From positions 2,356,001 through 2,420,000 of the forward strand of contig NC_013131.1 of the NCBI RefSeq assembly GCF_000024025.1: a stretch of DNA of 64,000 nucleotides, read 5' to 3'. Below the pieces are notes generated by a model that saw only the letters and a list, made by a program, of their open reading frames with translations, did not search any database and was not told where the DNA came from. The DNA is from Catenulispora acidiphila DSM 44928 (GTDB lineage: Bacteria > Actinomycetota > Actinomycetes > Streptomycetales > Catenulisporaceae). The position numbers were made by a program, and so were the translations under genes. Numbering within the stretch: the first letter of the stretch is position 1; each line of letters opens with the position of its first letter. Of the stretch, positions 1 to 64,000 are shown one piece after another.

Positions 1-138
1 GACCGTCCCGCATGCTGACTGCGGGCATGCGGCCGGTCGGCGGGCTCGGCGCCGCCGCGTGTTTCCGAACCCGGGACCACGCGGCGCGCCTGGTTGTCCG
101 GCGCGGCGCCGCCGTAGGGTCCGGCGGTGACGCCACCG

Positions 139-314
139 CCGGACCCGGCGACGTAGCGGAAGTGCTCCTGAATCACGCGATCGCTGACACTGAACAAGTC
201 AGCGCCGCGGTCGCGCAGTCCCTCGCCGCCGGACCCGGCGACGTAGCGGAAGCGCTTCTGAATCACGCGATCGCTGACGCTGAACCGGTCAGCGCCGCGG
301 TCGCGCGGTCCCTC
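139..314. repeat. Two-copy 90-bp direct tandem repeat
   Basis: Positions 139-224 and 229-314 are near-identical copies with a 90-bp period and only a handful of substitutions. The period is a multiple of three, so a small open frame on the + strand (12-332) carries a 30-residue repeat containing LLNHAIAD, but nothing else supports that frame as a gene. The second copy touches the stop codon of the candidate immunity gene (313-924, minus strand), so the repeat lies directly downstream of it. Positions 1-138 show nothing else recognisable. Confidence 0.8.
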
Positions 315-924
315 AAATCCCCGCCGCGATGACCTCCGCCAGCCGCGCCCGCAACGCCGCGCCGATCTCGTCGCCCTCGGCGGCCAGCGCGTCGAACTGC
401 TCCAGGCTGATCGGCTCGCCGAGCGCCAGCACCGCGTCGATGTCGGCGAACTGGCGCGCCTGCTCGGCGTCGTCCAGCGGTTCGGCCAGGACCGACGGCG
501 GGGTCGGGAGCTGCCGGCGCAGCTCGTTCGCGAAGCCGTAGCCGCGGCGCAGTCCGCCCAGCGCGTAGGCGACGTCGTGGTTCGTCCAGACGTCGCGCAC
601 GTACGCGATCCCGACGGCGATGTCCATGAAGTAGCCCTCGGAGCCCCCGTCGTTGTCGACGGGGAACTCCTCGGAGCCGATGATCTCCTCCAGGCGGACG
701 CTGACCTCGTCGGTGAGGTGCTGCGCCGGCGCGGCCAGCAGGTAGGCCTGGTTCATGCGCTTCGCGGCGGCGAGCAGCTTGCCGTACTCCGGGAAGGTCG
801 CCTCCGCCTCGGGCAGGGTGCCCGCGGTGCTGGACCGGTGGGAGGCCAGGGCCAGCACCACTGCGGCTTGGTAGGGCGTGCAGGCGCTGAGGCGCTCGCG
901 CGCTGCTTCCTTGTCGTAGGGCAT
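313..924 (-). CDS. Candidate immunity protein for the upstream RHS toxin
   Basis: 203-residue soluble protein, predicted mostly helical, with no signal peptide or membrane segment and no family I can name. It starts 12 bp after the stop codon of the RHS toxin gene on the same strand, and its Shine-Dalgarno (AAGG, 7 nt before ATG) lies across that gap, so it is probably translationally coupled to the toxin. In polymorphic toxin systems the gene immediately downstream of the toxin C-terminus is normally the cognate immunity gene, and that is the only basis for the role given here. It contains an acidic central segment (EEIIGSEEFPVDNDGG) and a Trp/Tyr-containing core. The alternative is an unrelated hypothetical protein. 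Confidence 0.6.
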   Translation of the reverse strand: MPYDKEAARERLSACTPYQAAVVLALASHRSSTAGTLPEAEATFPEYGKLLAAAKRMNQAYLLAAPAQHLTDEVSVRLEEIIGSEEFPVDNDGGSEGYFMDIAVGIAYVRDVWTNHDVAYALGGLRRGYGFANELRRQLPTPPSVLAEPLDDAEQARQFADIDAVLALGEPISLEQFDALAAEGDEIGAALRARLAEVIAAGI

Positions 925-936
925 CGCTGAGCCTTC

Positions 937-3900
937 CTACCAGGTGAACATGGTTTGCCCTTGGAGCCATCCGCCGCTCTTGCCGTTGGCGAGCCGCTGG
1001 TTGGTCTGGATCGATTTTCCACCCGCGGGCGGGTTGAACCGGGTCCGGCTCTCCGGCCCGATCAGTTTGGCGGGACCGACCGTATCACTGAAGGGGGTGT
1101 GGACCAGCGAGTTCTGGCACCAGGGGCAGCACGGCCGGCTCGCCGCGCCGCCCAGCGGCGTCCAGCCGTTGGTGCGGATGTGGTTCAGCGCCGTGACCTC
1201 GGCGTCGCCGTCGAACGGGTCGGCGCGGATCTCGTTGGCCAGCCCGTTCTTGCCGATCTCGTCGTCGACGTCGCCGAACAGGGTCTTGCTTTCCTTCCCG
1301 CTCCAGCCGACGACGTGGACGATGTTGCCCTCCTTGTCCATCGCGCGGATGATCGCGACGGTGTTCTCCCGCTGGCCGTACGGAGCTTCGAACTTCCCGT
1401 GCAGGAAGTCCACACGGTCCTTGATCTGCTGCGCGGCGTTCAGACAGATGAGTCCGAGCGGGTCCGCCGAGACCATCGGGTTGGCCACATACGCCTGGTC
1501 GTTCGGCGCCGCCGCGAGTCCCAGCGGGTCCGGGCTCAGATACGAGCCGCGCTCCGGGTCGTAGTACCGGTGCACGTTGTAGTGCAGCCCGGTCTCGTCA
1601 TCGCGGAACTGGCCCGGGAAGCGCAGCGGACAGTCGGCGCCGTGGTCCGACGACGTGGCGATCGTCGTCCCGTACAAGCTGGTCGTGGTGTACCAGTCGA
1701 TCGAGCCGTCGGGCGCGACCAGCTCCGTCGGCGTGCCCACCAGGTCGGTGACGATCGTGTGGAACGCCTCGTCGATCGCCTCCTGCGGCGCGTCGGCGGC
1801 CCAGGAACGGCGCCGCTGCGCGACCGGGCGCCAGCCGTCGTTCGCCTCGTAGTCCCACACCAGCGCGGTCCGGACGCCGTCCGCGCCCTCGGTGACCTGC
1901 TCGACCAGACGCGAGCCGTCCCAGGAGAACCAGACGCGCTCGGCCGGCGTGCCGCCGTCGTCCGAGAGCCGGATCTTGCCGGTGCGGCGACCGGTCGGGT
2001 CATACGTGTACTGCCATACCGCGCCGTCCGGCAGCGTCACCTGCGTCAGCTGGTCGTTGGAGTCCCAGCTGTAGTTCCATTCGCGACGCTGCCCCGACAG
2101 CGTGCGCCGCACCGCGCGAATCGTGCGGCCCTGCGCGTCATAGTCGTAGTGGGTCCGCCCGGTCTTGCGGACGCGCGTCCCCTCGAAGGAGGGAGTATCC
2201 AAGCTGTCATCACTGCGGCCGGCAGGGCGAACGTCCTGAGCGACGTTGCCGAACGCGTCGTAGCTGTACGACTCGCTCCACGTCTGCGCCTGCACGCTCA
2301 ACACGCGGCCCTCGGCGTCGACCTCGTACTGCCGCGCACCGCGCAACGAGTCGGAGACCGCCACGGGTATCCCGTCGGCGCGGTAGGAGTAAGAGCGCTC
2401 CAACAGCGTCGTGTCGCCGGCGAGCCGCTGCCCGGCCAGCCGGCCCAAGGCGTCGAACTGCTGCGTCAGGCGCGCGCCGCCGTCGATCGTGCGGACCGTC
2501 TCCCGTCCGGCGATGTCGAAGTCGAACGCCACCTGCCGGCTCCCGGCCGTCAGCGTCGCCCGCCGCGCCTGCGGGTCGTAGTCCCAGCGCGAGACCGCGC
2601 CGGACGGCGTCAGGCGCCCGACCCGGCGCCCGGCGGCGTCGTAGGCGAACTCGGTGACGCGGCCGTCGACCGCCTCGGTCAGCGGCCGTCCCGCCTCGTC
2701 GTAGGTATAGGACAGCGCCGAGCCCGGTCCGGTCACCGCCAGGACGCGCCCGGCGGTGTCGTACTCGTAGAAGGTCTCCCCTTCCGGCGCCAGCCGCCGG
2801 ACGACCTGGCCCATCGGGTTGCGCTCCATCCGGACGACCTGCCCGGCGCCGTTGGCGCGCGCGGTCAGCTGCCCGACGGCGTCGTGCGTGTAGCGCAGGA
2901 CGCGGCCGCCGAAGTCGGTCTCGGCGACGATGTTGCCCGCGCCGTCGAAGGTGTAGTCCCACGTCGCGCCAGCGGGGTTGGTGACCCGGACCAGGTTCAG
3001 CTCGGTGTCGTAGGCGAAGGTGTGGCGGACGCCGGTGGTGTCGGTGCGCGCGGTGAGCTTGCCGAACGGGCCGTATTCGGAGCGGGTCACGGTACCGAGC
3101 GGGTCGACGTGCTCGATGGCGTGCCGTTCGGCGTCGTACGTCCAGGTGGTGGTCAGGCCCTCGTTCGTGGTCTGCCGCAGCGGCAGTCCCTCGACGGTGA
3201 ACTCGGTGGCGACGACCTCCCCGACCGCGCCGTGCACCTCCACGATCCGCCCGAACGCGTCGCGCACGGCGCGCGTCACCTCGCCGACCGGATCGACGAT
3301 CTCCAGCGCGAGTCCGGTGCTGTCGTTGGCGACGCGGGTCGCCATGCCCAGCGCGTCCGTCGACTCCACCACGGCGCCGTGCTCGTCGTAGCGGTAGGTC
3401 GAGACCGCGCCGGCCGGGTCGGTGACGGAGGCCAGGTTGCCGCGGTCGTCGTAGGTGTAGCGCCAGGCCGTGCCGTCGGGCAGGTTCACCTCGAGCGGCT
3501 GCGCGGGACCGGCGAACGCGGCGGTGATCTCGGTGCCGTCGGGGCGGCTGACGCGGACGGCGTTGCCGTCGGCGTCGTATTCGCGCCGGGTGGTGCGCCC
3601 GATCGCGTCGGTGCCCGAGAGCAGGTGGCCGCGCGCGTCGTATTCGCTGAGCAGGGTGCCGCCGAGCGGATCGGTGATCGCCACGACGTGACCGGTCTCG
3701 TCGTAGCGGTAGACGGTCGGCTGGCCGAGGGAGTCCAGGACGGTGTTCGCCTCGTTCTCGTCGTCGTAGACGAAGGTCGCCGACAGGAAGCCGCCGTCGC
3801 CGATGCCGCGGACCACGCGGCCGTCCTCGCCGTACTCGTAGACGTAGCGGTACCCGAGGCGGTCCACCCACGCGGTGATGCGGTCGGCGGTGTCGTGCTC

Positions 3901-5523
3901 GTAGCGGAACGGCTCGCCCGAGGAGTCGACGACGCCGGTCAGGCGGCCGGGCCGGTCGTACTGGAAGGCGCGGACGATGACGCCGTCCTGCGAGCCGTCG
4001 AGCAGCCGGATGCCGGTGACCCGCAGACCGCCGTCGGTGGCGGCGGTGTCGACGGCGACGCGGTAGCCGCCGCTGTGCTCGACGGCGGTCGGCGTGCCCT
4101 GCGCATCGCGCACGAAGTCGATCCGGTTGCCGTTGCGGTCGGTCAGGGCCATCAGATCCCTGATCTGCCCGTTCTCGTCGGCGAAGTGCGCGACCGGGAA
4201 GTGCATGACCAGGCCGGTCGCCGGCGTGCTGACCCGGATCTCGTCGGCCTCGCGGTTCCACTCCAGCGGCCAGCGCGAACCGCTCTCGGACACCACACTC
4301 TGCCCCGGATCCGGGATCGGGTAGTTCAACACCTGCGCGTCGTCACCGGTGAGGTGGATCCCGGCGGAGTTGACCGACAGCCGGATATCCAGCGTCGAGG
4401 ACCAACCGGGACCGAACAGGCGGCCCGCCTCGTAGCCGGAGGAATAGGAGCGGCGCAGGAACAGCGGCAGCACGGAAGGCAGCACCAGGTCGGTCTCGGC
4501 GGTCAGCATCCGGCCGGAGACCACGTCCACCGGGTCGCCGCCCTCGCAGGCGAGCTTGTTGCCCCGACTCCCCAGCTTCTCCATCAACTTGCCGCCGTAC
4601 TTGTCCATCAGCTTGCCGCCGACCTTTTCGATCGCCTTCCCGCCGACGAACTGCAAGCCGAGCATCCCGACACCCATGAGCGCGTCGCCCCAGTGCCCCT
4701 GCATGGCATCCCCGGCGACCTCCATCCCCGTACCCACCAGCGCGATGATGTTGTCGGCTTCGGCGAGGGCGGCGGTGACGACGTCGACGCCGGGGATCCA
4801 GGAGGTGGCCAGCGCCAGGATGTCGAGAAACGGGGCGAGTTCGTTGGCGATGTCGGCGATCTCGCCGCCGACTTCGGACAGGACCTCGCCGACGTGTTCC
4901 CACCAGTGTTTGTTGTGGATGCCGTCGGATTGCGCGCGATGCAGGGCACTGCCACACGCCTTTGCCGCGTTGATGCGGTCGTTGTAGGCGTCGTTGGCCT
5001 GCTTGGTCAACGCGGCCATGTGGGCTTTGGCGTTGTTCAGGTTGGTCTGTGCGGTGTCGTGCGCGGTCTGCGCATCTGTGACCGCCTGCGGGTTGGGTGT
5101 CGTGGCATGACTCTGCTGCGCCGTCTTCAAATCAGCAGCAGCGTTGTTGGCGTTGTTGGTAGCGCGTTGCAGATTCGAGTTGGCGTCTTGCGCCTGACGC
5201 AGCGCCGTGTCGGCTTTGGTCTGTGCCGCCTGAAGCTGCGGCGCATACGCCGACAGCGCATCGGAGGCTTCGCTGTAGGACGTGTACAGCTTCTGCAACC
5301 GCCCCGGCAACGGACCGAACTGCCCCTTGAACGCATCAGCAGTCTGACCCACCCACTGCAACGCCGTAGCATCCGACCCGAACGAGCTCAGGCTGTGATA
5401 CGCCGCTTCCGCATCATGGGCGAAGTCCCCGAACTCCTTCGCCAACGCCTGCACCGATTCCACCACGCCAGGTGTCGGATCCCCATCCAACCCCAGAACA
5501 TCCCACCCCGTCGGACGCGCCAT
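937..5523 (-). CDS. RHS/YD-repeat polymorphic toxin with C-terminal deaminase-like domain
   Basis: 1528 residues from an ATG preceded by a G-rich SD (GGGGGGAA). An upstream in-frame ATG at 5679 lacks an SD and would overlap the divergent gene's promoter. Domains in order: an N-terminal helical WXG100-like region (about 1-230, with a WVG turn), a hydrophobic stretch, a DUF6531-type segment (GDPVDVVSGRM) near 340, roughly 1000 residues of YD repeats (YDxxGR), and the RHS-core hallmark ending in YLSPDPLGL near 1340. The variable tail (about 1360-1528) has DAEV at 1440 and CCPWC at 1465-1469, matching the H/C-x-E plus CxxC zinc sites of the cytidine-deaminase fold. Glu1442 would be the catalytic residue. 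Asp replaces the usual first His/Cys ligand. No signal peptide is seen; the WXG-like head suggests type VII-type export. It is probably used against competing bacteria. Confidence 0.8.
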   Translation of the reverse strand: MARPTGWDVLGLDGDPTPGVVESVQALAKEFGDFAHDAEAAYHSLSSFGSDATALQWVGQTADAFKGQFGPLPGRLQKLYTSYSEASDALSAYAPQLQAAQTKADTALRQAQDANSNLQRATNNANNAAADLKTAQQSHATTPNPQAVTDAQTAHDTAQTNLNNAKAHMAALTKQANDAYNDRINAAKACGSALHRAQSDGIHNKHWWEHVGEVLSEVGGEIADIANELAPFLDILALATSWIPGVDVVTAALAEADNIIALVGTGMEVAGDAMQGHWGDALMGVGMLGLQFVGGKAIEKVGGKLMDKYGGKLMEKLGSRGNKLACEGGDPVDVVSGRMLTAETDLVLPSVLPLFLRRSYSSGYEAGRLFGPGWSSTLDIRLSVNSAGIHLTGDDAQVLNYPIPDPGQSVVSESGSRWPLEWNREADEIRVSTPATGLVMHFPVAHFADENGQIRDLMALTDRNGNRIDFVRDAQGTPTAVEHSGGYRVAVDTAATDGGLRVTGIRLLDGSQDGVIVRAFQYDRPGRLTGVVDSSGEPFRYEHDTADRITAWVDRLGYRYVYEYGEDGRVVRGIGDGGFLSATFVYDDENEANTVLDSLGQPTVYRYDETGHVVAITDPLGGTLLSEYDARGHLLSGTDAIGRTTRREYDADGNAVRVSRPDGTEITAAFAGPAQPLEVNLPDGTAWRYTYDDRGNLASVTDPAGAVSTYRYDEHGAVVESTDALGMATRVANDSTGLALEIVDPVGEVTRAVRDAFGRIVEVHGAVGEVVATEFTVEGLPLRQTTNEGLTTTWTYDAERHAIEHVDPLGTVTRSEYGPFGKLTARTDTTGVRHTFAYDTELNLVRVTNPAGATWDYTFDGAGNIVAETDFGGRVLRYTHDAVGQLTARANGAGQVVRMERNPMGQVVRRLAPEGETFYEYDTAGRVLAVTGPGSALSYTYDEAGRPLTEAVDGRVTEFAYDAAGRRVGRLTPSGAVSRWDYDPQARRATLTAGSRQVAFDFDIAGRETVRTIDGGARLTQQFDALGRLAGQRLAGDTTLLERSYSYRADGIPVAVSDSLRGARQYEVDAEGRVLSVQAQTWSESYSYDAFGNVAQDVRPAGRSDDSLDTPSFEGTRVRKTGRTHYDYDAQGRTIRAVRRTLSGQRREWNYSWDSNDQLTQVTLPDGAVWQYTYDPTGRRTGKIRLSDDGGTPAERVWFSWDGSRLVEQVTEGADGVRTALVWDYEANDGWRPVAQRRRSWAADAPQEAIDEAFHTIVTDLVGTPTELVAPDGSIDWYTTTSLYGTTIATSSDHGADCPLRFPGQFRDDETGLHYNVHRYYDPERGSYLSPDPLGLAAAPNDQAYVANPMVSADPLGLICLNAAQQIKDRVDFLHGKFEAPYGQRENTVAIIRAMDKEGNIVHVVGWSGKESKTLFGDVDDEIGKNGLANEIRADPFDGDAEVTALNHIRTNGWTPLGGAASRPCCPWCQNSLVHTPFSDTVGPAKLIGPESRTRFNPPAGGKSIQTNQRLANGKSGGWLQGQTMFTW

Positions 5524-5641
5524 CGTTCCCCCCGCTGTTGAGTTCGCAGTTCGCCCGAGTGTACAAATCAGCTCACGACTACGAAAGATCACCTTGTATG
5601 GTGTCCGCCTGACTTGAGCCGTGGGAATAGCTGGGGGGCGT

Positions 5642-6694
5642 GTGAAGGCGTTCGTGGGGCAGTGCGAGGCGCTTGTCAACCAGGCGTCTGAGATGCAGGT
5701 GGTGGTGCTTCGGCATGCCGCCGGCGATGATGACGAGATGCTGGCGAAGGTGGCTGTCGGGGAGTTGGCTTCGCAGGGGCAGATCGAGGCGGTCGTCGAG
5801 CACTTTCGGCCTGAGGCTGCGGCGGGTGATGTGGGTGCGATGAAGGCGATGTTCTATGCGCTGATGACCGTTGGCGGGCGGGAGGCGTCGGCTGAGGGTA
5901 TGCGGCTGCTTGGGCGGCTTGCCGAGGGTGGTGATGCGTGGGCGGTTGCGACGCGGGAACGTGCGCGGGCGTATGAGCGTGAGCATGCGAGAGTCGGCAG
6001 TGCGACTGGCTTCGGGCCCGGATTCGACCGGGCGACCGCCGCCTTCGCTGCTGCCAACGGTGAGCAGATCGAGTGCTTCGCCGGGTACTGCGATCCGGAG
6101 GGTTATCAGTTCTCCTTTGACGAGAACAAGCTTGTCGGGCTCGGGGAGGGTCCGGACCTCACCGATCTCACGGTGCTGGGTACCTACTCGCACAGCAGCC
6201 GGACCTGGTTGTGGATGTGGGCGAACGAGTCGTGGGGCTGGGACTGGAGTCATCCGGCGCTGCGCTCGCTGCGGCGCGTCCACGATCTCGGTGTGGAGCA
6301 GGGGATCCCGGAGTTCAGCGAGCGCGGACTCGATCTGTCCGACCTGCCGGATCCGCACAGTGCGGCGAGTGTCCTGGCGATCTCGACTGGCGGGCTGCTC
6401 GGCGTCAGCGGCGTCTGGTCGTGCCGCATCAACGACGGCGAGGGCTCGATCTACGTCCACTCCGCCGACCCGCGCATCCCCCGCGCTGCCTACGACCGTT
6501 CGTCAGTGGAAGGGCTGCTGCACGGCGCCACGCGGCTGTACCCGCACCACCAGCGCGAAGTCGTGCGGGGCTACTTCGGACACCACGGAATGCAGGTGGG
6601 GGAGTCCATCGACCGCATCACCGCCACCGGCGCCGGCGAGCCCGGGATCACGGTGCGGTTCGACGCGGCGAATCAGGTCACTGCGATCGGCTGA
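5642..6694 (+). CDS. DUF6882-like protein
   Basis: 350 residues from GTG 5642, with TGGGGGGC just upstream; GTG 5621 is an alternative without a good SD. The first third is helical and resembles Sel1/TPR-like accessory segments (ALMTVGGREASAEG). The central part carries an aromatic motif, GTYSHSSRTWLWMWAN, typical of the DUF6882 family, followed by a mixed alpha/beta C-terminus. No transmembrane segment or signal is seen. It is transcribed away from the RHS toxin across a 118-bp gap. Its neighbour suggests it belongs to the toxin locus, perhaps as an accessory immunity protein, but the family function is unknown to me. Confidence 0.6.
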   Translation: MKAFVGQCEALVNQASEMQVVVLRHAAGDDDEMLAKVAVGELASQGQIEAVVEHFRPEAAAGDVGAMKAMFYALMTVGGREASAEGMRLLGRLAEGGDAWAVATRERARAYEREHARVGSATGFGPGFDRATAAFAAANGEQIECFAGYCDPEGYQFSFDENKLVGLGEGPDLTDLTVLGTYSHSSRTWLWMWANESWGWDWSHPALRSLRRVHDLGVEQGIPEFSERGLDLSDLPDPHSAASVLAISTGGLLGVSGVWSCRINDGEGSIYVHSADPRIPRAAYDRSSVEGLLHGATRLYPHHQREVVRGYFGHHGMQVGESIDRITATGAGEPGITVRFDAANQVTAIG

Positions 6695-6733
6695 AGTCGA
6701 ACTGTCGCGCGGATAAAGGGTTTGTCGGCCTGG

Positions 6734-7741
6734 TCAGCTCACGGGGAACTCGACCTTGACCCACTCCACAATGGGCTGATATCCCAACCTGCGATTCACC
6801 GCGAGCATCGGCGCGTTCGCGACGTGGTTGTGGGTGAAGATCCACGTGCTCTGCGGGTACGCGTCGAGGATCCAGAGCGTGGCCGCCGCCTTGAGCCGCT
6901 GTGCCAAGCGGTGTCCCCGATGCGCGCGGACCACGCCGGTGTTCCAGATCTCGACCGGTCCCGGCTGCTTCTCGAGGGTCACGACGTTCGTGAAGCCGGC
7001 GATCTGACCGTCGGCGGCCAGCGCGGCTTGGAAATGGCGGTGGATGCCGAAGCGCACGAGGGCCTGTTCCTTCTCGCGCAGTTTCTCCACGGTCAGCGGC
7101 GTGGAGGAGACGTCGCCCGGGGCATCGGCCATCGCCGTCATCGCGTCGCAGAAGGACTCCGCGAGTTCCTCCGGGCAGTGGTCGCTCCAGCGGATCAGCG
7201 TGTAGCCGGCGCCGGTCGTCGTCGGTGCGGCCCAGAGGTCGAACGCGCCGCGATCGATCGTGCTGAGATCCAGGCCTGACAAAGTCTCGCGCTCGATCAC
7301 CCGCCCGCCGCGCGCCTGCGCGAAGCCCTCTGAATCGTCGCCGCCCACGACCCGGAGCAACAGTTTCGCCTGGCCTGCCGCCCGCACGATCTCCAGCGAC
7401 TCCGCCAGCAGCGCCGAGCCGATGCCGCGGCGCCGTCGGTCCGGAGCGACCCAGAACGCCGGCGCGATCGTCTTGGCGGGATTGATCACCGACACGCCGA
7501 TGGCGGAAACAGCGGAAGCCGCGGAGACAGCGGAGACGCCGGCGATGGCGGAATCAGAGTCCTTCGAAGCCTCGAACGCACCTAAGACAGTCCGGTGCCC
7601 CTCTGCCGCATCGGGCAGCAGCTGCGCCGCGTCAGGCACGAGAACGTCGGGCAGCGTGTGCGCGTATGCCGCCTGCCAGACGGGGATCGCCGTTGCCCGG
7701 TAGACGGCGGCCTCGGCGAGGTCGAGCCTGTGGATCCTCAT
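6734..7741 (-). CDS. Tandem GNAT N-acetyltransferase
   Basis: 335 residues with two GNAT folds. The first has the acetyl-CoA loop RRRRGIGSALL near residue 120; the second, near 280, has AHRGHRLAQRLK followed by NAPMLAVNRRLGY. The two-domain layout resembles mycothiol synthase and related aminoglycoside-type acetyltransferases, but the acceptor cannot be read from sequence. An Ala/Ser/Val-rich low-complexity insert (about residues 70-90) separates the N-terminus from the first CoA-binding loop and corresponds to a GCGGAGACA-like repeat at 7500-7560. The start ATG 7741 was chosen because MRIHRLDL begins the fold; an upstream frame extension is poor coding sequence. It converges on the DUF6882-like gene. 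Confidence 0.8.
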   Translation of the reverse strand: MRIHRLDLAEAAVYRATAIPVWQAAYAHTLPDVLVPDAAQLLPDAAEGHRTVLGAFEASKDSDSAIAGVSAVSAASAVSAIGVSVINPAKTIAPAFWVAPDRRRRGIGSALLAESLEIVRAAGQAKLLLRVVGGDDSEGFAQARGGRVIERETLSGLDLSTIDRGAFDLWAAPTTTGAGYTLIRWSDHCPEELAESFCDAMTAMADAPGDVSSTPLTVEKLREKEQALVRFGIHRHFQAALAADGQIAGFTNVVTLEKQPGPVEIWNTGVVRAHRGHRLAQRLKAAATLWILDAYPQSTWIFTHNHVANAPMLAVNRRLGYQPIVEWVKVEFPVS

Positions 7742-7990
7742 CAGGTGGAGGCGATGCTGCCCACCAAAGATTCCCCCGACCACGTACTCACCGTACGCGC
7801 GCGTCACCCCTGCGTCACGCGTTCCGACGCCGCGCCTTGTCACCCGAGTGGCCTAGTGTCCACGGCCCGAGGCGGCGGGCGCGCCACCGCTGGGGTTGTG
7901 TGGACGCGGCGCCGCCGCTTCGGTGCGCCGGTGCCGATCGAGACTGAGCGCGGGGGCGTTCTACTCTGCGCCGATCCTTTGGAGGCGGCT

Positions 7991-8818
7991 GTGCCGACCG
8001 TTACCACTCGCGATGGTGTCGAACTCTTCTACAAGGACTGGGGCGCCGGGCGCCCGGTGGTGTTCATCCACGGCTGGCCGCTGAGCGGCGACGCCTGGCA
8101 GGACCAGCTCAAGGCGGTCGCCGACGCCGGTTTCCGCGGCATCGCGCACGACCGCCGCGGCCACGGACGCTCCACCCCGGTGTGGGACGGCTACGACTTC
8201 GACACCTTCGCCGACGACCTGAACGACCTCATGACCGGGCTGGACCTGCGTGACGCCACCCTGGTCGCGCACTCCATGGGCGGCGGCGAGCTGGCCCGCT
8301 ACATCGGCCGGCACGGCACGTCGCGCGTGCGCTCGGCGGTCCTGCTCTCGGCGATCACCCCGCTGATGCTCCAGTCGCCGACCCTGCCCGAAGGCGTCCC
8401 GAAGGAGGCCTTCCAGCAGATCCAGGCGGGCATCATCAACGAGCGCTCGCAGTTCTGGCACGACACCGCGGTCGCCTTCTTCTCCGCCAACCGCGAGGGA
8501 ACCAAGGCCACCCAGGGCAACCAGGACGCCTTCTGGCTCATGGCCATGCAGGAGACCATCGAGGGCGGCGTGCAGTGCGTCGAGGCCTTCACCTACGGCG
8601 ACTTCACCGACGACCTGAAGAAGTTCGACGTCCCGACCCTGCTGGTCCACGGCGACGACGACCAGATCGTCCCGATCGACGCGACCGCCCGCAAGGGAGT
8701 GAAGATCATCTCCGACGCGACCCTGAAGGTCTACGAGGGCGGCTCCCACGGACTCGCGCTCGTGCCGGGGGACAAGGAGAAGTTCAACAAGGACCTGCTG
8801 GAGTTCCTCGCCAAGTAG
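7991..8818 (+). CDS. Alpha/beta hydrolase of the non-haem chloroperoxidase family
   Basis: 275 residues, the normal length for cofactor-free haloperoxidases/aryl esterases. GTG 7991 follows a perfect GGAGG SD with 5-nt spacing; upstream frame extension is not coding. The catalytic triad is visible: Ser95 in AHSMGGG, Asp224 in HGDDDQIVP and His253 in GGSHG. The HGWP oxyanion-hole motif is at residues 27-30. In vitro, family members halogenate through peracid formation, while the physiological role is usually ester or lactone hydrolysis. It is cytoplasmic with no signal peptide, monocistronic, and closed by a hairpin at 8862-8896. Confidence 0.88.
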   Translation: MPTVTTRDGVELFYKDWGAGRPVVFIHGWPLSGDAWQDQLKAVADAGFRGIAHDRRGHGRSTPVWDGYDFDTFADDLNDLMTGLDLRDATLVAHSMGGGELARYIGRHGTSRVRSAVLLSAITPLMLQSPTLPEGVPKEAFQQIQAGIINERSQFWHDTAVAFFSANREGTKATQGNQDAFWLMAMQETIEGGVQCVEAFTYGDFTDDLKKFDVPTLLVHGDDDQIVPIDATARKGVKIISDATLKVYEGGSHGLALVPGDKEKFNKDLLEFLAK

Positions 8819-8861
8819 CGGCGAGCGATGAGCGGCTGGCTACGGCTGGCGAGCCCGACGG

Positions 8862-8896
8862 CGGGAGCCGGTCAGATGATCACTGACCGGCTCCCG
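8862..8896. terminator. Bidirectional hairpin terminator
   Basis: Arms 8862-8875 and 8883-8896 form a 14-bp perfect GC-rich stem (CGGGAGCCGGTCAG) with a 7-nt loop and no T-tract, the usual actinobacterial form. It sits between the convergent hydrolase and flavin dehydrogenase genes and can serve both. Confidence 0.8.
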
Positions 8897-8915
8897 TCGT
8901 GTTCGGCAAGTGTCC

Positions 8916-10592
8916 TTAGCTCGCGCTGGCCTCCGCCGCAGCCCGTCCCGCCTTCCGCCCCGAGAACAGGCAGCCGCCGAGGAACGTCCCCTCCAGCGCG
9001 TTGTACCCGTGCATCCCGCCCCCGCCGAAGCCGGCGACCTCGCCGGCGGCATACAGGCCGGGGATCGGCGAGCCGTCGGCGGAAAGGACGCGGGAGTCCA
9101 GGTCGGTCTGGATGCCGCCGAGGGTCTTGCGGGTCAGGATGTTGAGTTTCACGGCGATGAGCGGTCCGGCCGCCGGGTCCAGGATCCGGTGCGGCGTCGC
9201 GGTGCGCCCGAGGCGGTCGCCGATGTAGCGGCGGGAGTTGCGGATGCCCTGGACCTGCGCGTCCTTGCTGTAGGGGTTGGCGATCTGCCGGTCGCGGGCT
9301 TCGATCTGCTCGCGCAGCGCGGCGGTGTCCAGCAGGGCGGTGTCGGTCATCGCGTTCATCTTCGCGACCAACTCCTCCAGGCCGCGGGCGACCGCGAAGT
9401 CCTCGCCCTTGTCGACGAACGCCGCGACCGGCGCCGGGGCGCCCTTGCCGAGCAGCCGCTCGCGCACGAACGCCTTGCGGTCGTTCGCGGTGATGTCAGG
9501 GTTCTGTTCCGAACCCGACAGCGCGAACTCCTTCTCGACGATCTGCTGCGTGAGCACGAACCACGAGTGGTCGTACCCTGCGATGTCCGGGTCGGTCCGC
9601 AGGTGGCGCAGCGTTCCCAGGGTGTCGTAGCCCGGCAGGTACGGCGAGGGCAGGCGGCGCCCGAGGGCGTCGAACCACATCGAGGACGGTCCTGGCAGAA
9701 TCCTGATTCCGTGTCCGGGCCACACCGGGTCCCAGTTCCGCAGACCCTCGGTGTAGTGCCACATCCGGTCGCGGTTGACCAGCCGCGCGCCGGCCTGCTC
9801 GGTGATGTCCAGCATCCGGCCGTCCACGTACGCCGGGACGCCGGTGACCATGAAGCCGGGCGCCGTGCCGAGGCGCTCGGGCCAGAACCGCCGGACCACC
9901 TCGTGGTTCGCGCCGATGCCGCCGCTGGTGACGATCACCGCCTGCGCCGTCAGCTCGAACTCGCCGATCGCCTCGCGGTTCGAGGGGGCGCCGCGCACCG
10001 CGTCGTCGTGCGCCAGCACCGTGCCGCGCACCCCGGTGACCGCGCCGTCGGCGACCACCAACTCGTCGACGCGGTGCCGGTGGTGGAACGTCAGCAGCCC
10101 GGTGGAGGCGGCCTGCTTCGCCAGCCGGACGAAGGGGTCCACGACGCCGGTCCCGGTGCCCCAGGTGACGTGGAAGCGCGGCACGGAGTTGCCGTGCCCG
10201 TCGGCGCGCAGGTCCCCGCGCTCGGCCCAGCCGACCGTCGGGAGGAACTTCAGACCGTGGCCGGTGAGCCAGGACCGCTTCTCCCCGGCCGCGAACTCGA
10301 CATAGGCGCGCGCCCAGCGGTGTCCCCAGGAGTCCTCGTCGTCCTTCCGGTCGAACTGCGCGCTGCCGAGCCAGTCGTGCCAGGCCAGGTCGAAGGAGTC
10401 CTTCACCCGCAGCCGCCGCTGTTCGGGGGAGTCGACGAGGAACAGCCCGCCGAAGGACCACCACGCCTGCCCGCCCAGGTTCGCGGCGTTCTCCTGCTCG
10501 ACCACCGCGACCTTGCGACCCCGCGAGGTCAGCTCGTGCGCGGCGGTGAGCCCGGCCAGACCGGCTCCGACGATGATCACGTCAGCGTCCAC
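8916..10592 (-). CDS. FAD-binding dehydrogenase (3-ketosteroid dehydrogenase / fumarate reductase-like flavoprotein)
   Basis: 558 residues. An N-terminal dinucleotide fold, VIIVGAGLAGL, binds FAD, and the C-terminal FAD-closing segment GLYAAGEVAGFGGGGMHG is followed by LEGTFLGGCLFSG. This combination matches the actinobacterial 'putative FAD-binding dehydrogenase' group related to KstD and fumarate reductase. The substrate is not determinable from sequence; an enone/alkane-type dehydrogenation is the family expectation. It starts at GTG 10592 with GGAG upstream. No signal peptide. The gene stands alone, its 3' end facing the hydrolase and the shared terminator. No steroid genes are adjacent, so a steroid role is not supported here. 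Confidence 0.8.
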   Translation of the reverse strand: MDADVIIVGAGLAGLTAAHELTSRGRKVAVVEQENAANLGGQAWWSFGGLFLVDSPEQRRLRVKDSFDLAWHDWLGSAQFDRKDDEDSWGHRWARAYVEFAAGEKRSWLTGHGLKFLPTVGWAERGDLRADGHGNSVPRFHVTWGTGTGVVDPFVRLAKQAASTGLLTFHHRHRVDELVVADGAVTGVRGTVLAHDDAVRGAPSNREAIGEFELTAQAVIVTSGGIGANHEVVRRFWPERLGTAPGFMVTGVPAYVDGRMLDITEQAGARLVNRDRMWHYTEGLRNWDPVWPGHGIRILPGPSSMWFDALGRRLPSPYLPGYDTLGTLRHLRTDPDIAGYDHSWFVLTQQIVEKEFALSGSEQNPDITANDRKAFVRERLLGKGAPAPVAAFVDKGEDFAVARGLEELVAKMNAMTDTALLDTAALREQIEARDRQIANPYSKDAQVQGIRNSRRYIGDRLGRTATPHRILDPAAGPLIAVKLNILTRKTLGGIQTDLDSRVLSADGSPIPGLYAAGEVAGFGGGGMHGYNALEGTFLGGCLFSGRKAGRAAAEASAS

Positions 10593-10644
10593 GGGACGGC
10601 TCCACTTCTGCTCGTGCGGGCGATGAGATCGAACTTAGCGGACG

Positions 10645-10869
10645 CTAGTTCCGATAGCGGAACACGATCCGCCCCCGGCTGAGGTCATACGGCGTGATCT
10701 CCACCAAAACCCGGTCCTCCAGGTAGATCTTGATGTAGTTCTTGCGGATCTTGCCGCTGATGTGGGCGAGCACCCGGTGGCCGTTCTCGAGCTCCACCGT
10801 GAACATCGCGCTGCGCAGGCATTCGACGACGCGGCCCTCGACTTCCAGGCCGTTCTTGTTCCTGGTCAT
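10645..10869 (-). CDS. infA: Translation initiation factor IF-1 paralogue
   Basis: 74 residues, full-length S1-like OB fold, with the IF-1 signature ([16 protein letters not shown], then [11 protein letters not shown], ending FRYRN). IF-1 occupies the A-site of the 30S subunit during initiation. The housekeeping actinobacterial infA sits in the ribosomal-protein operon and usually begins MAKKDG; this copy begins [12 protein letters not shown] and diverges in the middle ([13 protein letters not shown]), so it is likely a second copy. Its ATG overlaps the stop of the upstream GNAT gene by 4 bp (ATGA), implying translational coupling. Expression with an acetyltransferase may mean a stress- or modification-linked role; that is inference. 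Confidence 0.9.
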
Positions 10870-11624
10870 CGCATCAGCTCCAGGTTGCTGCCCACCGGCA
10901 GCGCCCCGACGCTCGCGAACAGCGCCGAGGCGGCTGCGTTCGACTCCTGGACCTCGGTCCAGGCTTCGGTGAAACCGGCGCGGTGCAGCGTGCCCAGCGC
11001 GTGGGCCAGCAGCGCCCGCCCGATGCCGCGCCGCCGCGCGCCGGCGCGAACTGCGAGCAGCCCGATGCGCGGCCGGTTCCCGACGACCACGCGGATCAGG
11101 CCCAGGTAGCCGTCCGGCGTCGCCGCCACGGCGTATTTCGACGGATCGACGATGGTGTCCCCGGCATGGCGGGGGATCACTTCCGCGGGCATCGACTGCC
11201 ATCCGGCGCCCGCCTCGATCTCGTCGCGGATCGCGCGGTCCACCGCCCGCAGCAGATGCTCGTCCGCCTGACCGGCGGGCAGGATCCTCACGCCGGCGGG
11301 CGGCGTCTGTTCGAGCCCTGTGAGGCGGGGGTGGGTCGGGACGGCGTACTCCCACTCGCGGCGCCGGACCGTGAATCCGGCGCGCAGCCAGGCGGCTGTG
11401 AGGTCGGTGTCGGCTTCGTCGGTCACCGTGTACACCGGTGCCGGCAGTTCCGCGAGCATCGCCGCGGCGAGCCGGTCGAAGGTGGTCTCGTGCCAGGCGT
11501 CGACGCTGACGAACAGGCGGCCGTCGGGCCGGCGTTCCGCGTACCCGCGGCCGACCACCCGGTCGTCGTCCAGGGCGTGCCATTGCCGGTCCGCGACCCG
11601 TGTGAGGAAAGTCTGAGTCTCCAT
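10866..11624 (-). CDS. GNAT family N-acetyltransferase
   Basis: 252 residues. The acetyl-CoA loop [12 protein letters not shown] lies near 205, followed by the C-terminal strand-helix [18 protein letters not shown] typical of small-molecule or protein GNATs. The N-terminal ~100 residues look like a degenerate second GNAT half ([18 protein letters not shown]). ATG 11624 has a strong AAGGAG SD at 7 nt. The 3' end overlaps the start of the IF-1 paralogue (ATGA), forming a two-gene operon. Its 5' leader contains a 17-codon ORF (11681-11734). The acceptor is unknown; the coupling to IF-1 makes a ribosome-associated target conceivable but unproven. Confidence 0.82.
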
Positions 11625-11680
11625 CGGAGTCTCCTTCCAGGAGAGCCTTGTTACTCAGGCGCTCCTGGCGACACCGAACG

Positions 11681-11734
11681 TCAGCCGCCGGACCGTGACG
11701 GACTGAAGGAGCACCCATGGGTGGATGTGTTCAC
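11681..11734 (-). CDS. Candidate leader peptide upstream of GNAT-infA
   Basis: GTG start at 11734, preceded at 7 nt by AGGAGGTGA, a full match to the anti-SD end of 16S rRNA and stronger than any SD nearby. It reads 17 codons ([17 protein letters not shown]) to TGA and ends 56 bp before the GNAT start. Ser makes up 5 of 17 residues, with one Cys. The combination of a perfect SD and a very short frame directly in the GNAT leader suggests a regulatory uORF or attenuator. It could instead be a chance frame in a leader that carries a strong ribosome-binding site. Confidence 0.4.
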
Positions 11735-11850
11735 GGGTCTCACCTCCTGACGACGACTTCACGGTCGAGGGCGACGGTAGCAGCGCGATGCCTGCGCGCG
11801 GAAACGATTTTCCGCGGAGTTCCCGGTGCACGGCGCCACCGGCACCAATG

Positions 11851-11894
11851 AAGCGGCCGCGCCGAGGTGGAATCCCACCTCGGCGCGGCCGCTT
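11851..11894 (-). terminator. Strong 20-bp-stem terminator after the CWB2 gene
   Basis: Arms 11851-11870 and 11875-11894 are perfectly complementary over 20 bp around a 4-nt loop. There is no U-tract. It lies 24 bp beyond the stop codon of the secreted CWB2 protein and separates it from the GNAT-infA unit. Confidence 0.85.
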
Positions 11895-11918
11895 CGCAAG
11901 CTGCGCGCGCTCTCCGCA

Positions 11919-14063
11919 CTAGTGCGAAGGCTGCGCGTTCCCGTGCGGCTTGACCGCACCGTGCGCCGTGTCGGTGGCGTGCGCCGGCTTCACCCCGGTG
12001 GCCTCCGCCGCCGCGGCGCTGGTCGCCGCACCCGCCGCCGCACCGGCAGCGGAGATGACCTGGCCGGCGCCGTTCACGTCGAGCCAGCCGGCGGCGCCGG
12101 CGACCTGCGGGCCGGCCTGGGCGTCGACCAGCTTCGACAGGGCGTTGTACCCGCCGAAGATGAACGCGTCGCTGAGCGTGTCATGGCTCTGGCTCAGGTA
12201 GGCCGAGTCCGCCGGGCTGAGCCCGACCTTCGGGTTGACCAGCAGCAGCGGGCCCTCGACCGCGCCCATCAGCGCGCCGCCGGACAGCGCGTCGGGGAAG
12301 TTGACGCCGGTGGCGATGCCGACGGCGGCCTGGCGGCTGCCGAAGAACTCGTTCGCCAGCTTCAGGGAGGTCGTGTAGCGGTCCGCGCCGTGCACGTCCA
12401 CGCGGTACCACACGCCGGGCAGCGTGTCGTACGCCCCCAGCGCCTGCCCGCCGACCGCCCACGCGGTCACGCTGCCGGTCTGCTGCTGGAGCTGCGAGGC
12501 GTAGCGCTGCAGGTAGGCGCGGGTCGGCGCGGGCATGGTGGTGTCGTTGGTCAGGACCACGACACCGTCCGGGTCGCTGCCGGCCGCCGCGCCCGCGGAC
12601 AGCGCGTCGGGGTAGTTGTTGCCGGTGGCCAGCAGGATGTCGCGCGGGTTCGGCGACGCGGTCTGGGCGACCTGCACCGCCGTGGAGTAGCGGTCGGGCC
12701 CGCCGATGCGGTCGACGTTGAAGCCCAGGTGGCGCACCGAGGCCTCGACCGCCGGGGAGATCGCGGAGTCCCCGCCGAGCAGGTACACCGTCGAGCCGGG
12801 CGCCAGGACGCGGGTCAGCTCGCGGGCGGTGCTGGCGTCCAGCTGCTTGGTCGAGGTCAGCAGCAGCGGGCCGCCCTTGTGCGCGGCCAGCGCCGCACCG
12901 CCCAGGGCGTCGGCGAACAGGTCCGAGCGGCTCAGGACCGCGACGCTCGCCTGTGCGCGCGGGTCGTTCGCGTCGCCGTGGTTCCGCCACAGCGACTGCG
13001 AGGCCTGATCGGCGGTGTCGAACCGGTCGCGACCGGCCAGGCGGTGCACGAAGCCCACCGAGGCGGTGTCGTACGTGGGGGACCCCCAGCGGTCCCCGAC
13101 CTTCGTCGGCGGGTTGACGCCCGGCGTGGCCACGGTCGCCGAGACCGTGTAGGTGCCCGGCTGCGGCGCGCCCGGGGAGCTGCTGAAGGCGATGGTCTTG
13201 CCGTCGGCGGAGAAGGCCGGGTGCTGCGGGGGGACGAAGCCGGCGGTCTGCGGGAACGTGATCTGCCTCGGCGTCCCGGCCGTCCCGTCCGGCGCGACGT
13301 CGACCGCGAAGATCGCCGGCACGCTGACGCCGGGGCTCACGGTGGCGTTCTGCAGGAACGCGACGGTGCGTCCGTCCGGGGAGATCGTCGGGTCCCAGGC
13401 CGAGCCGGCGACGGTGGTGGTGCTGCCGGCGATCTGCTTCTGGAAGGGGTTGCCGGAGGCGTCGTAGCCCCGGAGCAGGATCGAGCGCGGGCCTGGGCCG
13501 TTGTTCGGGATGTCGCGCTCAAAGACCAGCAGGTCGCCGGAGAACTCAGGCTGGATGTCGTTGTAAGCGGTGCCAGGGTTCGTGCTCGTCGTGTAGCCGG
13601 TCGGCGCCCACGTCGGCTGCGAGGCGCCCACCGCGGACCCGTCCGCGGCTGTCACACGCAGCACCGAGGAGTTGCCGACCCCCGACAGCTCGCTCCACCC
13701 GACGGTGTAGCCGTCGTCGCCCCACGTCGGGTGCAGCCGCTGCACGCCGGTGGCGGCCGCGATGAGGGTGTCGCCGCTGCCGTCGCGGTTCACCGTGTGC
13801 ACCGAGCTGTCGGCGGCGATGTAGGCGTACCGGTCGCCCTTGGGCGAGAAGGCGATCGAGGTGACGTTCGTCGGCGCGGTCAGCATGCCGCCGCCGGTCA
13901 GCGCGATCTGGTTCGTGCCGTCGGCCACGGCCAGCGGGCTCCTGGCGGGCACGCCGCCGGGGTTGACGGCGCTCGCCCCCGGCGCCATCGTGGCCGCGCC
14001 GGCGATCGCCGACGACAGGACTGCCGCGAGCGCCAAAGGCTTGCGGAGATGATCGAACGACAC
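11919..14063 (-). CDS. Secreted beta-propeller / cell-wall-binding repeat 2 protein
   Basis: 714 residues. A Sec signal peptide (positive start, hydrophobic LALAAVLSSAIAGAATM, cleavage near ASA-V33) leads to a TolB/WD40-like propeller (FSPKGDRYAYIA, ISPDGRTVAFLQN, FSADGKTIAFSSS; about 50-320). Three putative cell-wall-binding type 2 repeats follow (about 340-640), each beginning R(L/I/G)-G-x-DR(F/Y)-T/S-A and containing a YPDALSAG-like block. The C-terminus is Ala-rich and then His/Pro-rich. GTG 14063 has GGAGG at 4-5 nt. CWB2 repeats hold proteins on the wall in Gram-positives, so an extracellular ligand-binding or scaffold role is likely. It diverges from the LAL regulator across a 198-bp shared promoter region. 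Confidence 0.85.
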   Translation of the reverse strand: MSFDHLRKPLALAAVLSSAIAGAATMAPGASAVNPGGVPARSPLAVADGTNQIALTGGGMLTAPTNVTSIAFSPKGDRYAYIAADSSVHTVNRDGSGDTLIAAATGVQRLHPTWGDDGYTVGWSELSGVGNSSVLRVTAADGSAVGASQPTWAPTGYTTSTNPGTAYNDIQPEFSGDLLVFERDIPNNGPGPRSILLRGYDASGNPFQKQIAGSTTTVAGSAWDPTISPDGRTVAFLQNATVSPGVSVPAIFAVDVAPDGTAGTPRQITFPQTAGFVPPQHPAFSADGKTIAFSSSPGAPQPGTYTVSATVATPGVNPPTKVGDRWGSPTYDTASVGFVHRLAGRDRFDTADQASQSLWRNHGDANDPRAQASVAVLSRSDLFADALGGAALAAHKGGPLLLTSTKQLDASTARELTRVLAPGSTVYLLGGDSAISPAVEASVRHLGFNVDRIGGPDRYSTAVQVAQTASPNPRDILLATGNNYPDALSAGAAAGSDPDGVVVLTNDTTMPAPTRAYLQRYASQLQQQTGSVTAWAVGGQALGAYDTLPGVWYRVDVHGADRYTTSLKLANEFFGSRQAAVGIATGVNFPDALSGGALMGAVEGPLLLVNPKVGLSPADSAYLSQSHDTLSDAFIFGGYNALSKLVDAQAGPQVAGAAGWLDVNGAGQVISAAGAAAGAATSAAAAEATGVKPAHATDTAHGAVKPHGNAQPSH

Positions 14064-14261
14064 AGGTCCTCCCCAGGAATCGAAAACCCGTGCGTACGCC
14101 GGGCTGCGAAAGGGTATAGCACGGGGTCAGGCTCCTGCATGTCGTTTGATCAAGTTGCCCGCCGACTGGCGGGAAGCCTCGGGGCGCGGGCGGGGAAAGA
14201 AAGTGCGATTCGGCCGACTCTGTCGCGAGTACCGACTCTCGGAATTGGAGAGTCTTACTTT

Positions 14262-17147
14262 GTGTCCATGCCACTCATCAGCCCCGCACGATTCGACGGG
14301 CCACTGGTGGAACGGGACGCGCAGATCGCGCGTCTGGAACAGATCGCGGAGTCGCTGCGCTCGGGGCGGGGGACCGTCCTGGAGATCGCCGGCGATCCCG
14401 GAATGGGGAAGACCAGCCTGCTGGCCGTCCTGGCCGGACTCCTCGCCGGAGCCGGAGTACGGGTGGCCCGCGGCCACGCGATCCGCGGCGACGACGCCCC
14501 CGGCCAGATCTTCCGCAGCGCCTGGGAGGAACATCCAGGGCTGACCGCGGTGGACCGCAAGGGCGAGCTGGATCCGCAGTCGGCCGGAACCCTGGCGACC
14601 GGCTGGGCCGCCGGCTCCGGCGGCGCGGTGGTGCTCGACGACGTGCAGTGGTGCGACCCGAAGTCGGTCGACATCGCCGTGCGCCTGGTGCGCAATCCTG
14701 TTGCCGGACCGTTCCTGCTGGTCTTGGCGCACCGTCCGCGGCAGACGAATCCGGCGTTGCTGGACGCCCTGGACGACGGCGTCCGCATCGGGACCGTGAC
14801 CCGGATCGCGGTGCCTCCGCTGAGCACGGAGGCGATGCGCGAACTCGCCGTCCGCTGGACCGGCGGCACGGCGGCGCACTTCACCGGCCACGACGAAGCC
14901 CACGACCGCCGGCTCGGCGACGCGGCCGGCGGAAGCCCGCGCAATCTGCGGATTCTGCTGGCCGGCGGCTGGGATCCGGTGCTGTGGCCCTTCCAGGCCG
15001 GCGGCGACCCCGGCGGGCTGTTGCGCGAGGCGGCGGCGCTGACCACCGAACTCGACCTCCTGTCGCCGGAAGCCGGTGTGGTCCTGCGCGGTGCCGCGGT
15101 TCTGGGCGATCCGTTCCGGCCGGAGGACGTCACAGAGGTCTGCGAACTCACAGCCGACCGCGTCCTGGCGGCGCTCGCCGAGCTGACGGAAGCCGATCTG
15201 GTGCGGCGGCGCGGCAACGGCGAGTTCGTGTTCCGCGATCCCGTGCTGGGACACGTCGCCCACGAACACTCCAGCCTCTCCCAGCAGACGATGGCACACC
15301 GGCGCGCGCTGGATCTGCTCGTCGGCCGTGGCGCGGCTGCCTCAGCGTTGGCGCGGCACGCGGAGCAGCTGCTCGGCACGGACTCCGCGACCGCCGCGCC
15401 GATCCTCGCGCGGGCTGCCGCCGAGGTGGTGGCCAGCGATCCGGCTGCGGCGGCTCACTGGTCCGGACTGGCGCTCGACCACATTCCGCATGGCGGGCAG
15501 GCGCGTGCGGAGCTGGAGATCCTGCAAGCTCGAGCACTGATAGCCGTCGGACGGCTGGACGAAGCCAGGACCCTGGTTCACGAAGTGCTGGGCCACGTCT
15601 CGGAGCTGCCATGGCAGATCGCGCTTCGGGCGTACGGCGCGGCGGCGGACGTCGAGCGTTTGCTGTGCCGCTACTCCGAAGCCGAGGCCATCGCGGCTAC
15701 GGCGCTCGGACTTCTGCCGGCTCCGGGGGAGGGCGGCGCGCTTCCGCTCGAAGCCGTCACCATGATTTATGAGTACGCGCTGGTGCAGTCGCTGCGCGGG
15801 GACCACATCCAAGCCCGCGCGATGATCCGCTCGGCGGTGGACATGACCGCCCGGCCCGTGCATCCGACGGAGATCGCGATCCGCTGTCTGGCGGTGTGCC
15901 AGGACGCTTATATGGGCAACGTCGCGGTCGCGCTGGAGGAGGCGCGGCAGTGCACCGGCGTGGTCGACGCGCTGGCGGATCCGCAGGCGGGTCAGGCTCC
16001 TGAGATGTTCGTGACGCTCGGCGCCGCAGGGCTCTATCTCGAGCGCTTCGAGGATGCCTCCCGGCATCTCAAACGCGGACTGAAGGTCGCCAGCGGCGGT
16101 ACGCAGCTGCACGTGGTCCTGCACGGACTGCTTGGTCTGGCCTCCGTGGACCTGTTCACCGGGCGGCTGGACACGATCGCGCAGTGGGCTGGCCAAGCCG
16201 AACAACTCGCGAGCGATATCGGGTCCCAGGAAGGCGTCGGGCTGGCCAAGTCGATCCGCGCCTCGTCGATGATCTGGACTCAGGGGCGGCGCGACGTCCG
16301 GGAAATTCTGGCGCTCGCCGAGTCTGCGATCGCCGACGTCGAATCGCACCGCAGCTGGTGGGCACTCAGCGCACTCGGGCTGGCAGCCCAAGTACAGCTG
16401 CTCGGCGGCGACCCCGAGGGCGCGTTGCGCACGATGCTGGAGCGCGCCGACGGCCAGGATGTGGCGGTCGCGCAGCCCGCGCTGGAGCCCTCTCTCAAAG
16501 GCCTGATGGCGATGGCCGCCCTGCGCTGCGGCGATCTGCCGGCGGCGCGACGCTGGACCGAGGACGCCGAAGCTGCCGCGTCCCGACTCTCCCTGACCGG
16601 TCAGACCGCCGGCGCGATCCGGGCCCGCGCCGCACTCCACCTGGCCGACGGCCGCCCCGACCTGGCCGTGGACCTCTTCGCGCAGGCCGCCGACCGCTTC
16701 GACCGCGCCGGCGCCCCGATCCAGCGCGTCTGGACCCAGGCGATGGGAGCGGCGGCGGCCGACGCGGCCCAGGGCCACGACGCGGCGCTGGTCTGGCTGG
16801 ACGCCGCCTCCGCAGCCGCCGACGCACTCGGCGCACTGTCGGTACGGGAGGACACAGCACGCGCTCGGGCCGAGCTGGCGACCGGCAGCCGACCGGAGGG
16901 CACGCCGGCGCGTCCCGACGACGACGGACCGCTCGGCATGCTCAGCGAGCGCGAGCGGGAGATCGCAGCGCTCGCCGCCGCAGGACTGCGTTCGCGAGAG
17001 ATCGCCCAGCGCTTGTTCTTGAGCCCGCGAACGGTCGAGGCGCATTTGGGACGGGTCTATCGCCGCCTCGGAGTCTCGTCGCGGGGCGAGCTTCCTCGGA
17101 TCATCGGCAACCGGGGCGGCGAGGGCAGCGCTGACACGGCGCAGTAG
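14262..17147 (+). CDS. LAL-type LuxR transcriptional regulator (AAA ATPase plus HTH)
   Basis: About 961 residues. Walker A GDPGMGKTS is near residue 45 and Walker B VVLDDVQW near 125. A long helical TPR-like middle follows, and a C-terminal LuxR HTH starts at LSEREREIAALAAAG and ends with SPRTVEAHLGRVYRRLGV. This is the MalT-like 'large ATP-binding regulator of LuxR family' layout. The start is uncertain: GTG 14262 has GGAG 11 nt upstream; ATG 14268 or ATG 14139 are alternatives. The open frame extends far upstream to 11826 without being coding. It is divergent from the CWB2 gene, which it may control. The inducer is unknown. Confidence 0.85.
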   Translation: MSMPLISPARFDGPLVERDAQIARLEQIAESLRSGRGTVLEIAGDPGMGKTSLLAVLAGLLAGAGVRVARGHAIRGDDAPGQIFRSAWEEHPGLTAVDRKGELDPQSAGTLATGWAAGSGGAVVLDDVQWCDPKSVDIAVRLVRNPVAGPFLLVLAHRPRQTNPALLDALDDGVRIGTVTRIAVPPLSTEAMRELAVRWTGGTAAHFTGHDEAHDRRLGDAAGGSPRNLRILLAGGWDPVLWPFQAGGDPGGLLREAAALTTELDLLSPEAGVVLRGAAVLGDPFRPEDVTEVCELTADRVLAALAELTEADLVRRRGNGEFVFRDPVLGHVAHEHSSLSQQTMAHRRALDLLVGRGAAASALARHAEQLLGTDSATAAPILARAAAEVVASDPAAAAHWSGLALDHIPHGGQARAELEILQARALIAVGRLDEARTLVHEVLGHVSELPWQIALRAYGAAADVERLLCRYSEAEAIAATALGLLPAPGEGGALPLEAVTMIYEYALVQSLRGDHIQARAMIRSAVDMTARPVHPTEIAIRCLAVCQDAYMGNVAVALEEARQCTGVVDALADPQAGQAPEMFVTLGAAGLYLERFEDASRHLKRGLKVASGGTQLHVVLHGLLGLASVDLFTGRLDTIAQWAGQAEQLASDIGSQEGVGLAKSIRASSMIWTQGRRDVREILALAESAIADVESHRSWWALSALGLAAQVQLLGGDPEGALRTMLERADGQDVAVAQPALEPSLKGLMAMAALRCGDLPAARRWTEDAEAAASRLSLTGQTAGAIRARAALHLADGRPDLAVDLFAQAADRFDRAGAPIQRVWTQAMGAAAADAAQGHDAALVWLDAASAAADALGALSVREDTARARAELATGSRPEGTPARPDDDGPLGMLSEREREIAALAAAGLRSREIAQRLFLSPRTVEAHLGRVYRRLGVSSRGELPRIIGNRGGEGSADTAQ

Positions 17148-17154
17148 ATCTGCG

Positions 17155-17335
17155 CGCCGCCAGCCCCAACGTATGCGCAGTGACTCGGGCTGGTGCGCGG
17201 TCGTGAACAGCCTTCACCGCCGGCCGCCAACGCCACCCGGACACCCTCCACCGAACTGCGTCCCCTGCGAGGCCATCAAAGCATGCTCGAAGACGTAAAA
17301 GGCTTATAAAAACCCACCAACTAACCGCACCAGCC
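17155..17335 (+). repeat. Half-copy of a dispersed intergenic repeat
   Basis: The 338-bp space 17148-17485 starts with about 180 bp closely similar to each arm of the palindrome at 35752-36115. Shared blocks include CCAGCCCCAAC, GCGCAGTGACTCG, CACCCTCCACCGAACTGCG, CCTGCGAGGCCATCAA and GTAAAA-GCTT, in the same order. It directly follows the stop codon of the LAL regulator. The remainder, 17336-17460, is a C-rich low-complexity tract (runs of CCACCCC) with no coding potential, leading into the sigma-factor promoter. Confidence 0.75.
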
Positions 17336-17485
17336 TGCCCGCCTCAGCACACCCACCCCCCATCACCCCACCCCCACCCCCACCCCGCCTCAGCCAAACG
17401 CACCGAAAAAAATCCGGCCGCCTTCCAACCTCCCCCGGCTGCGCCGTCGTTTCCTGCGTGGAGACTGATACAGGAAGTAGGGGGC

Positions 17486-18001
17486 ATGTCCGAAGCCGAA
17501 GACGAGTTCCGGGAATTCGCGGTCGCGGTCCAGGGGCATTTGCGGCGCAGTGCGTATCTGCTGTGCGGGGACTGGCATCTGGCCGAGGACATCGTCCAGA
17601 GTGCGTTCGTCAAGATCTTTCGGGTCTGGCGGCGGGTGCGGAAGGTCGAGAACCAGCTCGGGTACGCCCGGCAGGTGGTCTACCGGTGCTTCCTGGACCA
17701 GTACCGCAAGGACAAGAAGCAGCTTCCCACGGTGCCGATCGCGGGGGCGGCGGACCATGTGCTGGTGGAGTCAGTGCTCGACGATTCCTCCTTCGCGGGG
17801 GTCGTCGTGGAGGCGCTGGCTGAGCTGCCGCCGAGGGCGCGCGCCGTGATCGTGCTCCGGTTCTGGGAGGACATGAGCGTCGAGCAGGCCGCCACGGTGC
17901 TGGGTGTGACGACGGGGACGGTGAAGAGCCAGACGTCGCGGGCCGTCGCACAGCTGCGCGGACGTCTGGCGGCCGGGCTGAACGAACAGGCTCGCTGGTG
18001 A
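17486..18001 (+). CDS. ECF sigma factor, SigE-like (SigE50 type)
   Basis: 171 residues, standard for short ECF sigma factors. Sigma-2 covers about 10-80 (LLCGDWHLAEDIVQSAFVKI is the core-binding/-10 region). Sigma-4 begins at LAELPPRARAVIVLRFWEDM and contains the HTH SVEQAATVLGVTTGTVKS. It directs RNA polymerase to a specific promoter set, often in response to envelope or oxidative stress. ATG 17486 is preceded by AGGGGGC. The downstream gene overlaps by 4 bp (GTGA) and encodes a single-pass membrane protein, as expected for a sigma/anti-sigma pair. Confidence 0.9.
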   Translation: MSEAEDEFREFAVAVQGHLRRSAYLLCGDWHLAEDIVQSAFVKIFRVWRRVRKVENQLGYARQVVYRCFLDQYRKDKKQLPTVPIAGAADHVLVESVLDDSSFAGVVVEALAELPPRARAVIVLRFWEDMSVEQAATVLGVTTGTVKSQTSRAVAQLRGRLAAGLNEQARW

Positions 18002-19548
18002 AGGACTCTGGAGCGGATTTCATGGATGACGACGACGTGCGCCGCATGCTGGGGAAGGCGGTCATGAAAGAAGAGAAGCTCGAGCGGGACATAGTCGGCT
18101 CGGCTGTGGGCATCGTGCTGAACCGGCGGCGTCGCGCGCGGCTGTATGGGGCGACCGCTTCCGGCCTGGCGGTGGCGATGGGCGCCACGGCGTTGATCTG
18201 GGCGACCGGGTCCTCCGTCACGGCGCGTCGGGAGCAGCCGGCCGCGAGCACGACCACCGCCGTCTCGACCTCGACGGCGGCCGCGGCGGATCCGTCCGCG
18301 TGGGACAAGGACCACGACATCTTCTACCGGCTGCCGGGTCTGTTGAACCCGTTGCTGCCCAAGGGCATGTCCCTGACGAAGAGCGGGACGGTGCTGCCCA
18401 ACACGGACTTCTGGCTGAACGGCCCGACCGGGACCAACGACTTCACCCTGAGCGCCATGACCAAGTCCGAGCGGAACAAGGCGATGGAGGAGGGCTGCGT
18501 CGTCGGCGGCGTGTGCAGCCACCATGACGTTCCCGGTGGGACGCTCTACATCGCGACCAAGAACTTCACGGCCGACTACGGCGGCGCCACGGGATGGGCC
18601 GTGGGCACGGCCAAGCAGGTGCTGAGCTTCGGCGACGAGTACGAGTTCGTCCCGTCGGCCGCCGACGGCATGGTGGTCGACGTGATCATGTCCGGCACCG
18701 TCTCCTTCGAGCACTACGCGCCCCACCCGCCGTCCGACGACTACCAAGGCAGCTGGCCGCCCTCGCCCGCGCCGGCCGGGGCGTTCGACTCCTCGGGCGA
18801 CCTGTTGTCCGCGGACGCCTTCGCCGCGCTGATCGCCAAGCCCGGATTCGCCGCGGTCACCAAGCTCCTGGACCGCCACAGCCCGGTCGACAAGGCGACG
18901 CTGGCCCGCCACAAGGCGGCCGACGCCGCCATCGCGGCGGCGGTCAAGCCGGTCCTGCCGCCCGGGCTCACCCTCGCCATCGGCGGCGACCAGGGGATGC
19001 CCAGCGAAGCGGAGTTGACCCTGACCGGTCCCTCCGGCGCCAACGAATTCAGCTGGACGGCCGAGCCGCAGGTGAAGAACTGGCACCACAGCCAGGCCTG
19101 CCAGTCCCACACCCTGGCGAACTGCACGGCGAAGGACGTTCCCGGCGGCCAGATCGAGGTCACGCACACGTCGCAAACCGCTGCGAAGCAGGGCTATCCG
19201 GCGGCCTACGCACCGGGCGAGGCGGACACCCCGATCTCCGGCGCAGACGTGTACAAATATCTGCCCGACGACCCGAAGGGCACGATCATCTCCATCTCGA
19301 CCGGAGAGCAGATCCACGACATCCCCTGGGCGGCCACCCGCCCCACCACCGGCGTCTGGGCCGAGACCACCACGCCCTGGCCGCCGGCGGCGCGCACCGG
19401 CGAGGCCTTCGACGCCGGCGGCTCGCTGCTGACCGTCGACCAGGCGGCGGCCATGGTGCGGCACCCGGGGATCGCGGACATCGTGCGGACGGTCACCGCC
19501 GCGACGGACCCGCTCGACGGCATGAGCGGCCTGCAGGTCTGGCAATGA
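17998..19548 (+). CDS. Membrane-anchored candidate anti-sigma partner with duplicated extracytoplasmic domain
   Basis: 516 residues. A short charged cytoplasmic N-terminus (about 1-43) is followed by one transmembrane helix (about 44-66, LAVAMGATALIWATG), a Thr/Ser/Ala linker, and two copies of an outside domain. Repeat marks: LLPKGMSL and VLPPGLTL; LNGPTGTNDF and LTGPSGANEF; GAFDSSGDLLS and EAFDAGGSLLT. No ZAS zinc motif (HxxxCxxC) is visible in the N-terminus. GTG 17998 overlaps the sigma stop, so the two are co-translated. Anti-sigma function is inferred from position and topology only. Each repeat has a conserved Cys pair (about 160 and 350), which may form disulfides. Confidence 0.65.
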   Translation: MKDSGADFMDDDDVRRMLGKAVMKEEKLERDIVGSAVGIVLNRRRRARLYGATASGLAVAMGATALIWATGSSVTARREQPAASTTTAVSTSTAAAADPSAWDKDHDIFYRLPGLLNPLLPKGMSLTKSGTVLPNTDFWLNGPTGTNDFTLSAMTKSERNKAMEEGCVVGGVCSHHDVPGGTLYIATKNFTADYGGATGWAVGTAKQVLSFGDEYEFVPSAADGMVVDVIMSGTVSFEHYAPHPPSDDYQGSWPPSPAPAGAFDSSGDLLSADAFAALIAKPGFAAVTKLLDRHSPVDKATLARHKAADAAIAAAVKPVLPPGLTLAIGGDQGMPSEAELTLTGPSGANEFSWTAEPQVKNWHHSQACQSHTLANCTAKDVPGGQIEVTHTSQTAAKQGYPAAYAPGEADTPISGADVYKYLPDDPKGTIISISTGEQIHDIPWAATRPTTGVWAETTTPWPPAARTGEAFDAGGSLLTVDQAAAMVRHPGIADIVRTVTAATDPLDGMSGLQVWQ

Positions 19549-19551
19549 CGG

Positions 19552-19596
19552 CTCGCGCTCGCGACCCGGCGGGTCCCGCCAGGTCGCGAGCGCGAG
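19552..19596. terminator. Bidirectional hairpin terminator
   Basis: Outer 15-bp arms (19552-19566 and 19582-19596) enclose a second inner hairpin (GGCGGG/CCCGCC). It lies 4 bp after the stop of the anti-sigma candidate and 13 bp from the convergent small secreted gene, serving both. Confidence 0.85.
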
Positions 19597-19608
19597 GTCG
19601 AACCGCCC

Positions 19609-19899
19609 TTATCGGGGGTTGCCGCAATGCGCCGTCATGACGACGTACCACGAGCCGTCCGGGTGCTCCGTCGAGTACTGGAGCGTGAACCCCGACAGGA
19701 CCGTGTAGTCGCCCTTGAGCGTCTCCTCCGCGTCGTGCTCGGCGGCGAAAAGGCTGTTCCCGTTGCCGTCCGCCGAGCACAGGAACGTGGACGCGGGCCT
19801 CACATGCGTCGCCGCGGAGGCTGTGGCGACACCCACGCCGATCGAGGACGCGGCGAGGGCGGTCACCGCGGCCAGGCGAACCGCGCGTCGTGCGATCAT
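19609..19899 (-). CDS. Small secreted protein of unknown function
   Basis: 96 residues. A clear signal peptide (RRAVRLAAVTALAASSIGV, cleavage near ASA-A) leaves a mature protein of about 65 residues with two Cys (one early in FLCSADG, one near the end in AHCGNP) that could form a single disulfide. No family is recognised. It stands alone, convergent with the sigma/anti-sigma operon. Confidence 0.7.
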   Translation of the reverse strand: MIARRAVRLAAVTALAASSIGVGVATASAATHVRPASTFLCSADGNGNSLFAAEHDAEETLKGDYTVLSGFTLQYSTEHPDGSWYVVMTAHCGNPR

Positions 19900-20028
19900 G
19901 GATATCTCCGATCATGGGCGCCAATGGGTAAGCCGCATCATCGCATCGCACGAGCCGGAAAAACAGGGTCCTTATGCGGTACCGCTGACGACACCTGACC
20001 TGCGCACAAGGGCCCTTCGCGAAGAGTT

Positions 20029-21759
20029 CTACTCGACGAGCTTTCCCTCGCTGGACACATCGCGCATGAGCGCGGCGATCTCGTCCGGGACCGGGGCGAT
20101 CGGCTCGCGCTCGACCTGACCCGGGCCGGACCAGACGAGGTTCACGCGGAGCCCGGGGTCCAGGTGCGGGTGGTCGGAGCGGTTGTGGCAGCCGCGGGTC
20201 TCGCGGCGTTCGAGGGCTGATTCGAGGGTGGCTCGCGCGGCCAGGGCGGCGGACTTGAGGTCGAAGGCGTGCGCGAGGTCCTGGTAGCCGGCGATGTCGG
20301 GGTGGACGCCGACGTTCTTCATCCGCTGCTCGAGGTCGTCGAGCTCTGATAGTCCCTCGTGCAGGCTGTCCTCGTCGCGGACGACGCCTGCGTGCTCGGT
20401 CATCGTATTGCGCAGGGTGCGTTGCAGGGCCCTGACGTTCTCCGGACCGTCGGCGGCGAGCAGGTCGTCGATCTCGCCGCGCGCCTCGGCCGTCGCCGCG
20501 GCGGATCGCTGTTGCGCCCGCAGATCCCGTGAGTAGCGTGCGGCGGCCTCGCCGACGATGCGGCCGTAGACCAGCAGCTCGATCAGGGAGTTTCCGCCGA
20601 GGCGGTTCGCGCCGTGCAGACCGCTGGCGGCTTCGCCGAGGGCGTAGAGGCCTTCGACGCCGGTGCCGTGGTCTTCCGGGCGGACCCAGACGCCGCCCAT
20701 CGAGTAGTGCGCGGTCGGCGCGATCTCGATCGGCTCTCGGGTGATGTCGAGCATCTGGAGCTCCAGCAGCGTCTGATAGACGCGGGGCAGCCGTTGCATG
20801 ATGGTCTCCCGGGGCAGGTGGGAGACGTCGAGCCAGACCCCGCCCGCCGGCGTGCCGCGTCCCTCCTTGATCTCGGTGTACGCCGCCAAGGCGACCCGGT
20901 CGCGGGTGGACAGCTCCATCCGCTTGGGGTCGTACTTCGTCATGAACCGCTCGCCGAGTGCGTTGCGCAGCACTCCGCCTTCGCCGCGCGCGGCTTCAGA
21001 GACGAGCGTGCCGGCGGCGTTCTCCGGAGCGATCAGGCCCGAGGGATGGAACTGCACGAGCTCCGCGTCGCGGATCCGGCCGCCGGCCAGCAGGGCCAGC
21101 CGGAAGGAGTCGCCGGTGTTCTCGTCGCGGCGCGAGGAGGTCCTGCGCCAGATCCGGGTGTGCCCGCCGGCGGCGAGGATGACGGCGTCGGCGTGGATCA
21201 CGTACCGCGTCCCGTCTTCCAGGTCGAAGCCGTACGCGCCGAAGACGACGTTGTCCCGGACCAGGATCCGCGTGATGTAGACGGTGTCCAGGATCGGGAT
21301 GTCCAGCTGCGTCGCGCGGTTGATCAGCGTGCGCTGGATCTCGAGTCCCGTGTAGTCGCCGGCGAAGGCGGTGCGCCGGTAGGTGTGCGCGCCGAAAAAC
21401 CGTTGGGAGATACGGCCGTCGGCCTCCCGCGCGAAGGGCATGCCATAGCGTTCGAGGTCTGAGATACCGCGGGCGGCGTTTTCCGTGACGATCCGCACCG
21501 TCTCCGGATCCGCCAGCAGATAGCTCTCTTTCAGGGTGTCCGCGGCGTGCTGCTGCCAGGAGTCCTCGGGGTCCATCGTCGACAGCGCGGCGTTGATGCC
21601 GCCCGCGGCGAGGCTGGTGTGCGCGTCGGACTTCGGCCGCTTGCCCACGGCCACGACGTCGACGCCCCGCTCCGCCAGCTCGATGGCGGCGCGCAATCCC
21701 GCGCCGCCGGTGCCGATGACGAGGACGGATGTCGCGATCTGGTGCTCGGTGTCTTTCAT
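20029..21759 (-). CDS. SdhA/FrdA-like FAD flavoprotein (succinate dehydrogenase/fumarate reductase family)
   Basis: About 576 residues from ATG 21759 (GGAAG SD). It has the FAD fold VLVIGTGGAGLRAAIELAERG, the substrate-side motifs FHPSG and STRDRVA (catalytic Arg), HYSMGGV, and the C-terminal closure LGEAASGLHGANRLGGNSL. The C-terminal helical domain contains the flavoprotein CHNRSDHP and ends normally. Such proteins normally pair with an FeS subunit (SdhB), but none is present nearby, so it may act alone or like L-aspartate oxidase. The ECF41-type promoter at 21777-21811 lies directly upstream, placing it in the local sigma regulon. Confidence 0.85.
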   Translation of the reverse strand: MKDTEHQIATSVLVIGTGGAGLRAAIELAERGVDVVAVGKRPKSDAHTSLAAGGINAALSTMDPEDSWQQHAADTLKESYLLADPETVRIVTENAARGISDLERYGMPFAREADGRISQRFFGAHTYRRTAFAGDYTGLEIQRTLINRATQLDIPILDTVYITRILVRDNVVFGAYGFDLEDGTRYVIHADAVILAAGGHTRIWRRTSSRRDENTGDSFRLALLAGGRIRDAELVQFHPSGLIAPENAAGTLVSEAARGEGGVLRNALGERFMTKYDPKRMELSTRDRVALAAYTEIKEGRGTPAGGVWLDVSHLPRETIMQRLPRVYQTLLELQMLDITREPIEIAPTAHYSMGGVWVRPEDHGTGVEGLYALGEAASGLHGANRLGGNSLIELLVYGRIVGEAAARYSRDLRAQQRSAAATAEARGEIDDLLAADGPENVRALQRTLRNTMTEHAGVVRDEDSLHEGLSELDDLEQRMKNVGVHPDIAGYQDLAHAFDLKSAALAARATLESALERRETRGCHNRSDHPHLDPGLRVNLVWSGPGQVEREPIAPVPDEIAALMRDVSSEGKLVE

Positions 21760-21776
21760 GCTTCTTCCTTCTGTCA

Positions 21777-21811
21777 CCAGCTCAGACCGGACAGCCCCGC
21801 GGTTTGTGACA
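21777..21811 (-). promoter_or_regulatory. ECF41-type promoter P1 (SdhA-like gene)
   Basis: On the minus strand: TGTCACA (21811-21805), 15 nt, CGGTCTGAGCTGG (21789-21777). It ends 17 bp before the ATG at 21759. It matches three further sites in the window and the published ECF41 -35 element TGTCACA with a CG-TC-type -10. Confidence 0.8.
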
Positions 21812-21819
21812 CCGCGGTG

Positions 21820-21854
21820 CGTCACAACCGGCGGGGCTGCGCGGTCTTAGCTGG
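21820..21854 (+). promoter_or_regulatory. ECF41-type promoter P2 (NmrA-like gene)
   Basis: CGTCACA (21820-21826), 15 nt, CGGTCTTAGCTGG (21842-21854), 33 bp before the ATG at 21888. P1 and P2 are divergent and only 8 bp apart. Confidence 0.8.
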
Positions 21855-21887
21855 CGCAAGCAGGCGAACGGAACCAAGGAGACCACC

Positions 21888-22628
21888 ATGAAGATCGCTG
21901 TCATCGGCGGCAACGGGCTCATCGGGACGCAGGTCGTGAAGATCCTGACCGAGGGCGGGCACGAGGCGGTCGCGCATTCGCGCGCCTCCGGCCTGGACCT
22001 GTTGACCGGGCAAGGACTGCCCGAGGCGCTGACCGGCGCCGACGTCGTGATCAACCTGACGAACTCGCCGACCTTTGACGACGCCTCGCCCGCCTTCTTC
22101 CAGCAGTCGATGGACAACCTGCTCGCCGCCGCCGCGGCAGCCGGGGTCGGGCACGCGGTGATCCTCTCGATCGTCGGCGCCGAACTGGTGCCGGACCTGG
22201 TCTACTACCGCGCCAAGGTGCTCCAGGAGGACATCCTCAAGGCCGGTCCCGTGCCGTATTCGATCGTCCGGGCCACCCAGTTCTTCGAGTTCATGGAGGC
22301 GGCGATGTCCTGGACCGCCGACGAGAACGCCGTGCGCCTGCCGGCCACGCTGATCCAGCCGATGGCCGCGGCCGACGTGGCTCAGGCGGTGGCGGAGGTC
22401 AGCGTGGGCAGCCCGCTGGCCGGCACGTGCAACATCGCCGGTCCCGACGTCTTCACCCTCGCCGAACTCGGCCGGATCACGCTCATCACCCGCGGCGACC
22501 CGCGCCCGGTCGTCGTCGACGAGAGCGCCGGACTGTTCGCCGCCGCGTCGGGCGACGCCCTGATCGCCAAGGACGGGGACGACGCCATCATCGCGCCGAC
22601 CACCTATCAGGACTGGCTCGCCCGCTGA
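21888..22628 (+). CDS. NmrA-like NAD(P)-binding SDR/epimerase-type reductase
   Basis: 246 residues. Atypical SDR with the N-terminal IAVIGGNGLIGTQVV cofactor fold, the YYRAK segment (Tyr-Lys pair typical of the family), and the VRATQFFEFME motif characteristic of NmrA/quinone-reductase-like proteins. ATG 21888 has AAGGAG at 7 nt. It is monocistronic, with ECF41 promoter P2 upstream and a 17-bp-stem terminator downstream. Oxidoreductases and epimerases are the genes usually found beside ECF41 sigma factors, consistent with this gene being a target. The substrate is unknown. Confidence 0.85.
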   Translation: MKIAVIGGNGLIGTQVVKILTEGGHEAVAHSRASGLDLLTGQGLPEALTGADVVINLTNSPTFDDASPAFFQQSMDNLLAAAAAAGVGHAVILSIVGAELVPDLVYYRAKVLQEDILKAGPVPYSIVRATQFFEFMEAAMSWTADENAVRLPATLIQPMAAADVAQAVAEVSVGSPLAGTCNIAGPDVFTLAELGRITLITRGDPRPVVVDESAGLFAAASGDALIAKDGDDAIIAPTTYQDWLAR

Positions 22629-22634
22629 CGAACC

Positions 22635-22674
22635 CGGCCGGGCCCGCGCAGCACGACCTGCGCGGGCCCGGCCG
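22635..22674. terminator. Bidirectional hairpin terminator
   Basis: A perfect 17-bp stem (22635-22651 with 22658-22674; CGGCCGGGCCCGCGCAG) with a 6-nt loop fills nearly the whole gap between two convergent stop codons. Confidence 0.9.
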
Positions 22675-23109
22675 TCAGCGGTGCCAGCCGCCGAGCTTGT
22701 CCGGATTGAGCACGATCCACAGTGCGGTGATCCCGGCGGCGGTCCCGTCGATGCCCACGACCGCGACGGCTCGGCCGGTGCGGCGCAGGGCCAGGCCGGC
22801 GCGGCCGTTGACGACTTCCGTGCTCAGTTCGGCGTCGCCAGGCTCGCCAGGCTCGCCGGGCTCGTCCAGCGATCCCGGGCCCGACATCGATCCGGAGCCC
22901 CACAGCAACCCCGACTCACCCAGCAACGCCGCGGCGAGCCGGGCGACGTCCTGTGCGCCGCGAACCAGTCCCGGCAGCGCGGGTAGCCGTCCTCCGCTGT
23001 CGGACACCGCTATGACGTCGGCGGCCAGCGTCGCGCGCAGGGCGGCGACGTCCCCTCTCCGGCACGCTCGCGCGAAGCCGCGTACGAGGTCGTCATTCGG
23101 ATCGCGCAC
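22675..23109 (-). CDS. Free-standing ECF41 C-terminal (SnoaL/NTF2-like) domain protein
   Basis: 144 residues. Its order of motifs copies the C-terminal extension of ECF41 sigma factors: FARACRRGDVAALRATLAADV, then SDSGGR (the DGGGR motif), and NPDKLGGW at the end. No sigma-2 or sigma-4 domain is present. In ECF41 proteins this extension controls sigma activity like a fused anti-sigma, with DGGGR and NPDKL as key motifs. A Gly/Pro/Glu insert (residues 76-100, repeated PGEPGEPG) is unusual. GTG 23109 overlaps the NADH dehydrogenase 3' end by 17 bp, so it belongs to that operon under P3. It may be a trans-acting modulator of the neighbouring sigma factor, or a simple SnoaL-like enzyme. Confidence 0.7.
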   Translation of the reverse strand: MRDPNDDLVRGFARACRRGDVAALRATLAADVIAVSDSGGRLPALPGLVRGAQDVARLAAALLGESGLLWGSGSMSGPGSLDEPGEPGEPGDAELSTEVVNGRAGLALRRTGRAVAVVGIDGTAAGITALWIVLNPDKLGGWHR

Positions 23110-24451
23110 GATAACCCGGCGGCTCTGCCCGCGCCTCCAGCGGTTCCCCGCCGGTGACGAACGCGCGGCGCGGATCCTGCACGGATGCGAGCGAGACGAT
23201 GTCGCGGCCGAACACCGCGGCGGTGAGCCAGATCGCGAACACCCGCACCTTCCGCTCCCAACTCGGAACCGCCAGGACGTGGTACCCCCGGTGCATCAGC
23301 CACGCCGGGAAGCCCTTGATGACGAGGCCACGGTACTGGAAGATCCCGCGTCCGAGGCCGAGGGTGGCGACGGTGCCGAGGCTGTGGTGCACATAGGGTT
23401 TCGGCTCGCGTCCGCGCAGGGCGGCCGCGATGTTCTTCGCCAGCAGCTTGCCTTGGCGCACGGCGTGCTGGGCGTTGGGCACGGTCGTCGCGCCGGGCCG
23501 GCCGGCGGCGAGGTCCGGGACGGCGGCGTCGTCGCCCGCGCCCCAGGCGTCCGGGATCGGCGCGTCCTCGGTGCCGACCCGCAGGTCGGAGCGCACGACG
23601 AGCATTCCGCGCCGGTCGATCGGCAGGTCGGTGTGGCTGCGGACCATGGGGTTCGCGGCGTTGCCCACGGTCCACACGATCAGTTCGGAGTCGAACTCCT
23701 CGCCGGTGGACAGCACCACGTGGCCGTCGAGCGCCGAGACCAAGGTGGCACCCAGGTGCACGCGCGCTCCGCGCTTCTCCAGCGAGCGCACCACCCACTT
23801 CCCGGGCTCCTCCGATACCTCCGGAAGGATTCGTTTCCCGGCCTCGACCAGGTGGAAGTTCAGCTCGGCGGGGTCGAGCTCCGGGTAGGACCGGACCAGC
23901 GCGCTCGCCAGGGACAGCAGCTCGGCGAAGCCCTCGACGCCGGAGAACCCGCCGCCGACGAAGGTGGCGGTGAGCAGCGCCTGGCGCCGCGGACCCGGCG
24001 GGAGCGCCGAGGCCCGGTCGAAGGCGGTCAGCAGCCGGTCCCGGATCGCGACCGCTTCCTCGACGTGCTTCAGGCCGATCGCCTGCTCCGCGACGCCGGG
24101 AACGGCGAGCTTGCGCGTGACCGCACCGGCGGTGACCGCGACGATGTCGTACTCGATCGCGAATTCCGGGCCCTCGGCGGGACGGACGGTGACGGTGCGC
24201 CGCGCGTGGTCGATCGCGACGACCGAGCCGGCGACGATCGTGCTGCGGCGCAGATGCCGGCGCAGCGACACCGCGGCGTGGCGGGCCTCGACCGATCCGG
24301 CCAGCACTTCCGGGAGGAAGGGCTGGTAGGTCATGTAGGGGCGGGGGTCCACGACGATGATGCGGGCCTCGTCCCGCCGGAGCTTCTTCTCCAGCTTCCA
24401 GGCGGTATAGAAGCCCGCGTAGCCGCCGCCGACAACCAGAATCGTTCGCAC
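23093..24451 (-). CDS. ndh: Type II NADH dehydrogenase (NDH-2)
   Basis: 452 residues. Two Rossmann motifs: VVGGGYAGFYTAWKLEK at the start for FAD and FVGGGFSGVEGFAELL near 165 for NADH. The segment AIPDAWGAGDDAAVPDL marks the flavin-proximal loop. The C-terminus has a hydrophobic/amphipathic stretch (YRGLVIKGFPAWLMHRGYH) for membrane association. NDH-2 passes electrons from NADH to menaquinone without pumping protons. GTG 24451 has AGGA upstream. The ECF41 promoter P3 lies about 30 bp before the start; the SnoaL-like gene overlaps downstream. This NDH-2 is probably a stress-induced copy. Confidence 0.87.
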   Translation of the reverse strand: MRTILVVGGGYAGFYTAWKLEKKLRRDEARIIVVDPRPYMTYQPFLPEVLAGSVEARHAAVSLRRHLRRSTIVAGSVVAIDHARRTVTVRPAEGPEFAIEYDIVAVTAGAVTRKLAVPGVAEQAIGLKHVEEAVAIRDRLLTAFDRASALPPGPRRQALLTATFVGGGFSGVEGFAELLSLASALVRSYPELDPAELNFHLVEAGKRILPEVSEEPGKWVVRSLEKRGARVHLGATLVSALDGHVVLSTGEEFDSELIVWTVGNAANPMVRSHTDLPIDRRGMLVVRSDLRVGTEDAPIPDAWGAGDDAAVPDLAAGRPGATTVPNAQHAVRQGKLLAKNIAAALRGREPKPYVHHSLGTVATLGLGRGIFQYRGLVIKGFPAWLMHRGYHVLAVPSWERKVRVFAIWLTAAVFGRDIVSLASVQDPRRAFVTGGEPLEARAEPPGYRARSE

Positions 24452-24479
24452 CCGTGGTCCTGCCGTTCTCTCGGAGTCG

Positions 24480-24514
24480 CCAGCTAAGACCGGGTAGCGG
24501 CCCGATTTGTGACG
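24480..24514 (-). promoter_or_regulatory. ECF41-type promoter P3 (ndh operon)
   Basis: Minus strand: CGTCACA (24514-24508), 15 nt, CGGTCTTAGCTGG (24492-24480). It ends 28 bp before the GTG of the NADH dehydrogenase and lies between that gene and the sigma gene. Confidence 0.8.
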
Positions 24515-24540
24515 ACGGGGAGTCTGGGGAGTCCGGGGAC

Positions 24541-25452
24541 TCAGGCCGGGACGGGAACCTGTGCGTTCTTCGCCGGGTTGACCATCCACAACACCTGGTC
24601 GATGCCGTCCTGCGAGGCGGTGACCGCCAGCACGCCGTACACGGTCCCGCCGCTGAGCAGGACGGCGCAGGTCTGGCCGTTCATGGTCGTGAACCTGGTC
24701 TCGATCCCTTCCCAAAACCAGGACATCGCAGCCAGGAACTTCGCCACCCACGGCGCGCCGACCACCGCCCGGCGGGCAACCTGGCGCCGGCCGTCGCCGT
24801 CGGCGAGGCTGGTCACGTCGGCGGCGAGGAGCTGCTCGAGGGCGGCCATGTCGCCGGTGCGGGCGGCGTCGAGGAACGTGGTGAGCAGTTCGCGCTGCGC
24901 GGCGGCGGCGATCGGGGCGTGCCGGTCGCGGGTCATGTGCTTGCGGGCGCGGCTGACCGACTGGCGGACCGCCGGCTCGGTCGACTGCACGATGTCGGCG
25001 ATCTCCGCGTAGGAGTAGTCGAAGGCTTCGCGCAGGATGTACGCGGCGCGCTCGTTCGGCGTGAGCTTCTCCATCAGCAGCAGCGCTGCGAACTCCAGCG
25101 CCTCGCCGCGCTCGGCGCCGAGGTAGGGGTCGGCGCTGGTGTCGACCGGCTCGGGCAGCCACGGCCCGACGTACGTCTCGCGGCGCTTGCGTGCGGACTG
25201 CAGCTCGTTGATGGCCAGACGGGTCATCGCCGTCGCCAGGAACGCGCCGGGGTTGGTGATCTCGCTGCGGTCGTGGGTCTGCCAGCGCAGCCACACTTCC
25301 TGGACCAGGTCCTCGGCGTCGGTGGCGCTGCCGAGCATGCGGTAGCCGATGCCGAACAGGCGGGGGCGGACGCTCATGAAGACCGCCGCGGCCTGGTCGA
25401 GGTCGTCCCTGTCTGATCCGGTCACAGCGTGCACCCTCTCATCCTGTGCCAA
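24541..25452 (-). CDS. sigJ: ECF41-type RNA polymerase sigma factor (SigJ-like)
   Basis: 303 residues, long for an ECF factor. Sigma-2 is at about 20-90 (GYRMLGSATDAEDLVQEVWL), followed by the diagnostic ECF41 linker GPWLPEP, then sigma-4 (LTPNERAAYILREAFDYSYA, HTH to VRQSVSRARKHM) and a C-terminal SnoaL/NTF2-like extension with DGDGRRQ and VNPAKN. The extension replaces a classical anti-sigma. TTG 25452 has a perfect GGAGG at 6 nt; GTG 25434 and GTG 25425 are alternatives. NPAK rather than NPDK is a variation in the regulatory motif. Four promoters of the ECF41 type surround it, but none is visible in front of its own gene. Confidence 0.88.
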   Translation of the reverse strand: MAQDERVHAVTGSDRDDLDQAAAVFMSVRPRLFGIGYRMLGSATDAEDLVQEVWLRWQTHDRSEITNPGAFLATAMTRLAINELQSARKRRETYVGPWLPEPVDTSADPYLGAERGEALEFAALLLMEKLTPNERAAYILREAFDYSYAEIADIVQSTEPAVRQSVSRARKHMTRDRHAPIAAAAQRELLTTFLDAARTGDMAALEQLLAADVTSLADGDGRRQVARRAVVGAPWVAKFLAAMSWFWEGIETRFTTMNGQTCAVLLSGGTVYGVLAVTASQDGIDQVLWMVNPAKNAQVPVPA

Positions 25453-25492
25453 GGGCTACCTCCGCACCAACTCCGGGGCGCGCGGCGACAGC

Positions 25493-25527
25493 TGTCACAA
25501 ACAGCGGCGGTCCCCGGTCTCAGCTGG
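25493..25527 (+). promoter_or_regulatory. ECF41-type promoter P4 (ferritin-like operon)
   Basis: TGTCACA (25493-25499), 15 nt, CGGTCTCAGCTGG (25515-25527), 32 bp before the ATG at 25560. It faces away from the sigma gene. Confidence 0.8.
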
Positions 25528-25559
25528 TGTCAACCGACCCGCCGACCCGACGGAGCACC

Positions 25560-26615
25560 ATGGACTACGTGGACACCAGGGCCGCCCACACCATCGACAC
25601 GCTGGACGACCTGCGCCGCCACCTGCAGTGGGCGATCGAGCTGGAGCACGCGACCATCCCGCCGTACATGTGCGCGCTGTACTCGCTGGACCCCGAGCGA
25701 AATCCCGAGGCCGCGCAAGTGGTGAGCACAGTGCTCACCGAGGAGATGCTGCACCTGGCGCTCGCGGCGAACCTGCTCAACGCAGTCGGCGGCACCCCGA
25801 AGCTCGACGCCCCGCAACTGCTGCCGACCTACCCCCACCCGCTCCCGCACAGCGACGGATCCGTCCAGATCCACCTGGTCCCCTTCGGTCCCGAAGCCCT
25901 CGACCTGTTCCTGCAGATCGAGCAGCCGGCCACGGCAGACGCGCCACCGCAATCCGACCGGTACCGAACGATCGGCCAGTTCTACGCCGCCATCGAAGCC
26001 GGCCTGCGCACCCTGTGCGAGGAACTGACCGAGGAAGCCGTCTTCCACGGCGACCCCCGCCGCCAACTCGGCGACATGCACCTGCCCGGCGGAGGCGGCC
26101 AGGTCATCCCCGTCCACGACCTGAAGTCTGCCCTCGCCGCCCTCGCCGAGATCATCGAGCAGGGCGAAGGAGCGGCCCGCACCGACGTCTGGGACGGCGA
26201 CGTCGACGTCTTCCACCCCGACCGCGACGAGGTAGCGCACTACTACCGCTTCCACGAACTCCGCACCGGCCGCCGCTACCAACGCGGCGATACCCCCCAG
26301 TCCGGTCCCACCGGCGACCCGATCACCGTGGACTTCGACGCGGTCCTCCCGATGCGCCGCGACGCCTGCACCACCGACCATCCGGAAGACAGCCCGATCC
26401 GCAAGGCGCAGCAGGAATTCGACCAGACCTACTGCCTCCTCCTCTACTTGCTGGAACAGGCCTTCAACGGAGACCCGAGCCAACTCAAGGACTCCGTCGG
26501 AGTGATGTATCAGCTTCGAGCCCAGGCACTGAAGCTCATGAAGATGCCCGACGGCGACGACGGGACCACCGCCGGTCTGACCTTCGAGTACGTGCTGCCG
26601 GAGCTGCGCAGCTGA
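25560..26615 (+). CDS. Ferritin-like domain protein (PF12902 type)
   Basis: 351 residues. The N-terminal third has the family motif ELEHATIPPYMCALYSLD and a second helix pair, EEMLHLALAANLLNAVGG, supplying Glu and Glu-x-x-His ligands for a di-metal site. A middle region is rich in acidic and aromatic residues (HYYRFHELRTGRRY), and a C-terminal four-helix segment follows. Related domains occur in VioB/RebD-type proteins and in stand-alone actinobacterial enzymes of unknown chemistry. ATG 25560 has GGAG at 5 nt; the upstream frame extension crosses promoter P4 and is not coding. It is probably co-transcribed with the VOC gene 35 bp downstream. Confidence 0.78.
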   Translation: MDYVDTRAAHTIDTLDDLRRHLQWAIELEHATIPPYMCALYSLDPERNPEAAQVVSTVLTEEMLHLALAANLLNAVGGTPKLDAPQLLPTYPHPLPHSDGSVQIHLVPFGPEALDLFLQIEQPATADAPPQSDRYRTIGQFYAAIEAGLRTLCEELTEEAVFHGDPRRQLGDMHLPGGGGQVIPVHDLKSALAALAEIIEQGEGAARTDVWDGDVDVFHPDRDEVAHYYRFHELRTGRRYQRGDTPQSGPTGDPITVDFDAVLPMRRDACTTDHPEDSPIRKAQQEFDQTYCLLLYLLEQAFNGDPSQLKDSVGVMYQLRAQALKLMKMPDGDDGTTAGLTFEYVLPELRS

Positions 26616-26650
26616 TGATCCCGTTCGACATCCAGACGAAAGGACGAACA

Positions 26651-27097
26651 ATGAACACTGCGACCGGCGACCTCCCCGTGCCCGCAGACGGCCTCCTCCT
26701 CACGCATTTCCTGACCGTGCGCGATGTCGCGCTCTCGCGGCAGTTCTACGCCGACGTCTTCGGCGGCGAGATCGTCATGGAGGAGAACCCGGCGATCGTG
26801 AAGATCGCCAACAGCTGGGTCATCATGAACCCGGGCGGCGGGCCCACCGCCGACAAACCGGGCGTCACCCTGGAGGTGCCTCAGAACAGCGAGCGGGTGT
26901 CCAGCTTCCTGAACGTGCGCGTGGCCGACATGGCGGCGTTCCACGCCCACGCCGTCAAGGCCGGCGCCACCTTCCTCACCGAGCCCGTCGACCGCACCTC
27001 CGAGGTGCGCTGCTACCTGCGCGACCCCGACGGCTATCTCATCGAGGTGGGCCAGTCCACCGGTCTGCTCCAGGGAATCCTGGCCGACCGCACCTAG
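26651..27097 (+). CDS. VOC (glyoxalase/bleomycin-resistance) superfamily protein
   Basis: 148 residues, one complete VOC module pair: HFLTVRDVALSRQFYADVFGG at the start, and RCYLRDPDGYLIEVGQS at the end with the final metal-ligand Glu. Such proteins are metal-dependent lyases, dioxygenases or sequestration proteins. The SD GAAAGGACG lies before ATG 26651. It is second gene of the P4 unit. Three 14-bp near-direct repeats (GGAGATCC core) follow the stop codon at 27099-27133. Confidence 0.82.
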   Translation: MNTATGDLPVPADGLLLTHFLTVRDVALSRQFYADVFGGEIVMEENPAIVKIANSWVIMNPGGGPTADKPGVTLEVPQNSERVSSFLNVRVADMAAFHAHAVKAGATFLTEPVDRTSEVRCYLRDPDGYLIEVGQSTGLLQGILADRT

Positions 27098-27208
27098 GAG
27101 ATCCAGACAGGAGATCCAGACGGGAGATCCGGTCGCGTGTCAGGGCACTGTACTCACGGTCGCAGCGTCCGCGTGGTCGACAGGTGCGACAGGTGCGACA
27201 GGCACAGC

Positions 27209-27242
27209 AAAAACCCCTGGTCAGCTGAGCTGCCAGGGGTTT
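27209..27242 (-). terminator. Rho-independent terminator of tRNA-Lys
   Basis: On the minus strand, AAACCCCTGG pairs with CCAGGGGTTT around a 12-nt loop and is followed by a further T run, so this is a classical intrinsic terminator. It begins 10 bp beyond the tRNA 3' end. Confidence 0.85.
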
Positions 27243-27251
27243 CGCTACGGG

Positions 27252-27324
27252 TGCGCCGCCAGGGACTTGAACCCCGAACCCGCGGATTAAGAGTCCGCTG
27301 CTCTGCCAATTGAGCTAGCGGCGC
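27252..27324 (-). tRNA. tRNA-Lys(CTT)
   Basis: 73 nt including the discriminator A. The 7-bp acceptor stem pairs GCGCCGC with GCGGCGC. The D arm contains AGCTCAATTGGCAGAGC, the anticodon loop is CTCTTAA with anticodon CTT, and the T arm has GGTTCAAGTCC. CCA is not encoded. No integrase or direct repeat flanks it. Confidence 0.97.
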
Positions 27325-27507
27325 TTGGTCGTGCCGGTGTCGTGTTGACGGGTGAAACGTTAGCAGATCGGGGGGCGCGTCTCGAAATCGTTAACCGGGG
27401 GTCGCGGGGTGGTCACGTCGTGGACACCGGCGGGGTGGCGGGGGTCGTTGCCGACTTATTACCCAGGCTTGGGGCTTTCGGGACCTGGGGATGGCAGGGT
27501 CGGTGTC

Positions 27508-28689
27508 ATGAGTGGTGGATATGGTGGTTGGACCCCGCAGGAGCCTGGTGGCTGGATTCCGCCGGAGCCCGAGCCCACCGTCGAGCTGCGGCCGCCGTCC
27601 AGGTGGGCTCAGCTGCGGGGGAGGTTGTCCGGGGGACGGCGGGACGGGGGTGGTCCACGTCCGCCGCGGGTGCGCCGGTTCAGCTGGCCGAAGCGGATTC
27701 TGGCCGGCGGGCTGGTACTGGTGTTGCTGGTCGGGGGTTACGCGACGTGGTTGTACTTCCACGCCTCCGGGGAGATCCGGCACGAGAATGTGATCTCCGA
27801 CTACCCGGGCCGTCCGGCCGAGGGCAAGGGGACGAACTGGCTGCTGGTCGGCAGTGACAGCCGGGAGGGGCTGACCTCGGACCAGGAGGACGCGCTGCAC
27901 ACCGGGACCGGGGCGGTGACCGGGAACACCTCGCGGACCGACTCGATGATGATCCTGCACTCCGGGTCGAACGGGACCTCGCTGATCAGCCTGCCGCGCG
28001 ACTCCTACGTCACCATCCCGGCCTGGACCGACAGCAAGGGCAAGCAGCACGCGCTGTCGAAGAACAAGCTCAACGCCGCCTACGCCTTCGGCGACGCCCC
28101 GCTGCTGATCAAGACCATAGAGGTCAGCACCGGGGTGCGCATCGACCACTTCGCCGAGGTCGGCTTCGGCGGCTTCGTGAAGGTCACCGACGCCGTCGGC
28201 GGCGTGCACCTGTGCCTGGACAAGCCGCTGAAGGACGAGCTGTCCGGCGCGGACCTGAAGGCCGGCTGCCAGACCCTCAACGGCGCCCAGGGGCTGGCCT
28301 ACGTGCGCGACCGCTACTCCGACCCGCTCGGCGACATCGGCCGGATGCAGCGCCAGCGCACCTTCCTGGCGGCGCTGGCCCACAAGGTGTCCTCCACGGG
28401 CGTGATCCTGAACCCGTTCAAGCTGGTCCCGGTCCTGGACAACTCGCTGGCCGCGTTCAAGGTCGACAACGGCACGAACCTGAGCGACCTCTACGACATG
28501 TTCCAGCACATGAAGGGCGTCAGCGGCAGCAACGGCCACACCATCGTGGTGCCGATCGCGAACGAGGACTACAACGTGCCGGGGGTCGGGTCCTGCATCT
28601 TGTGGGACAAGACGAAGGCCGGGCAGCTGTGGAGCGCGGTGATCAACGACACCACGATGCCGGCCTTGTCGGCGACCGGCGGGGTCTAG
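27508..28689 (+). CDS. LytR-CpsA-Psr (LCP) family cell-wall glycopolymer ligase
   Basis: 393 residues. A Pro/Gly-rich cytoplasmic head (about 1-65) is followed by one transmembrane helix (ILAGGLVLVLLVGGYATWLYF) and an extracellular LCP domain. LCP hallmarks: NWLLVGSDSREG, SRTDSMMILH, SLPRDSYVTIP, KLNAAYAFG, and the DRYSDPLGDIGRMQRQR loop with the phosphate-binding arginines. These enzymes transfer teichoic acid, arabinogalactan or capsule precursors to peptidoglycan. The C-terminal LytR_C domain is absent. The start ATG 27508 has a weak SD. The gene is monocistronic, closed by a hairpin at 28724-28751. Confidence 0.9.
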   Translation: MSGGYGGWTPQEPGGWIPPEPEPTVELRPPSRWAQLRGRLSGGRRDGGGPRPPRVRRFSWPKRILAGGLVLVLLVGGYATWLYFHASGEIRHENVISDYPGRPAEGKGTNWLLVGSDSREGLTSDQEDALHTGTGAVTGNTSRTDSMMILHSGSNGTSLISLPRDSYVTIPAWTDSKGKQHALSKNKLNAAYAFGDAPLLIKTIEVSTGVRIDHFAEVGFGGFVKVTDAVGGVHLCLDKPLKDELSGADLKAGCQTLNGAQGLAYVRDRYSDPLGDIGRMQRQRTFLAALAHKVSSTGVILNPFKLVPVLDNSLAAFKVDNGTNLSDLYDMFQHMKGVSGSNGHTIVVPIANEDYNVPGVGSCILWDKTKAGQLWSAVINDTTMPALSATGGV

Positions 28690-28723
28690 GTCTAGGGAAA
28701 CCGCCTAGAAGATCGCTTGGAGT

Positions 28724-28751
28724 ATCGCCTCGGACACTCGTCCGGGGCGAT
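28724..28751. terminator. Hairpin terminator between convergent genes
   Basis: ATCGCCTCGGA and TCCGGGGCGAT form an 11-bp stem with one G-U pair and a 6-nt loop, located between the LCP stop and the MFS stop. Confidence 0.7.
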
Positions 28752-28762
28752 GCTCATTCCGT

Positions 28763-30037
28763 TCAATCCACAGCCTCGACGGCCGCGACGCCTTCCGCAG
28801 CACCCTGAGCGGGAATCGACACCGCCGCCTCCGGCTGCGGATCCAGTCCGCGCATCCGCCGGAAGCACGTCGCCAGCACCACCGCGTACACCGCGGCGCA
28901 CACCAGGTACGGCAGCCGCCCGCTGGACTCGGCCAGCGCGCCGCCGATGATCGTCCCGACCGCGCCGGCGCCGAACATGATCGTCTGGTAGCCGCCGGTC
29001 ATCCGGCCGAGCATCTCGCGCGGGACCAACCGCATGCGCGCGGTGGCCAGCGTGACGCCGATGATCAGGACCGCCGAGGCGTCCATCGCCAGCCCGACCG
29101 AGATCTGCGGGCCGCTGCGCGCGGTGCCCAGCAGGATCTCGCCGATGATGCCGAAGACCAGGCTCACCAGCACCGCCGAGGACGTCCGCAGCTTGGCGAG
29201 CCGGCCGATCGACAGCATCACGGCCACCGCCGCGACGTTCCCGGCCGCCAGCGTCCAGCCGAAGCCGGTCTTGCTCAGCCCGACGGTGTGCGTGCCGAGC
29301 ACCACGATCGCCGCCACCGAACCGGCCTGGGCCAGCGTCATCGTGCCGATCACCGCCGCCATCAGGCGCATCGGCCCGGGCCCGAAGGAGATCCGCGCCC
29401 CCTCCTTCACCTCGGTGAGGAAGTGCCGGTCGGCGCGCTCGGGCCGGGGGCGGGCGTTCGGCAGCCGCAGCGTGCTCAGCACCGCGGCGGCGGCCACGAA
29501 GGAGCAGGCGTCGATGATCATCGGCAGCTGGCGCCCGGTGGCGTAGAGCAGGCCGCCGACGCCCGGGCCGATGACGAACGCGATCAGCGTGTTGGCGGCC
29601 CGGATCCAGGTGTTGGCCGCGCCGTAGTGCTTCGGCTCCACCACGTCCGCGAGCATCGCGCCGTTGGCGCAGGTGAACAGCGTCCCGCAGGCGTCGGCCA
29701 GGAAGGCGATGACGATCAGGGAGGCCAGCCCGATGTGGTTCCCGGCGACCAGGATCGCGGCGACGGCGAACAGCAGCGCTTGCGCCACGTTGGTGGACAC
29801 CGCGGTCAGCCGCGCGTTCCACCGGTCGGCCAGCGCCCCGGCCGGCAGCGAGAGCAGCATCGGCGCCAGCCGCTGGGTGACGACCACGGCCGCGATCCCG
29901 AGCGGGGAGCCGGTGATCCCGGCGGCCAACAACGGGAACCCGACGACGATGACCCCGTCGCCGAGCCAGGAGACCGCACCCGCGGCGAAGAACCACCAGA
30001 AAAGGCGTGGGAGCGGTTCCTTGTCAGAGTCGGCCAT
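28763..30037 (-). CDS. MFS transporter (MFS_3/enterobactin exporter-like)
   Basis: 424 residues with 10-12 hydrophobic helices. N-terminal WFFAAGAVSWLGDGVIVVGFP and the loop LPAGALADRWNAR (the conserved A-D-R-x-x of motif A) place it in the MFS_3 group, which includes macrolide and siderophore exporters. ATG 30037 is preceded by GGGGGAG; an upstream in-frame ATG at 30106 lacks an SD. It lies on the same strand as and 210 bp from the phenolic-lipid operon, so it could export that product, though the gap argues for its own promoter. The inducer and substrate are unknown. Confidence 0.85.
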   Translation of the reverse strand: MADSDKEPLPRLFWWFFAAGAVSWLGDGVIVVGFPLLAAGITGSPLGIAAVVVTQRLAPMLLSLPAGALADRWNARLTAVSTNVAQALLFAVAAILVAGNHIGLASLIVIAFLADACGTLFTCANGAMLADVVEPKHYGAANTWIRAANTLIAFVIGPGVGGLLYATGRQLPMIIDACSFVAAAAVLSTLRLPNARPRPERADRHFLTEVKEGARISFGPGPMRLMAAVIGTMTLAQAGSVAAIVVLGTHTVGLSKTGFGWTLAAGNVAAVAVMLSIGRLAKLRTSSAVLVSLVFGIIGEILLGTARSGPQISVGLAMDASAVLIIGVTLATARMRLVPREMLGRMTGGYQTIMFGAGAVGTIIGGALAESSGRLPYLVCAAVYAVVLATCFRRMRGLDPQPEAAVSIPAQGAAEGVAAVEAVD

Positions 30038-30247
30038 GCTCCCCCATCCCCCGGTGTCGGCGTCCAGGATTCCGACCTCCGGCCGGCTGACGATGGCTGT
30101 CAACACCCTGGCTTCCGTGACACTGGGTGATTGCGCGTGCCACGGTACGTCAATGTACTCTCGCGACAGGTTCTTGTGAACTCTTCAGTGATCATCAGTG
30201 AACACCCGTACGGGTGAACCCGCTTGACAATCCCGAGGCCTGCCAGG

Positions 30248-31270
30248 TCAGCCGGTGATGAGCCGCACTGCTCCGCCGAACACCGCCGGGAGCACCCCGG
30301 CCGCCGGAACGATACGCGGACCGAGCACGGGATTGCGCCGGGCGGCGAGCAGCGCGACGGTGAGCAGGTTCGAGCGCCGGCAGACCCGGCGCCACTGCCG
30401 CTCGTAGTCCGCCGGACGTCCGGCCGCCAGACACGCCACGAGCGCCCGCGCCTGGCCCAGCCCGACGCTGATGCCCTCGCCGGTCAGCGCGTCCACGTAG
30501 CCCGCGGCGTCGCCGACCAGCAGGATCCGCCCGCCGGGCGCGACGCGGCGGCGCACCGCCTGCCGCAGCGGCCCGGCGCCGCGCACCGGTCCGGCCGTGG
30601 CGCCGCCGAGCCGGTCGAGCAGCTCGGGAAAGGCCGCCAGCCGCTCATCGAAGGCGTCGCCCGCTGGTCCGAGAACCGCGACGCCGACCAAGCCGTCGTC
30701 GACCGGCGTGACGTAAGCCTCAGAGCCCGCCGACCAGTGCACTTCGACGAAGTCGGTCCACGGCGCGGTCTGAAAGTGCCGCCGCAATCCGTACCGCGCA
30801 TGCCGCGCCGGCGCCGGATCCAGTCCGCAGGCGCGCCGGATGGGGGAGTGCAGACCGTCGGCGGCCACGAGATAGCGCGCCGTGATGCCCGAGGCCTCCA
30901 CGCAGCCGGCGGACTGCCAGAACTCTGTGACGCGCTCCGGCACGACCTTGACCCCGGCAGCCTCGGCGCGCGCGGCCAACGCCTCGTGCAGCACCGTGCG
31001 CCGCACGCCGCGCCCCGGACCGCTGCGGAACTCCGCGTCCACGCTGTGGCTCGCGTCGCAGTACCGGATGCCGCGCAGCTGCCGCCCCGCCGGCTCCACC
31101 CCGAGCCCGCGCAGAGCGGCCACGGCAGGCGGCATCAGCCCTTCGCCGCACGCCTTGTCGATCGGTCCGGTGCGCGGCTCGGCGACGACCGCCGTGAGCC
31201 CCGCCTCGGCCGCGTAGCACGCCGTCGCGAGCCCGATCGGGCCGCCGCCGACGACTAGGACGTCGTACAC
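30248..31270 (-). CDS. FAD-dependent monooxygenase/geranylgeranyl-reductase-like oxidoreductase (SrsC-like)
   Basis: About 340 residues. The FAD fold VLVVGGGPIGLATACYAAEAG is followed by KACGEGLMP, the marker of the geranylgeranyl-reductase/aromatic hydroxylase branch, and ILLVGDAAGYVDALTGEGIS binds the flavin ribityl. GTG 31270 overlaps the methyltransferase gene by 16 bp. It is the last gene of a UbiA-PKS-methyltransferase-oxygenase set. In Streptomyces srs clusters the third gene hydroxylates the alkylresorcinol to give a hydroquinone or quinone, which is the most likely role here. Reduction of a prenyl chain is the alternative, given the UbiA partner. Confidence 0.82.
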   Translation of the reverse strand: MYDVLVVGGGPIGLATACYAAEAGLTAVVAEPRTGPIDKACGEGLMPPAVAALRGLGVEPAGRQLRGIRYCDASHSVDAEFRSGPGRGVRRTVLHEALAARAEAAGVKVVPERVTEFWQSAGCVEASGITARYLVAADGLHSPIRRACGLDPAPARHARYGLRRHFQTAPWTDFVEVHWSAGSEAYVTPVDDGLVGVAVLGPAGDAFDERLAAFPELLDRLGGATAGPVRGAGPLRQAVRRRVAPGGRILLVGDAAGYVDALTGEGISVGLGQARALVACLAAGRPADYERQWRRVCRRSNLLTVALLAARRNPVLGPRIVPAAGVLPAVFGGAVRLITG

Positions 31271-31764
31271 AGAGCCCTGATCTCGCAGCGCAGCCGGACG
31301 GTCAGCAGCGCGGCGTTCAGCACCGTGAACACCGCCGCCGTCACCCACGCCGATCCGGCCAGCGGCAGCGCGAAGCCCTCGACCACGACCGCGACGTAGT
31401 TCGGATGCGCGAACCACCGATACGGCCCGGAATCCACCAGCGGCAGGCCGGGCACCACGATGACCCGCGTGTTCCACCGCGGTCCCAGGGTCTTGATGCA
31501 CCACCAGCGCAACCCTTGCGAGCCGACCGCGAGCACCAGCATGGGGATTCCCAGCGCCGGCACGAACGTCCGGTGCGCGACGACCGGCTCGACCAGACAC
31601 CCGGCCAGCAGCCCGGTGTGCAGCAGGACCATCGGCGGATAGTGCCCGCGTCCGGTCTCCACGCCGCCGCGCGCCAGGCTCCAGGCCGCGTTCCGCTTGG
31701 CCACGACCAGTTCGGCGAGCCGTTCGCAGCAGGTGGCGATCACCAGCGCGTAATAGAAGATCAT
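31255..31764 (-). CDS. ICMT-like integral membrane methyltransferase (SrsB-like)
   Basis: 169 residues with four to five hydrophobic helices. C-terminal motif GPYRWFAHPNYVAVVVEGFALPL is the SAM-binding signature of isoprenylcysteine carboxyl methyltransferase relatives, preceded by the family's RWWCIKTLGPRWNTRVIV. ATG 31764 overlaps the type III PKS stop (ATGA) and the 3' end overlaps the oxygenase, so all three are translationally coupled. By analogy with srsB it should O-methylate the lipidic resorcinol within the membrane. Confidence 0.83.
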   Translation of the reverse strand: MIFYYALVIATCCERLAELVVAKRNAAWSLARGGVETGRGHYPPMVLLHTGLLAGCLVEPVVAHRTFVPALGIPMLVLAVGSQGLRWWCIKTLGPRWNTRVIVVPGLPLVDSGPYRWFAHPNYVAVVVEGFALPLAGSAWVTAAVFTVLNAALLTVRLRCEIRALCTTS

Positions 31765-32846
31765 CCCAGCCGCTCCAGCAACAACAACTCGATGCTCACC
31801 CCGGGTCCCAGGCCCACGATCACCATCGGCCCGGGTGCGGCGTCCGGCGCCGCCAGCTCCCTGGCCAGCACGTGCACGATCGAGGCCGACGACAGATTGC
31901 CGGTCTCGGCCAGCGCCGCGCGCGCCGTGGCGACCCGCTCCTCCGGCAGCTCGAGGGAGTCGCGCACCGCGTCGATCACCTTCGGGCCGCCGGGGTGCAC
32001 GACCCACGCGGCGACGTCGGGAACCTGCAGGGCGTGGTCGGCCAGGAAGCGCTTGACCACGCCGCCGAGTTCGCGCTCCACGACGTCGGCGAGTTCGGTG
32101 GTCAGCACGATGCGGAAGCCGTGCGGACCGAGATGCCAGCCGAGCACGTCGTGGGTGTTCGGGCACAGCTCGCTGCGGGTCGCGACGATCCGGACGCGCG
32201 GCGCGGAGGGTGTTCGGCCGTCGTCCCGCGCCGGACGGCGGTCGGCGCCGTGCACCACCACCGCCCCGGCGCCGTCCCCGAACAGCGCGCTGACCACGAG
32301 GTCGGGCACGGTCGGATCGACCAGCGGCACGCTCAGCGAGCACAGCTCGACGGCCAGCAGCACCGCGGTGTGGTCCGGCCAGGCCATCAGGTAGTCGTGG
32401 ATCCGCGACAGCCCCGCCGCCCCGGCCACGCACCCGAGCCCGAACATCGGCACCCGCTTCACGTCCGGGCGCATCCCGAGCCGCGGCACCAGCCGGGCGT
32501 CCAGGGACGGCACCGACACGCCGGTCACCGAGGTCGTGACGAACAGGTCCACGTCCTCGGCGGCCACCCCCGCCTGGCGCAGGGCGCTGGCCACCGCCTG
32601 CTCGCCGAGCTCGGTGGCGTGCTCGATATAGGTGTCGTTGGTGCGGTCGACGCTGTCCAGCCGCCGGTAGCCGGTCAGCGGGAGCACCGTGTGCCGGGTG
32701 TCGACGCCGGCGTTGGAGTACAGCCGGTCCAGGAGCGCGCGGCGCGTGGCGGGGAGCGCGCACAGGTCGGCGGTGGCGGAAGCCAGTTCGTCCTGCCGGT
32801 GGCGGTGCGAGGGGAGCGCTGACGAGACTGCCGCGATGCGGGACAC
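31761..32846 (-). CDS. Type III polyketide synthase (SrsA-like alkylresorcinol/pyrone synthase)
   Basis: 361 residues, the normal chalcone-synthase-fold length. The catalytic Cys139 is in FGLGCVAGAAGLSR, with His in WVVHPGGPKV and Asn in ETGNLSSASI completing the triad. It condenses malonyl-CoA on a starter, probably a fatty acyl group given the membrane methyltransferase partner. GTG 32846 was chosen because AGGGAG sits 8 nt upstream; GTG 32852 is too close to it. It is 90 bp downstream of the UbiA gene on the same strand and coupled to the methyltransferase. Confidence 0.9.
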   Translation of the reverse strand: MSRIAAVSSALPSHRHRQDELASATADLCALPATRRALLDRLYSNAGVDTRHTVLPLTGYRRLDSVDRTNDTYIEHATELGEQAVASALRQAGVAAEDVDLFVTTSVTGVSVPSLDARLVPRLGMRPDVKRVPMFGLGCVAGAAGLSRIHDYLMAWPDHTAVLLAVELCSLSVPLVDPTVPDLVVSALFGDGAGAVVVHGADRRPARDDGRTPSAPRVRIVATRSELCPNTHDVLGWHLGPHGFRIVLTTELADVVERELGGVVKRFLADHALQVPDVAAWVVHPGGPKVIDAVRDSLELPEERVATARAALAETGNLSSASIVHVLARELAAPDAAPGPMVIVGLGPGVSIELLLLERLG

Positions 32847-32936
32847 CCTCACGCTCCCTGTCGGGTTCGCACGGAACTGCTGACGCGGGCGCGTCAGGTA
32901 ACCCGGTACCCGGGGCGGAGGCGAATAATGCGCGGG

Positions 32937-33752
32937 TCAGGACAGCGGTACGCCGCCGAGGACGAACATCGCGACGTCGACCCCGGCGATGGCCAGCGCC
33001 GCGAGGAACGGCGCGCGGCCCTCGCCGCTCAGTCCCAGCCACGCCAGCACCGCCGAGAGCGTGAACCCCAGCCACAGCCACGGCGATCCGGACAGCGCCA
33101 GGAACCCCGAGGCGCCGAGCAGCAGCAGGACCGCGATGACCCGGACGGCGCCCACTCCGAAACGGTCCGCCAGCACGTTCGGCAGCCCTCGGACACCGGC
33201 GATGCGGTCGCCCTCCAAGTCCGGCAGCGCGTTGGCCAGATGGCCGCCGACCCCGAGCAGCGCCGCCGCGATCACCACCGCGGGCCGCGCCGCCGGCACG
33301 CCCGGGGCGGTGCTCGTCGCGAACTCCGGGATCAGCCCGAAGCCGACCGCGTAGGCCACCCCCGACACCGGTGTGATCTTCAGACCCGCGTTGTAGAACC
33401 ATCCTGCCGCCATCTGGATGAGGTCCACGGTCCCGCAGGCGGTGTTGATCGAGAAGGCCAGCACGACCGAGGCCGCCACCGCCACGATCCCGGCGATCAA
33501 CACCGTCCTCTGCGAGATCGCGCCGGAGACGATCGGTTTGTCGGTCCGCCCGGCCATCGCGTCGCGCGCGGCGTCGAAGTAGTCGTTCGACCAGCCGATC
33601 GACATCTCGCCGAGCAGCACCGCCGGCACCGCCGCCGCCGGGCCCAGACCCTGGGGCGCCGCCTGCACGATCAGCGCGGCGAACATCGCCGTGACCGCCA
33701 GCGAGGGCAGAGGATGGCAGGTACGGAACAGGGCTTTGAGGATCGGCATCAT
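32937..33752 (-). CDS. UbiA-family prenyltransferase
   Basis: 271 residues with 8-9 hydrophobic helices. Both Asp-rich motifs for Mg-prenyl diphosphate are present: NDYFDAARDA near residue 56 and LPDLEGDRIAG near 180. ATG 33752 (or the adjacent ATG 33749) follows a perfect GAGGAG. It is first in line on the minus strand before the type III PKS, suggesting prenylation of the polyketide-derived phenol. It shares a 29-bp divergent promoter space with the O-methyltransferase. The alternative is a menaquinone-type prenyltransferase unrelated to the PKS. Confidence 0.88.
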   Translation of the reverse strand: MMPILKALFRTCHPLPSLAVTAMFAALIVQAAPQGLGPAAAVPAVLLGEMSIGWSNDYFDAARDAMAGRTDKPIVSGAISQRTVLIAGIVAVAASVVLAFSINTACGTVDLIQMAAGWFYNAGLKITPVSGVAYAVGFGLIPEFATSTAPGVPAARPAVVIAAALLGVGGHLANALPDLEGDRIAGVRGLPNVLADRFGVGAVRVIAVLLLLGASGFLALSGSPWLWLGFTLSAVLAWLGLSGEGRAPFLAALAIAGVDVAMFVLGGVPLS

Positions 33753-33781
33753 GTTCTCCTCGACAGGGGTATGCAAGGACC

Positions 33782-34840
33782 ATGCGACTGGCGCTGCGCG
33801 GCGGCAACCCATTGGAGCGTGCTGCCCTGCGCGCCAACCTAGTCCCGACTCCCGCCGCCGAGGCATGGGGTGGCGTTGCGGCCTCTGGCGTGTTGGTGGC
33901 GGCGGTGCGGACCGGCGTGATCGCGCGCCTGGCGAGCGCTCCGGGCACGCCGGAGGAGATCGCCCGCGACCTGTGCCTGGCGCCGGCGCCGACCCGGCTG
34001 CTGCTGGACTGCCTGATCTCCACCGGGCACGCGCGCCGCTCCCGGGACGGCTCGGTGCGCCTGGCCCGGCGCGACCGGCGCTGGCTGGACCCGGAGTCCG
34101 AGGTGGGCGTCGCACGGTTCGTGAACGCCTGCGGCGACTACTTCGACTGGTGGCGGGATCTGGACCGGGTGATAGAGACCGGCGCTTCGGTGGAGCACCA
34201 CGATCACGGTCCGGACGACCCGTACTGGCGCCGCTATGTGCTGGGGCAGCTGGACCTGGCTCGGCTGTCCGCGGCGGAGGTGGCGCGGCGGCTGGTGCTG
34301 CCGCGCGACGCCGGCAGCGTGCTGGACGTCGGCGGCGGGCACGGCTGGTACTCCGCGACGCTGTGCCGGCGCCATCCCGGGCTCACGGCGACGGTGCTGG
34401 ATCTGCCGGGCAGCGCGCGGGTCGGGCGCGAGGTGATCGAGGCCGCCGGGTTGGCGCATCGGGTGACGTTTGTCGAGGGCGATGCGCGCACCGCCGAGTT
34501 CCCCGGCGGCCAGGATGCCGTGCTGTTGTTCAACCTTCTGCACCACCTCGCCGAGGGGGAGATCCCGGCGCTGTTCGCGCGCGCCGCCGAGGCGCTGAAG
34601 CCCGGCGGCACGGTGGTCGTCCTGGACGGCTTCGCCGAGCCGCCGCGCCCGGGCCGGGCTCGGGGCAACGCCGCCGCGACACACCTGGCGCTGTTCGTCC
34701 GACTGACTTCGGGCTCTACGGTGTACACGCCGGCGGACCTCCGGAGCTGGCTGCACGGCGCCGGATTCGGCGATCCGCGGCGGGTGCGTTCGGCCCGGAT
34801 CCCGGGTTTGGCGCTTCACCAGGCCTGGAGGAGTTGGTGA
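33782..34840 (+). CDS. SAM-dependent O-methyltransferase (acetylserotonin-type, Methyltransf_2)
   Basis: 352 residues. N-terminal winged-helix dimerisation domain (AAVRTGVIARLASAPGTPEEI) and C-terminal Rossmann domain with SAM motif I VLDVGGGHGWYSA at about 180, then FVEGDA and LFNLLHHL. This layout is that of plant/actinobacterial small-molecule O-methyltransferases acting on aromatic polyketides. ATG 33782 follows AAGGACC. It is divergent from the UbiA gene with 29 bp between starts, so it is probably co-regulated with the cluster. The acceptor is likely the phenolic or quinone product. Confidence 0.85.
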   Translation: MRLALRGGNPLERAALRANLVPTPAAEAWGGVAASGVLVAAVRTGVIARLASAPGTPEEIARDLCLAPAPTRLLLDCLISTGHARRSRDGSVRLARRDRRWLDPESEVGVARFVNACGDYFDWWRDLDRVIETGASVEHHDHGPDDPYWRRYVLGQLDLARLSAAEVARRLVLPRDAGSVLDVGGGHGWYSATLCRRHPGLTATVLDLPGSARVGREVIEAAGLAHRVTFVEGDARTAEFPGGQDAVLLFNLLHHLAEGEIPALFARAAEALKPGGTVVVLDGFAEPPRPGRARGNAAATHLALFVRLTSGSTVYTPADLRSWLHGAGFGDPRRVRSARIPGLALHQAWRSW

Positions 34841-34913
34841 GCGTGTTACCGTGCGTTCAGCCGACGACGGGTCGGCCGGGTAGCCGGGGCAGCGTGAAGG
34901 GGACGGACATCCG

Positions 34914-35705
34914 ATGCTGGCAGCGCAGCGGCAGGCGCGGATCCTCGAGGAGGTCCAGCGGACCGGGGGTGTGCGGGTCAACGATCTGACGCGCCTGCTG
35001 GGCGTCTCGGACATGACCGTGCGGCGGGACCTCGACGTCCTGGACTCCCGCGGACTCCTGACCAAGGTGCACGGCGGCGCCACGGTACGGCGCGCCGGCT
35101 CCACCGACGAACCGGCCTTCACGGTCAAGGCCGAGATGGAACAACCGGCCAAGGACGCCATCGCCCGCACCGCGGCGGCCCTGGTCCGCCCCGGCACCGC
35201 CATCGGCATCAGCGGCGGCAGCACGACCTACACCCTGGCGCGCCACCTCGTCGGCGTCCCCGACCTGACGGTGGTCACCAACTCCCTGCGCGTCGCCGAC
35301 GTCCTGCACGCCCACGAGAGCGCCAGCCCCGGCAACAACCAGACGGTGATCCTCACCGGCGGCATGCGCACCCCCTCAGAGGCCCTCGTCGGCCCGATAG
35401 CGGTCCAAGCCATCCGTACCCTGCACCTGGACCAGGTCTTCCTCGGCGTGTACGGCATGGACGCCGCCGCCGGCTACACCAGCCCGAACCTCATGGAGTC
35501 CGAGACCAACCGCGCCCTGGTCGCCGCCGCCCGCAACCTCGTCGTCGTCGCCGACCACACCAAGTGGGGCGTCGTCGGCCTGTCCGCCTTCGCCGGCCTC
35601 GGCGAGGCCGCGGTCCTGGTCTCCGACGACGGCCTCCCCCGCGAAGCCCGCGAGGTGCTGGTCGAGGAGGTCGGGGAGTTGGTCCTGGCGGAGCGGGACG
35701 ACTGA
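34914..35705 (+). CDS. DeoR/GlpR family transcriptional regulator
   Basis: 263 residues. N-terminal DeoR winged HTH (RQARILEEVQRTGGVRVNDL, then VSDMTVRRDLDVLD) and a C-terminal sugar-phosphate-sensing domain with ISGGSTTYTLARHL and VVADHTKWG. DeoR regulators usually repress sugar or nucleoside catabolic operons and respond to phosphorylated sugars. It precedes the alpha-glucoside operon by 590 bp (occupied by a palindromic repeat), so control of that operon is possible but the local LacI protein is the better candidate. ATG 34914 has a purine-rich GGGGACGG region upstream. Confidence 0.88.
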   Translation: MLAAQRQARILEEVQRTGGVRVNDLTRLLGVSDMTVRRDLDVLDSRGLLTKVHGGATVRRAGSTDEPAFTVKAEMEQPAKDAIARTAAALVRPGTAIGISGGSTTYTLARHLVGVPDLTVVTNSLRVADVLHAHESASPGNNQTVILTGGMRTPSEALVGPIAVQAIRTLHLDQVFLGVYGMDAAAGYTSPNLMESETNRALVAAARNLVVVADHTKWGVVGLSAFAGLGEAAVLVSDDGLPREAREVLVEEVGELVLAERDD

Positions 35706-35751
35706 GCTTCGGCGGTGGCTTCGCCGGTCGGGTTCGATGCTTGGCTGGGTT

Positions 35752-36115
35752 TTTAGAAGCTTTTTTACGGCTTCGCGCGGGTGTTGATGGCCTCGCAGGG
35801 GGCGCAGTTCGGTGGAGGGTGTCCGGGTTGCGCGGGCGGCCGGCGGCATTTCGCGGTCACGACCGCGCGCCGGTCCGAGTCGCTGCGCACATGTTGGGGC
35901 TGGCGGGCGGCACAGCAATTGCGATCCGACTTGATTCCGCCAGGCGCGTGCGCAGTGACTCGCACCCGCGCGCGGTCGTGAACAGTCTCCATCGCCGGCC
36001 GCCAGCGCCACCCCACCACCCACCGCCGAACTGCGCCCCCTGCGAGGCCATCAACACCCGCGCGAAGCCGTAAAAAGCTTCTAGAAGCAACAAACCAACC
36101 GCACCGCCACACCGC
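35752..36115. repeat. 360-bp imperfect palindromic repeat element
   Basis: Left arm (about 35752-35910) and right arm (about 35940-36095) are inverted copies at roughly 75-80% identity by eye, separated by a short spacer including GCACAGCAATTGCGATCC. Each arm ends with the block TTACGGCTTCGCGCGGGTG/TTGATGGCCTCGCAGGGGG or its complement, and the outer tips read AGAAGCTTTTTTACGG and GTAAAAAGCTTCTAGAAGC. Because of the symmetry, frames on both strands end in the same peptide (NCAPCEAINTRAKP), which shows the ORFs are shadows. A single arm recurs at 17155-17335. No transposase is encoded. It follows the DeoR stop and accounts for most of the 590-bp gap 35706-36295; the rest holds the malE-like promoter. 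Confidence 0.8.
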
Positions 36116-36187
36116 AACTTTCATCAAGCGCTACAGCTCCCCTCCCCTCATCCCCTGCGTGAAGGCCACGTTGCCGCATCGTTACCC

Positions 36188-36213
36188 GCAAGTTGCAGAA
36201 ATCTTGCTGCAAG
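36188..36213 (+). promoter_or_regulatory. Candidate LacI-family operator upstream of the sugar-binding lipoprotein
   Basis: Overlapping inverted repeats: TTGCAG (36193-36198) with CTGCAA (36207-36212), and GCAAG (36188-36192) with CTTGC (36203-36207). It lies about 85 bp before the lipoprotein ATG. The same words recur as a perfect palindrome at 36347-36364. LacI regulators of maltose/alpha-glucoside operons in actinomycetes bind comparable CTTGCA-type words. Assignment to the LacI gene at 41334 is inference. Confidence 0.5.
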
Positions 36214-36295
36214 GTCTTTCAGTGCGCCGCGCTCGTTGCTACCGTCGGGACCCACGCCGCGCAGATGGCAGCGGCTATCCCTCAAGGAGTCTTCG

Positions 36296-37588
36296 ATGCG
36301 ACGGAAGCGCGGCGCCGCGATTGCGGCGATAGCGGTAGTGGCTCTCGCTGCAAGTGCTTGCAGCAGCAGCAAGTCGGGTGGCTCCTCGGCCGCCGCCAAG
36401 GATCCGGGCTCGGTGAAGGGGAGCGTCACCTGGTGGGACACCTCTGATGCCACCAATGAGGCGCCGAACTACCAGCCGATCATCAAGGCGTTCGAGGCCA
36501 AGTACCCGAACATCAAGGTGAACTACGTCAACGTGCCGTTCTCGGACGCCAAGGACAAGTTCAAGACCGCCGCGCAGTCCGGCAGCGGGGCTCCGGACGT
36601 GCTGCGCGCGGACGTCGGCTGGACGCCCGCGTTCGCGCAGCTGGGCTACCTGCAGCCGCTGGACGGGACGCCCGCGCTGCAGGACGCCGCCGACTACATG
36701 CCCGGGCCGTACGCCTCGGACCACTACAACGGCAAGATTTACGGCGTGCCGCAGGTCACCGACACGCTCACGCTGCTGTACAACAAGGACCTGCTCACCA
36801 AGGCCGGCATCACCACGCCGCCGAAGACCTGGGCCGAGCTGAAGAGCGACAGCCTGCAGATCAAGGCCAAGACCGGGGTGGACGGCACGTTCCTGGACGC
36901 CGCGTCCTACTACCTGCTGCCGTTCATCTACGGCGAGGGCGGCGACATCATCGACGCCTCGGCCAAGAAGATCACGGTCAACGACGCGACCACGCTCAAG
37001 GCCGTGGGCATCGCGCAGGACCTGGTGAAGTCCGGCGCGGCGGTCACCGACGTGACCAAGGACGGCTACACCAACATGCAGACCGCCTTCAAGGACGGCA
37101 AGGTCGCCATGGTCATCAACGGCCCGTGGTCCACCTCCGACGACCTGAAGGGCTCGGCCTTCGGCAGCGCCGACAACCTCGGCATCGCCACCGTCCCGGC
37201 CGGCTCGGTCAAGGCCGGCGCCCCGGTCGGCGGCCACAACCTGGTCGTCTACGCGGGCTCGAAGAACCTCGACGCCACCTACCTGTTCGTGGCGTTCCTG
37301 AACGACGCGCAGAACCAGGCGACCATCGCGGCCAAGAACAACGTGCTGCCGACCCGCACCTCGGCCTACTCCGACCCGCAGGTCGCGAACAACAAGATCC
37401 TGTCGGCCTTCGAGGGCCCGCTGAAGAACGCGGTCGGCCGTCCGCCGGTCGCCGGCGCCTCGGACCTGTTCACCCCGCTGGACACCGACTACCAGGCGAT
37501 CCTCGGCGGTCAGAAGAGCGCCCAGGACGGGCTGAACGACGCCGCGACGCAGTTCGCGCAGATCCTGCCGGACTTCAGCAAGAGCTGA
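36296..37588 (+). CDS. Sugar ABC transporter substrate-binding lipoprotein (MalE/AglE-like)
   Basis: 430 residues. Lipoprotein signal peptide with lipobox LAASAC (Cys22) and a Ser/Gly linker, then an SBP family 1 fold: VTWWDTSDATNE, TLLYNKDLLTKAGI, and FKDGKVAMVINGPW typical of maltose/trehalose-type binding proteins. ATG 36296 has AAGGAG at 7 nt. It is first gene of an operon continuing with two permeases, a GH13 glucosidase, LacI and a PfkB kinase. No ATPase gene is present; such operons in actinomycetes use a shared MsiK-type ATPase encoded elsewhere. A stable hairpin separates it from the permeases. Confidence 0.92.
   Translation: MRRKRGAAIAAIAVVALAASACSSSKSGGSSAAAKDPGSVKGSVTWWDTSDATNEAPNYQPIIKAFEAKYPNIKVNYVNVPFSDAKDKFKTAAQSGSGAPDVLRADVGWTPAFAQLGYLQPLDGTPALQDAADYMPGPYASDHYNGKIYGVPQVTDTLTLLYNKDLLTKAGITTPPKTWAELKSDSLQIKAKTGVDGTFLDAASYYLLPFIYGEGGDIIDASAKKITVNDATTLKAVGIAQDLVKSGAAVTDVTKDGYTNMQTAFKDGKVAMVINGPWSTSDDLKGSAFGSADNLGIATVPAGSVKAGAPVGGHNLVVYAGSKNLDATYLFVAFLNDAQNQATIAAKNNVLPTRTSAYSDPQVANNKILSAFEGPLKNAVGRPPVAGASDLFTPLDTDYQAILGGQKSAQDGLNDAATQFAQILPDFSKS
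36347..36364. promoter_or_regulatory. Perfect 18-bp palindrome inside the lipobox codons
   Basis: GCTGCAAGTGCTTGCAGC, 8-bp arms with a 2-bp centre, spanning the lipobox Cys codon. It shares CTGCAAG/CTTGCAG with the upstream element at 36188-36213, so it may be a second, intragenic LacI-type operator; codon constraint alone is possible. Confidence 0.4.
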
Positions 37589-37602
37589 GGACCGCCTAAG
37601 CC

Positions 37603-37649
37603 AGCCGCGCGGGGACCCGGAGTGTGAGGGTCCCGGTCCCCGCGCGGCT
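37603..37649 (+). other. Stable intercistronic hairpin between lipoprotein and permease genes
   Basis: Arms 37603-37617 and 37635-37649 pair over 15 bp (AGCCGCGCGGGGACC) with an inner GGGTCCC-type stem. It lies 14 bp after the lipoprotein stop. Similar malE-malF hairpins act as partial terminators or 3' mRNA stabilisers that keep binding protein in excess over permeases. Confidence 0.75.
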
Positions 37650-37703
37650 CACCACCTCGATGGGCACGTGCAGGCTCTGTCGGATCGGAAAACAGGTAGG
37701 GAC

Positions 37704-38642
37704 ATGAGAACTCTGACGGCGGCGGTGGGTCGCTCGTTCGAGAAGTACTGGTACGGCTGGGCGATGGCCGCGCCGGTCGTGCTGGTGATGCTGGTCCTGG
37801 TCGGCTACCCCTTCGTCTGGGGTCTGTACCTGTCGACCACCAACGCCGACGAGTCCAACATCGGCCACGACATCGGCGTGAACCACATCGCGCCGAGCTA
37901 CAAGTCCGTCGGCCTGCACAACTACTGGGACATCCTGTCCGGCGGCGACGGACACTTCTACAGCACCCTGACGTGGACGCTGATCTGGACCTTCGTCAAC
38001 GTCTTCTTCCACATCACCATCGGCCTGGGCCTGGCGGTACTGCTGAACCGCAGGATCCGCTTCCGCGCCGGCTACCGGCTGATGCTGATCCTGCCCTGGG
38101 CGATCCCCGGCTTCGTCGCGGCCTTCGCCTGGCGCCTGCTCTACAACGACAACGGCGTGTTCAACGCGGTGCTGAAGTACTTCGGGATGCACGGCGTGCA
38201 GTGGCTGGCGCAGCCCACCTCGGCGAAGGTCGCGGTGATCGCGGTCAACGTCTGGATGGGCGTGCCGTTCATGATGGTCTCCTTCCTCGGCGGGTTGCAG
38301 ACCATCCCCAGGGAGCTCTACGAGGCCGCCGAGATGGACGGCGCCACCCCCTGGCAGCGCTTCCGCATGGTGACGCTCCCGGGGCTGCGGCCGGTGATGA
38401 TGACCGTCACGCTGCTGGGCGTCATCTGGACCTTCAACAAGTTCGACGTCATCTTCCTGGTCACCGAGGGCGGCCCGGCCGGATCCACCGACATCCTGGT
38501 CACCCACGCCTACCAGGTCGCGTTCCAGAACATCCGGCAGTACGCCGAGGCCGCCTCCTACGGCGTGGTGATCCTGTCGATGCTGCTCGTCTTCGCCACC
38601 GTCTACCGGCGGTCGCAGGCCAAGCTGGAGGTGCAGGCATGA
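37704..38642 (+). CDS. Sugar ABC transporter permease (MalF/AglF-like)
   Basis: 312 residues with six predicted transmembrane helices, MalF-type. The EAA loop LYEAAEMDGATPWQRFRMVT near 215 is intact and docks the ATPase. ATG 37704 follows AGGTAGGGAC. The stop overlaps the next start (ATGA). Confidence 0.92.
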   Translation: MRTLTAAVGRSFEKYWYGWAMAAPVVLVMLVLVGYPFVWGLYLSTTNADESNIGHDIGVNHIAPSYKSVGLHNYWDILSGGDGHFYSTLTWTLIWTFVNVFFHITIGLGLAVLLNRRIRFRAGYRLMLILPWAIPGFVAAFAWRLLYNDNGVFNAVLKYFGMHGVQWLAQPTSAKVAVIAVNVWMGVPFMMVSFLGGLQTIPRELYEAAEMDGATPWQRFRMVTLPGLRPVMMTVTLLGVIWTFNKFDVIFLVTEGGPAGSTDILVTHAYQVAFQNIRQYAEAASYGVVILSMLLVFATVYRRSQAKLEVQA

Positions 38643-39589
38643 GCGCCGCGACCGAATCCGTGAAGCCCTCGAAGGCAGGGCACGCCGCCGGCGCCGGCCG
38701 CGCCGGGACCGGGACCGGGACCGAATCCGGGACCGAGACCGAACCGCGCGCGAAGTACTCGCGCACCAAGCGCTCGCCACTGGCCTCGATCGCGATCCAC
38801 GCCACGCTGATCGCCGCGTCCTTCATCGCGGTGTTCCCGATCGCCTGGGTCGCGCTGACCTCGCTGAAGACCGGCGACGGCCAGTGGGCCCACCCCGGGG
38901 ACTTCAGCCACCTGAACTTCGGCAACTACACCCAGGTGCTGAACGACACCGACTTCCTCACCTGGTTCCGCAACTCGCTCATCGTCTCGGTGGGCACCAT
39001 GGTCCTGGCCGTGTTCATCGCGGCGACGTGCGGCTACGCCGTCTCGCGCATGCGCTTCCCGGGCTTCCGGGCCACGATGTGGCTGCTGCTGGTGGTCCAG
39101 ATGTTCCCGATCGCGGTGCTGATCGTCCCGCTGTACAACATCATGTCCAAGCTGCACATGGTGAACTCCTACAGCGGCCTGATCCTCGTGTACTGCACCA
39201 CCGCGGTGCCGTACTGCGCCTGGATGCTCAAGGGCTACTTCGACACCATCCCGATCGACATCGACGAGGCCGGCCGGGTCGACGGGCTCTCGCCCTTCGG
39301 CACCTTCTGGCGCCTGGTGCTGCCGCTGGCCCGGCCGGGGCTGGCCGTCGTCGCCTTCTACTCCTTCCTGACGGCGTGGGCCGAAGTCGCCTTCGCCAAC
39401 ACCTTCATGCAGAGCCCGGACAAGTACACGCTCGCCGTGGGCCTGCGCACCTTCGTCTCGCAGTACAAGGGCGAGTGGGGGCTGATGACCGCCGCCTCGG
39501 TGCTGATCGCGATCCCGGCCGGCGTGATGTTCCTGCTCGTCCAGCGCAATCTGGTGGCCGGCCTGACCTCGGGCAGCGCCAAGGGCTGA
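38639..39589 (+). CDS. Sugar ABC transporter permease (MalG/AglG-like)
   Basis: 316 residues with six transmembrane helices and the EAA loop IDEAGRVDGLSPFGTFWRLV near 217. The first ~45 residues form a low-complexity cytoplasmic extension rich in Gly-Thr-Glu (GTGTGTESGTETE), encoded by a GGGACCGGGACC-like run; it is unusual for MalG and probably disordered. ATG overlaps the upstream permease stop by 4 bp, giving coupled translation of the heterodimer. Confidence 0.92.
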   Translation: MSAATESVKPSKAGHAAGAGRAGTGTGTESGTETEPRAKYSRTKRSPLASIAIHATLIAASFIAVFPIAWVALTSLKTGDGQWAHPGDFSHLNFGNYTQVLNDTDFLTWFRNSLIVSVGTMVLAVFIAATCGYAVSRMRFPGFRATMWLLLVVQMFPIAVLIVPLYNIMSKLHMVNSYSGLILVYCTTAVPYCAWMLKGYFDTIPIDIDEAGRVDGLSPFGTFWRLVLPLARPGLAVVAFYSFLTAWAEVAFANTFMQSPDKYTLAVGLRTFVSQYKGEWGLMTAASVLIAIPAGVMFLLVQRNLVAGLTSGSAKG

Positions 39590-39639
39590 GCCCGCAGGTC
39601 GCGGCACACCGTTCGACTATCTCTGGGGCACGTGAGTAC

Positions 39640-41307
39640 ATGACAACCGAGACCCTCGCCGTCCAAGCCGTCCAAGCCGTCCCGGCCGCCGCATCCGGCG
39701 CCCGGCGCACCGCCTGGTGGCGCGACGCGGTGATCTACCAGGTCTACATCCGCTCGTTCGCCGACTCCGACGCGGACGGGATCGGCGACCTGCCGGGCAT
39801 CCGCTCCCGGCTGCCGTACCTGGCCGACCTCGGCGTGGACGCGCTGTGGATCACGCCGTTCTTCTCCTCGCCGATGGCCGACTTCGGGTACGACGTCGCC
39901 GACTACCGCGCCGTGGACCCGGTCTTCGGGGACCTGGACGACTTCCGGGCCCTGCTGACCGACGCGCACGCCCGCAGCCTGCGCGTGATCGTCGACCTGG
40001 TCCCGAACCACACCTCGGACCGGCACGCCTGGTTCGTGGAAGCGCTCGCGGCGCCGGAGGGGAGCGCCGCCCGCGACCGCTACATCTTCCGCGAGGGCCG
40101 CGGCGCGCACGGCGACCTGCCGCCGAACGACTGGGAGTCGGTCTTCGGCGGCCCGGCCTGGACCCGCACGGTGAACCCCGACGGCACGCCGGGACAGTGG
40201 TACCTGCACCTGTTCGCGCCCGCGCAGCCGGACCTGAACTGGGACCTGCCCGAGGTGCGCTCGGAGTTCCTGGAGGTCCTGCGCTTCTGGCTGGACCTCG
40301 GCGTCGACGGCTTCCGGATCGACGTCGCGCACGGCATGGTCAAGGCGCCCGGGCTGCCGGACGTCGGGCACGCCGACCACGTCGAGATGATCGGCAACGC
40401 GGTCCTGCCCTTCTTCGACCAGGACGGCGTGCACGAGATCTACCGCTCCTGGCGGCTGCTGCTGGACTCCTACGACGGCGAGCGCATCGGCGTCGCCGAG
40501 GCGTGGGCGCCGACCCCGGAGCGGCTGGCGAACTACGTGCGCCCCGACGAGCTGCACCAGGCGTTCAACTTCGACTTCCTGGGCCGCCCGTTCGAAGCCG
40601 CCTCCCTGCGCACCGCCATCGACCACTCGCTGGCCACCGCCGGCTCGGTCGGCGCGCCCTCGACGTGGGTGTTGTCGAACCACGACATGAAGCGGCACGT
40701 GACCCGCTACGGCGGCGGCGCACGCGGCCTGGCCCGGGCCCGCGCCGCGGCGCTGCTGATGCTGGCGCTGCCCGGCTCGGCGTACATGTACCAGGGCGAG
40801 GAGCTGGGACTGCCGGAGGTGCTGGACATCCCGGTGGAGTTCCTGGTGGACCCGCAGGGCATCCAGTCCGGCGACCCGTCCAAGGGCCGCGACGGCTGCC
40901 GCGTGCCGCTGCCGTGGTCCGGCGAGGCGCCGACGTACGGCTTCGGCCCTGAGGGCTCCACCGCCTCATGGCTCCCGGCGCCGGCATCCTGGGGCACGCT
41001 GTCGGTCGAGGCGGAGACCGGCGACCCCGCCTCGATGCTGGAGCTCTACCGCTCGGCACTGACCCTGCGCCGCCAGCTCCCCGACCTCGGCGCGGAGACC
41101 GAAGACACCACGCTGGTGTGGCTCCCCTCGCCCGACGGCGTGCTGACCTTCCGGCGCGGCGACGGGTTCGTCTGCACGGTGAACACCGGATCCACGCCGG
41201 CGACGGTGCCCGTTCCGGGTACCTTGCTGCTGGCTTCCACCGATATATCGGTGAGCGCCGACAGCGTTGACTTGCCCGCAGACTCGACCGCCTGGTGGCG
41301 GATCTAG
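39640..41307 (+). CDS. aglA: GH13 alpha-glucosidase (oligo-1,6-/alpha-1,4-glucosidase, GH13_30-like)
   Basis: 555 residues, intracellular (no signal peptide). It opens with WWRDAVIYQVYIRSFADSDA, the start typical of AglA/oligo-1,6-glucosidases. The catalytic set is complete: Asp228 nucleophile in DGFRIDVAH, Glu287 acid/base in GVAEAW, Asp349 in SNHDMKR, and DLVPNHTS as conserved region I. It hydrolyses imported maltose-type oligosaccharides to glucose. ATG 39640 is 50 bp after the permease, in the same operon. Its 3' end carries a perfect AT-rich palindrome (41238-41253). Confidence 0.9.
   Translation: MTTETLAVQAVQAVPAAASGARRTAWWRDAVIYQVYIRSFADSDADGIGDLPGIRSRLPYLADLGVDALWITPFFSSPMADFGYDVADYRAVDPVFGDLDDFRALLTDAHARSLRVIVDLVPNHTSDRHAWFVEALAAPEGSAARDRYIFREGRGAHGDLPPNDWESVFGGPAWTRTVNPDGTPGQWYLHLFAPAQPDLNWDLPEVRSEFLEVLRFWLDLGVDGFRIDVAHGMVKAPGLPDVGHADHVEMIGNAVLPFFDQDGVHEIYRSWRLLLDSYDGERIGVAEAWAPTPERLANYVRPDELHQAFNFDFLGRPFEAASLRTAIDHSLATAGSVGAPSTWVLSNHDMKRHVTRYGGGARGLARARAAALLMLALPGSAYMYQGEELGLPEVLDIPVEFLVDPQGIQSGDPSKGRDGCRVPLPWSGEAPTYGFGPEGSTASWLPAPASWGTLSVEAETGDPASMLELYRSALTLRRQLPDLGAETEDTTLVWLPSPDGVLTFRRGDGFVCTVNTGSTPATVPVPGTLLLASTDISVSADSVDLPADSTAWWRI
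41238..41253. promoter_or_regulatory. 16-bp perfect palindrome near the 3' end of the glucosidase gene
   Basis: CACCGATATATCGGTG lies 81 bp before the lacI ATG and 54 bp before the glucosidase stop. The centre uses the rare ATA codon in a gene otherwise using GC-ending codons, so the AT-rich palindrome is unlikely to be codon-driven. It may be an operator controlling the regulator gene. Confidence 0.4.
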
Positions 41308-41333
41308 CATTTTCCAGGACGGGGAGCGAAAGA

Positions 41334-42386
41334 ATGGGCGCCATGACCGACAACGCCTCATTGCCTTCCACCGCACGACTCGCGGACATCGCGGCGCAAG
41401 CCAAGGTCAGCGAGGCGACGGTGAGCCGGGTGCTGAACGGGAAACCGGGGGTGGCCGCCGCCACCCGGCAGGCGGTGCTGGCGGCGCTGGACGTCATGGG
41501 CTACGAGCGGCCCACCCGGTTGCGGCAGCGGACCGCGGCGCTGATCGGGCTGATCATTCCGGAGTTGGACAACCCCATCTTCCCGGCGATGGCGCAGGCG
41601 GTGGAGCGGGCGCTGACCCACCACGGCTACACCCCGGTGCTGGCCACGGTCTCGCCGGGCGGCGCGACCGAGGACGACCTCGTGGAGCTCCTGATCGAGC
41701 ACGGGGTCGCCGGGATCGTCTTCGCCTCCGGGCTGCACGCCGACACCACCGCCTCGCGCGACCGGTACCACCGGCTCTCGGACCGCGGCGTGCCCTTCGT
41801 CCTGATCAACGGGTTCGCCGAGGGCATCGCGGCGCCGTTCATCTCCCCGGACGACGCCCTGGCGGCGCGCCTGTCGGTGAACCACCTGGCCGACCTGGGG
41901 CACGAGCGCATCGGGCTGGCGGTCGGACCGAAGCGGTACGTGCCGGTGATCCGCAAGATCGAGGGATTCACCGCCGCGCTGCGCGACACGCTCGGCGTGG
42001 AGAACCCGGCGGACTTCGTCGAGTACTCGCTGTACGGCTTCGAAGGCGGCCGCGCGGCGGCGGCGAAGCTGCTGGACAAGGGCTGCACCGGCATCGTGTG
42101 CGCCTCGGACATGATGGCGCTCGGCGCCATCGCCGAGGTGCGCGCCCGGGGCATGGCGGTGCCGGGGGACATCTCGGTGGTCGGCTACGACGACTCGCCG
42201 CTGATCCCCTACACCGACCCGCCGCTGACCACGGTGCGCCAGCCGGTCGCCGCCATGGGCGCCGCCGCGGTGCGCGCGCTGCTGGAGGAGGTCGGGGGCG
42301 GGCACGCGCCGCACACCGAGTTCGTGTTCGCGCCGGAGCTCGTCGTGCGGGGGTCGACGGGGTCCGGGCCGCGCGTGCGGCGATAG
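41334..42386 (+). CDS. LacI family transcriptional regulator
   Basis: 350 residues. N-terminal HTH RLADIAAQAKVSEATVSRVL with hinge helix AVLAALDVMGYERP, then the periplasmic-binding-like sensor domain (LIIPELDNPIFPAMAQAVER; SVVGYDDSPLIPYTDPPLTT) for a sugar ligand. ATG 41334 follows GGGGAG at 7 nt; ATG 41343 is an alternative. It directly follows the glucosidase and most likely represses the transport-glucosidase operon, with maltose-type sugar as inducer. Confidence 0.92.
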   Translation: MGAMTDNASLPSTARLADIAAQAKVSEATVSRVLNGKPGVAAATRQAVLAALDVMGYERPTRLRQRTAALIGLIIPELDNPIFPAMAQAVERALTHHGYTPVLATVSPGGATEDDLVELLIEHGVAGIVFASGLHADTTASRDRYHRLSDRGVPFVLINGFAEGIAAPFISPDDALAARLSVNHLADLGHERIGLAVGPKRYVPVIRKIEGFTAALRDTLGVENPADFVEYSLYGFEGGRAAAAKLLDKGCTGIVCASDMMALGAIAEVRARGMAVPGDISVVGYDDSPLIPYTDPPLTTVRQPVAAMGAAAVRALLEEVGGGHAPHTEFVFAPELVVRGSTGSGPRVRR

Positions 42387-42446
42387 GCGTTTTCCTCTAA
42401 GTCGTTTAAGTCGTTTTCTCAGTAGGTCTTTCTCTCCAGGGGCGGG

Positions 42447-43361
42447 GTGGGTGCGTTGTCGCAGCATGCTGAGGCCGGGCTCGAGGTCGACGTGCTGGTG
42501 GTCGGCGGCGCGGGGATCGACACGATCGTCCGCGTCCCGGAGCTGCCGGTGCCGTACGCGGATTCGGTCCTGGTGGACCCGATCGAGTCCTACGTCGCGC
42601 ACACCGGCACGGCGGTCGCCCTCGGCACGCGCGCGCTGGGACTGCGGGTGAAGTTCGTCGACTTCCTCGGCGAGGACACCTTCGGCGAGCTCGTCCTGCG
42701 CCGCTTCGCCGAGGAGAAGCTGGACTTCGCCTGGTTCCCCTCGGCCGCCGGCACGACCCGCGCGGTGAACCTGGTGTCGGCCGACGGACGCCGGATGTCG
42801 TTCTACGACCCGCGCGGCGTGCCGGGGCAGCAACTGCCTGAGGCGTTCTACGAGGACTGGCTTACGCGGACGCGGCACGTGCACGTCTGCATAGCCGACC
42901 ACGCGCGGCACGTGCTGCCGGCGGCGCTCCGGCACGGCGTCCCGATCTCCACCGACCTGCACGACTGGGACGGCGTCTCCGAGCACCACCACGACTTCGC
43001 CCACGCCGCGGACCACGTGTTCATGAGCGCCGCGAACCTCGGCGAGCGACGCGACGCGGTACTCGCCGAGGTCCTGGCGCGCGGTCGGGCGAAGACGGTC
43101 GTGGCCACGGACGGCGCGCGCGGGGCGTACTTGGCGGTCCGCGACGTCCCGGGCGTCCGCCACTTCCCGGCCCTGACGCCGCCGGCGCCGGTGGTGGACA
43201 GCAACGGCGCCGGGGACGCTTTCGTGACCGGGTTCATGTCGGGGGTGCTGCGCGGCGCGGCGGTCGAGGAGTGCATGCGCCGGGGGCTGGCGTGCGGGGC
43301 TTATGCCTGCACGGTGCACGGGACAGCGGAGCGGTTCGCAGCCGAGAGCGATCTGAGCTGA
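42447..43361 (+). CDS. PfkB/ribokinase family sugar kinase
   Basis: 304 residues. The substrate-side motif VLVVGGAGIDTIVRVPELP is at the start and the catalytic/ATP anion-hole motif DSNGAGDAFVTGFMSG near the C-terminus carries the catalytic Asp. The family phosphorylates fructose, ribose, nucleosides or KDG. Its position 60 bp after lacI suggests it phosphorylates a sugar released by the pathway. GTG 42447 follows AGGGGC. Which sugar it uses cannot be told from sequence. Confidence 0.87.
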   Translation: MGALSQHAEAGLEVDVLVVGGAGIDTIVRVPELPVPYADSVLVDPIESYVAHTGTAVALGTRALGLRVKFVDFLGEDTFGELVLRRFAEEKLDFAWFPSAAGTTRAVNLVSADGRRMSFYDPRGVPGQQLPEAFYEDWLTRTRHVHVCIADHARHVLPAALRHGVPISTDLHDWDGVSEHHHDFAHAADHVFMSAANLGERRDAVLAEVLARGRAKTVVATDGARGAYLAVRDVPGVRHFPALTPPAPVVDSNGAGDAFVTGFMSGVLRGAAVEECMRRGLACGAYACTVHGTAERFAAESDLS

Positions 43362-43392
43362 GGCTTGCGCCCTGCCCATCACGCCCCACGTC

Positions 43393-43420
43393 CTACGCCC
43401 TACGCCCTACGCCCTACGCG
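43393..43420. repeat. Four tandem copies of a 7-bp repeat overlapping a stop codon
   Basis: CTACGCC is repeated from 43393, with the last copy ending CTACGCG. On the minus strand the repeat reads GGCGTAG, and the SDR stop codon TAG (43416-43414) is formed by the last copy. The 52-bp space to the PfkB stop is otherwise unremarkable. Confidence 0.85.
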
Positions 43421-44250
43421 CTCATCGCCCGCCCGAGATGCTCGGTCGCGTCGAGGTCCGCGCCGACCGACGCCAGCTTCCTCCGGATCTCGTCCACCGC
43501 GTCGTTCCCCAGCGCGAGGCGCAGCGGCGGCTCCTTCCACCCCAGCACCTCCAGGACCGCCGCGGCGGCCTTCACCGGGTCGCCCTCCTGCGCGCCGTGC
43601 GACGTCGGCAGGCCGTCGCGGGTGGCGCCGGCCGTGCCGTCGTAGTCCGCGATGCGCGCGTCCACTGCCTGCAAGGCTGCCGGGGCGGCGAAGCCGGTGC
43701 GGAAGGCGCCGGGCTCGACGATCAGGACATTGATACCCAGCGGCGCCACCTCGCCGGCCAGCGCCTCGCTGGCCAACTCCAGGGCGCCCTTGGCGGCGCA
43801 GTAGGCGCCGACGCCGGGGAAGGCGAGCATGCCGCCCATGCTGGTCAGCTGGACGACGGTACCGGCTCGGCGGGCCCGCATCTGCGGCAGGACCAGGCGG
43901 GTCAGCTCCAGTGGTCCGAAGAACATCACTTCCATGGCGTTGCGGAGTTCGGCCTCGCTCGTCTCCTCGATGGCGCCGACGATGCCGAAGCCGGCGTTGT
44001 TCACCAGGATGTCGATGCGGCCCGCCGCCTCGACGGCGGCGCGGAGGCGGTCGCGGTCGCCCAGGTCGAGCTCGACCACTGATACGCGTCCGCCGGAGGC
44101 CGCCACCAGGTCGGCCATCGTCTCCGGGCGGCGGACGGCGGCGACCACCTCGTCGCCGGCGCTGAGCGCGGCGTGGACGAGGGCGAGGCCGAAGCCGCTG
44201 TTGGCTCCGGTGATGAACCAGCGGCGGGGAGTGTCGGAAGCGTTCGTCAT
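43414..44250 (-). CDS. Short-chain dehydrogenase/reductase (classical SDR)
   Basis: 278 residues. Cofactor motif TGANSGFG, NNAG, and the catalytic Ser...Tyr-x-x-x-Lys set (LTSMGGML then YCAAKGA). Acidic residues after the second strand (RRPET; ELDLGD) leave NADPH and NAD preference open. ATG 44250 was preferred to ATG 44259 for spacing. It diverges from the LuxR gene, 62 bp away, which may control it. Confidence 0.88.
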   Translation of the reverse strand: MTNASDTPRRWFITGANSGFGLALVHAALSAGDEVVAAVRRPETMADLVAASGGRVSVVELDLGDRDRLRAAVEAAGRIDILVNNAGFGIVGAIEETSEAELRNAMEVMFFGPLELTRLVLPQMRARRAGTVVQLTSMGGMLAFPGVGAYCAAKGALELASEALAGEVAPLGINVLIVEPGAFRTGFAAPAALQAVDARIADYDGTAGATRDGLPTSHGAQEGDPVKAAAAVLEVLGWKEPPLRLALGNDAVDEIRRKLASVGADLDATEHLGRAMSA

Positions 44251-44312
44251 GTCCACCATCTTGGAGCGTGCCCGGCTGGCCGCGGTATGGCCCGAAGGTG
44301 GAACATCGAAGG

Positions 44313-45116
44313 GTGACCATCGCGCTGCCCGGCCCCGCCCCGCGTCCCCGACCGCTGCCCGCCGACGAGCCGCTGAGCCCGGAGGATTACCGCCGGGTGG
44401 TTGGCGTCGTGGAGGCGGTGGACCACGCCGGTGACCTCGCCGAGTTCCGGGAACGCCTGGTCACGGCGTTGCGGAGCTGGTTCGGCTACAGCGGCGTCAC
44501 CGTGCTGCACGGCGAGACCGCGGCCGACGCGGTCGACAGAGGCTGCGGGGTGTTGGCGGGGTATTCGGCCGAGTTCCTGGCGACCTACGCCGCTCAGGGC
44601 TGGGAGCGGGAGGACCCGTTCCGCGACGAGGGCTTCTTGCAGCGGCTGGCTGAGGCCGGCGTGGTGCGGCTGACCGACATCTCAGAGGGTGCGCGCTTCC
44701 GCGAGGAGTTCCTGGTGCCGCGCGGCATCGCCGACAAGGCCGCGATGCTCATCGACGCCGCGCCGTCGGGCGTGCTGTGGGTCGGGCTGGCCGTGCCGGA
44801 CGGCGTGGGGCGGGTTTCCGACCGCGACCTCGCCGTGCTCCGCGTGCTGCGCCGCCACCTGACGCCGCTGGCCGTCGAGCAGCTGGCCCGGAACCGCTCG
44901 CGCGAGGCGTCGCGGGGCGACTGGGATCTGACGCCGCGCGAGTGGGACGTGGCCGACCTCGCCGCACAGGGACTGACCAACCGGCAGATCGCGGCGCGGC
45001 TGTTCATCGGCGTGGACACCGTTAAGAAGCACCTGACGCGGGTCCTGGCGGCCACCTCCTGCGGCAGCCGTACGCAGCTCGCGCTGCTGTTCACCACCCG
45101 CGGCACCCCGAGCTGA
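44313..45116 (+). CDS. LuxR-family regulator with GAF-like sensor region
   Basis: 267 residues from GTG 44313. The N-terminal ~190 residues are alpha/beta and resemble GAF/autoinducer-binding modules (FGYSGVTVLHGE; GVLWVGLAVPDG). The C-terminal LuxR HTH is LTPREWDVADLAAQGLTNRQ then GVDTVKKHLTRVLAAT. This is a single-HTH, non-LAL regulator with no receiver domain Asp pocket. The divergent SDR is the likely target. Confidence 0.83.
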   Translation: MTIALPGPAPRPRPLPADEPLSPEDYRRVVGVVEAVDHAGDLAEFRERLVTALRSWFGYSGVTVLHGETAADAVDRGCGVLAGYSAEFLATYAAQGWEREDPFRDEGFLQRLAEAGVVRLTDISEGARFREEFLVPRGIADKAAMLIDAAPSGVLWVGLAVPDGVGRVSDRDLAVLRVLRRHLTPLAVEQLARNRSREASRGDWDLTPREWDVADLAAQGLTNRQIAARLFIGVDTVKKHLTRVLAATSCGSRTQLALLFTTRGTPS

Positions 45117-45122
45117 CGCGCG

Positions 45123-45647
45123 TCACACGAACAGCGCCACCACGAATATCACCAGCAGCACCCAGATCACCGCCGTGATCGCTGAACACACCAGACCGGC
45201 GATCGCCATTCCCGTGCCGGTCCACCCCTGCCTCGAACTCTGCGATATCCCCATGCCGCTGAAGACGAGCCCCATGATCGCCAAAACCGGCGCCAGCAGC
45301 GGAGCCCAGAAAAGCAGCATGCTGCAAATCCCGGTCACCATGCCCGCGACGGCCATGCCGCTGGTCTGCGGCCGCAGCATCGGCGGTCCGTAGTACCCGC
45401 CGGGATACAGCTGCGGAGGCTGCGGTCCGAAGTACTGGGGCGCGGCTGAGAAGGACGTGGGAAACGTCGGCTGCACCGGGACCATGTCCTGCGTCGGCGA
45501 CGCGTAGCCGGGCGGTACGGCGTCCTGCTGAGCGTAACGGGGCGGTGCGTAACCGGGCGGCGCGTAACCAGGCGGCGCGTAACCATCGCCGGGCGGGGCG
45601 AACCCCTCAGTGCCGGAACCTTGTCCGCCTGCCGCGGTGTCGCTCAT
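45123..45647 (-). CDS. DUF4190-like small membrane protein with Tyr/Pro repeats
   Basis: 174 residues. The first half is a disordered Pro/Tyr/Gly tract with YAPPG units repeated (from 22 on); the second half has two transmembrane helices (SGMAVAGMVTGICSMLLFWA and AIAGLVCSAITAVIWVLLV) separated by a short loop, the DUF4190 layout common in actinobacteria. ATG 45647 follows GGAGGT at 10 nt. It ends 6 bp from the convergent LuxR stop. Function unknown. Confidence 0.75.
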   Translation of the reverse strand: MSDTAAGGQGSGTEGFAPPGDGYAPPGYAPPGYAPPRYAQQDAVPPGYASPTQDMVPVQPTFPTSFSAAPQYFGPQPPQLYPGGYYGPPMLRPQTSGMAVAGMVTGICSMLLFWAPLLAPVLAIMGLVFSGMGISQSSRQGWTGTGMAIAGLVCSAITAVIWVLLVIFVVALFV

Positions 45648-45672
45648 CGGTGGCACTACCTCCCTGTCGGCG

Positions 45673-47382
45673 TCAGCTGACGCGTCCGGCCAGACTGCCG
45701 AAACCCGCACGCGTCGCGGCCAGGATAAGCCGATCACCCTCTTGCAGAACCCGGCTCCGGTCGGCTCCCGACCAGTCGAACGCCGTGCTTCCCGCCCGCT
45801 TCACCGCCAGTACCCGCGTCAGCCCCGGTTCATCCAGGTCACGCTGCGCCCGCCCGGCCGATTCCGAGCCGGTCTCGACCACGACCTCGGCGATCAGCAG
45901 GACCTTGCGATACACCGACAGCGTCCCGAGCACCTCGCGCCCCATCATCGCGGCGGCGAACGCCGGCGCCGCGAGGTAGGACACCGAGCGGGAGGCGGTG
46001 TTGCCGAACTCCTTGTAGACGTGCGAGGCGAAGTCGTCGTCGAACAGCCGCACCACGACCCGCACCTCGGGGTTGATGGCGCGGGCCTCCAGCGCCGCCT
46101 CCAGGTTGGTCACGTCGTCGCCGGTCACCGCCACGACCGCGCGCGCCCGGCCGATCTGCGCCCGGCGCAGCGCGTCCTCGATCGGCCGGTCGCCGACCAC
46201 CGCCGGCACGTCCAGCCCGCGTGCCGCGGCGATCCCGCGGGCCTCGGGGTCGCGCTCGATGCCGACCACCGGCACGCCGAGCTCCCGGAACAGCGCCGTG
46301 ACCCGCGTGCCCGCGTTGCCGAGGCCGACCACGACCACGTGCCCGCGCAGTCCCGTGCTCGGCTGCCGGGTGCGCACGTTGCGCCGGGTCGCGGTGCTCT
46401 CGACGAACACCGCGGTCACCACCGGCATCAGCACGATGCCGGACAGCGTGATCGCGACCTGGAACAGCCGCTGCAGGTCGCCGCCGACCGCGCTGTGCTG
46501 GCCGTAGACATCGGGGACCGCCGACCCCGCCACGTCGAGCGACGTCTCGTACAGGGCCCAGGCGAACGGCCGCGCCAGCAACCAGATCCCGGCGAAGGAC
46601 ACCAGCAGCGTGACCACCGCGGCGATCAGGATCGTGCGCAGTTTGGCGCTGGTGAAGTACTTCAGGGTGTCCGACGCGCGCCACAGCAGACGGGCTGTCG
46701 GCGAGGCCTTGTAAAGGTTTCCGGCCACGATCGCGTCGGAGGCGTCCAGGAACTGCAACGCGGCGTGCCGTGGCGAGCGCTCCTGAAGCAGCATCCACTC
46801 CTGCGTCCGGCTGCGCGCCGCCGCCACCGGCAGCACCTCGATGTCCGACTGCCGGTCGCGGTCGATGGCGTCGGCGATCAGGAACGGCGTCTGCCGCATG
46901 TCGATGTCCTGGCCGACGGCGACCCGCAGCGCCCGGCCGCCGGCGCTGACCGAGTGCGGGCGCTGCAGCGCGGCGTTGACGAACGCCGGCGCGGCGGTCG
47001 CCGAGGCCGACAGGACCGTGCAGTTGTCGACCAGCTGCGCGATGTGCGCGCCGAGCCGCTGGTTGAACATGCGGATCACGACCCTGATACCCGGGCGCAG
47101 GGCCGCGGCGCGCATGGCGGCGTGGATGTTGGTCCGGTCGTCGCCGTCCACGAACGCGATCGCCTGCGCCTGGCCGATGCCGGCCCGGCGCAGCGCTTCT
47201 TCGGACACGCGCGCGTCGACGACGGTGTTCTCGGCGCCGAGCACCTTGGTGATCTGGACGGTGTACGGCGTCTCCTGCGGCGGCACGATCGCAGCCGTGC
47301 GGACGCCGTACTGCCGGGTCAACTCGACGGTGAGCCTGTTGGCCAAGGCGTTCCCGCCCACCACGATGAACAAGTCCCCCAT
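45673..47382 (-). CDS. Two-RCK-domain potassium/ion channel-type protein (CASTOR/POLLUX-like)
   Basis: 569 residues. N-terminal TrkA-N/RCK fold (LFIVVGGNALANRLTVELTR) with a partial second half, two hydrophobic helices (TILIAAVVTLLVSFAGIWLL near 240 and LFQVAITLSGIVLMPVVTAVF near 300), then a second RCK domain (HVVVVGLGNAGTRVTALFRE) and a C-terminal regulatory region. Between the helices, WALYETSLDVAGSAV occupies the pore-loop position but lacks a TVGYG filter. The ATG has no clear SD and is 29 bp from the upstream acyl-CoA dehydrogenase stop, so it may be co-transcribed with that gene. It binds NAD(H) or nucleotides and probably gates ion flux. Confidence 0.8.
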   Translation of the reverse strand: MGDLFIVVGGNALANRLTVELTRQYGVRTAAIVPPQETPYTVQITKVLGAENTVVDARVSEEALRRAGIGQAQAIAFVDGDDRTNIHAAMRAAALRPGIRVVIRMFNQRLGAHIAQLVDNCTVLSASATAAPAFVNAALQRPHSVSAGGRALRVAVGQDIDMRQTPFLIADAIDRDRQSDIEVLPVAAARSRTQEWMLLQERSPRHAALQFLDASDAIVAGNLYKASPTARLLWRASDTLKYFTSAKLRTILIAAVVTLLVSFAGIWLLARPFAWALYETSLDVAGSAVPDVYGQHSAVGGDLQRLFQVAITLSGIVLMPVVTAVFVESTATRRNVRTRQPSTGLRGHVVVVGLGNAGTRVTALFRELGVPVVGIERDPEARGIAAARGLDVPAVVGDRPIEDALRRAQIGRARAVVAVTGDDVTNLEAALEARAINPEVRVVVRLFDDDFASHVYKEFGNTASRSVSYLAAPAFAAAMMGREVLGTLSVYRKVLLIAEVVVETGSESAGRAQRDLDEPGLTRVLAVKRAGSTAFDWSGADRSRVLQEGDRLILAATRAGFGSLAGRVS

Positions 47383-47411
47383 ACCGGGATGGTAGAGGGC
47401 TGCGATGAACG

Positions 47412-49145
47412 TTAGGGGCGCATTTCGTAAGCGCCCGACAAACCCGCGACGCGCTCCCAGATCCGCCCGAACCGCTCGGCGTCCACCACCGGCTTGCGCA
47501 CCGCGCCGAGCGCCCACGCCTGCTGCGCCTCGGTCGAGGACGGCTTGCCGTGCAGGGCGACGGCGTACTCGGAGAAGTCGCGGACGAGGACGTCGAAGAT
47601 CTGGTCCACCACGTCGTCCTCGAGCCCGGTCAGCCGCGCCTGCTCCAGGATCAGCTGGCCGTAGACGACCAGGGTGAACAGGTGGCCGACGTTCAGCAGG
47701 AAGTCGAGGTCCTTCTGCTGCTCCTCGTCCGGCGGACAGGTGGCCAGGAACTGCGTCAGCGCCTCGGCCTGCTCGGTGAAGCGGGCGACGTTCGGCACGC
47801 CGGCCGCCTGCCGGTAGGCCGCGCGCCAGTCGTGGAAGCGCACCTTGCCCAGACCGCGCGCCGGGCCCTGCTGGAACAGGAAGGCGTCGTCGGCGGCGTC
47901 GGCGCGCGTCGGGACCTCGGCGTACTCCTGCGGGCTGAACAAATAGTTCGGCATGAACTTCAGCACCAGCGCGAGGTTCACGTGGACCGTGCCCTCCAGC
48001 TTCGGCAGGGCCCTGATGTAGTGGGTGGCGCCGTTGAAGTAGGTGTCCTTCTCGAAGCCGCGGGCCGCGATCACGTCCCAGAGCAGGTCCACGACCCGCT
48101 CACCCTCGGAGGTCACCTTCATCTTGGTGATCGGGTTGAACAGCAGGTAGCGCCGGTCCTCGGCGTTCGCGCTGCGGAAGTAGTCCACGGCCCGGGCGCT
48201 GAACAGCTTCATGGCGATCAGGCGCGCGTAGGCGTCGGCGAAGGACGCGCGCACGTGGCCGAAGTCGGTGACCGGGTGGCCGTACAGGATCCGGTTGTGC
48301 GCGTGCGTGATGGCCTCGTAGAAGGAGTGCTCCGCGATCCCGACCGAGGCCGTGCACAGGTTGAACTTGCCGACGTTGACGGTGTTCAGCGCGGCACTGA
48401 AGGCATCCGCGCCGGTGTGCAGGATGTCGGCGTCGGTGACCGGATAGCCGTCGAGCTTGAACTCGCTGACGAACATCTGCGAGTCGACGACGTTCTGCAC
48501 CAGCTCGAACTTCTCATGCCGGCTGTCGGCGGCGAAGAACACGTAGCCGTCCGGACCCTCGACGTCCGCACGTCGGCCGAAAACCGAGACCAGCCCGGCG
48601 ACGTTCCCGTTGCCGATGTAGTACTTGCCACCGGTGGCGGTGTACCCGCCGTCGCCATCCGGAGTCAAGATCATGTCGGTCGAGTAGACGTCGGCGCCAT
48701 GCTCCTTCTCCGACAGACCGAACGCGAAGACATGACCCTCGTCGAGCAGCCGCGCCGCCCGCTCGCGCGCCGCGGCGTTCTCCGACATCCAGACCGGCCC
48801 GAGCCCCAGGACCGTGACCTGCCAGGTGTACCAGTAGGGCAGCCCGTAGAAGCCGAGGATCTCGCTCAGCGCGGCATTGCGCGCGGTGTCCCAGCGCTGC
48901 GCCGCCGCGGCCGGCCCGAAGGCGTCCCCGGCGGGCGTCTGGAACGTCGCGAACAGCTTCTCCTTCGCCGCGAACTCCAGGAAGTCGGCATACCAGACCC
49001 GGTCCAGGTCCTCGGCGATCAAGCGCCGCTTCCCGCGCCCCTCGAACCAGTCGACGACGGCCGTGAGCAGCCGCTGCGTCTCCTCGTCGAACGCCGAAGG
49101 ATCGAAGGTACGCGGGTTGAACAACGCGGCCGGGTCATGAGTCAT
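47412..49145 (-). CDS. Acyl-CoA dehydrogenase family protein
   Basis: 577 residues, longer than the usual 380-400. The core carries FGLSEKEHGADVYSTDMIL (the flavin-contacting S/T-E segment), GGKYYIGNGNVAGLVSVF, and the C-terminal helical half with NRILYGHPVTDFGHV and FNPITKMKVTSEGERVVDLL. It oxidises an acyl-CoA to an enoyl-CoA, with FAD. The C-terminal extension is that of the long actinobacterial ACAD group. The start ATG 49145 has no SD, suggesting a leaderless transcript. The substrate is unknown. Confidence 0.86.
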   Translation of the reverse strand: MTHDPAALFNPRTFDPSAFDEETQRLLTAVVDWFEGRGKRRLIAEDLDRVWYADFLEFAAKEKLFATFQTPAGDAFGPAAAAQRWDTARNAALSEILGFYGLPYWYTWQVTVLGLGPVWMSENAAARERAARLLDEGHVFAFGLSEKEHGADVYSTDMILTPDGDGGYTATGGKYYIGNGNVAGLVSVFGRRADVEGPDGYVFFAADSRHEKFELVQNVVDSQMFVSEFKLDGYPVTDADILHTGADAFSAALNTVNVGKFNLCTASVGIAEHSFYEAITHAHNRILYGHPVTDFGHVRASFADAYARLIAMKLFSARAVDYFRSANAEDRRYLLFNPITKMKVTSEGERVVDLLWDVIAARGFEKDTYFNGATHYIRALPKLEGTVHVNLALVLKFMPNYLFSPQEYAEVPTRADAADDAFLFQQGPARGLGKVRFHDWRAAYRQAAGVPNVARFTEQAEALTQFLATCPPDEEQQKDLDFLLNVGHLFTLVVYGQLILEQARLTGLEDDVVDQIFDVLVRDFSEYAVALHGKPSSTEAQQAWALGAVRKPVVDAERFGRIWERVAGLSGAYEMRP

Positions 49146-49282
49146 GCAGGCATGCTACCAGCGGGTAACTTTCCCGGCGCGCTGACGCTCTGTACCGGTG
49201 TGGTGCGGTATGGCGGCGACAGCGCGGTGGCGGGGCTGGCACGATGGATGTGGCTGCGGGGCCGGCAAGGAAGGGAAGCGAG

Positions 49283-49570
49283 ATGGCTCTCATCAAGGTC
49301 CACTTGGACCGCACCGTCGCGGCGGTCCGCGCTGCGTTACCGGAAGACGAGGTCGCTGAATTCAACGCGGCCATGGAGACGACTCACGCCGACGAGTGGC
49401 GGCAGATCTTCGAGCGCTGGTTTCATCGCGCCGTTCTGCAGGAGGCCGGCCTGTTGGCGGACATCAAGGCCGGGGTCAGCCACGCGACTGGTGACGGGAT
49501 TCCGTTCGACGAAGCATTTCCCGGCTACCGGGAGCGCTGGGAGCGGGAGCAGGGACTTCGCGCTGCATGA
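49283..49570 (+). CDS. Small helical protein, DUF6247-like (antitoxin-like)
   Basis: 95 residues, all-helical: AAVRAALPEDEVAEFNAAMETT and EWRQIFERWFHRAVLQEAG. It resembles small DUF6247 proteins of actinobacteria, often placed next to small RelE-like proteins. ATG 49283 has AAGGGAAG upstream. The stop overlaps the next gene's start by 4 bp (ATGA), so the two are co-translated. An antitoxin role is inferred from size, order and coupling only. Confidence 0.55.
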   Translation: MALIKVHLDRTVAAVRAALPEDEVAEFNAAMETTHADEWRQIFERWFHRAVLQEAGLLADIKAGVSHATGDGIPFDEAFPGYRERWEREQGLRAA

Positions 49571-49821
49571 GGTGCAGCCTGATCATCGGACTCGCGGTGA
49601 CCGAGGCTATCGCCGCGATGCCTGAGGTTCCGCATGAGCTGTTCACACTGGAGTGTCTGGCCATCGGCCGCGTCCCCTTCGGCGGGGGCGCGGTCGTTTA
49701 CAAGACGGCAGGCGCGCTGACGACATGTACTCGGGCGGTGGGGTCTATGGGCCTTATCGAATACGAGGTCGATGAGAACGACGGTGTGGTGACCATCACC
49801 AGCGTCATAAGCATGTTCTAG
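49567..49821 (+). CDS. Small RelE/ParE-like protein (candidate toxin)
   Basis: 84 residues. The C-terminus GLIEYEVDENDGVVTITSVIS matches the closing strands of RelE/ParE-type toxins (I-x-Y-x-V-D-E-x-x-x-x-V-x-I), but the N-terminal half (helix pair with RLP) is less typical and contains AVVYKTAG. It is coupled to the preceding DUF6247-like gene. The gene order (antitoxin first, overlapping) fits a type II module. Confidence is limited by the short length and lack of catalytic Arg/Lys marks. Confidence 0.5.
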   Translation: MRCSLIIGLAVTEAIAAMPEVPHELFTLECLAIGRVPFGGGAVVYKTAGALTTCTRAVGSMGLIEYEVDENDGVVTITSVISMF

Positions 49822-49835
49822 CTGAAAGGAGTTCT

Positions 49836-49862
49836 GAGGGCCCGGCGGCGACCCGGGCCCTC
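49836..49862. terminator. Hairpin terminator between convergent genes
   Basis: GAGGGCCCGG (49836-49845) pairs with CCGGGCCCTC (49853-49862), with imperfect outer pairing of CTGAAAGGAGTTC and GACTTCTTTCAG. It separates the TA-like pair from the ABC permease operon. Confidence 0.85.
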
Positions 49863-49890
49863 GACTTCTTTCAGATCCCCTCCGCCGATC

Positions 49891-50691
49891 TCACCGATAG
49901 TTCGCCCGTGTCCGGATGCGCGAGAACACCAGCAGGACTGCCAGGGTGATCGTCATCATCACCGTGGTCACGGCCGCGGCGACGAACTGGTGGCCGCGGT
50001 CGTCGAGGGCGTAGATGCGGAGCGGGAGGGTTGTCCAGTCCGCCGAGTAGACCATTGCGGTGGCGCCGAGTTCGCCCATCGAGAGGGCGAAGCACAGGGC
50101 CAGTGAGCCGGTCAGCGCCGGGAGGAGCAGGGGCAGCTTCACGCGCAGCAGCGTGTAGTACGGCCGGGCGCCGAGTGATGCCGCCGCTTGCTCGTACGCC
50201 GGGTCCAGGCGGGTGACGGCTGCCGAGACCTGTTGGAAGGCGTAGGCGGTGACCAGGATCGCGTGCGCCATCACCACGATGGTGTTGGTGCCGTTCAGGA
50301 GCACCGGTCCTTGGGAGAAGGCGACCAGCAGTGCCAGGCCGACGACCACCGAGGGGACGGCGATCGGCAGCATGAAGACCGTCTGGATCAGGGTCTTGCC
50401 GGCGCGGTGGCGGACCGCGTCCACGGCCAGCGCCGCCCATGTGCCGACGATGAGGGCGATCGCGCTGGACAGCAGCGCGGTGATCAGCGAGGTCTCCAGA
50501 CCGTCCAGCGGATCGGTGTGGAAGGCCGCGGTGATGTTGGAGAGCGTGTAGGAGGACGGGAACGCGCCGTTCCACTGCCGGGTGAACGCCGCCAGGACCA
50601 GCACGCCGAACGGCAGCCCGAACAGCAGCAGGAAGAAGAACGCGAAGACCGCCCACGCGATCCTCTGCGCCCTACGCGTGTACAGCAGCAC
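49891..50691 (-). CDS. ABC transporter permease (PhnV/PotC-like)
   Basis: 266 residues, six transmembrane helices of the BPD_transp_1 type, with the EAA-like loop YEQAAASLGARPYYTLLRV near 180. GTG 50691 follows GGAGGAGG and overlaps the 3' end of the partner permease by 20 bp. Last gene of a four-gene importer (lipoprotein-ATPase-permease-permease) of the 2-aminoethylphosphonate/polyamine/iron family. Confidence 0.87.
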   Translation of the reverse strand: MLLYTRRAQRIAWAVFAFFFLLLFGLPFGVLVLAAFTRQWNGAFPSSYTLSNITAAFHTDPLDGLETSLITALLSSAIALIVGTWAALAVDAVRHRAGKTLIQTVFMLPIAVPSVVVGLALLVAFSQGPVLLNGTNTIVVMAHAILVTAYAFQQVSAAVTRLDPAYEQAAASLGARPYYTLLRVKLPLLLPALTGSLALCFALSMGELGATAMVYSADWTTLPLRIYALDDRGHQFVAAAVTTVMMTITLAVLLVFSRIRTRANYR

Positions 50692-51607
50692 GGCGGCCTC
50701 CTCCGGACATCCGCGCGAGCAGGACGCGATAGCCGGCGAACAGCGCCAGCGACAGCACGATGTTGATGACGGCCAGGGCACACGCGCCGGCGTAGTTGGT
50801 CTGCTCCTTGGCGAAGTTCTCAATCAGCACCGGCAGCGTCTGATACTTGGCGCCGGTGAAGGAGACGATGCCGTACTCGTTCATCGTCAGCATCAGCACC
50901 AACGACCCGCCGGCGAACAACGCGGGCAGAGCCTCAGGCAGAATCACCTGCCGCACCACCCGCCCGGCCCGCGCCCCGAGCGAAGCGGCGACCTCCAACT
51001 GCCCGGCATCGATCTGCGAGAAAGCGGTCAGCAAAGGCCGCATCACGAACGGCGTGAAGTAGATCAGCTCCGCCAGCCAAATCCCCCACGGCGAGTACTC
51101 GACGAAGTTCACCGGAGTGTCATGCCGCCCCCCGCTGAGCGCCGCCGCAATGTGGTTCACCATGCCGACCCGCCCATACAGAAACATGATCGAGACAGTG
51201 ATCAGAAACGACGGGAACGACAGGAACACATCGATGAAGCGCGACACAGCCTTGGCGCCAGGAAACGGCACGAAAGCAATGATCAGCGCGAGAAGGAACC
51301 CGAGCACAAGGCAGCCGGCGGTGGAGTAGACAGCCATCTCGATCGTGTTCTTGACGACGGTGCGGGTCCCAGGATCCTTCAGGGTGTCCGAGAAGGACGC
51401 GGTGACCTTGAAGGGATTGCTCGGATCCGGCGCGCTGCCCTCGATGGCTTGCTTGACGACGAGGTAGAGGGGATAGAGGAAAGCCGCGCCCAGCAACAGG
51501 ATCGGGGGAGTGGACCAGAGCCAGGCGGTGGAGCGCGGGGCTTTGTCGGCCGCGACAGCAGTGGAGGCAACCGGTGCTGCCGGCGGGAGTTCGGTGAGGG
51601 CGGTCAT
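50672..51607 (-). CDS. ABC transporter permease (PhnU/PotB-like)
   Basis: 311 residues, six helices, EAA-like loop LEVAASLGARAGRVVRQVIL near 210. A cytosolic Ala/Pro-rich head precedes helix 1 (LLLGAAFLYPLYLVV). Its ATG overlaps the ATPase stop by 4 bp (ATGA), so its translation depends on correct reading of the ATPase's repeat-coded tail. Confidence 0.87.
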   Translation of the reverse strand: MTALTELPPAAPVASTAVAADKAPRSTAWLWSTPPILLLGAAFLYPLYLVVKQAIEGSAPDPSNPFKVTASFSDTLKDPGTRTVVKNTIEMAVYSTAGCLVLGFLLALIIAFVPFPGAKAVSRFIDVFLSFPSFLITVSIMFLYGRVGMVNHIAAALSGGRHDTPVNFVEYSPWGIWLAELIYFTPFVMRPLLTAFSQIDAGQLEVAASLGARAGRVVRQVILPEALPALFAGGSLVLMLTMNEYGIVSFTGAKYQTLPVLIENFAKEQTNYAGACALAVINIVLSLALFAGYRVLLARMSGGGRRAAVHA

Positions 51608-53232
51608 CGGGCGGCGCCTTCGGGGGATGTGGAGGCGGCAGAGATCGGAGCACCGGCACCGGCACTCGCACCCGATTCCGCACCCGCACCCGACCCCGCA
51701 CTCGCACCCGACCCCGCACCCGCACCCGATCCCGCACCCGATCCCGACCCCGACCCCACACCCGATCCCGCACCCGATCCCGCACCCGATCCCGCACCCG
51801 ATCCCGCACCCGATCCCGCACCCGATCCCGCACCCGATCCCGCACCCGATCCCGCACCCGATCCCGCACCCGCCGCCGGAGCCGAATTCCCAGCAGCCGC
51901 GCCTGATCCGGCGGTCGAGATGGAAGCTCTAGCAGCCGCACCCGGTTCGGCGGTCGAGATGGAAGCTCCAGCAGCCGCACCCGGTTCGGCGGCCAGAGTC
52001 GAGGCTTCGGTTGCTGCGCCTGGTTCGGCGGCATGTGTCCAAGTCCCACCAGCCGCATCCGATACCGCCGCCGGTATCAGCACCGCGTCCTCGGCGGAGA
52101 AGTGCAGCCATACCTCGTCGCCGATCGCGGGCGGATTCCGTAGCTCGGTGGTGTCGAGGCGGACCTCGTGTCCGTGCGCGGTGGCGAAGATGCGGTGGGC
52201 CGAGCCTCGCCACTGCACTTCGGTTACCGTGCCCTCGAAGGCGTTGTCGTGGTGCTCGGCGGCGGCGAGGTTGAGCAGGTGCGGGCGCAGGCACAGGGTT
52301 CGGTTCTCGCCGGGCGCCGCGCTCTCGGTGCAGGTCGCGATGACCGGCTCGGCGTCCGGCGTGATCCGCACCCGCGCTCGGAACGAGCCGTCCGCGTGCG
52401 GCGTGCAGTCCGCCACCGTCACCGGCAGCAGGTTCGAGTTGCCCACGAACCCTGCCGCGAACTCCGTCCCCGGCCGCTTGTACAACTCACGTGCGGTTCC
52501 CACCTCGACCAGGCGCGCCTCGTTCATCACCGCGATGCGGTCGGCGAGGGTCAGGGCTTCGATCTGATCGTGGGTGACATACAGAATGCTGACATGCGGG
52601 AGTTCGCGGTGCAGGCGTGCGAGTTCGGCGAGCATTCCGCTGCGTAGCTGGGCGTCGAGGGCTGACAGCGGTTCGTCCAGGAGCAGGACTGATGGTTCGA
52701 TCGCCAGGGCGCGGGCGATCGCGACACGTTGCTGCTGGCCACCGGACAGTTCGCGCGGGTAGCGCGTGGCGTACTGCGCCATGCCGGTCATGCGGAGGGC
52801 TTCGGCGACGCGGCCCGGGATCTCGGACTTGGCGACCTTCTGGGCCTTCAATCCGAAGGCGACGTTCTGCTCCACGCGCATGTGCGGGAACAGCGCGTAC
52901 TGCTGCACCACCATGCCCAGCCCGCGCTTGTACGGCGGCAGGTCCGTGACGTCGCGACCTCCGGCGTACACGCGCCCCGACGCCGGCCGCACGAAGCCCG
53001 CGACCGCGCGCAGCGCCGTGGTCTTCCCCGACCCGGACGGCCCGAGCAGCGCGACCACCTCGCCGGGCGCGACGTCCAGCGTGAACGCGTCGAGAACGAC
53101 CGTCCCGTGGTAAGCGACCGTCACGCCCTCGAAGCGGATGCCTCCGGATCCGGGTCCTGATCCGCGTCCTTCTCCGCGTTCTGATCCGCGTCCTGCTCGT
53201 CGGGCCGATGGGTCCTCGACGCTTGCGGCCAT
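51604..53232 (-). CDS. ABC importer ATPase with long Gly/Ser/Ala repeat tail
   Basis: 542 residues. Residues 1-32 are a charged Gly/Arg/Glu-rich head. The NBD has Walker A LLGPSGSGKTT (63-72), signature LSGGQQQRV (162-170), Walker B LLLDEP and the switch His in YVTHD. A C-terminal TOBE-type domain follows (about 260-392). Family members end here at about 350-380 residues, but this one continues with a 150-residue tail: five degenerate AEPGAAAGAS-like units, then some 20 GSGA units. The tail DNA is a 12-bp minisatellite. ATG 53232 follows GGGAG. It energises the adjacent permeases. Confidence 0.9.
   Translation of the reverse strand: MAASVEDPSARRAGRGSERGEGRGSGPGSGGIRFEGVTVAYHGTVVLDAFTLDVAPGEVVALLGPSGSGKTTALRAVAGFVRPASGRVYAGGRDVTDLPPYKRGLGMVVQQYALFPHMRVEQNVAFGLKAQKVAKSEIPGRVAEALRMTGMAQYATRYPRELSGGQQQRVAIARALAIEPSVLLLDEPLSALDAQLRSGMLAELARLHRELPHVSILYVTHDQIEALTLADRIAVMNEARLVEVGTARELYKRPGTEFAAGFVGNSNLLPVTVADCTPHADGSFRARVRITPDAEPVIATCTESAAPGENRTLCLRPHLLNLAAAEHHDNAFEGTVTEVQWRGSAHRIFATAHGHEVRLDTTELRNPPAIGDEVWLHFSAEDAVLIPAAVSDAAGGTWTHAAEPGAATEASTLAAEPGAAAGASISTAEPGAAARASISTAGSGAAAGNSAPAAGAGSGAGSGAGSGAGSGAGSGAGSGAGSGAGSGAGSGVGSGSGSGAGSGAGAGSGASAGSGAGAESGASAGAGAPISAASTSPEGAAR
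51761..51868. repeat. 12-bp minisatellite in the ATPase tail
   Basis: Nine perfect tandem copies of CCCGATCCCGCA (plus-strand reading), flanked on the 51650-51760 side by degenerate copies (CCCGACCCCGCACTC). Reading minus it encodes GAG-S units. Because 12 is a multiple of three, copy-number change would not shift frame. Confidence 0.95.
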
Positions 53233-53268
53233 GCTCACTCCCGTACTGCGAAAAATGGTGATGGCGGA

Positions 53269-54471
53269 TCAGCTCGGCGTGCCGGTGGCGGTGTCCCACG
53301 CCTTGACGTCGCTGTTGTAGTTCTGCGCGACCTCGTTCCAGTCCACCGGGAAGACGGTCACGCCCTGAAGCAGCGCGTTCAAAGCCGCGTAGTTGCTGTC
53401 CGTGGGCTTGACGTCGGTACGCGCCGGGAAGCCATACGCCACCTTGGAAGCGTCCAGCTGCGCGCCCTCGGACAGCAGGAAGTCGATCAGCTTCTTGCCG
53501 TTGTCGGCATGGGGCGCGCCCTTGACCAAGCCCGCCATATACGGAAGCGAGAACGTGCTTGGCTTGCCGTCGTTGCCCGCCGGGAAGAAGATCTTGTTGT
53601 TCGGGTACTGCGTCGTGCTGTCGACGTAGTTCATCTGCACGTCGCCGTTCGCCACCAGCAGGTCGCCGGTGTTGACCTTGCTCTCCAGCGCGCCGGTGGA
53701 CTTCGACGGCCCGACGTTGTTCGACTGCAGCTGCTTGAAGAAGCTCCAGGCGGAGTCGCGGTTGTCGCCGAAGGCGTGGATCGCCGCGATCATCACCGCC
53801 GTCCCGTCACCGGCCACACCCGGCGTCGAGTACTGCAACTTCTTGCTGAACTTCGGGTCCAGCAGGTCGTTCCAGGTCTTCGGCGGGCCGTCGGGCAGCG
53901 CCTTGGTGTTGTAGATGAAGGACAGGTAGTTGCCCATCACCGCTTCCCACTCGCCGTTCTTGTCCACGAGCGAGGGGTCGACCTTGTCCACACACGCCGG
54001 GCTGTACGCCTGCAGCAGCCCGGAGGCTTCAGCCTTCTGGATGAACGGCGGCAGGGTCACGATGACGTCGGCCTTCGGGTTCGACTTCTCGGAGTCGACC
54101 TTGGTCTCCACGCCGCCGGAGCCGTCCTCGGAGTAGTTCACGTGGATGCCGGTCAGGGCGGTGAACTTTTTGAATTCCTGGTTGTACCAGTTCTTGTCAT
54201 CCTTCGCGTCGTACAGACCGTCGGCGCTGTAGATGGTCACCTGCCCGCCGGAGCCGTCGGCCTTCGCAGGCGCGGTCGACGCTGGGGCACCGAGCGCCGG
54301 GCAGGAGGAGGACGCGGCCGCAGCAGCGGCGGAGGTGGCGGTGCTGCCGGCGGCGGCACCGGAGGAGCTCTTGGAAGAGGCACAAGCCGTCAGTCCGGTC
54401 AGCGTCAGGCCGCCGACGGCGATCAGCGCGCCGACACGGCGGGTACGCGGGCGGGACAGTACGTGCGACAT
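53269..54471 (-). CDS. Extracellular solute-binding lipoprotein (PhnS/AEP- or Fe-type)
   Basis: 400 residues. Signal peptide with lipobox LTGLTAC and an Ala/Ser linker, then an SBP fold: VTIYSADGLYDAKDDKNWYN, NPKADVIVTLPPFI, NYLSFIYNTKALPDGPPKTWN and VTVFPVDWNEVAQNYN. This type matches binding proteins of AEP, ferric or thiamine importers. ATG 54471 has a GAAGGG SD. It heads the importer operon and faces the catabolic operon across a 379-bp intergenic region. The ligand cannot be told from sequence. Confidence 0.85.
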   Translation of the reverse strand: MSHVLSRPRTRRVGALIAVGGLTLTGLTACASSKSSSGAAAGSTATSAAAAAASSSCPALGAPASTAPAKADGSGGQVTIYSADGLYDAKDDKNWYNQEFKKFTALTGIHVNYSEDGSGGVETKVDSEKSNPKADVIVTLPPFIQKAEASGLLQAYSPACVDKVDPSLVDKNGEWEAVMGNYLSFIYNTKALPDGPPKTWNDLLDPKFSKKLQYSTPGVAGDGTAVMIAAIHAFGDNRDSAWSFFKQLQSNNVGPSKSTGALESKVNTGDLLVANGDVQMNYVDSTTQYPNNKIFFPAGNDGKPSTFSLPYMAGLVKGAPHADNGKKLIDFLLSEGAQLDASKVAYGFPARTDVKPTDSNYAALNALLQGVTVFPVDWNEVAQNYNSDVKAWDTATGTPS

Positions 54472-54850
54472 CAGAGGTGAACCCTTCTGGGTGGGAACGG
54501 GGCACGTGACCGACGGGCCTTCGCCGGGTGAACAATCGGCGCCGGGACACTGCGCCAGGCCTTGGGATACCGCGAGCCTCCCGCTGGAACCGCTCGTCGT
54601 CGCGGGGTGCTCCGTGGACCGCAGTTTTCCGTCGCGGGCACGGGCCGCCAACCGGGGTACCGGCTATGGCGCCTATAGCGGAAGGGCTCCTCCCAGGCCA
54701 TGCGCGGCGCGCCACCCCCTGGTTCACGCACTGTTCATCCAAGTGCTCGTTGCCGTGCTTCGATGCGCACGCCGCGATAGCCAGCCGCTATCCCTTCCAT
54801 GCCGAAGAGCGGTCTTGGCGGATGCCCGCGCTTATCCCAAGGTAGGAACC
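54472..54850. promoter_or_regulatory. Divergent promoter region with two GCTAT/ATAGC inverted repeats
   Basis: The 379-bp space separates the importer and catabolic operons. It holds GCTAT-N7-ATAGC (54663-54679) and GATAGC-N5-GCTATC (54776-54792), which share the same half-site in opposite arrangement and are candidate operators for a GntR- or IclR-type regulator not encoded in the window. No coding frame in this space is credible. Confidence 0.45.
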
Positions 54851-56317
54851 ATGGTTGATCAACTCCCTGTCCGCCCCGAGCACCTCGGCAACTTCGCCGG
54901 CGGCCTCTGGGGCCCGGCGTCGGCCGGCGGGACTCGCGCGAATGTGAGTCCCGCGGACACCTCCGACGTGCTCGGCCGCTTCGCCGATTCCACTGCCGCC
55001 GACGCGGTGCGCGCGGTGGACGCCGCCGAGGCCGCGCTGCCGGCGTGGCGGGCGCTCGGACCGATCAAGCGCGCCGAGATCGTGCGCCGTGCCGAGCGGA
55101 TCATCGGCGAGCGCGAGGACGAGTTCGCCCGCGCCGTCAGCCGGGAGCAGGGCAAGCTTTACAAGGAGGCACTCGGCGAAGTCCGGCGCGGCATGGCGAT
55201 CCTGGACTTCACCGCCGGGGAGGGCCGCCGCCTCAACGGCTCCACCACGCCGGCCGAGGAGCCGCGGACCGTCGCGATGACGTTCCGACAGCCGATCGGC
55301 GTGGTCGGGCTGATCACGCCGTGGAACTTCCCGCTGGCCATCCCGATCTGGAAGGTGGCGCCGGCGCTGGTGGCCGGGTGTACCAGCATCCTGAAACCCT
55401 CGCCGCTCACGCCCTACTCCGCAGCGCTGCTGGTGCAGGCGTTCGCCGACGCCGGGGTCCCGGACGGCGTGCTGAATCTCGTGCAGGGCGACCGGGAACC
55501 CGGCGAGGCGCTGACGAACGACCCGCGCGTGGCCGGCATCTCCTTCACCGGCTCGCTGCCGGTCGGCCGCGCGATTCACGTCGCCGGCGCCGGTCGGCTG
55601 ATGAAGACGCAGCTGGAGCTCGGCGGCAAGAACGCGGTGCTGGTGCTGGCCGACGCCGATCTGGACAAGGCCGCCGCGGCGATCGTGGTCGGCGCGTTCG
55701 GCCAGGCCGGGCAGCGGTGCTCGGCGACCTCGCGCGTGGTGGTCGACGTCGCGGTCAAGGAAGCCTTGCTGGACAAGGTGATCGCGAAGGTGAGCGCGCT
55801 GAAAGTGGGCCACCCCTTGGACCCGGACGCCGACGTCTGCCCGGTCGTGAACGAGGACCGGATGACCGCGTGCCTGGAGGCCATCGCCACGGCGCAGGAA
55901 GTCGGGGCGAAGGTCGCGGTCGGCGGACACCGTTTCACCGACGGCGTGCCGGACGGCTACTACGTCGAGCCGACCGTGCTGCGCGACGTCCCGTGGGACT
56001 GCGAGATCGCGCAGGAAGAGATCTTCGGACCGGTCCTGTCGGTCATCGACTGCGACGGGTTCGACGACGCGATGCGCATCTCCAACTCGGTGAAGTACGG
56101 CATGTCCGGAACCATCTTCACGCAGAACCCGGCGCACATTTTCGAGGCGCTGGAACGCTTCGAGGCCGGCATGCTGCACGTCAACCGGCCCGGCGTCGGC
56201 GCGTACGCGCACCTGCCGCACATGGGTGCCAAGCAGTCGCAGTACGGCGCGCCGGAGTGCTCGCCGGAGGTCTGGGACTTCTACACCGAATGGCGGTCCG
56301 CGTGCATCAGCTTCTGA
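54851..56317 (+). CDS. NAD(P)-dependent aldehyde dehydrogenase
   Basis: 488 residues, complete ALDH fold. Catalytic Cys290 in GQAGQRCSATS, Glu256 in LELGGK, Asn159 in TPWNFP, and nucleotide loop FTGSLPVG. It ends with a normal C-terminus. It is nearest to succinate-semialdehyde/alpha-ketoglutarate-semialdehyde dehydrogenases by motif, not by proof. ATG 54851 follows AGGTAGGAACC. First gene of the operon with the CoA transferase and the citryl-CoA-lyase-like enzyme. Its product aldehyde could come from the cleavage step. Confidence 0.9.
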   Translation: MVDQLPVRPEHLGNFAGGLWGPASAGGTRANVSPADTSDVLGRFADSTAADAVRAVDAAEAALPAWRALGPIKRAEIVRRAERIIGEREDEFARAVSREQGKLYKEALGEVRRGMAILDFTAGEGRRLNGSTTPAEEPRTVAMTFRQPIGVVGLITPWNFPLAIPIWKVAPALVAGCTSILKPSPLTPYSAALLVQAFADAGVPDGVLNLVQGDREPGEALTNDPRVAGISFTGSLPVGRAIHVAGAGRLMKTQLELGGKNAVLVLADADLDKAAAAIVVGAFGQAGQRCSATSRVVVDVAVKEALLDKVIAKVSALKVGHPLDPDADVCPVVNEDRMTACLEAIATAQEVGAKVAVGGHRFTDGVPDGYYVEPTVLRDVPWDCEIAQEEIFGPVLSVIDCDGFDDAMRISNSVKYGMSGTIFTQNPAHIFEALERFEAGMLHVNRPGVGAYAHLPHMGAKQSQYGAPECSPEVWDFYTEWRSACISF

Positions 56318-57231
56318 ATCCGCTGAGCCAGGCCAGGGTGATGAGCGCTGCCGAGGCGGTGCGGACCTTCGTCGAGCCCGGCGCCGTCCTGGGCCTGGGC
56401 GGCCAGAACATCAACCGCTGTCCGATGGCGCTGGTGCACGAGGTGGTGCGGCAGGACATCGGGGATCTGGCGGTCGTCGGCTGCAACCTGTCGCTGCCGC
56501 TGGACCACCTGGTCGCCGCGGGGCTCGTGGCCCGCACCGAGCAGGGCAGCGGCAACCTGGAGAAGTTCGGCACGCTGTTCAGCTGGCGGCGGGCCGTGGA
56601 GGCGAACCGCATCGAGGTGCGCGACTACTCACATCTGTCGATGGCGTCCCGGTTTCTGGCCGGTGCCATGGGATTGCCGTTCATGCCGGTGCGTTCGCTG
56701 CTGGGTTCCTCAGTGCTCGAACGCCTCGTCGCCGAGGGGGACGCGGTGGTCACCGCCGACCCTTGGAGCGGCGAGCCGGTGGTGCTGGTGCGCGCCTGCA
56801 CGCCCGACGTTTCGCTGATCCACGCCAACGCCGCCGACACCGACGGCAACGTGGTCATCGACGGGGTGACGAGCCATGAGGTGGACATGGTCCGGGCCTC
56901 GCGGCATGTGATCGTCTCGGTGGAGGAGGTGCTGCCGGCCGGGGCGTTCGACGACCAGCCTGAGCGGGTCACGATCTCGGGGGCGTACGTCAGCGCGGTC
57001 GTCGAGCAGCCTTGGGGCGCTTGGCCGACCAGCGTCTATCGCCGTTACGACTACTACGAATCCGAGATCGACGGCTATCAGAAGAGCGCCAAGGCCGGGG
57101 ACGAGGGTCCGCGCCGGTATCTGGCGGAACAGGTGAGGGCGCACGCCGATTTCGACGGGTACCTGGCCGCGTCCGATCCCGGCGGATCGTCGAGGGCTGC
57201 GATGGCTGAGCAGATGCGGAGCCTGTTGTGA
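56290..57231 (+). CDS. CoA-transferase alpha subunit (GctA/IpdA-like)
   Basis: About 313 residues. MSAAEAVRTFVEPGAVLGLGG near the start, NRCPMALVHEVVR, and the block LPFMPVRSLLGSSV match the glutaconate CoA-transferase alpha/IpdA family. Pairs with the next gene (overlap GTGA). The start is uncertain: ATG 56290 overlaps the ALDH by 28 bp; GTG 56302 or ATG 56341 are alternatives, the last beginning at the family's usual position. The enzyme moves CoA between acyl groups, or in the IpdAB branch hydrolyses a ring beta-ketoacyl-CoA. Confidence 0.8.
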   Translation: MAVRVHQLLNPLSQARVMSAAEAVRTFVEPGAVLGLGGQNINRCPMALVHEVVRQDIGDLAVVGCNLSLPLDHLVAAGLVARTEQGSGNLEKFGTLFSWRRAVEANRIEVRDYSHLSMASRFLAGAMGLPFMPVRSLLGSSVLERLVAEGDAVVTADPWSGEPVVLVRACTPDVSLIHANAADTDGNVVIDGVTSHEVDMVRASRHVIVSVEEVLPAGAFDDQPERVTISGAYVSAVVEQPWGAWPTSVYRRYDYYESEIDGYQKSAKAGDEGPRRYLAEQVRAHADFDGYLAASDPGGSSRAAMAEQMRSLL

Positions 57232-58073
57232 CGGTCACCGAGTCCACTGCCGACGCTGGTGCTGGCACCGGTGCCGACGCCCCGCCTCTCTCCGCGCTGC
57301 CCCGCGAGCTGCTGGTGTTCGAGGGCGCGCGGCAGATCGCCGACGGCGACTGCGTGATCGCCGGTACCGGGCTGCCGCTGCTGGCCGGGCTGGTCGCGCA
57401 GCGCACGCACGCGCCGAGCGCGCGGCTGTTGATCGAATCAGGGGTCGTGTTCCCGAAGGTGGTGCCCACGCCGCTGTCGGTGGTGGACCCGCGGATCATG
57501 CACGCGCCGTCCAAGCTCGGCTCGCTCATCGAGTCCCTCGGCGGATTCGTGCAGCGCGGGCTGGTCTCCACCGGGTTCCTCGGCGGCGCGCAGATCGACG
57601 CGCGGGCCAACATCAACTCGACGTGGATCGAGCGCGGCAGCGGCCGGGTGCGGCTGCCCGGCAGCGGCGGCGCGAACGACATCGCCTCGCACTGCGCCAC
57701 GATCGTGGTGCTCACCAGCCACGAGAAGCGGCGCTTCCCAGAGCGCTGCGACTACGTCACCTCGCCGGGCTTCCTGGATGGTCCCGGCGCCCGCCGCCGT
57801 GCCGGGCTGAACCCGGTGCGGGTGAAGGTGGTCACCGACCTGTGCGTGCTGGAGGGCGACGACGCGGTCGGGGAGCTGACCGTCACCGCGCTCATGCCGG
57901 GCGCCACGGTCGAGGACGTGCTGGCGAACACCGGCTTCACGCCGCGGGTGGCCGACCGGCTCGCGGTCGTCGCCGCCCCTTCCGCCGAGCATTTGGCGCT
58001 GCTGCGCGACGTGCTCGACCCCGAGTCCCGCTATTTTCCCGAGCGACTGAAGAACGGAAACGCCCATGACTGA
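57228..58073 (+). CDS. CoA-transferase beta subunit (GctB/IpdB-like)
   Basis: 281 residues. An Ala-rich head is followed by VFEGARQIADGDCVIAGTG and LLIESGVVFP, whose Glu is the candidate catalytic residue in the family; STGFLGGAQIDARANINSTW and LPGSGGANDIASHC are typical GctB/IpdB blocks. GTG 57228 overlaps the alpha stop, and the 3' end overlaps the next gene by 8 bp. Whether transferase or hydrolase is not determinable from sequence. Confidence 0.82.
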   Translation: MTVTESTADAGAGTGADAPPLSALPRELLVFEGARQIADGDCVIAGTGLPLLAGLVAQRTHAPSARLLIESGVVFPKVVPTPLSVVDPRIMHAPSKLGSLIESLGGFVQRGLVSTGFLGGAQIDARANINSTWIERGSGRVRLPGSGGANDIASHCATIVVLTSHEKRRFPERCDYVTSPGFLDGPGARRRAGLNPVRVKVVTDLCVLEGDDAVGELTVTALMPGATVEDVLANTGFTPRVADRLAVVAAPSAEHLALLRDVLDPESRYFPERLKNGNAHD

Positions 58074-58926
58074 CAACGCTGCGAACACTGCGAACGCTGA
58101 GAAGACGCCCTTCCACTGGAAGTCCAACATCGCCTGGAAGAACCGCGACCGGATCGTGGTCCGCGGCTACGACGTCAACGAGCTGACCGGCAACCTGGAC
58201 TTCGGCCAGATGCTGTTCCTGGTCCTCAAGGGCGAGCTGCCGACCGAGGCACAGGCGAAGATCACCAACGCCATGATGGTCTCGCTGGCCGAGCACGCCA
58301 TGTCCCCCTCCTCGGCCACCGTCCGCTTCGCCACCTCCGGCGGCGCCGAACTCAACGGCGCGGTCTCCGCCGGCGTCGCCGCCATCGGCCGCCTGCACGG
58401 CACCGCCGACCGCCCCGCGACCATGTACATCGGCGTGGAGAAGCGCGCAGCCGACGATGGCATCCCGATGCAGGAGGCCGCCGCACTGACCGTCCAGGAG
58501 ATGCGCGCCCGCCGCGAGAACATGCCCGGCTACCACCACGCCCAGCACATCCGCGACCCCCGCACCGTGCGCCTCCTGGAACTGAGCGACAAGTGGGGCA
58601 TCAGCAGCACCTACGTCGCCATCGCCCGCGCCATGGAGGACGCCACCGAGCAAGTATTCGGCCGCCGCCTCTGGATCAACGGCCCCGGCGCCATGGGCTG
58701 CATCGGCCTCGACGCCGGCTACACACCCCCCGAGATGAAAGCCATGTTCATCACTGCCCGCACCCTCTCCCTCTGCGCCCACTCCATCGAAGAATCCACC
58801 CGAGAAAAAGGCTGGCGAGCCTCCGAGAACTCCGACATGGTCCAACCCCTCTCCCTCCAGATGCAGGGCCCGAACTGGTACGACGGCCCAGCCGACCGCG
58901 CGCTGCCGACGAGGCTCGGGGAGTAG
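58066..58926 (+). CDS. Citryl-CoA-lyase-like (citrate-synthase-fold) enzyme
   Basis: 286 residues, a short citrate-synthase fold lacking the full N-terminal domain. Marks: FGQMLFLVLKGELPTEAQ, then SATVRFATSGGAELNGAVSA and ALCAHSIEESTREKGWR near the end, where His plus Glu/Arg replace parts of the CS active site. Family members of this length are citryl-CoA lyases, which run the reverse aldol/Claisen reaction without a hydrolytic step. The 3' end converts a polyketide-like CoA ester to acetyl-CoA plus carbonyl. ATG 58066, coupled to the beta subunit. It is the last gene of the operon. Confidence 0.78.
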   Translation: MTDNAANTANAEKTPFHWKSNIAWKNRDRIVVRGYDVNELTGNLDFGQMLFLVLKGELPTEAQAKITNAMMVSLAEHAMSPSSATVRFATSGGAELNGAVSAGVAAIGRLHGTADRPATMYIGVEKRAADDGIPMQEAAALTVQEMRARRENMPGYHHAQHIRDPRTVRLLELSDKWGISSTYVAIARAMEDATEQVFGRRLWINGPGAMGCIGLDAGYTPPEMKAMFITARTLSLCAHSIEESTREKGWRASENSDMVQPLSLQMQGPNWYDGPADRALPTRLGE

Positions 58927-59048
58927 GCGGGCGCCGAACCGCGACCGCGATCGGGATCGTGATCGGGATCGGCGGAGGCAGCGGCGATCACGGCGGCTCG
59001 GTAGTGGGTGGCTGCCCTCAGCGAGCAGCGGTCTGCCTAGTGCGGCTG

Positions 59049-59306
59049 GCTGATCGAAGGTCGGCGGCCGGATTCAGCGAGGCAGCAGCCCAGTCGATCG
59101 GGAGCCAGCGGCAGGATTCAGCGAGCAGCAGCCTGGCTGATCAGAAGCCAGCCGCAGGGTTCGGCGCGCAGCAGTCCGGCTGAGCGGAAATCGGCGGCAG
59201 GGTTCGGCGCGCACTAATCCAGTCGTTCGGAAATCGGCGGCTGCGTGCGGCGAGTAGTGCGCAGCTGATCGGAAGCCGGCCGCCGCGTTCAGTGGATCGC
59301 AGCCCT
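59049..59306. repeat. Degenerate 43-bp tandem repeat (about six units)
   Basis: Units start at 59049, 59093, 59136, 59179, 59222 and 59264, a 42-44 bp period. Consensus features are (G)CTGATCGGAAGCCGGCGGCAGG then TTCAGCGAGCAGCAG with strong divergence between copies. No reading frame is kept (43 is not a multiple of three). The 574-bp gap 58927-59500 also has a short GGGATC-rich stretch (58944-58980) and nothing else coding. Confidence 0.85.
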
Positions 59307-59452
59307 GCCGTCGCTCGCCGCGAGCCGATCTACCGCTTGCTTGGCGCACATCCAGCCCCAGCCGCCCCGCACAGCCCCGCTGCCGCCCGAACCGCCGTCC
59401 CGCGATCTCCCCAGATCCGGAAAGCCCTCCGCGCGCCCCTGGAGCCGGAGAA

Positions 59453-59479
59453 GCCCCCGCGACTGGACGTCGCGGGGGC
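59453..59479 (-). terminator. Terminator of the cold-shock gene
   Basis: GCCCCCGCGAC (59453-59463) pairs with GTCGCGGGGGC (59469-59479), an 11-bp perfect stem, 21 bp past the cold-shock stop. Confidence 0.85.
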
Positions 59480-59500
59480 CACTGTGAGTGTTGGGTCGGG

Positions 59501-59710
59501 TTACTGGGCGAGGGCCCGAACCTTCTCCGCCTGCGGGCCCTTCGGGCCCTGGGTGATCTCGAACTCGACCGGCTGGTTCTCTTCGAGGTTCCGGTAGCCG
59601 GAACCCTCGATGGCCGAGAAGTGGACGAAGACGTCCGGGCCGCCGCCGTCCTGAGCGATGAAGCCGTAGCCCTTCTCGCCGTTGAACCACTTGACCGTGC
59701 CAGTTGCCAT
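59501..59710 (-). CDS. Cold-shock domain protein (CspA family)
   Basis: 69 residues. [18 protein letters not shown] with RNP1 KGYGFI and RNP2 VFVHF, the single-stranded RNA/DNA chaperone fold. The basic, nucleic-acid-binding surface is intact. ATG 59710 follows GAGGTAG. An extended in-frame start at 59821 has no SD and is unlikely. Confidence 0.95.
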
Positions 59711-60031
59711 GCTGCGTTCTACCTCGGAAATCACTCCCGCTGTGAGCGGGACCGGTGGTGGGTACCAGCGCCTGTCGCGCGGATACCGGTCGAGCTTGGA
59801 GTGAGTCCGGATGTGCTTCATGAACCGACTGCCCAGTGCGACCGTGCGTCACGGTAGCACTACCAGCTCGGCGACGATAGGTGAAACGACAAGGTGAGCA
59901 ACGTGTCGTCACTCTCGTGGCGCACAGATCCGCCCTGACGTGCGGTGTTCCGGCAGTGGTCGGGGCGGCTCCGGGCGTGGTCGGCGGGGGTGTCGGGGTG
60001 TTCGCGGGGCGGGGGTAGCCCACATGGCGGG
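59711..60031 (-). promoter_or_regulatory. Cold-shock gene leader and promoter region
   Basis: The 321-bp gap before the cold-shock gene contains no gene. A small hairpin CCCGCT-GTG-AGCGGG (59736-59750) lies next to the SD (GAGGTAG at about 59719-59725). Long 5' UTRs with structure are common in csp genes. A clear -10/-35 pair could not be assigned; the far end (59940-60031) is G-rich spacer. Confidence 0.4.
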
Positions 60032-60559
60032 TCAGCCGAGAGCGGCAAAGAAACGATCGCTCATCTCGGTGTGGAGGGGGAACGCCAGGGGTTGGGCGTG
60101 GTCCACGACGACCAATTCCAGCGTCTCGCCGTTGGACAGCGTGCGGACGCGCTCGGCCGTCAGCTCGGCGAGATCCTCGACCGGGCGCGGCTTGACCCGC
60201 CCGAAGAGCAGGATCACGTGGCTGGGGGCGCTCAGCACGTCGGCGAGCTCCACCTCGGCCACGTCGGCGCGCAGCCCGGTCTCCTCCCACAGCTCGCGCA
60301 CCGCCCCCTGCTGCCAGCTCTCGCCCTCCTCGATGAAGCCGCCGGGCAGGCCGATCTCGCCGAGCTGCGGCTCGATCCCGCGGCGCACCGTCAGCAGCCC
60401 GGTCCGGCCGTCCTCGCCGATGATCGGCATCATCACCAGCGCCACCGGCAGCGGGTTGAGCCAGGTGGTCTCGCCACAGTTCGCGCAGACCCGCGGCCAC
60501 GCGGATTCCGGGACGTAGGCGGTACCGCAGTAGGAGCAGTGCGAGTTGTGGACCGGCAT
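60032..60559 (-). CDS. NUDIX hydrolase with N-terminal zinc ribbon
   Basis: 175 residues. Two CxxC pairs (CSYC and CANC, about residues 8 and 25) form a zinc ribbon, followed by a NUDIX box (GG-x5-E-x7-REx-WEET-GL; about 72-95). This layout resembles NudC-type NADH pyrophosphatases and related ADP-ribose hydrolases. Mg2+-dependent hydrolysis of a nucleoside diphosphate linked to X is expected. No SD is obvious before ATG 60559. Confidence 0.87.
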   Translation of the reverse strand: MPVHNSHCSYCGTAYVPESAWPRVCANCGETTWLNPLPVALVMMPIIGEDGRTGLLTVRRGIEPQLGEIGLPGGFIEEGESWQQGAVRELWEETGLRADVAEVELADVLSAPSHVILLFGRVKPRPVEDLAELTAERVRTLSNGETLELVVVDHAQPLAFPLHTEMSDRFFAALG

Positions 60560-60640
60560 GGTTCGTCAGCCTACGCCGACGCTTCACGGAGTGAACCGTC
60601 GGCTCCCCGTACAAGCCGCGCCGCGCCCTTGATCACCCGC

Positions 60641-61654
60641 TCACCCCGCGAGCGAGAACTCGATCGGCTCCGTCGAGGCCAGCCGCACGCGCCCGGTCAG
60701 CGCCAGATGCCGCAGATGCGACCCCGCCTCGCCGAGCGCCAGATGCCGCGCGAAGGTGTCGAGGCGCTCCCAGCCCTTGTTCCACTCCATGCCCTCGGTG
60801 ATGCTCCACAACGTCTTCGGCCCGGCGGCCAGCTGCCCCTCGATCTGCTCCAGGCGCCGCGCGTGGTGCTCGGCGATCTCCGCGGCGCGCCCTGCGACGT
60901 CGTCGAAGGGCGCGCGGTGCGCCGGCAGGGCGCGGGTCGCTCCCAGCGCCGAGACCTTGCGCAGCGAGGCGAGGAAGTCCCCGAGCGGGTCCGTGGTCCC
61001 GACCACGTGGTCGTCGTAGACCGTGACCACCGGCGTGATGCCGGGCAGGACGTGGTCGCCGGTCAGCAGCGCCCCGCTGTCCTCCAAGTGGAAGCAGGTG
61101 TGCCCGGGGGAGTGGCCCGGCGTCCAGACGGCGCGCAGCGTCCGCCCCGGGACGTCCATCAGCGTGCCGTCCTCGATCAGCACGTCCGGGACCGCCGGCT
61201 TGGCACCGGACGGGATCGCCGACGCCGCGCTCGCGACCGCCTCCGGCGGCGCGCCGCACAGCTCCAGCAGCGCCTTGTAGCGCTTGGTCCACGGCTCGCG
61301 CTCGGCGGTCCGGACCATCTCGACGACCTTCGCGTCCTCCTCGTGCAGCGCCACCCAGCAGCCGCTCAGCTCCCTGATGCGCCCGGCGAGCCCGTGGTGG
61401 TCGGGGTGGTGGTGGGTGACCAGGACGCCGCGCACCTCCGACACCGACGTCCCGACGGCCTCCAGGCCGCGCTCCAGGGTCGCCAGCGAGACCGGGTCGT
61501 CCCAGCCGGCGTCGACCAGGACCGGGCCGCCGGCGGTCGTCTCCAGGACGTACACGAGCGTGTAGCCCAAAGGGTTGTCGGGGAAGGGGACGCGGATCGA
61601 CCAGACGCCGGGGCCCTCGGCGACTGCTGCCTCGGCGGGGGCGGCGTCCGTCAT
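60641..61654 (-). CDS. Metallo-beta-lactamase-fold hydrolase
   Basis: 337 residues. Zinc-binding motif HHHPDHHG (residues 81-88; His81, His83, Asp85, His86), GHSPGHTCF with the next His and GDHVLPG with the bridging Asp, then PAHRAPF for the last His. Resembles glyoxalase-II-like and lactonase/thioesterase members. A C-terminal helical extension follows (about 260-337). ATG 61654 has AAGGAG at 7 nt. It is divergent from the aldehyde dehydrogenase-ferredoxin genes across 222 bp, suggesting shared control. Confidence 0.87.
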   Translation of the reverse strand: MTDAAPAEAAVAEGPGVWSIRVPFPDNPLGYTLVYVLETTAGGPVLVDAGWDDPVSLATLERGLEAVGTSVSEVRGVLVTHHHPDHHGLAGRIRELSGCWVALHEEDAKVVEMVRTAEREPWTKRYKALLELCGAPPEAVASAASAIPSGAKPAVPDVLIEDGTLMDVPGRTLRAVWTPGHSPGHTCFHLEDSGALLTGDHVLPGITPVVTVYDDHVVGTTDPLGDFLASLRKVSALGATRALPAHRAPFDDVAGRAAEIAEHHARRLEQIEGQLAAGPKTLWSITEGMEWNKGWERLDTFARHLALGEAGSHLRHLALTGRVRLASTEPIEFSLAG

Positions 61655-61876
61655 GGCGGTGCTCCTTCACGTCGACTGCGATGGGAACACGTTCTCATGA
61701 GTAGTTAGCGAGGCGAAAGGTTCGTCCGTGCGCAGCGCGGTCAACGCCGGACCGGTGCCGGATCCGACGGTCATTGAGCTTGCCCGAAGGAACTGATATC
61801 TGTTCTAGCAGACCGCCTTCTGACGGCCTGTCAGCGCGCTCGGCGCGAGACCGGGCATCACGGAGAGGCACTCGCA

Positions 61877-63343
61877 ATGGGCACCGTGACCGAGCACGGG
61901 AAACTGTTCATCGGCGGCTCCTACGTCGACCCGGCCACGACCGCGAAGCTGGAGATGATCTCGCCGGTCACCGAGGAGGTGTTCGGCCGCACGCCCGAGG
62001 CCTCGCCGGCGGACATGGACCGCGCGGTCGCCGCCGCCCGCCACGCCTTCGACGAGGGACCGTGGCCGCGGATGGCGGTGGCCGAGCGCGTGGAGATCCT
62101 GCGCCGGCTGCGCGACCGGTACGAGGCGCGCGCGGACGAATTGGCCAAGCTGATCAGCTCCGAGACCGGATCGCCGTACTCCTGGTCGATCCTGGCGCAG
62201 GTGTGGGCGCCGATCATGATCTGGGACTACTTCCTGGGGCTGGCCACGGAGTACCCGTGGGAGGAACTGCGGCAGGGCATGCTCGGTCCGACCATCGTGC
62301 GCAGCGAGCCGGTGGGGGTCGCGGCGGGGATCGTGGCGTGGAACGTGCCGCAGTTCATCACCGTGAGCAAGATCGCGCCGGCGCTCGTGGCGGGCTGCGC
62401 GGTGGTGGTCAAGCCGTCGCCGGAGACCGCGCTGGACTCGTATCTGCTCGCTGATATGGCCCTTGAGGCCGGGCTGCCGGAGGGCGTGCTGAACATCGTG
62501 CCGGCGGGGCGCGAGAACAGCGCGTATCTCGCGGCGCATCCGGGGCTCGACAAGATCGCCTTCACCGGCTCGACGGCCGGCGGCAAGGCGGTCCTGGCCG
62601 CCGCCGGCGCGAACCTGACGCGCGTGACGCTGGAACTCGGCGGGAAGTCCGCGGCGATCATCCTGCCGGACGCGGATCTGAGTACTGCGATTCCCGGACT
62701 GCTGCCGAATTCGTATATGAACAACGGACAGGCATGTGTTGCCCAGACACGGGTTCTGGTGCAGCGCGATCGGTACGCCAAGACCGTCGAGGCGATGGCG
62801 GAGGCTGTCAAGGCACTGAGAACCGGCGACCCGCTCGACCCCGAGACGCAGATCGGTCCTCTGGTCGCCGAGCGGCAGCGCGATCGAGTGGAGTCCTATA
62901 TCGCCAAGGGGATCGGCGAGGGCGCGCGGGTGGTCGTCGGCGGCGGGCGTCCGGCGGATCTGCCCAAGGGGTGGTTCGTCGAGCCGACGCTGTTCGCGGA
63001 CGTCGACAACCGCATGGTGATCGCGCAGGAGGAGATCTTCGGTCCGGTCGTCGCGATGATCCCGTACACCGACGAGGCCGACGCGGTGCGGATCGCCAAC
63101 GATTCCGATTACGGGCTCTCGGGATCGGTGTGGTCGGCGGACGTGGAGCACGGGCTGGACGTGGCGCGGCGCGTGCGAACCGGCAACTACGGCGTCAACA
63201 CCTTCGGGATGGAGTTCAATTCGCCCTTCGGCGGGTTCAAGCAGTCCGGGGTCGGCAGGGAGTTCGGGCCCGAGGGCTTGCGGGCATATCTGGAAACGAA
63301 GACCGTGCACTTGCCGAGCGGCTATACCCCTGAAGGGTTTTGA
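61877..63343 (+). CDS. Aldehyde dehydrogenase
   Basis: 488 residues. Catalytic Cys287 in NNGQACVAQ, Glu253 in TLELGGKS, Asn156 in VAWNVPQF. Closest by motif to the actinobacterial aldehyde dehydrogenases found beside P450-ferredoxin sets. ATG 61877 follows AGAGG. Four nucleotides separate it from the ferredoxin start, so the two are one operon. The substrate is unknown; no P450 is in the window. Confidence 0.9.
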   Translation: MGTVTEHGKLFIGGSYVDPATTAKLEMISPVTEEVFGRTPEASPADMDRAVAAARHAFDEGPWPRMAVAERVEILRRLRDRYEARADELAKLISSETGSPYSWSILAQVWAPIMIWDYFLGLATEYPWEELRQGMLGPTIVRSEPVGVAAGIVAWNVPQFITVSKIAPALVAGCAVVVKPSPETALDSYLLADMALEAGLPEGVLNIVPAGRENSAYLAAHPGLDKIAFTGSTAGGKAVLAAAGANLTRVTLELGGKSAAIILPDADLSTAIPGLLPNSYMNNGQACVAQTRVLVQRDRYAKTVEAMAEAVKALRTGDPLDPETQIGPLVAERQRDRVESYIAKGIGEGARVVVGGGRPADLPKGWFVEPTLFADVDNRMVIAQEEIFGPVVAMIPYTDEADAVRIANDSDYGLSGSVWSADVEHGLDVARRVRTGNYGVNTFGMEFNSPFGGFKQSGVGREFGPEGLRAYLETKTVHLPSGYTPEGF

Positions 63344-63347
63344 TTCG

Positions 63348-63584
63348 GTGGCAGAGACCAAGTGGCGTGTGACTGTCGATACCGACCTGTGTATCGGCTC
63401 CGGGGGGTGCGTGCTGCGCGCGCCCGACGCGTTCGAGCTGGACACGGCGCGGCAGTCGTGCCCGAAGCACGAGGTGATGGCGCCGTCGGACGACGTTCTG
63501 GAGGCTGCGGAGACCTGTCCGGTGGAGGCGATCACGATCGTGGAGGAGGGGAGCGGGGCGGAGGTGTTCCCGCCGGCCGACTGA
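63348..63584 (+). CDS. [3Fe-4S] ferredoxin
   Basis: 78 residues, P450-partner type: Cys15 and Cys21 in CIGSGGC, Cys57 in TCPVEAI, which hold a 3Fe-4S cluster. An additional Cys38 (QSCPK) is not in the usual spacing. GTG 63348. It is the electron donor to a monooxygenase, probably encoded outside the window, and is co-transcribed with the aldehyde dehydrogenase. Confidence 0.88.
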   Translation: MAETKWRVTVDTDLCIGSGGCVLRAPDAFELDTARQSCPKHEVMAPSDDVLEAAETCPVEAITIVEEGSGAEVFPPAD

Positions 63585-63627
63585 CGGGTCCGCCGCTCGC
63601 CGCCGGTGTCCAGGGCGCCCGAAATTC

Positions 63628-63654
63628 TTTGACTCAGTCATTGACTGAGTCAAA
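63628..63654. promoter_or_regulatory. 27-bp perfect palindrome overlapping the MarR promoter
   Basis: TTTGACTCAGTCA (63628-63640), one central T, and its exact complement (63642-63654). It includes the -35 element TTGACT (63641-63646), which is followed after 18 nt by TACCAT (63665-63670) and then ATG at 63677. This is the expected position for an autoregulatory MarR operator. Confidence 0.7.
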
Positions 63655-63676
63655 CGATGCTGCCTACCATGGCCGA

Positions 63677-64000
63677 ATGGTGGATCTAGCACCCGCGGTG
63701 GCGGCCGTCCGTTCGTTCAACCGGAGCTACACGAAAGTCATAGGCGTCCTCGAGGACGGGCTGTTGAAGAGCCCTTACACCCTGACCGAGGTCCGGGTCC
63801 TCTTGGAGATCGCGCACGCCGGGCCGGAGGGCTCGACCGTGGTGCGGATCCGGGAGGACCTCGGTCTCGATCCCGGCTACCTGAGCCGCATCCTGGCGCG
63901 CTTCGACAGCGAGGGGATGGTGGTCAAGGGGCGCGCCGCCGATGACGCGCGGCGCGGAACGGTGCAGCTGACCGAGCGCGGGCGCGGGGTCTTCTCAGGG
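63677..64000 (+). CDS. MarR-family regulator, N-terminal part (window-truncated); possible MarR-GNAT fusion
   Basis: 108 codons visible, open at the window end. MVDLAPAVAAVRSFNRSYTK and IGVLEDGLLKSPYTLTEVRVL, then winged HTH GLDPGYLSRILARFDSEGMV and wing AADDARRGTVQLT. This opening is typical of bifunctional MarR-GNAT proteins, whose acetyltransferase half would start beyond 64000. The ATG is 6 nt after the -10 TACCAT, so the mRNA is probably leaderless. Confidence 0.75.
   Translation, partial: MVDLAPAVAAVRSFNRSYTKVIGVLEDGLLKSPYTLTEVRVLLEIAHAGPEGSTVVRIREDLGLDPGYLSRILARFDSEGMVVKGRAADDARRGTVQLTERGRGVFSG

Follow-up and report, generated by a model that had tools for sequence, protein, structure and literature searches.

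The gene at positions 22675–23109 (minus strand) of a 64,000-nucleotide stretch of Catenulispora acidiphila DSM 44928 DNA (the window, at its full length) encodes a free-standing ECF41-type control domain of 144 amino acids, with a GTG start and a predicted NTF2-like fold. We think it probable that this detached domain acts in trans on the adjacent intact ECF41 sigma factor, with a predicted binding between the two, and that it is sigma-induced and most likely inhibitory. The sequence relationship of the free tail, its linkage and co-occurrence with a sigma factor, the promoter motif, and the selection acting on it were all computed here.

ECF41, a group of ECF sigma factors with a wide distribution, counted about 400 proteins across 10 phyla in 2012 (PMC3426412). 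The founding study argued for function without a second regulatory protein, reported that truncating the fused tail at its distal end raised activity about 20-fold and 120-fold, and raised tail-based dimers as a hypothesis (PMC3426412). The distal tail, carrying NPDKL, is described as keeping the sigma factor closed via the YVGPWLPEP linker (PMC7730460, PMC9023288), the stretch between sigma2 and sigma4 that forms the contact site of NPDKL (PMC7730460).

The tail part of the NCBIfam SigX4/SigJ models matches the 144-aa protein. Residues 5–63 align with positions 166–224 of the 281 in TIGR02957 (E 7.3e-16), the tail part of PRK09636 matches at E 1e-15, and an NCBIfam search at E 1 gave three matches, all of them sigma models. 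BLASTP against the window's own sigma factor found 43% identity over 56 residues (E 1e-7), and with a profile of five free tails the best-ranked solved structure was SigJ of Mycobacterium tuberculosis (5xe7; E 6.6e-10). Neither region 2 nor region 4 of Sigma70 appeared in the 144 residues in a Pfam search at E 10, and SnoaL_2 (17.4 of 27 bits, E 0.0068) and DUF4440 (15.7 of 25.2 bits) stayed under their Pfam cut-offs. Judged as an ECF41 sigma factor, then, the protein lacks sigma2 and sigma4, and its upstream neighbor is an oxidoreductase gene; judged as an ECF41 C-terminal regulatory domain, it has the sequence match and both the D.GG and NPDKL-type motifs and lacks the fusion to a sigma factor; judged as a SnoaL/ketosteroid-isomerase-like enzyme, it has the NTF2-like fold and no sequence match above a curated cut-off. 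By sequence, an ECF41-type tail is supported over a SnoaL enzyme. The preliminary description of this DNA, which had reported a 144-residue protein with the marks of an ECF41 tail and no sigma domains and had proposed alignment to the sigma factor as a check, is borne out on both points. A search of a plasmid collection for the tail gene gave no match.

The predicted structure is less discriminating. The tail model is NTF2-like (mean pLDDT 84.8), and Foldseek placed SigJ first (E 2.5e-5); in a second structure comparison, which matched many NTF2-like proteins, the SigG1 tail came first (Z 12.2) and SigJ tenth (Z 10.1). Because of this second ranking, the modeled fold, common to regulatory tails and enzymes, does not by itself decide between the two. 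The preliminary description had named kinship with enzymatic SnoaL proteins, in fold and phylogeny, as the outcome that would count against it; sequence and the tail tree both place the protein with ECF41-type tails, and the fold alone is indecisive. The model of the sigma factor was poor (pTM 0.42), and we built no claim of tail-linker contact on it. The protein could instead be an enzyme or ligand binder of the NTF2/SnoaL-like kind, working in a pathway run by the ECF41 regulon (oxidoreductase, FAD, NmrA-like, Ferritin-like), recruited from an ECF41 tail and without action on a sigma factor. A common fold suits this alternative, as do ketosteroid isomerases, epoxide hydrolases, and SnoaL-like proteins with structure scores near or above that of SigJ; the sequence match to ECF41 tails, with SnoaL_2 and DUF4440 below cut-off, speaks against it, and the genomic context discussed below bears on it further.

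The tail gene is the last gene of an operon behind a perfect ECF41-type promoter. The first gene (23093–24451, minus strand) encodes a pyridine nucleotide-disulphide oxidoreductase (PF07992), presumably ndh, and its last 17 bases overlap the beginning of the tail gene. The promoter, CGTCACA-N16-GGTCTTAGCTGG, was located by motif scan at 24480–24513 (minus strand), and its perfect match to GTCACA-N16-GGTCTNAGCTGG upholds the earlier placement of the gene in an operon driven by a promoter of this type; the published ECF41 promoter is TGTCACA-n16-CGTC (PMC3426412). An intact ECF41/SigJ-type sigma factor, the presumed partner, is encoded at 24541–25452 (minus strand, with a provisional TTG start as listed) and carries YVGPWLPEP in its sigma2–sigma4 linker (25147–25173, minus strand) and NPAK in its own tail (24568–24579, minus strand). 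Directly after the stop codon of the tail gene, between convergent genes, is a strong hairpin (22636–22673, minus strand; −58 kcal/mol for 71 nt, z −5.4) that is a probable terminator. Elsewhere in the window, at 17486–19548, another ECF-like sigma gene stands before a gene whose product likely spans the membrane once, by eye an ordinary sigma/anti-sigma layout.

GTCACA-N16-GGTCTNAGCTGG has four matches in the window, all perfect, against a mean of 0.24 in shuffled sequences with three mismatches allowed. The other three stand before a gene for a FAD-binding succinate dehydrogenase/fumarate reductase-like protein (21777–21810, minus strand), an NmrA-like gene (21821–21854, plus strand), and a Ferritin-like (PF12902) gene (25494–25527, plus strand). 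Across the whole genome, a single contig of 10,467,782 bases, there are five perfect sites and seven at up to two mismatches, with one for the backward control. Catenulispora rubra (G001) has a close variant of the promoter at the same place before ndh. In the founding study, ECF41 sigma factors are described as controlling one gene or operon, in contrast to the four perfect motifs before four transcription units between 21777 and 25527 (PMC3426412). The fifth perfect genomic site precedes an NmrA-like gene beside a second sigma factor of the same kind (9.234 Mb, 69% identical), and no free tail was found there within the 16 kb read. This second sigma factor (L183, G000:C1:9227000-9243000) belongs to the same subgroup and has the genome's only other perfect site of the pattern; it may share targets with the sigma factor of the window.

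Relatives of the free tail were collected by scanning genomes with a five-row profile, and the best 80 of 195 were kept as loci; these loci were picked up by two peptide patterns, one built around the NPxK motif, and are a biased set. The best 80 comprise 38 tail-only forms, 37 in which a sigma2-like piece bears the tail but an intact sigma core is absent, and 5 full sigma factors. A first profile search had given 44 tail-only and 31 sigma2-plus-tail forms, and a profile derived from the remnants shifted 6 of the 44 to give the present 38 and 37; three loci (L092, L111, and L144) are placed among the two-domain forms in the tree, yet have no sigma2 piece in frame. The 75 free forms span 10 families and 7 orders. 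In the two-domain proteins (L080–L154, e.g., L104:6778-7734), a variable linker joins a sigma2-like piece to an ECF41 tail. In the window's order, some forms also retain a weak sigma4. Short frames in four genomes (G033:C7, G025:C21, G012, and G046) were considered as free tails and left uncounted, since their reading frames look like disrupted or incomplete sigma genes or a short fragment.

For 65 of the 75 free forms among these best 80 of 195 relatives, the fetched locus also encodes, outside the free form itself, a sigma core scoring at least 100 bits, a count that includes a few cores with their own tail out of frame (e.g., L083); for the other 10, none was present in the stretch read, and some of those stretches end at contig ends. 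By the first classification, linkage held for 41 of 44 tail-only forms, 24 of 31 sigma2-plus-tail forms, and none of the 5 full-length relatives. The nearest sigma core is on the same strand and upstream of the free form in 57 of 75. Where the tail follows closely behind the sigma gene (23 tail-only loci), a start codon is present within 60 bases of the sigma stop in 20. Within Catenulispora, 4 of 10 genomes, the window's included, have a free form, each at one locus beside an ECF41 sigma gene.

The promoter motif recurs in these loci, with 93 matches in the 80 loci (1.28 Mb) and 1 for the reversed control. In 24 of 75 loci (6 of 38 tail-only and 18 of 37 two-domain) it stands no more than 300 bases ahead of the free gene, and in 3 more, among the 6 loci with an ndh-tail pair, it precedes that pair, for a total of 27/75; within 400 bases before a sigma gene it was found in 3 of 65. 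For anti-sigma factors as a functional class, whose genes are linked to the sigma gene and co-expressed or sigma-dependent, the corresponding observations are the linkage in 65 of 75 loci and the sigma-type motif in 27 of 75, and the free tail is at most a candidate member. Feedback in trans by the free tail is plausible, and it gains from the conserved linkage and promoters. An enzyme or ligand-binding function draws some support from the position of the tail gene immediately behind an oxidoreductase gene, seen in the window and in 6 of 75 loci (L075, L082, L095, L096, L113, and L128). The metabolic neighbors of free tails vary between loci, however, whereas the sigma gene is constant in 65 of 75; the family also retains two motifs of the regulatory domain, D.GG and NPxKL, and the two-domain forms retain a sigma2-like piece under selection. 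We consider an enzyme or ligand-binding protein unlikely and favor a regulatory tail.

Co-occurrence points the same way across 391 genomes of the order. With the profile, 58 tail matches scored 122 bits or more, and the next score was 114; the 58 fall in 43 genomes, including 5 that had supplied query rows of the profile. The partner sigma factor (E at most 1e-75) is present in 86 of the 391 genomes, including all 43 with a strong tail match, and 48 of the 58 tail matches lie within 10 kb of a sigma match. Since 43 of 43 tail genomes have the sigma factor and 43 of 86 sigma genomes lack a strong tail match, the tail implies the sigma factor and the sigma factor does not imply the tail. The Fisher value for this association, 1.5e-33, ignores relatedness, and the first-pass search scored only 11 tail and 6 sigma candidates per genome, so that misses are possible. 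In the 30 loci retrieved from the 58 tail matches, no in-frame sigma core exceeded 59 bits.

The preliminary description had taken the free tail for a loose copy of the neighboring sigma factor's own control domain, and the phylogeny contradicts this part of its proposal. A tail tree (159 rows, 125 columns, quick method, midpoint root), for which remnants (36 of 57) and full tails (70 of 110) were drawn at random, gathered the sampled neighbors' own tails into one set of 54 rows (support 99). The free forms made a separate set of 84 rows, with support of only 81 for the whole and 96–99 for nested sets, among them 26 tail-only rows that include the window (support 99). Because the two fall into different sets of the tree, the free tail is, on its sequence, not a copy of the neighbor's tail. 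Its probable ancestor is a second ECF41 sigma factor; the full-length sigma factors nearest the free set come from Rhodococcus, Agromyces, and two other genomes.

Loss of the sigma core, partly or wholly, in different taxa could also mean that the free tails are dying, functionless remains of a duplicated ECF41 sigma factor, a reading that the stronger divergence of the tail than of the sigma factor from C. rubra (72% against 83–84% identity) and the low-complexity insert in the window's species would suit. Selection argues in the other direction. The dN/dS ratio was 0.10–0.57 in ten related tail pairs (0.29 for the window against C. rubra), below 1 in every pair tested, and 22675–23109 is therefore a real gene. 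The spread over 10 families and 7 orders, the promoter motifs, the invariant residues, and the overlap with the upstream gene likewise weigh against decay, and we regard functionless remains as very improbable. In nine two-domain pairs, dN/dS was 0.11–0.45 for the sigma2 piece, 0.20–0.54 for the tail, and 0.46–0.98 for the linker. Given its ratio, the sigma2-like piece is under purifying selection and retained, and the idea that it is decaying was dropped because its sequence is constrained. It keeps the VQE..RW stretch, and RNA polymerase binding is possibly its role.

The regulatory motifs are well preserved in an alignment of 36 free tails (5 plus 31 of 43 listed tail-only stretches). The window's tail has SDSGGR, similar to DGGGR, at residues 36–41 (22987–23004, minus strand) and ends in NPDKLGGW at residues 135–142 (22684–22707, minus strand). 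In the SDSGGR region of the 36 tails, the first D is invariant and both G residues are nearly so, and D.GG occurs in 32; P.KL..W is invariant, with NPAKL in 16 tails and NPDKL in 15 (31 together). The YVGPWLPEP motif of the linker is nearly unchanged in 35 aligned partner sigma factors (5 plus 30 of 64 listed). The Gly/Pro/Glu insert, which the preliminary description had put at about residues 76–100 and viewed as a feature of the free form, maps to about residues 67–90 (22840–22911, minus strand), has low model confidence, and was found in 1 of the 36 tails; as judged from these sequences, it is private to the species. A different insert occupies the same place in L128, and L086 and L118, outside the 36-tail alignment, have other longer loops.

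The window's pair has D in the tail (NPDK) and A in the sigma factor (NPAK), and the preliminary description saw in this a plausible exchange of the control part. Among 85 tail-sigma pairs, 8 were unreadable at the motif, and of the remaining 77, from which the window's own pair was left out, 62 have the acid of NPxK in exactly one of the two proteins. A naive Fisher test on 75 rows (2 of the 77 pairs shared an already used sigma factor) gave 1e-6. Independent contrasts on the tree numbered 1 on supported branches and 4 on all branches, too few to test, and three of the four possible combinations of tail and sigma acid occur within Catenulispora. The one-sided acid thus held in most pairs, but with NPAKL and NPDKL nearly equal among free tails and so few contrasts, the exchange is only suggestive.

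The acid pattern also bears on the sign of regulation, as if the two ends competed for one site. The free tail, with its sigma2-like piece where present, might be a co-activator that pairs with the sigma factor or RNA polymerase and raises or redirects activity, for example by displacing the sigma factor's inhibitory tail from the linker. The VQE..RW stretch of the sigma2-like piece, under selection, is compatible with this; the acid pattern would be as well, though it depends on few independent changes. In the founding study, the published truncations cut both ways on the sign: in Bacillus licheniformis and Rhodobacter sphaeroides, activity depends on the first part of the fused tail, as a co-activator would suggest, but the distal part is inhibitory (PMC3426412). 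We judge co-activation to be distinctly unlikely and inhibition by the free tail the better reading.

Several known systems resemble the one proposed here. In SigO–RsoA of Bacillus subtilis (YvrI/YvrHa), each protein supplies the part that is missing in the other. The likeness to the window is that of a partial sigma-like protein working with another (PMC8103513); the difference is that the presumed partner sigma factor in the window is complete. PhyR similarly has a sigma-derived domain that does not start transcription and regulates in trans (PMC8103513), but its sigma-like domain captures the anti-sigma factor NepR, whereas the window's tail keeps the regulatory part and has lost the sigma core. 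Fused ECF41 tails (M. tuberculosis SigJ, Ecf41Bli, and Ecf41Rsp) have the domain in common with the free tail, as judged from sequence and from the predicted fold, and also share its D.GG and NPxKL motifs and its promoter type; they differ in being joined to sigma2–sigma4, the window's tail being encoded on its own and falling into a different set of tails. Oxidoreductase and epimerase-like neighbors, as in the window, are also described for fused ECF41 systems (PMC3426412).

SigG1–RsfG (ECF56) of Streptomyces tsukubaensis likewise pairs a SnoaL_2-tailed sigma factor with an adjoining small partner, and binding of RsfG to the sigma factor is demonstrated, unlike the predicted binding of the window's tail (PMC7730460). 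RsfG differs further in being described there without a Pfam domain, and the comparison is by description and neighboring genes rather than by the RsfG sequence (PMC7730460). Around 16 TIGR02960 sigma genes in 10 genomes of the order, no gene matched the free-tail profile. We take these sigma factors to be of the SigG1-like kind, and the free tail may still be kin to RsfG. Several of these genes (L195, L196, L198, L199, L201, and others) adjoin a small gene that looks, by eye, STAS-type. Word searches of the literature, covering titles and the starts of abstracts, found no published free-standing ECF41 tail, with supplements and most subscription papers outside their reach.

An explanation is proposed in which the ancestor of the free forms would have been a second ECF41 sigma factor that lost sigma4 and the GPWLPEP linker, leaving the sigma2-plus-tail forms that survive, with the whole sigma core then lost in Catenulispora and others; this order of loss is one that we infer. 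The intact sigma factor would activate the ndh-tail operon from the promoter at 24480–24513. The tail made in this way may bind the sigma factor, either at the conserved sigma2–sigma4 linker or by pairing with the sigma factor's own NTF2-like tail, and bound tail would most likely lower sigma activity, giving feedback that is perhaps dependent on a small ligand. Extended to seven actinobacterial orders, the proposal becomes more tentative, and we put it somewhat short of an even chance: an ECF41 sigma factor would have lost all but its sensor domain, and that domain would serve as a separate, sigma-induced regulator of another ECF41 sigma factor, itself intact, the free tail competing with the sigma factor's own tail for the linker to make a two-protein switch.

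In sum, such a two-protein switch, if true, would be new for a group believed to work without a partner protein, and the conserved separate control domain is a concrete candidate for a second ECF41 regulatory protein. The free tail is also a natural test of whether tails act between molecules, in a switch whose exchange of parts would be measurable. It also illustrates how a sigma factor may turn into a protein that regulates sigma factors.
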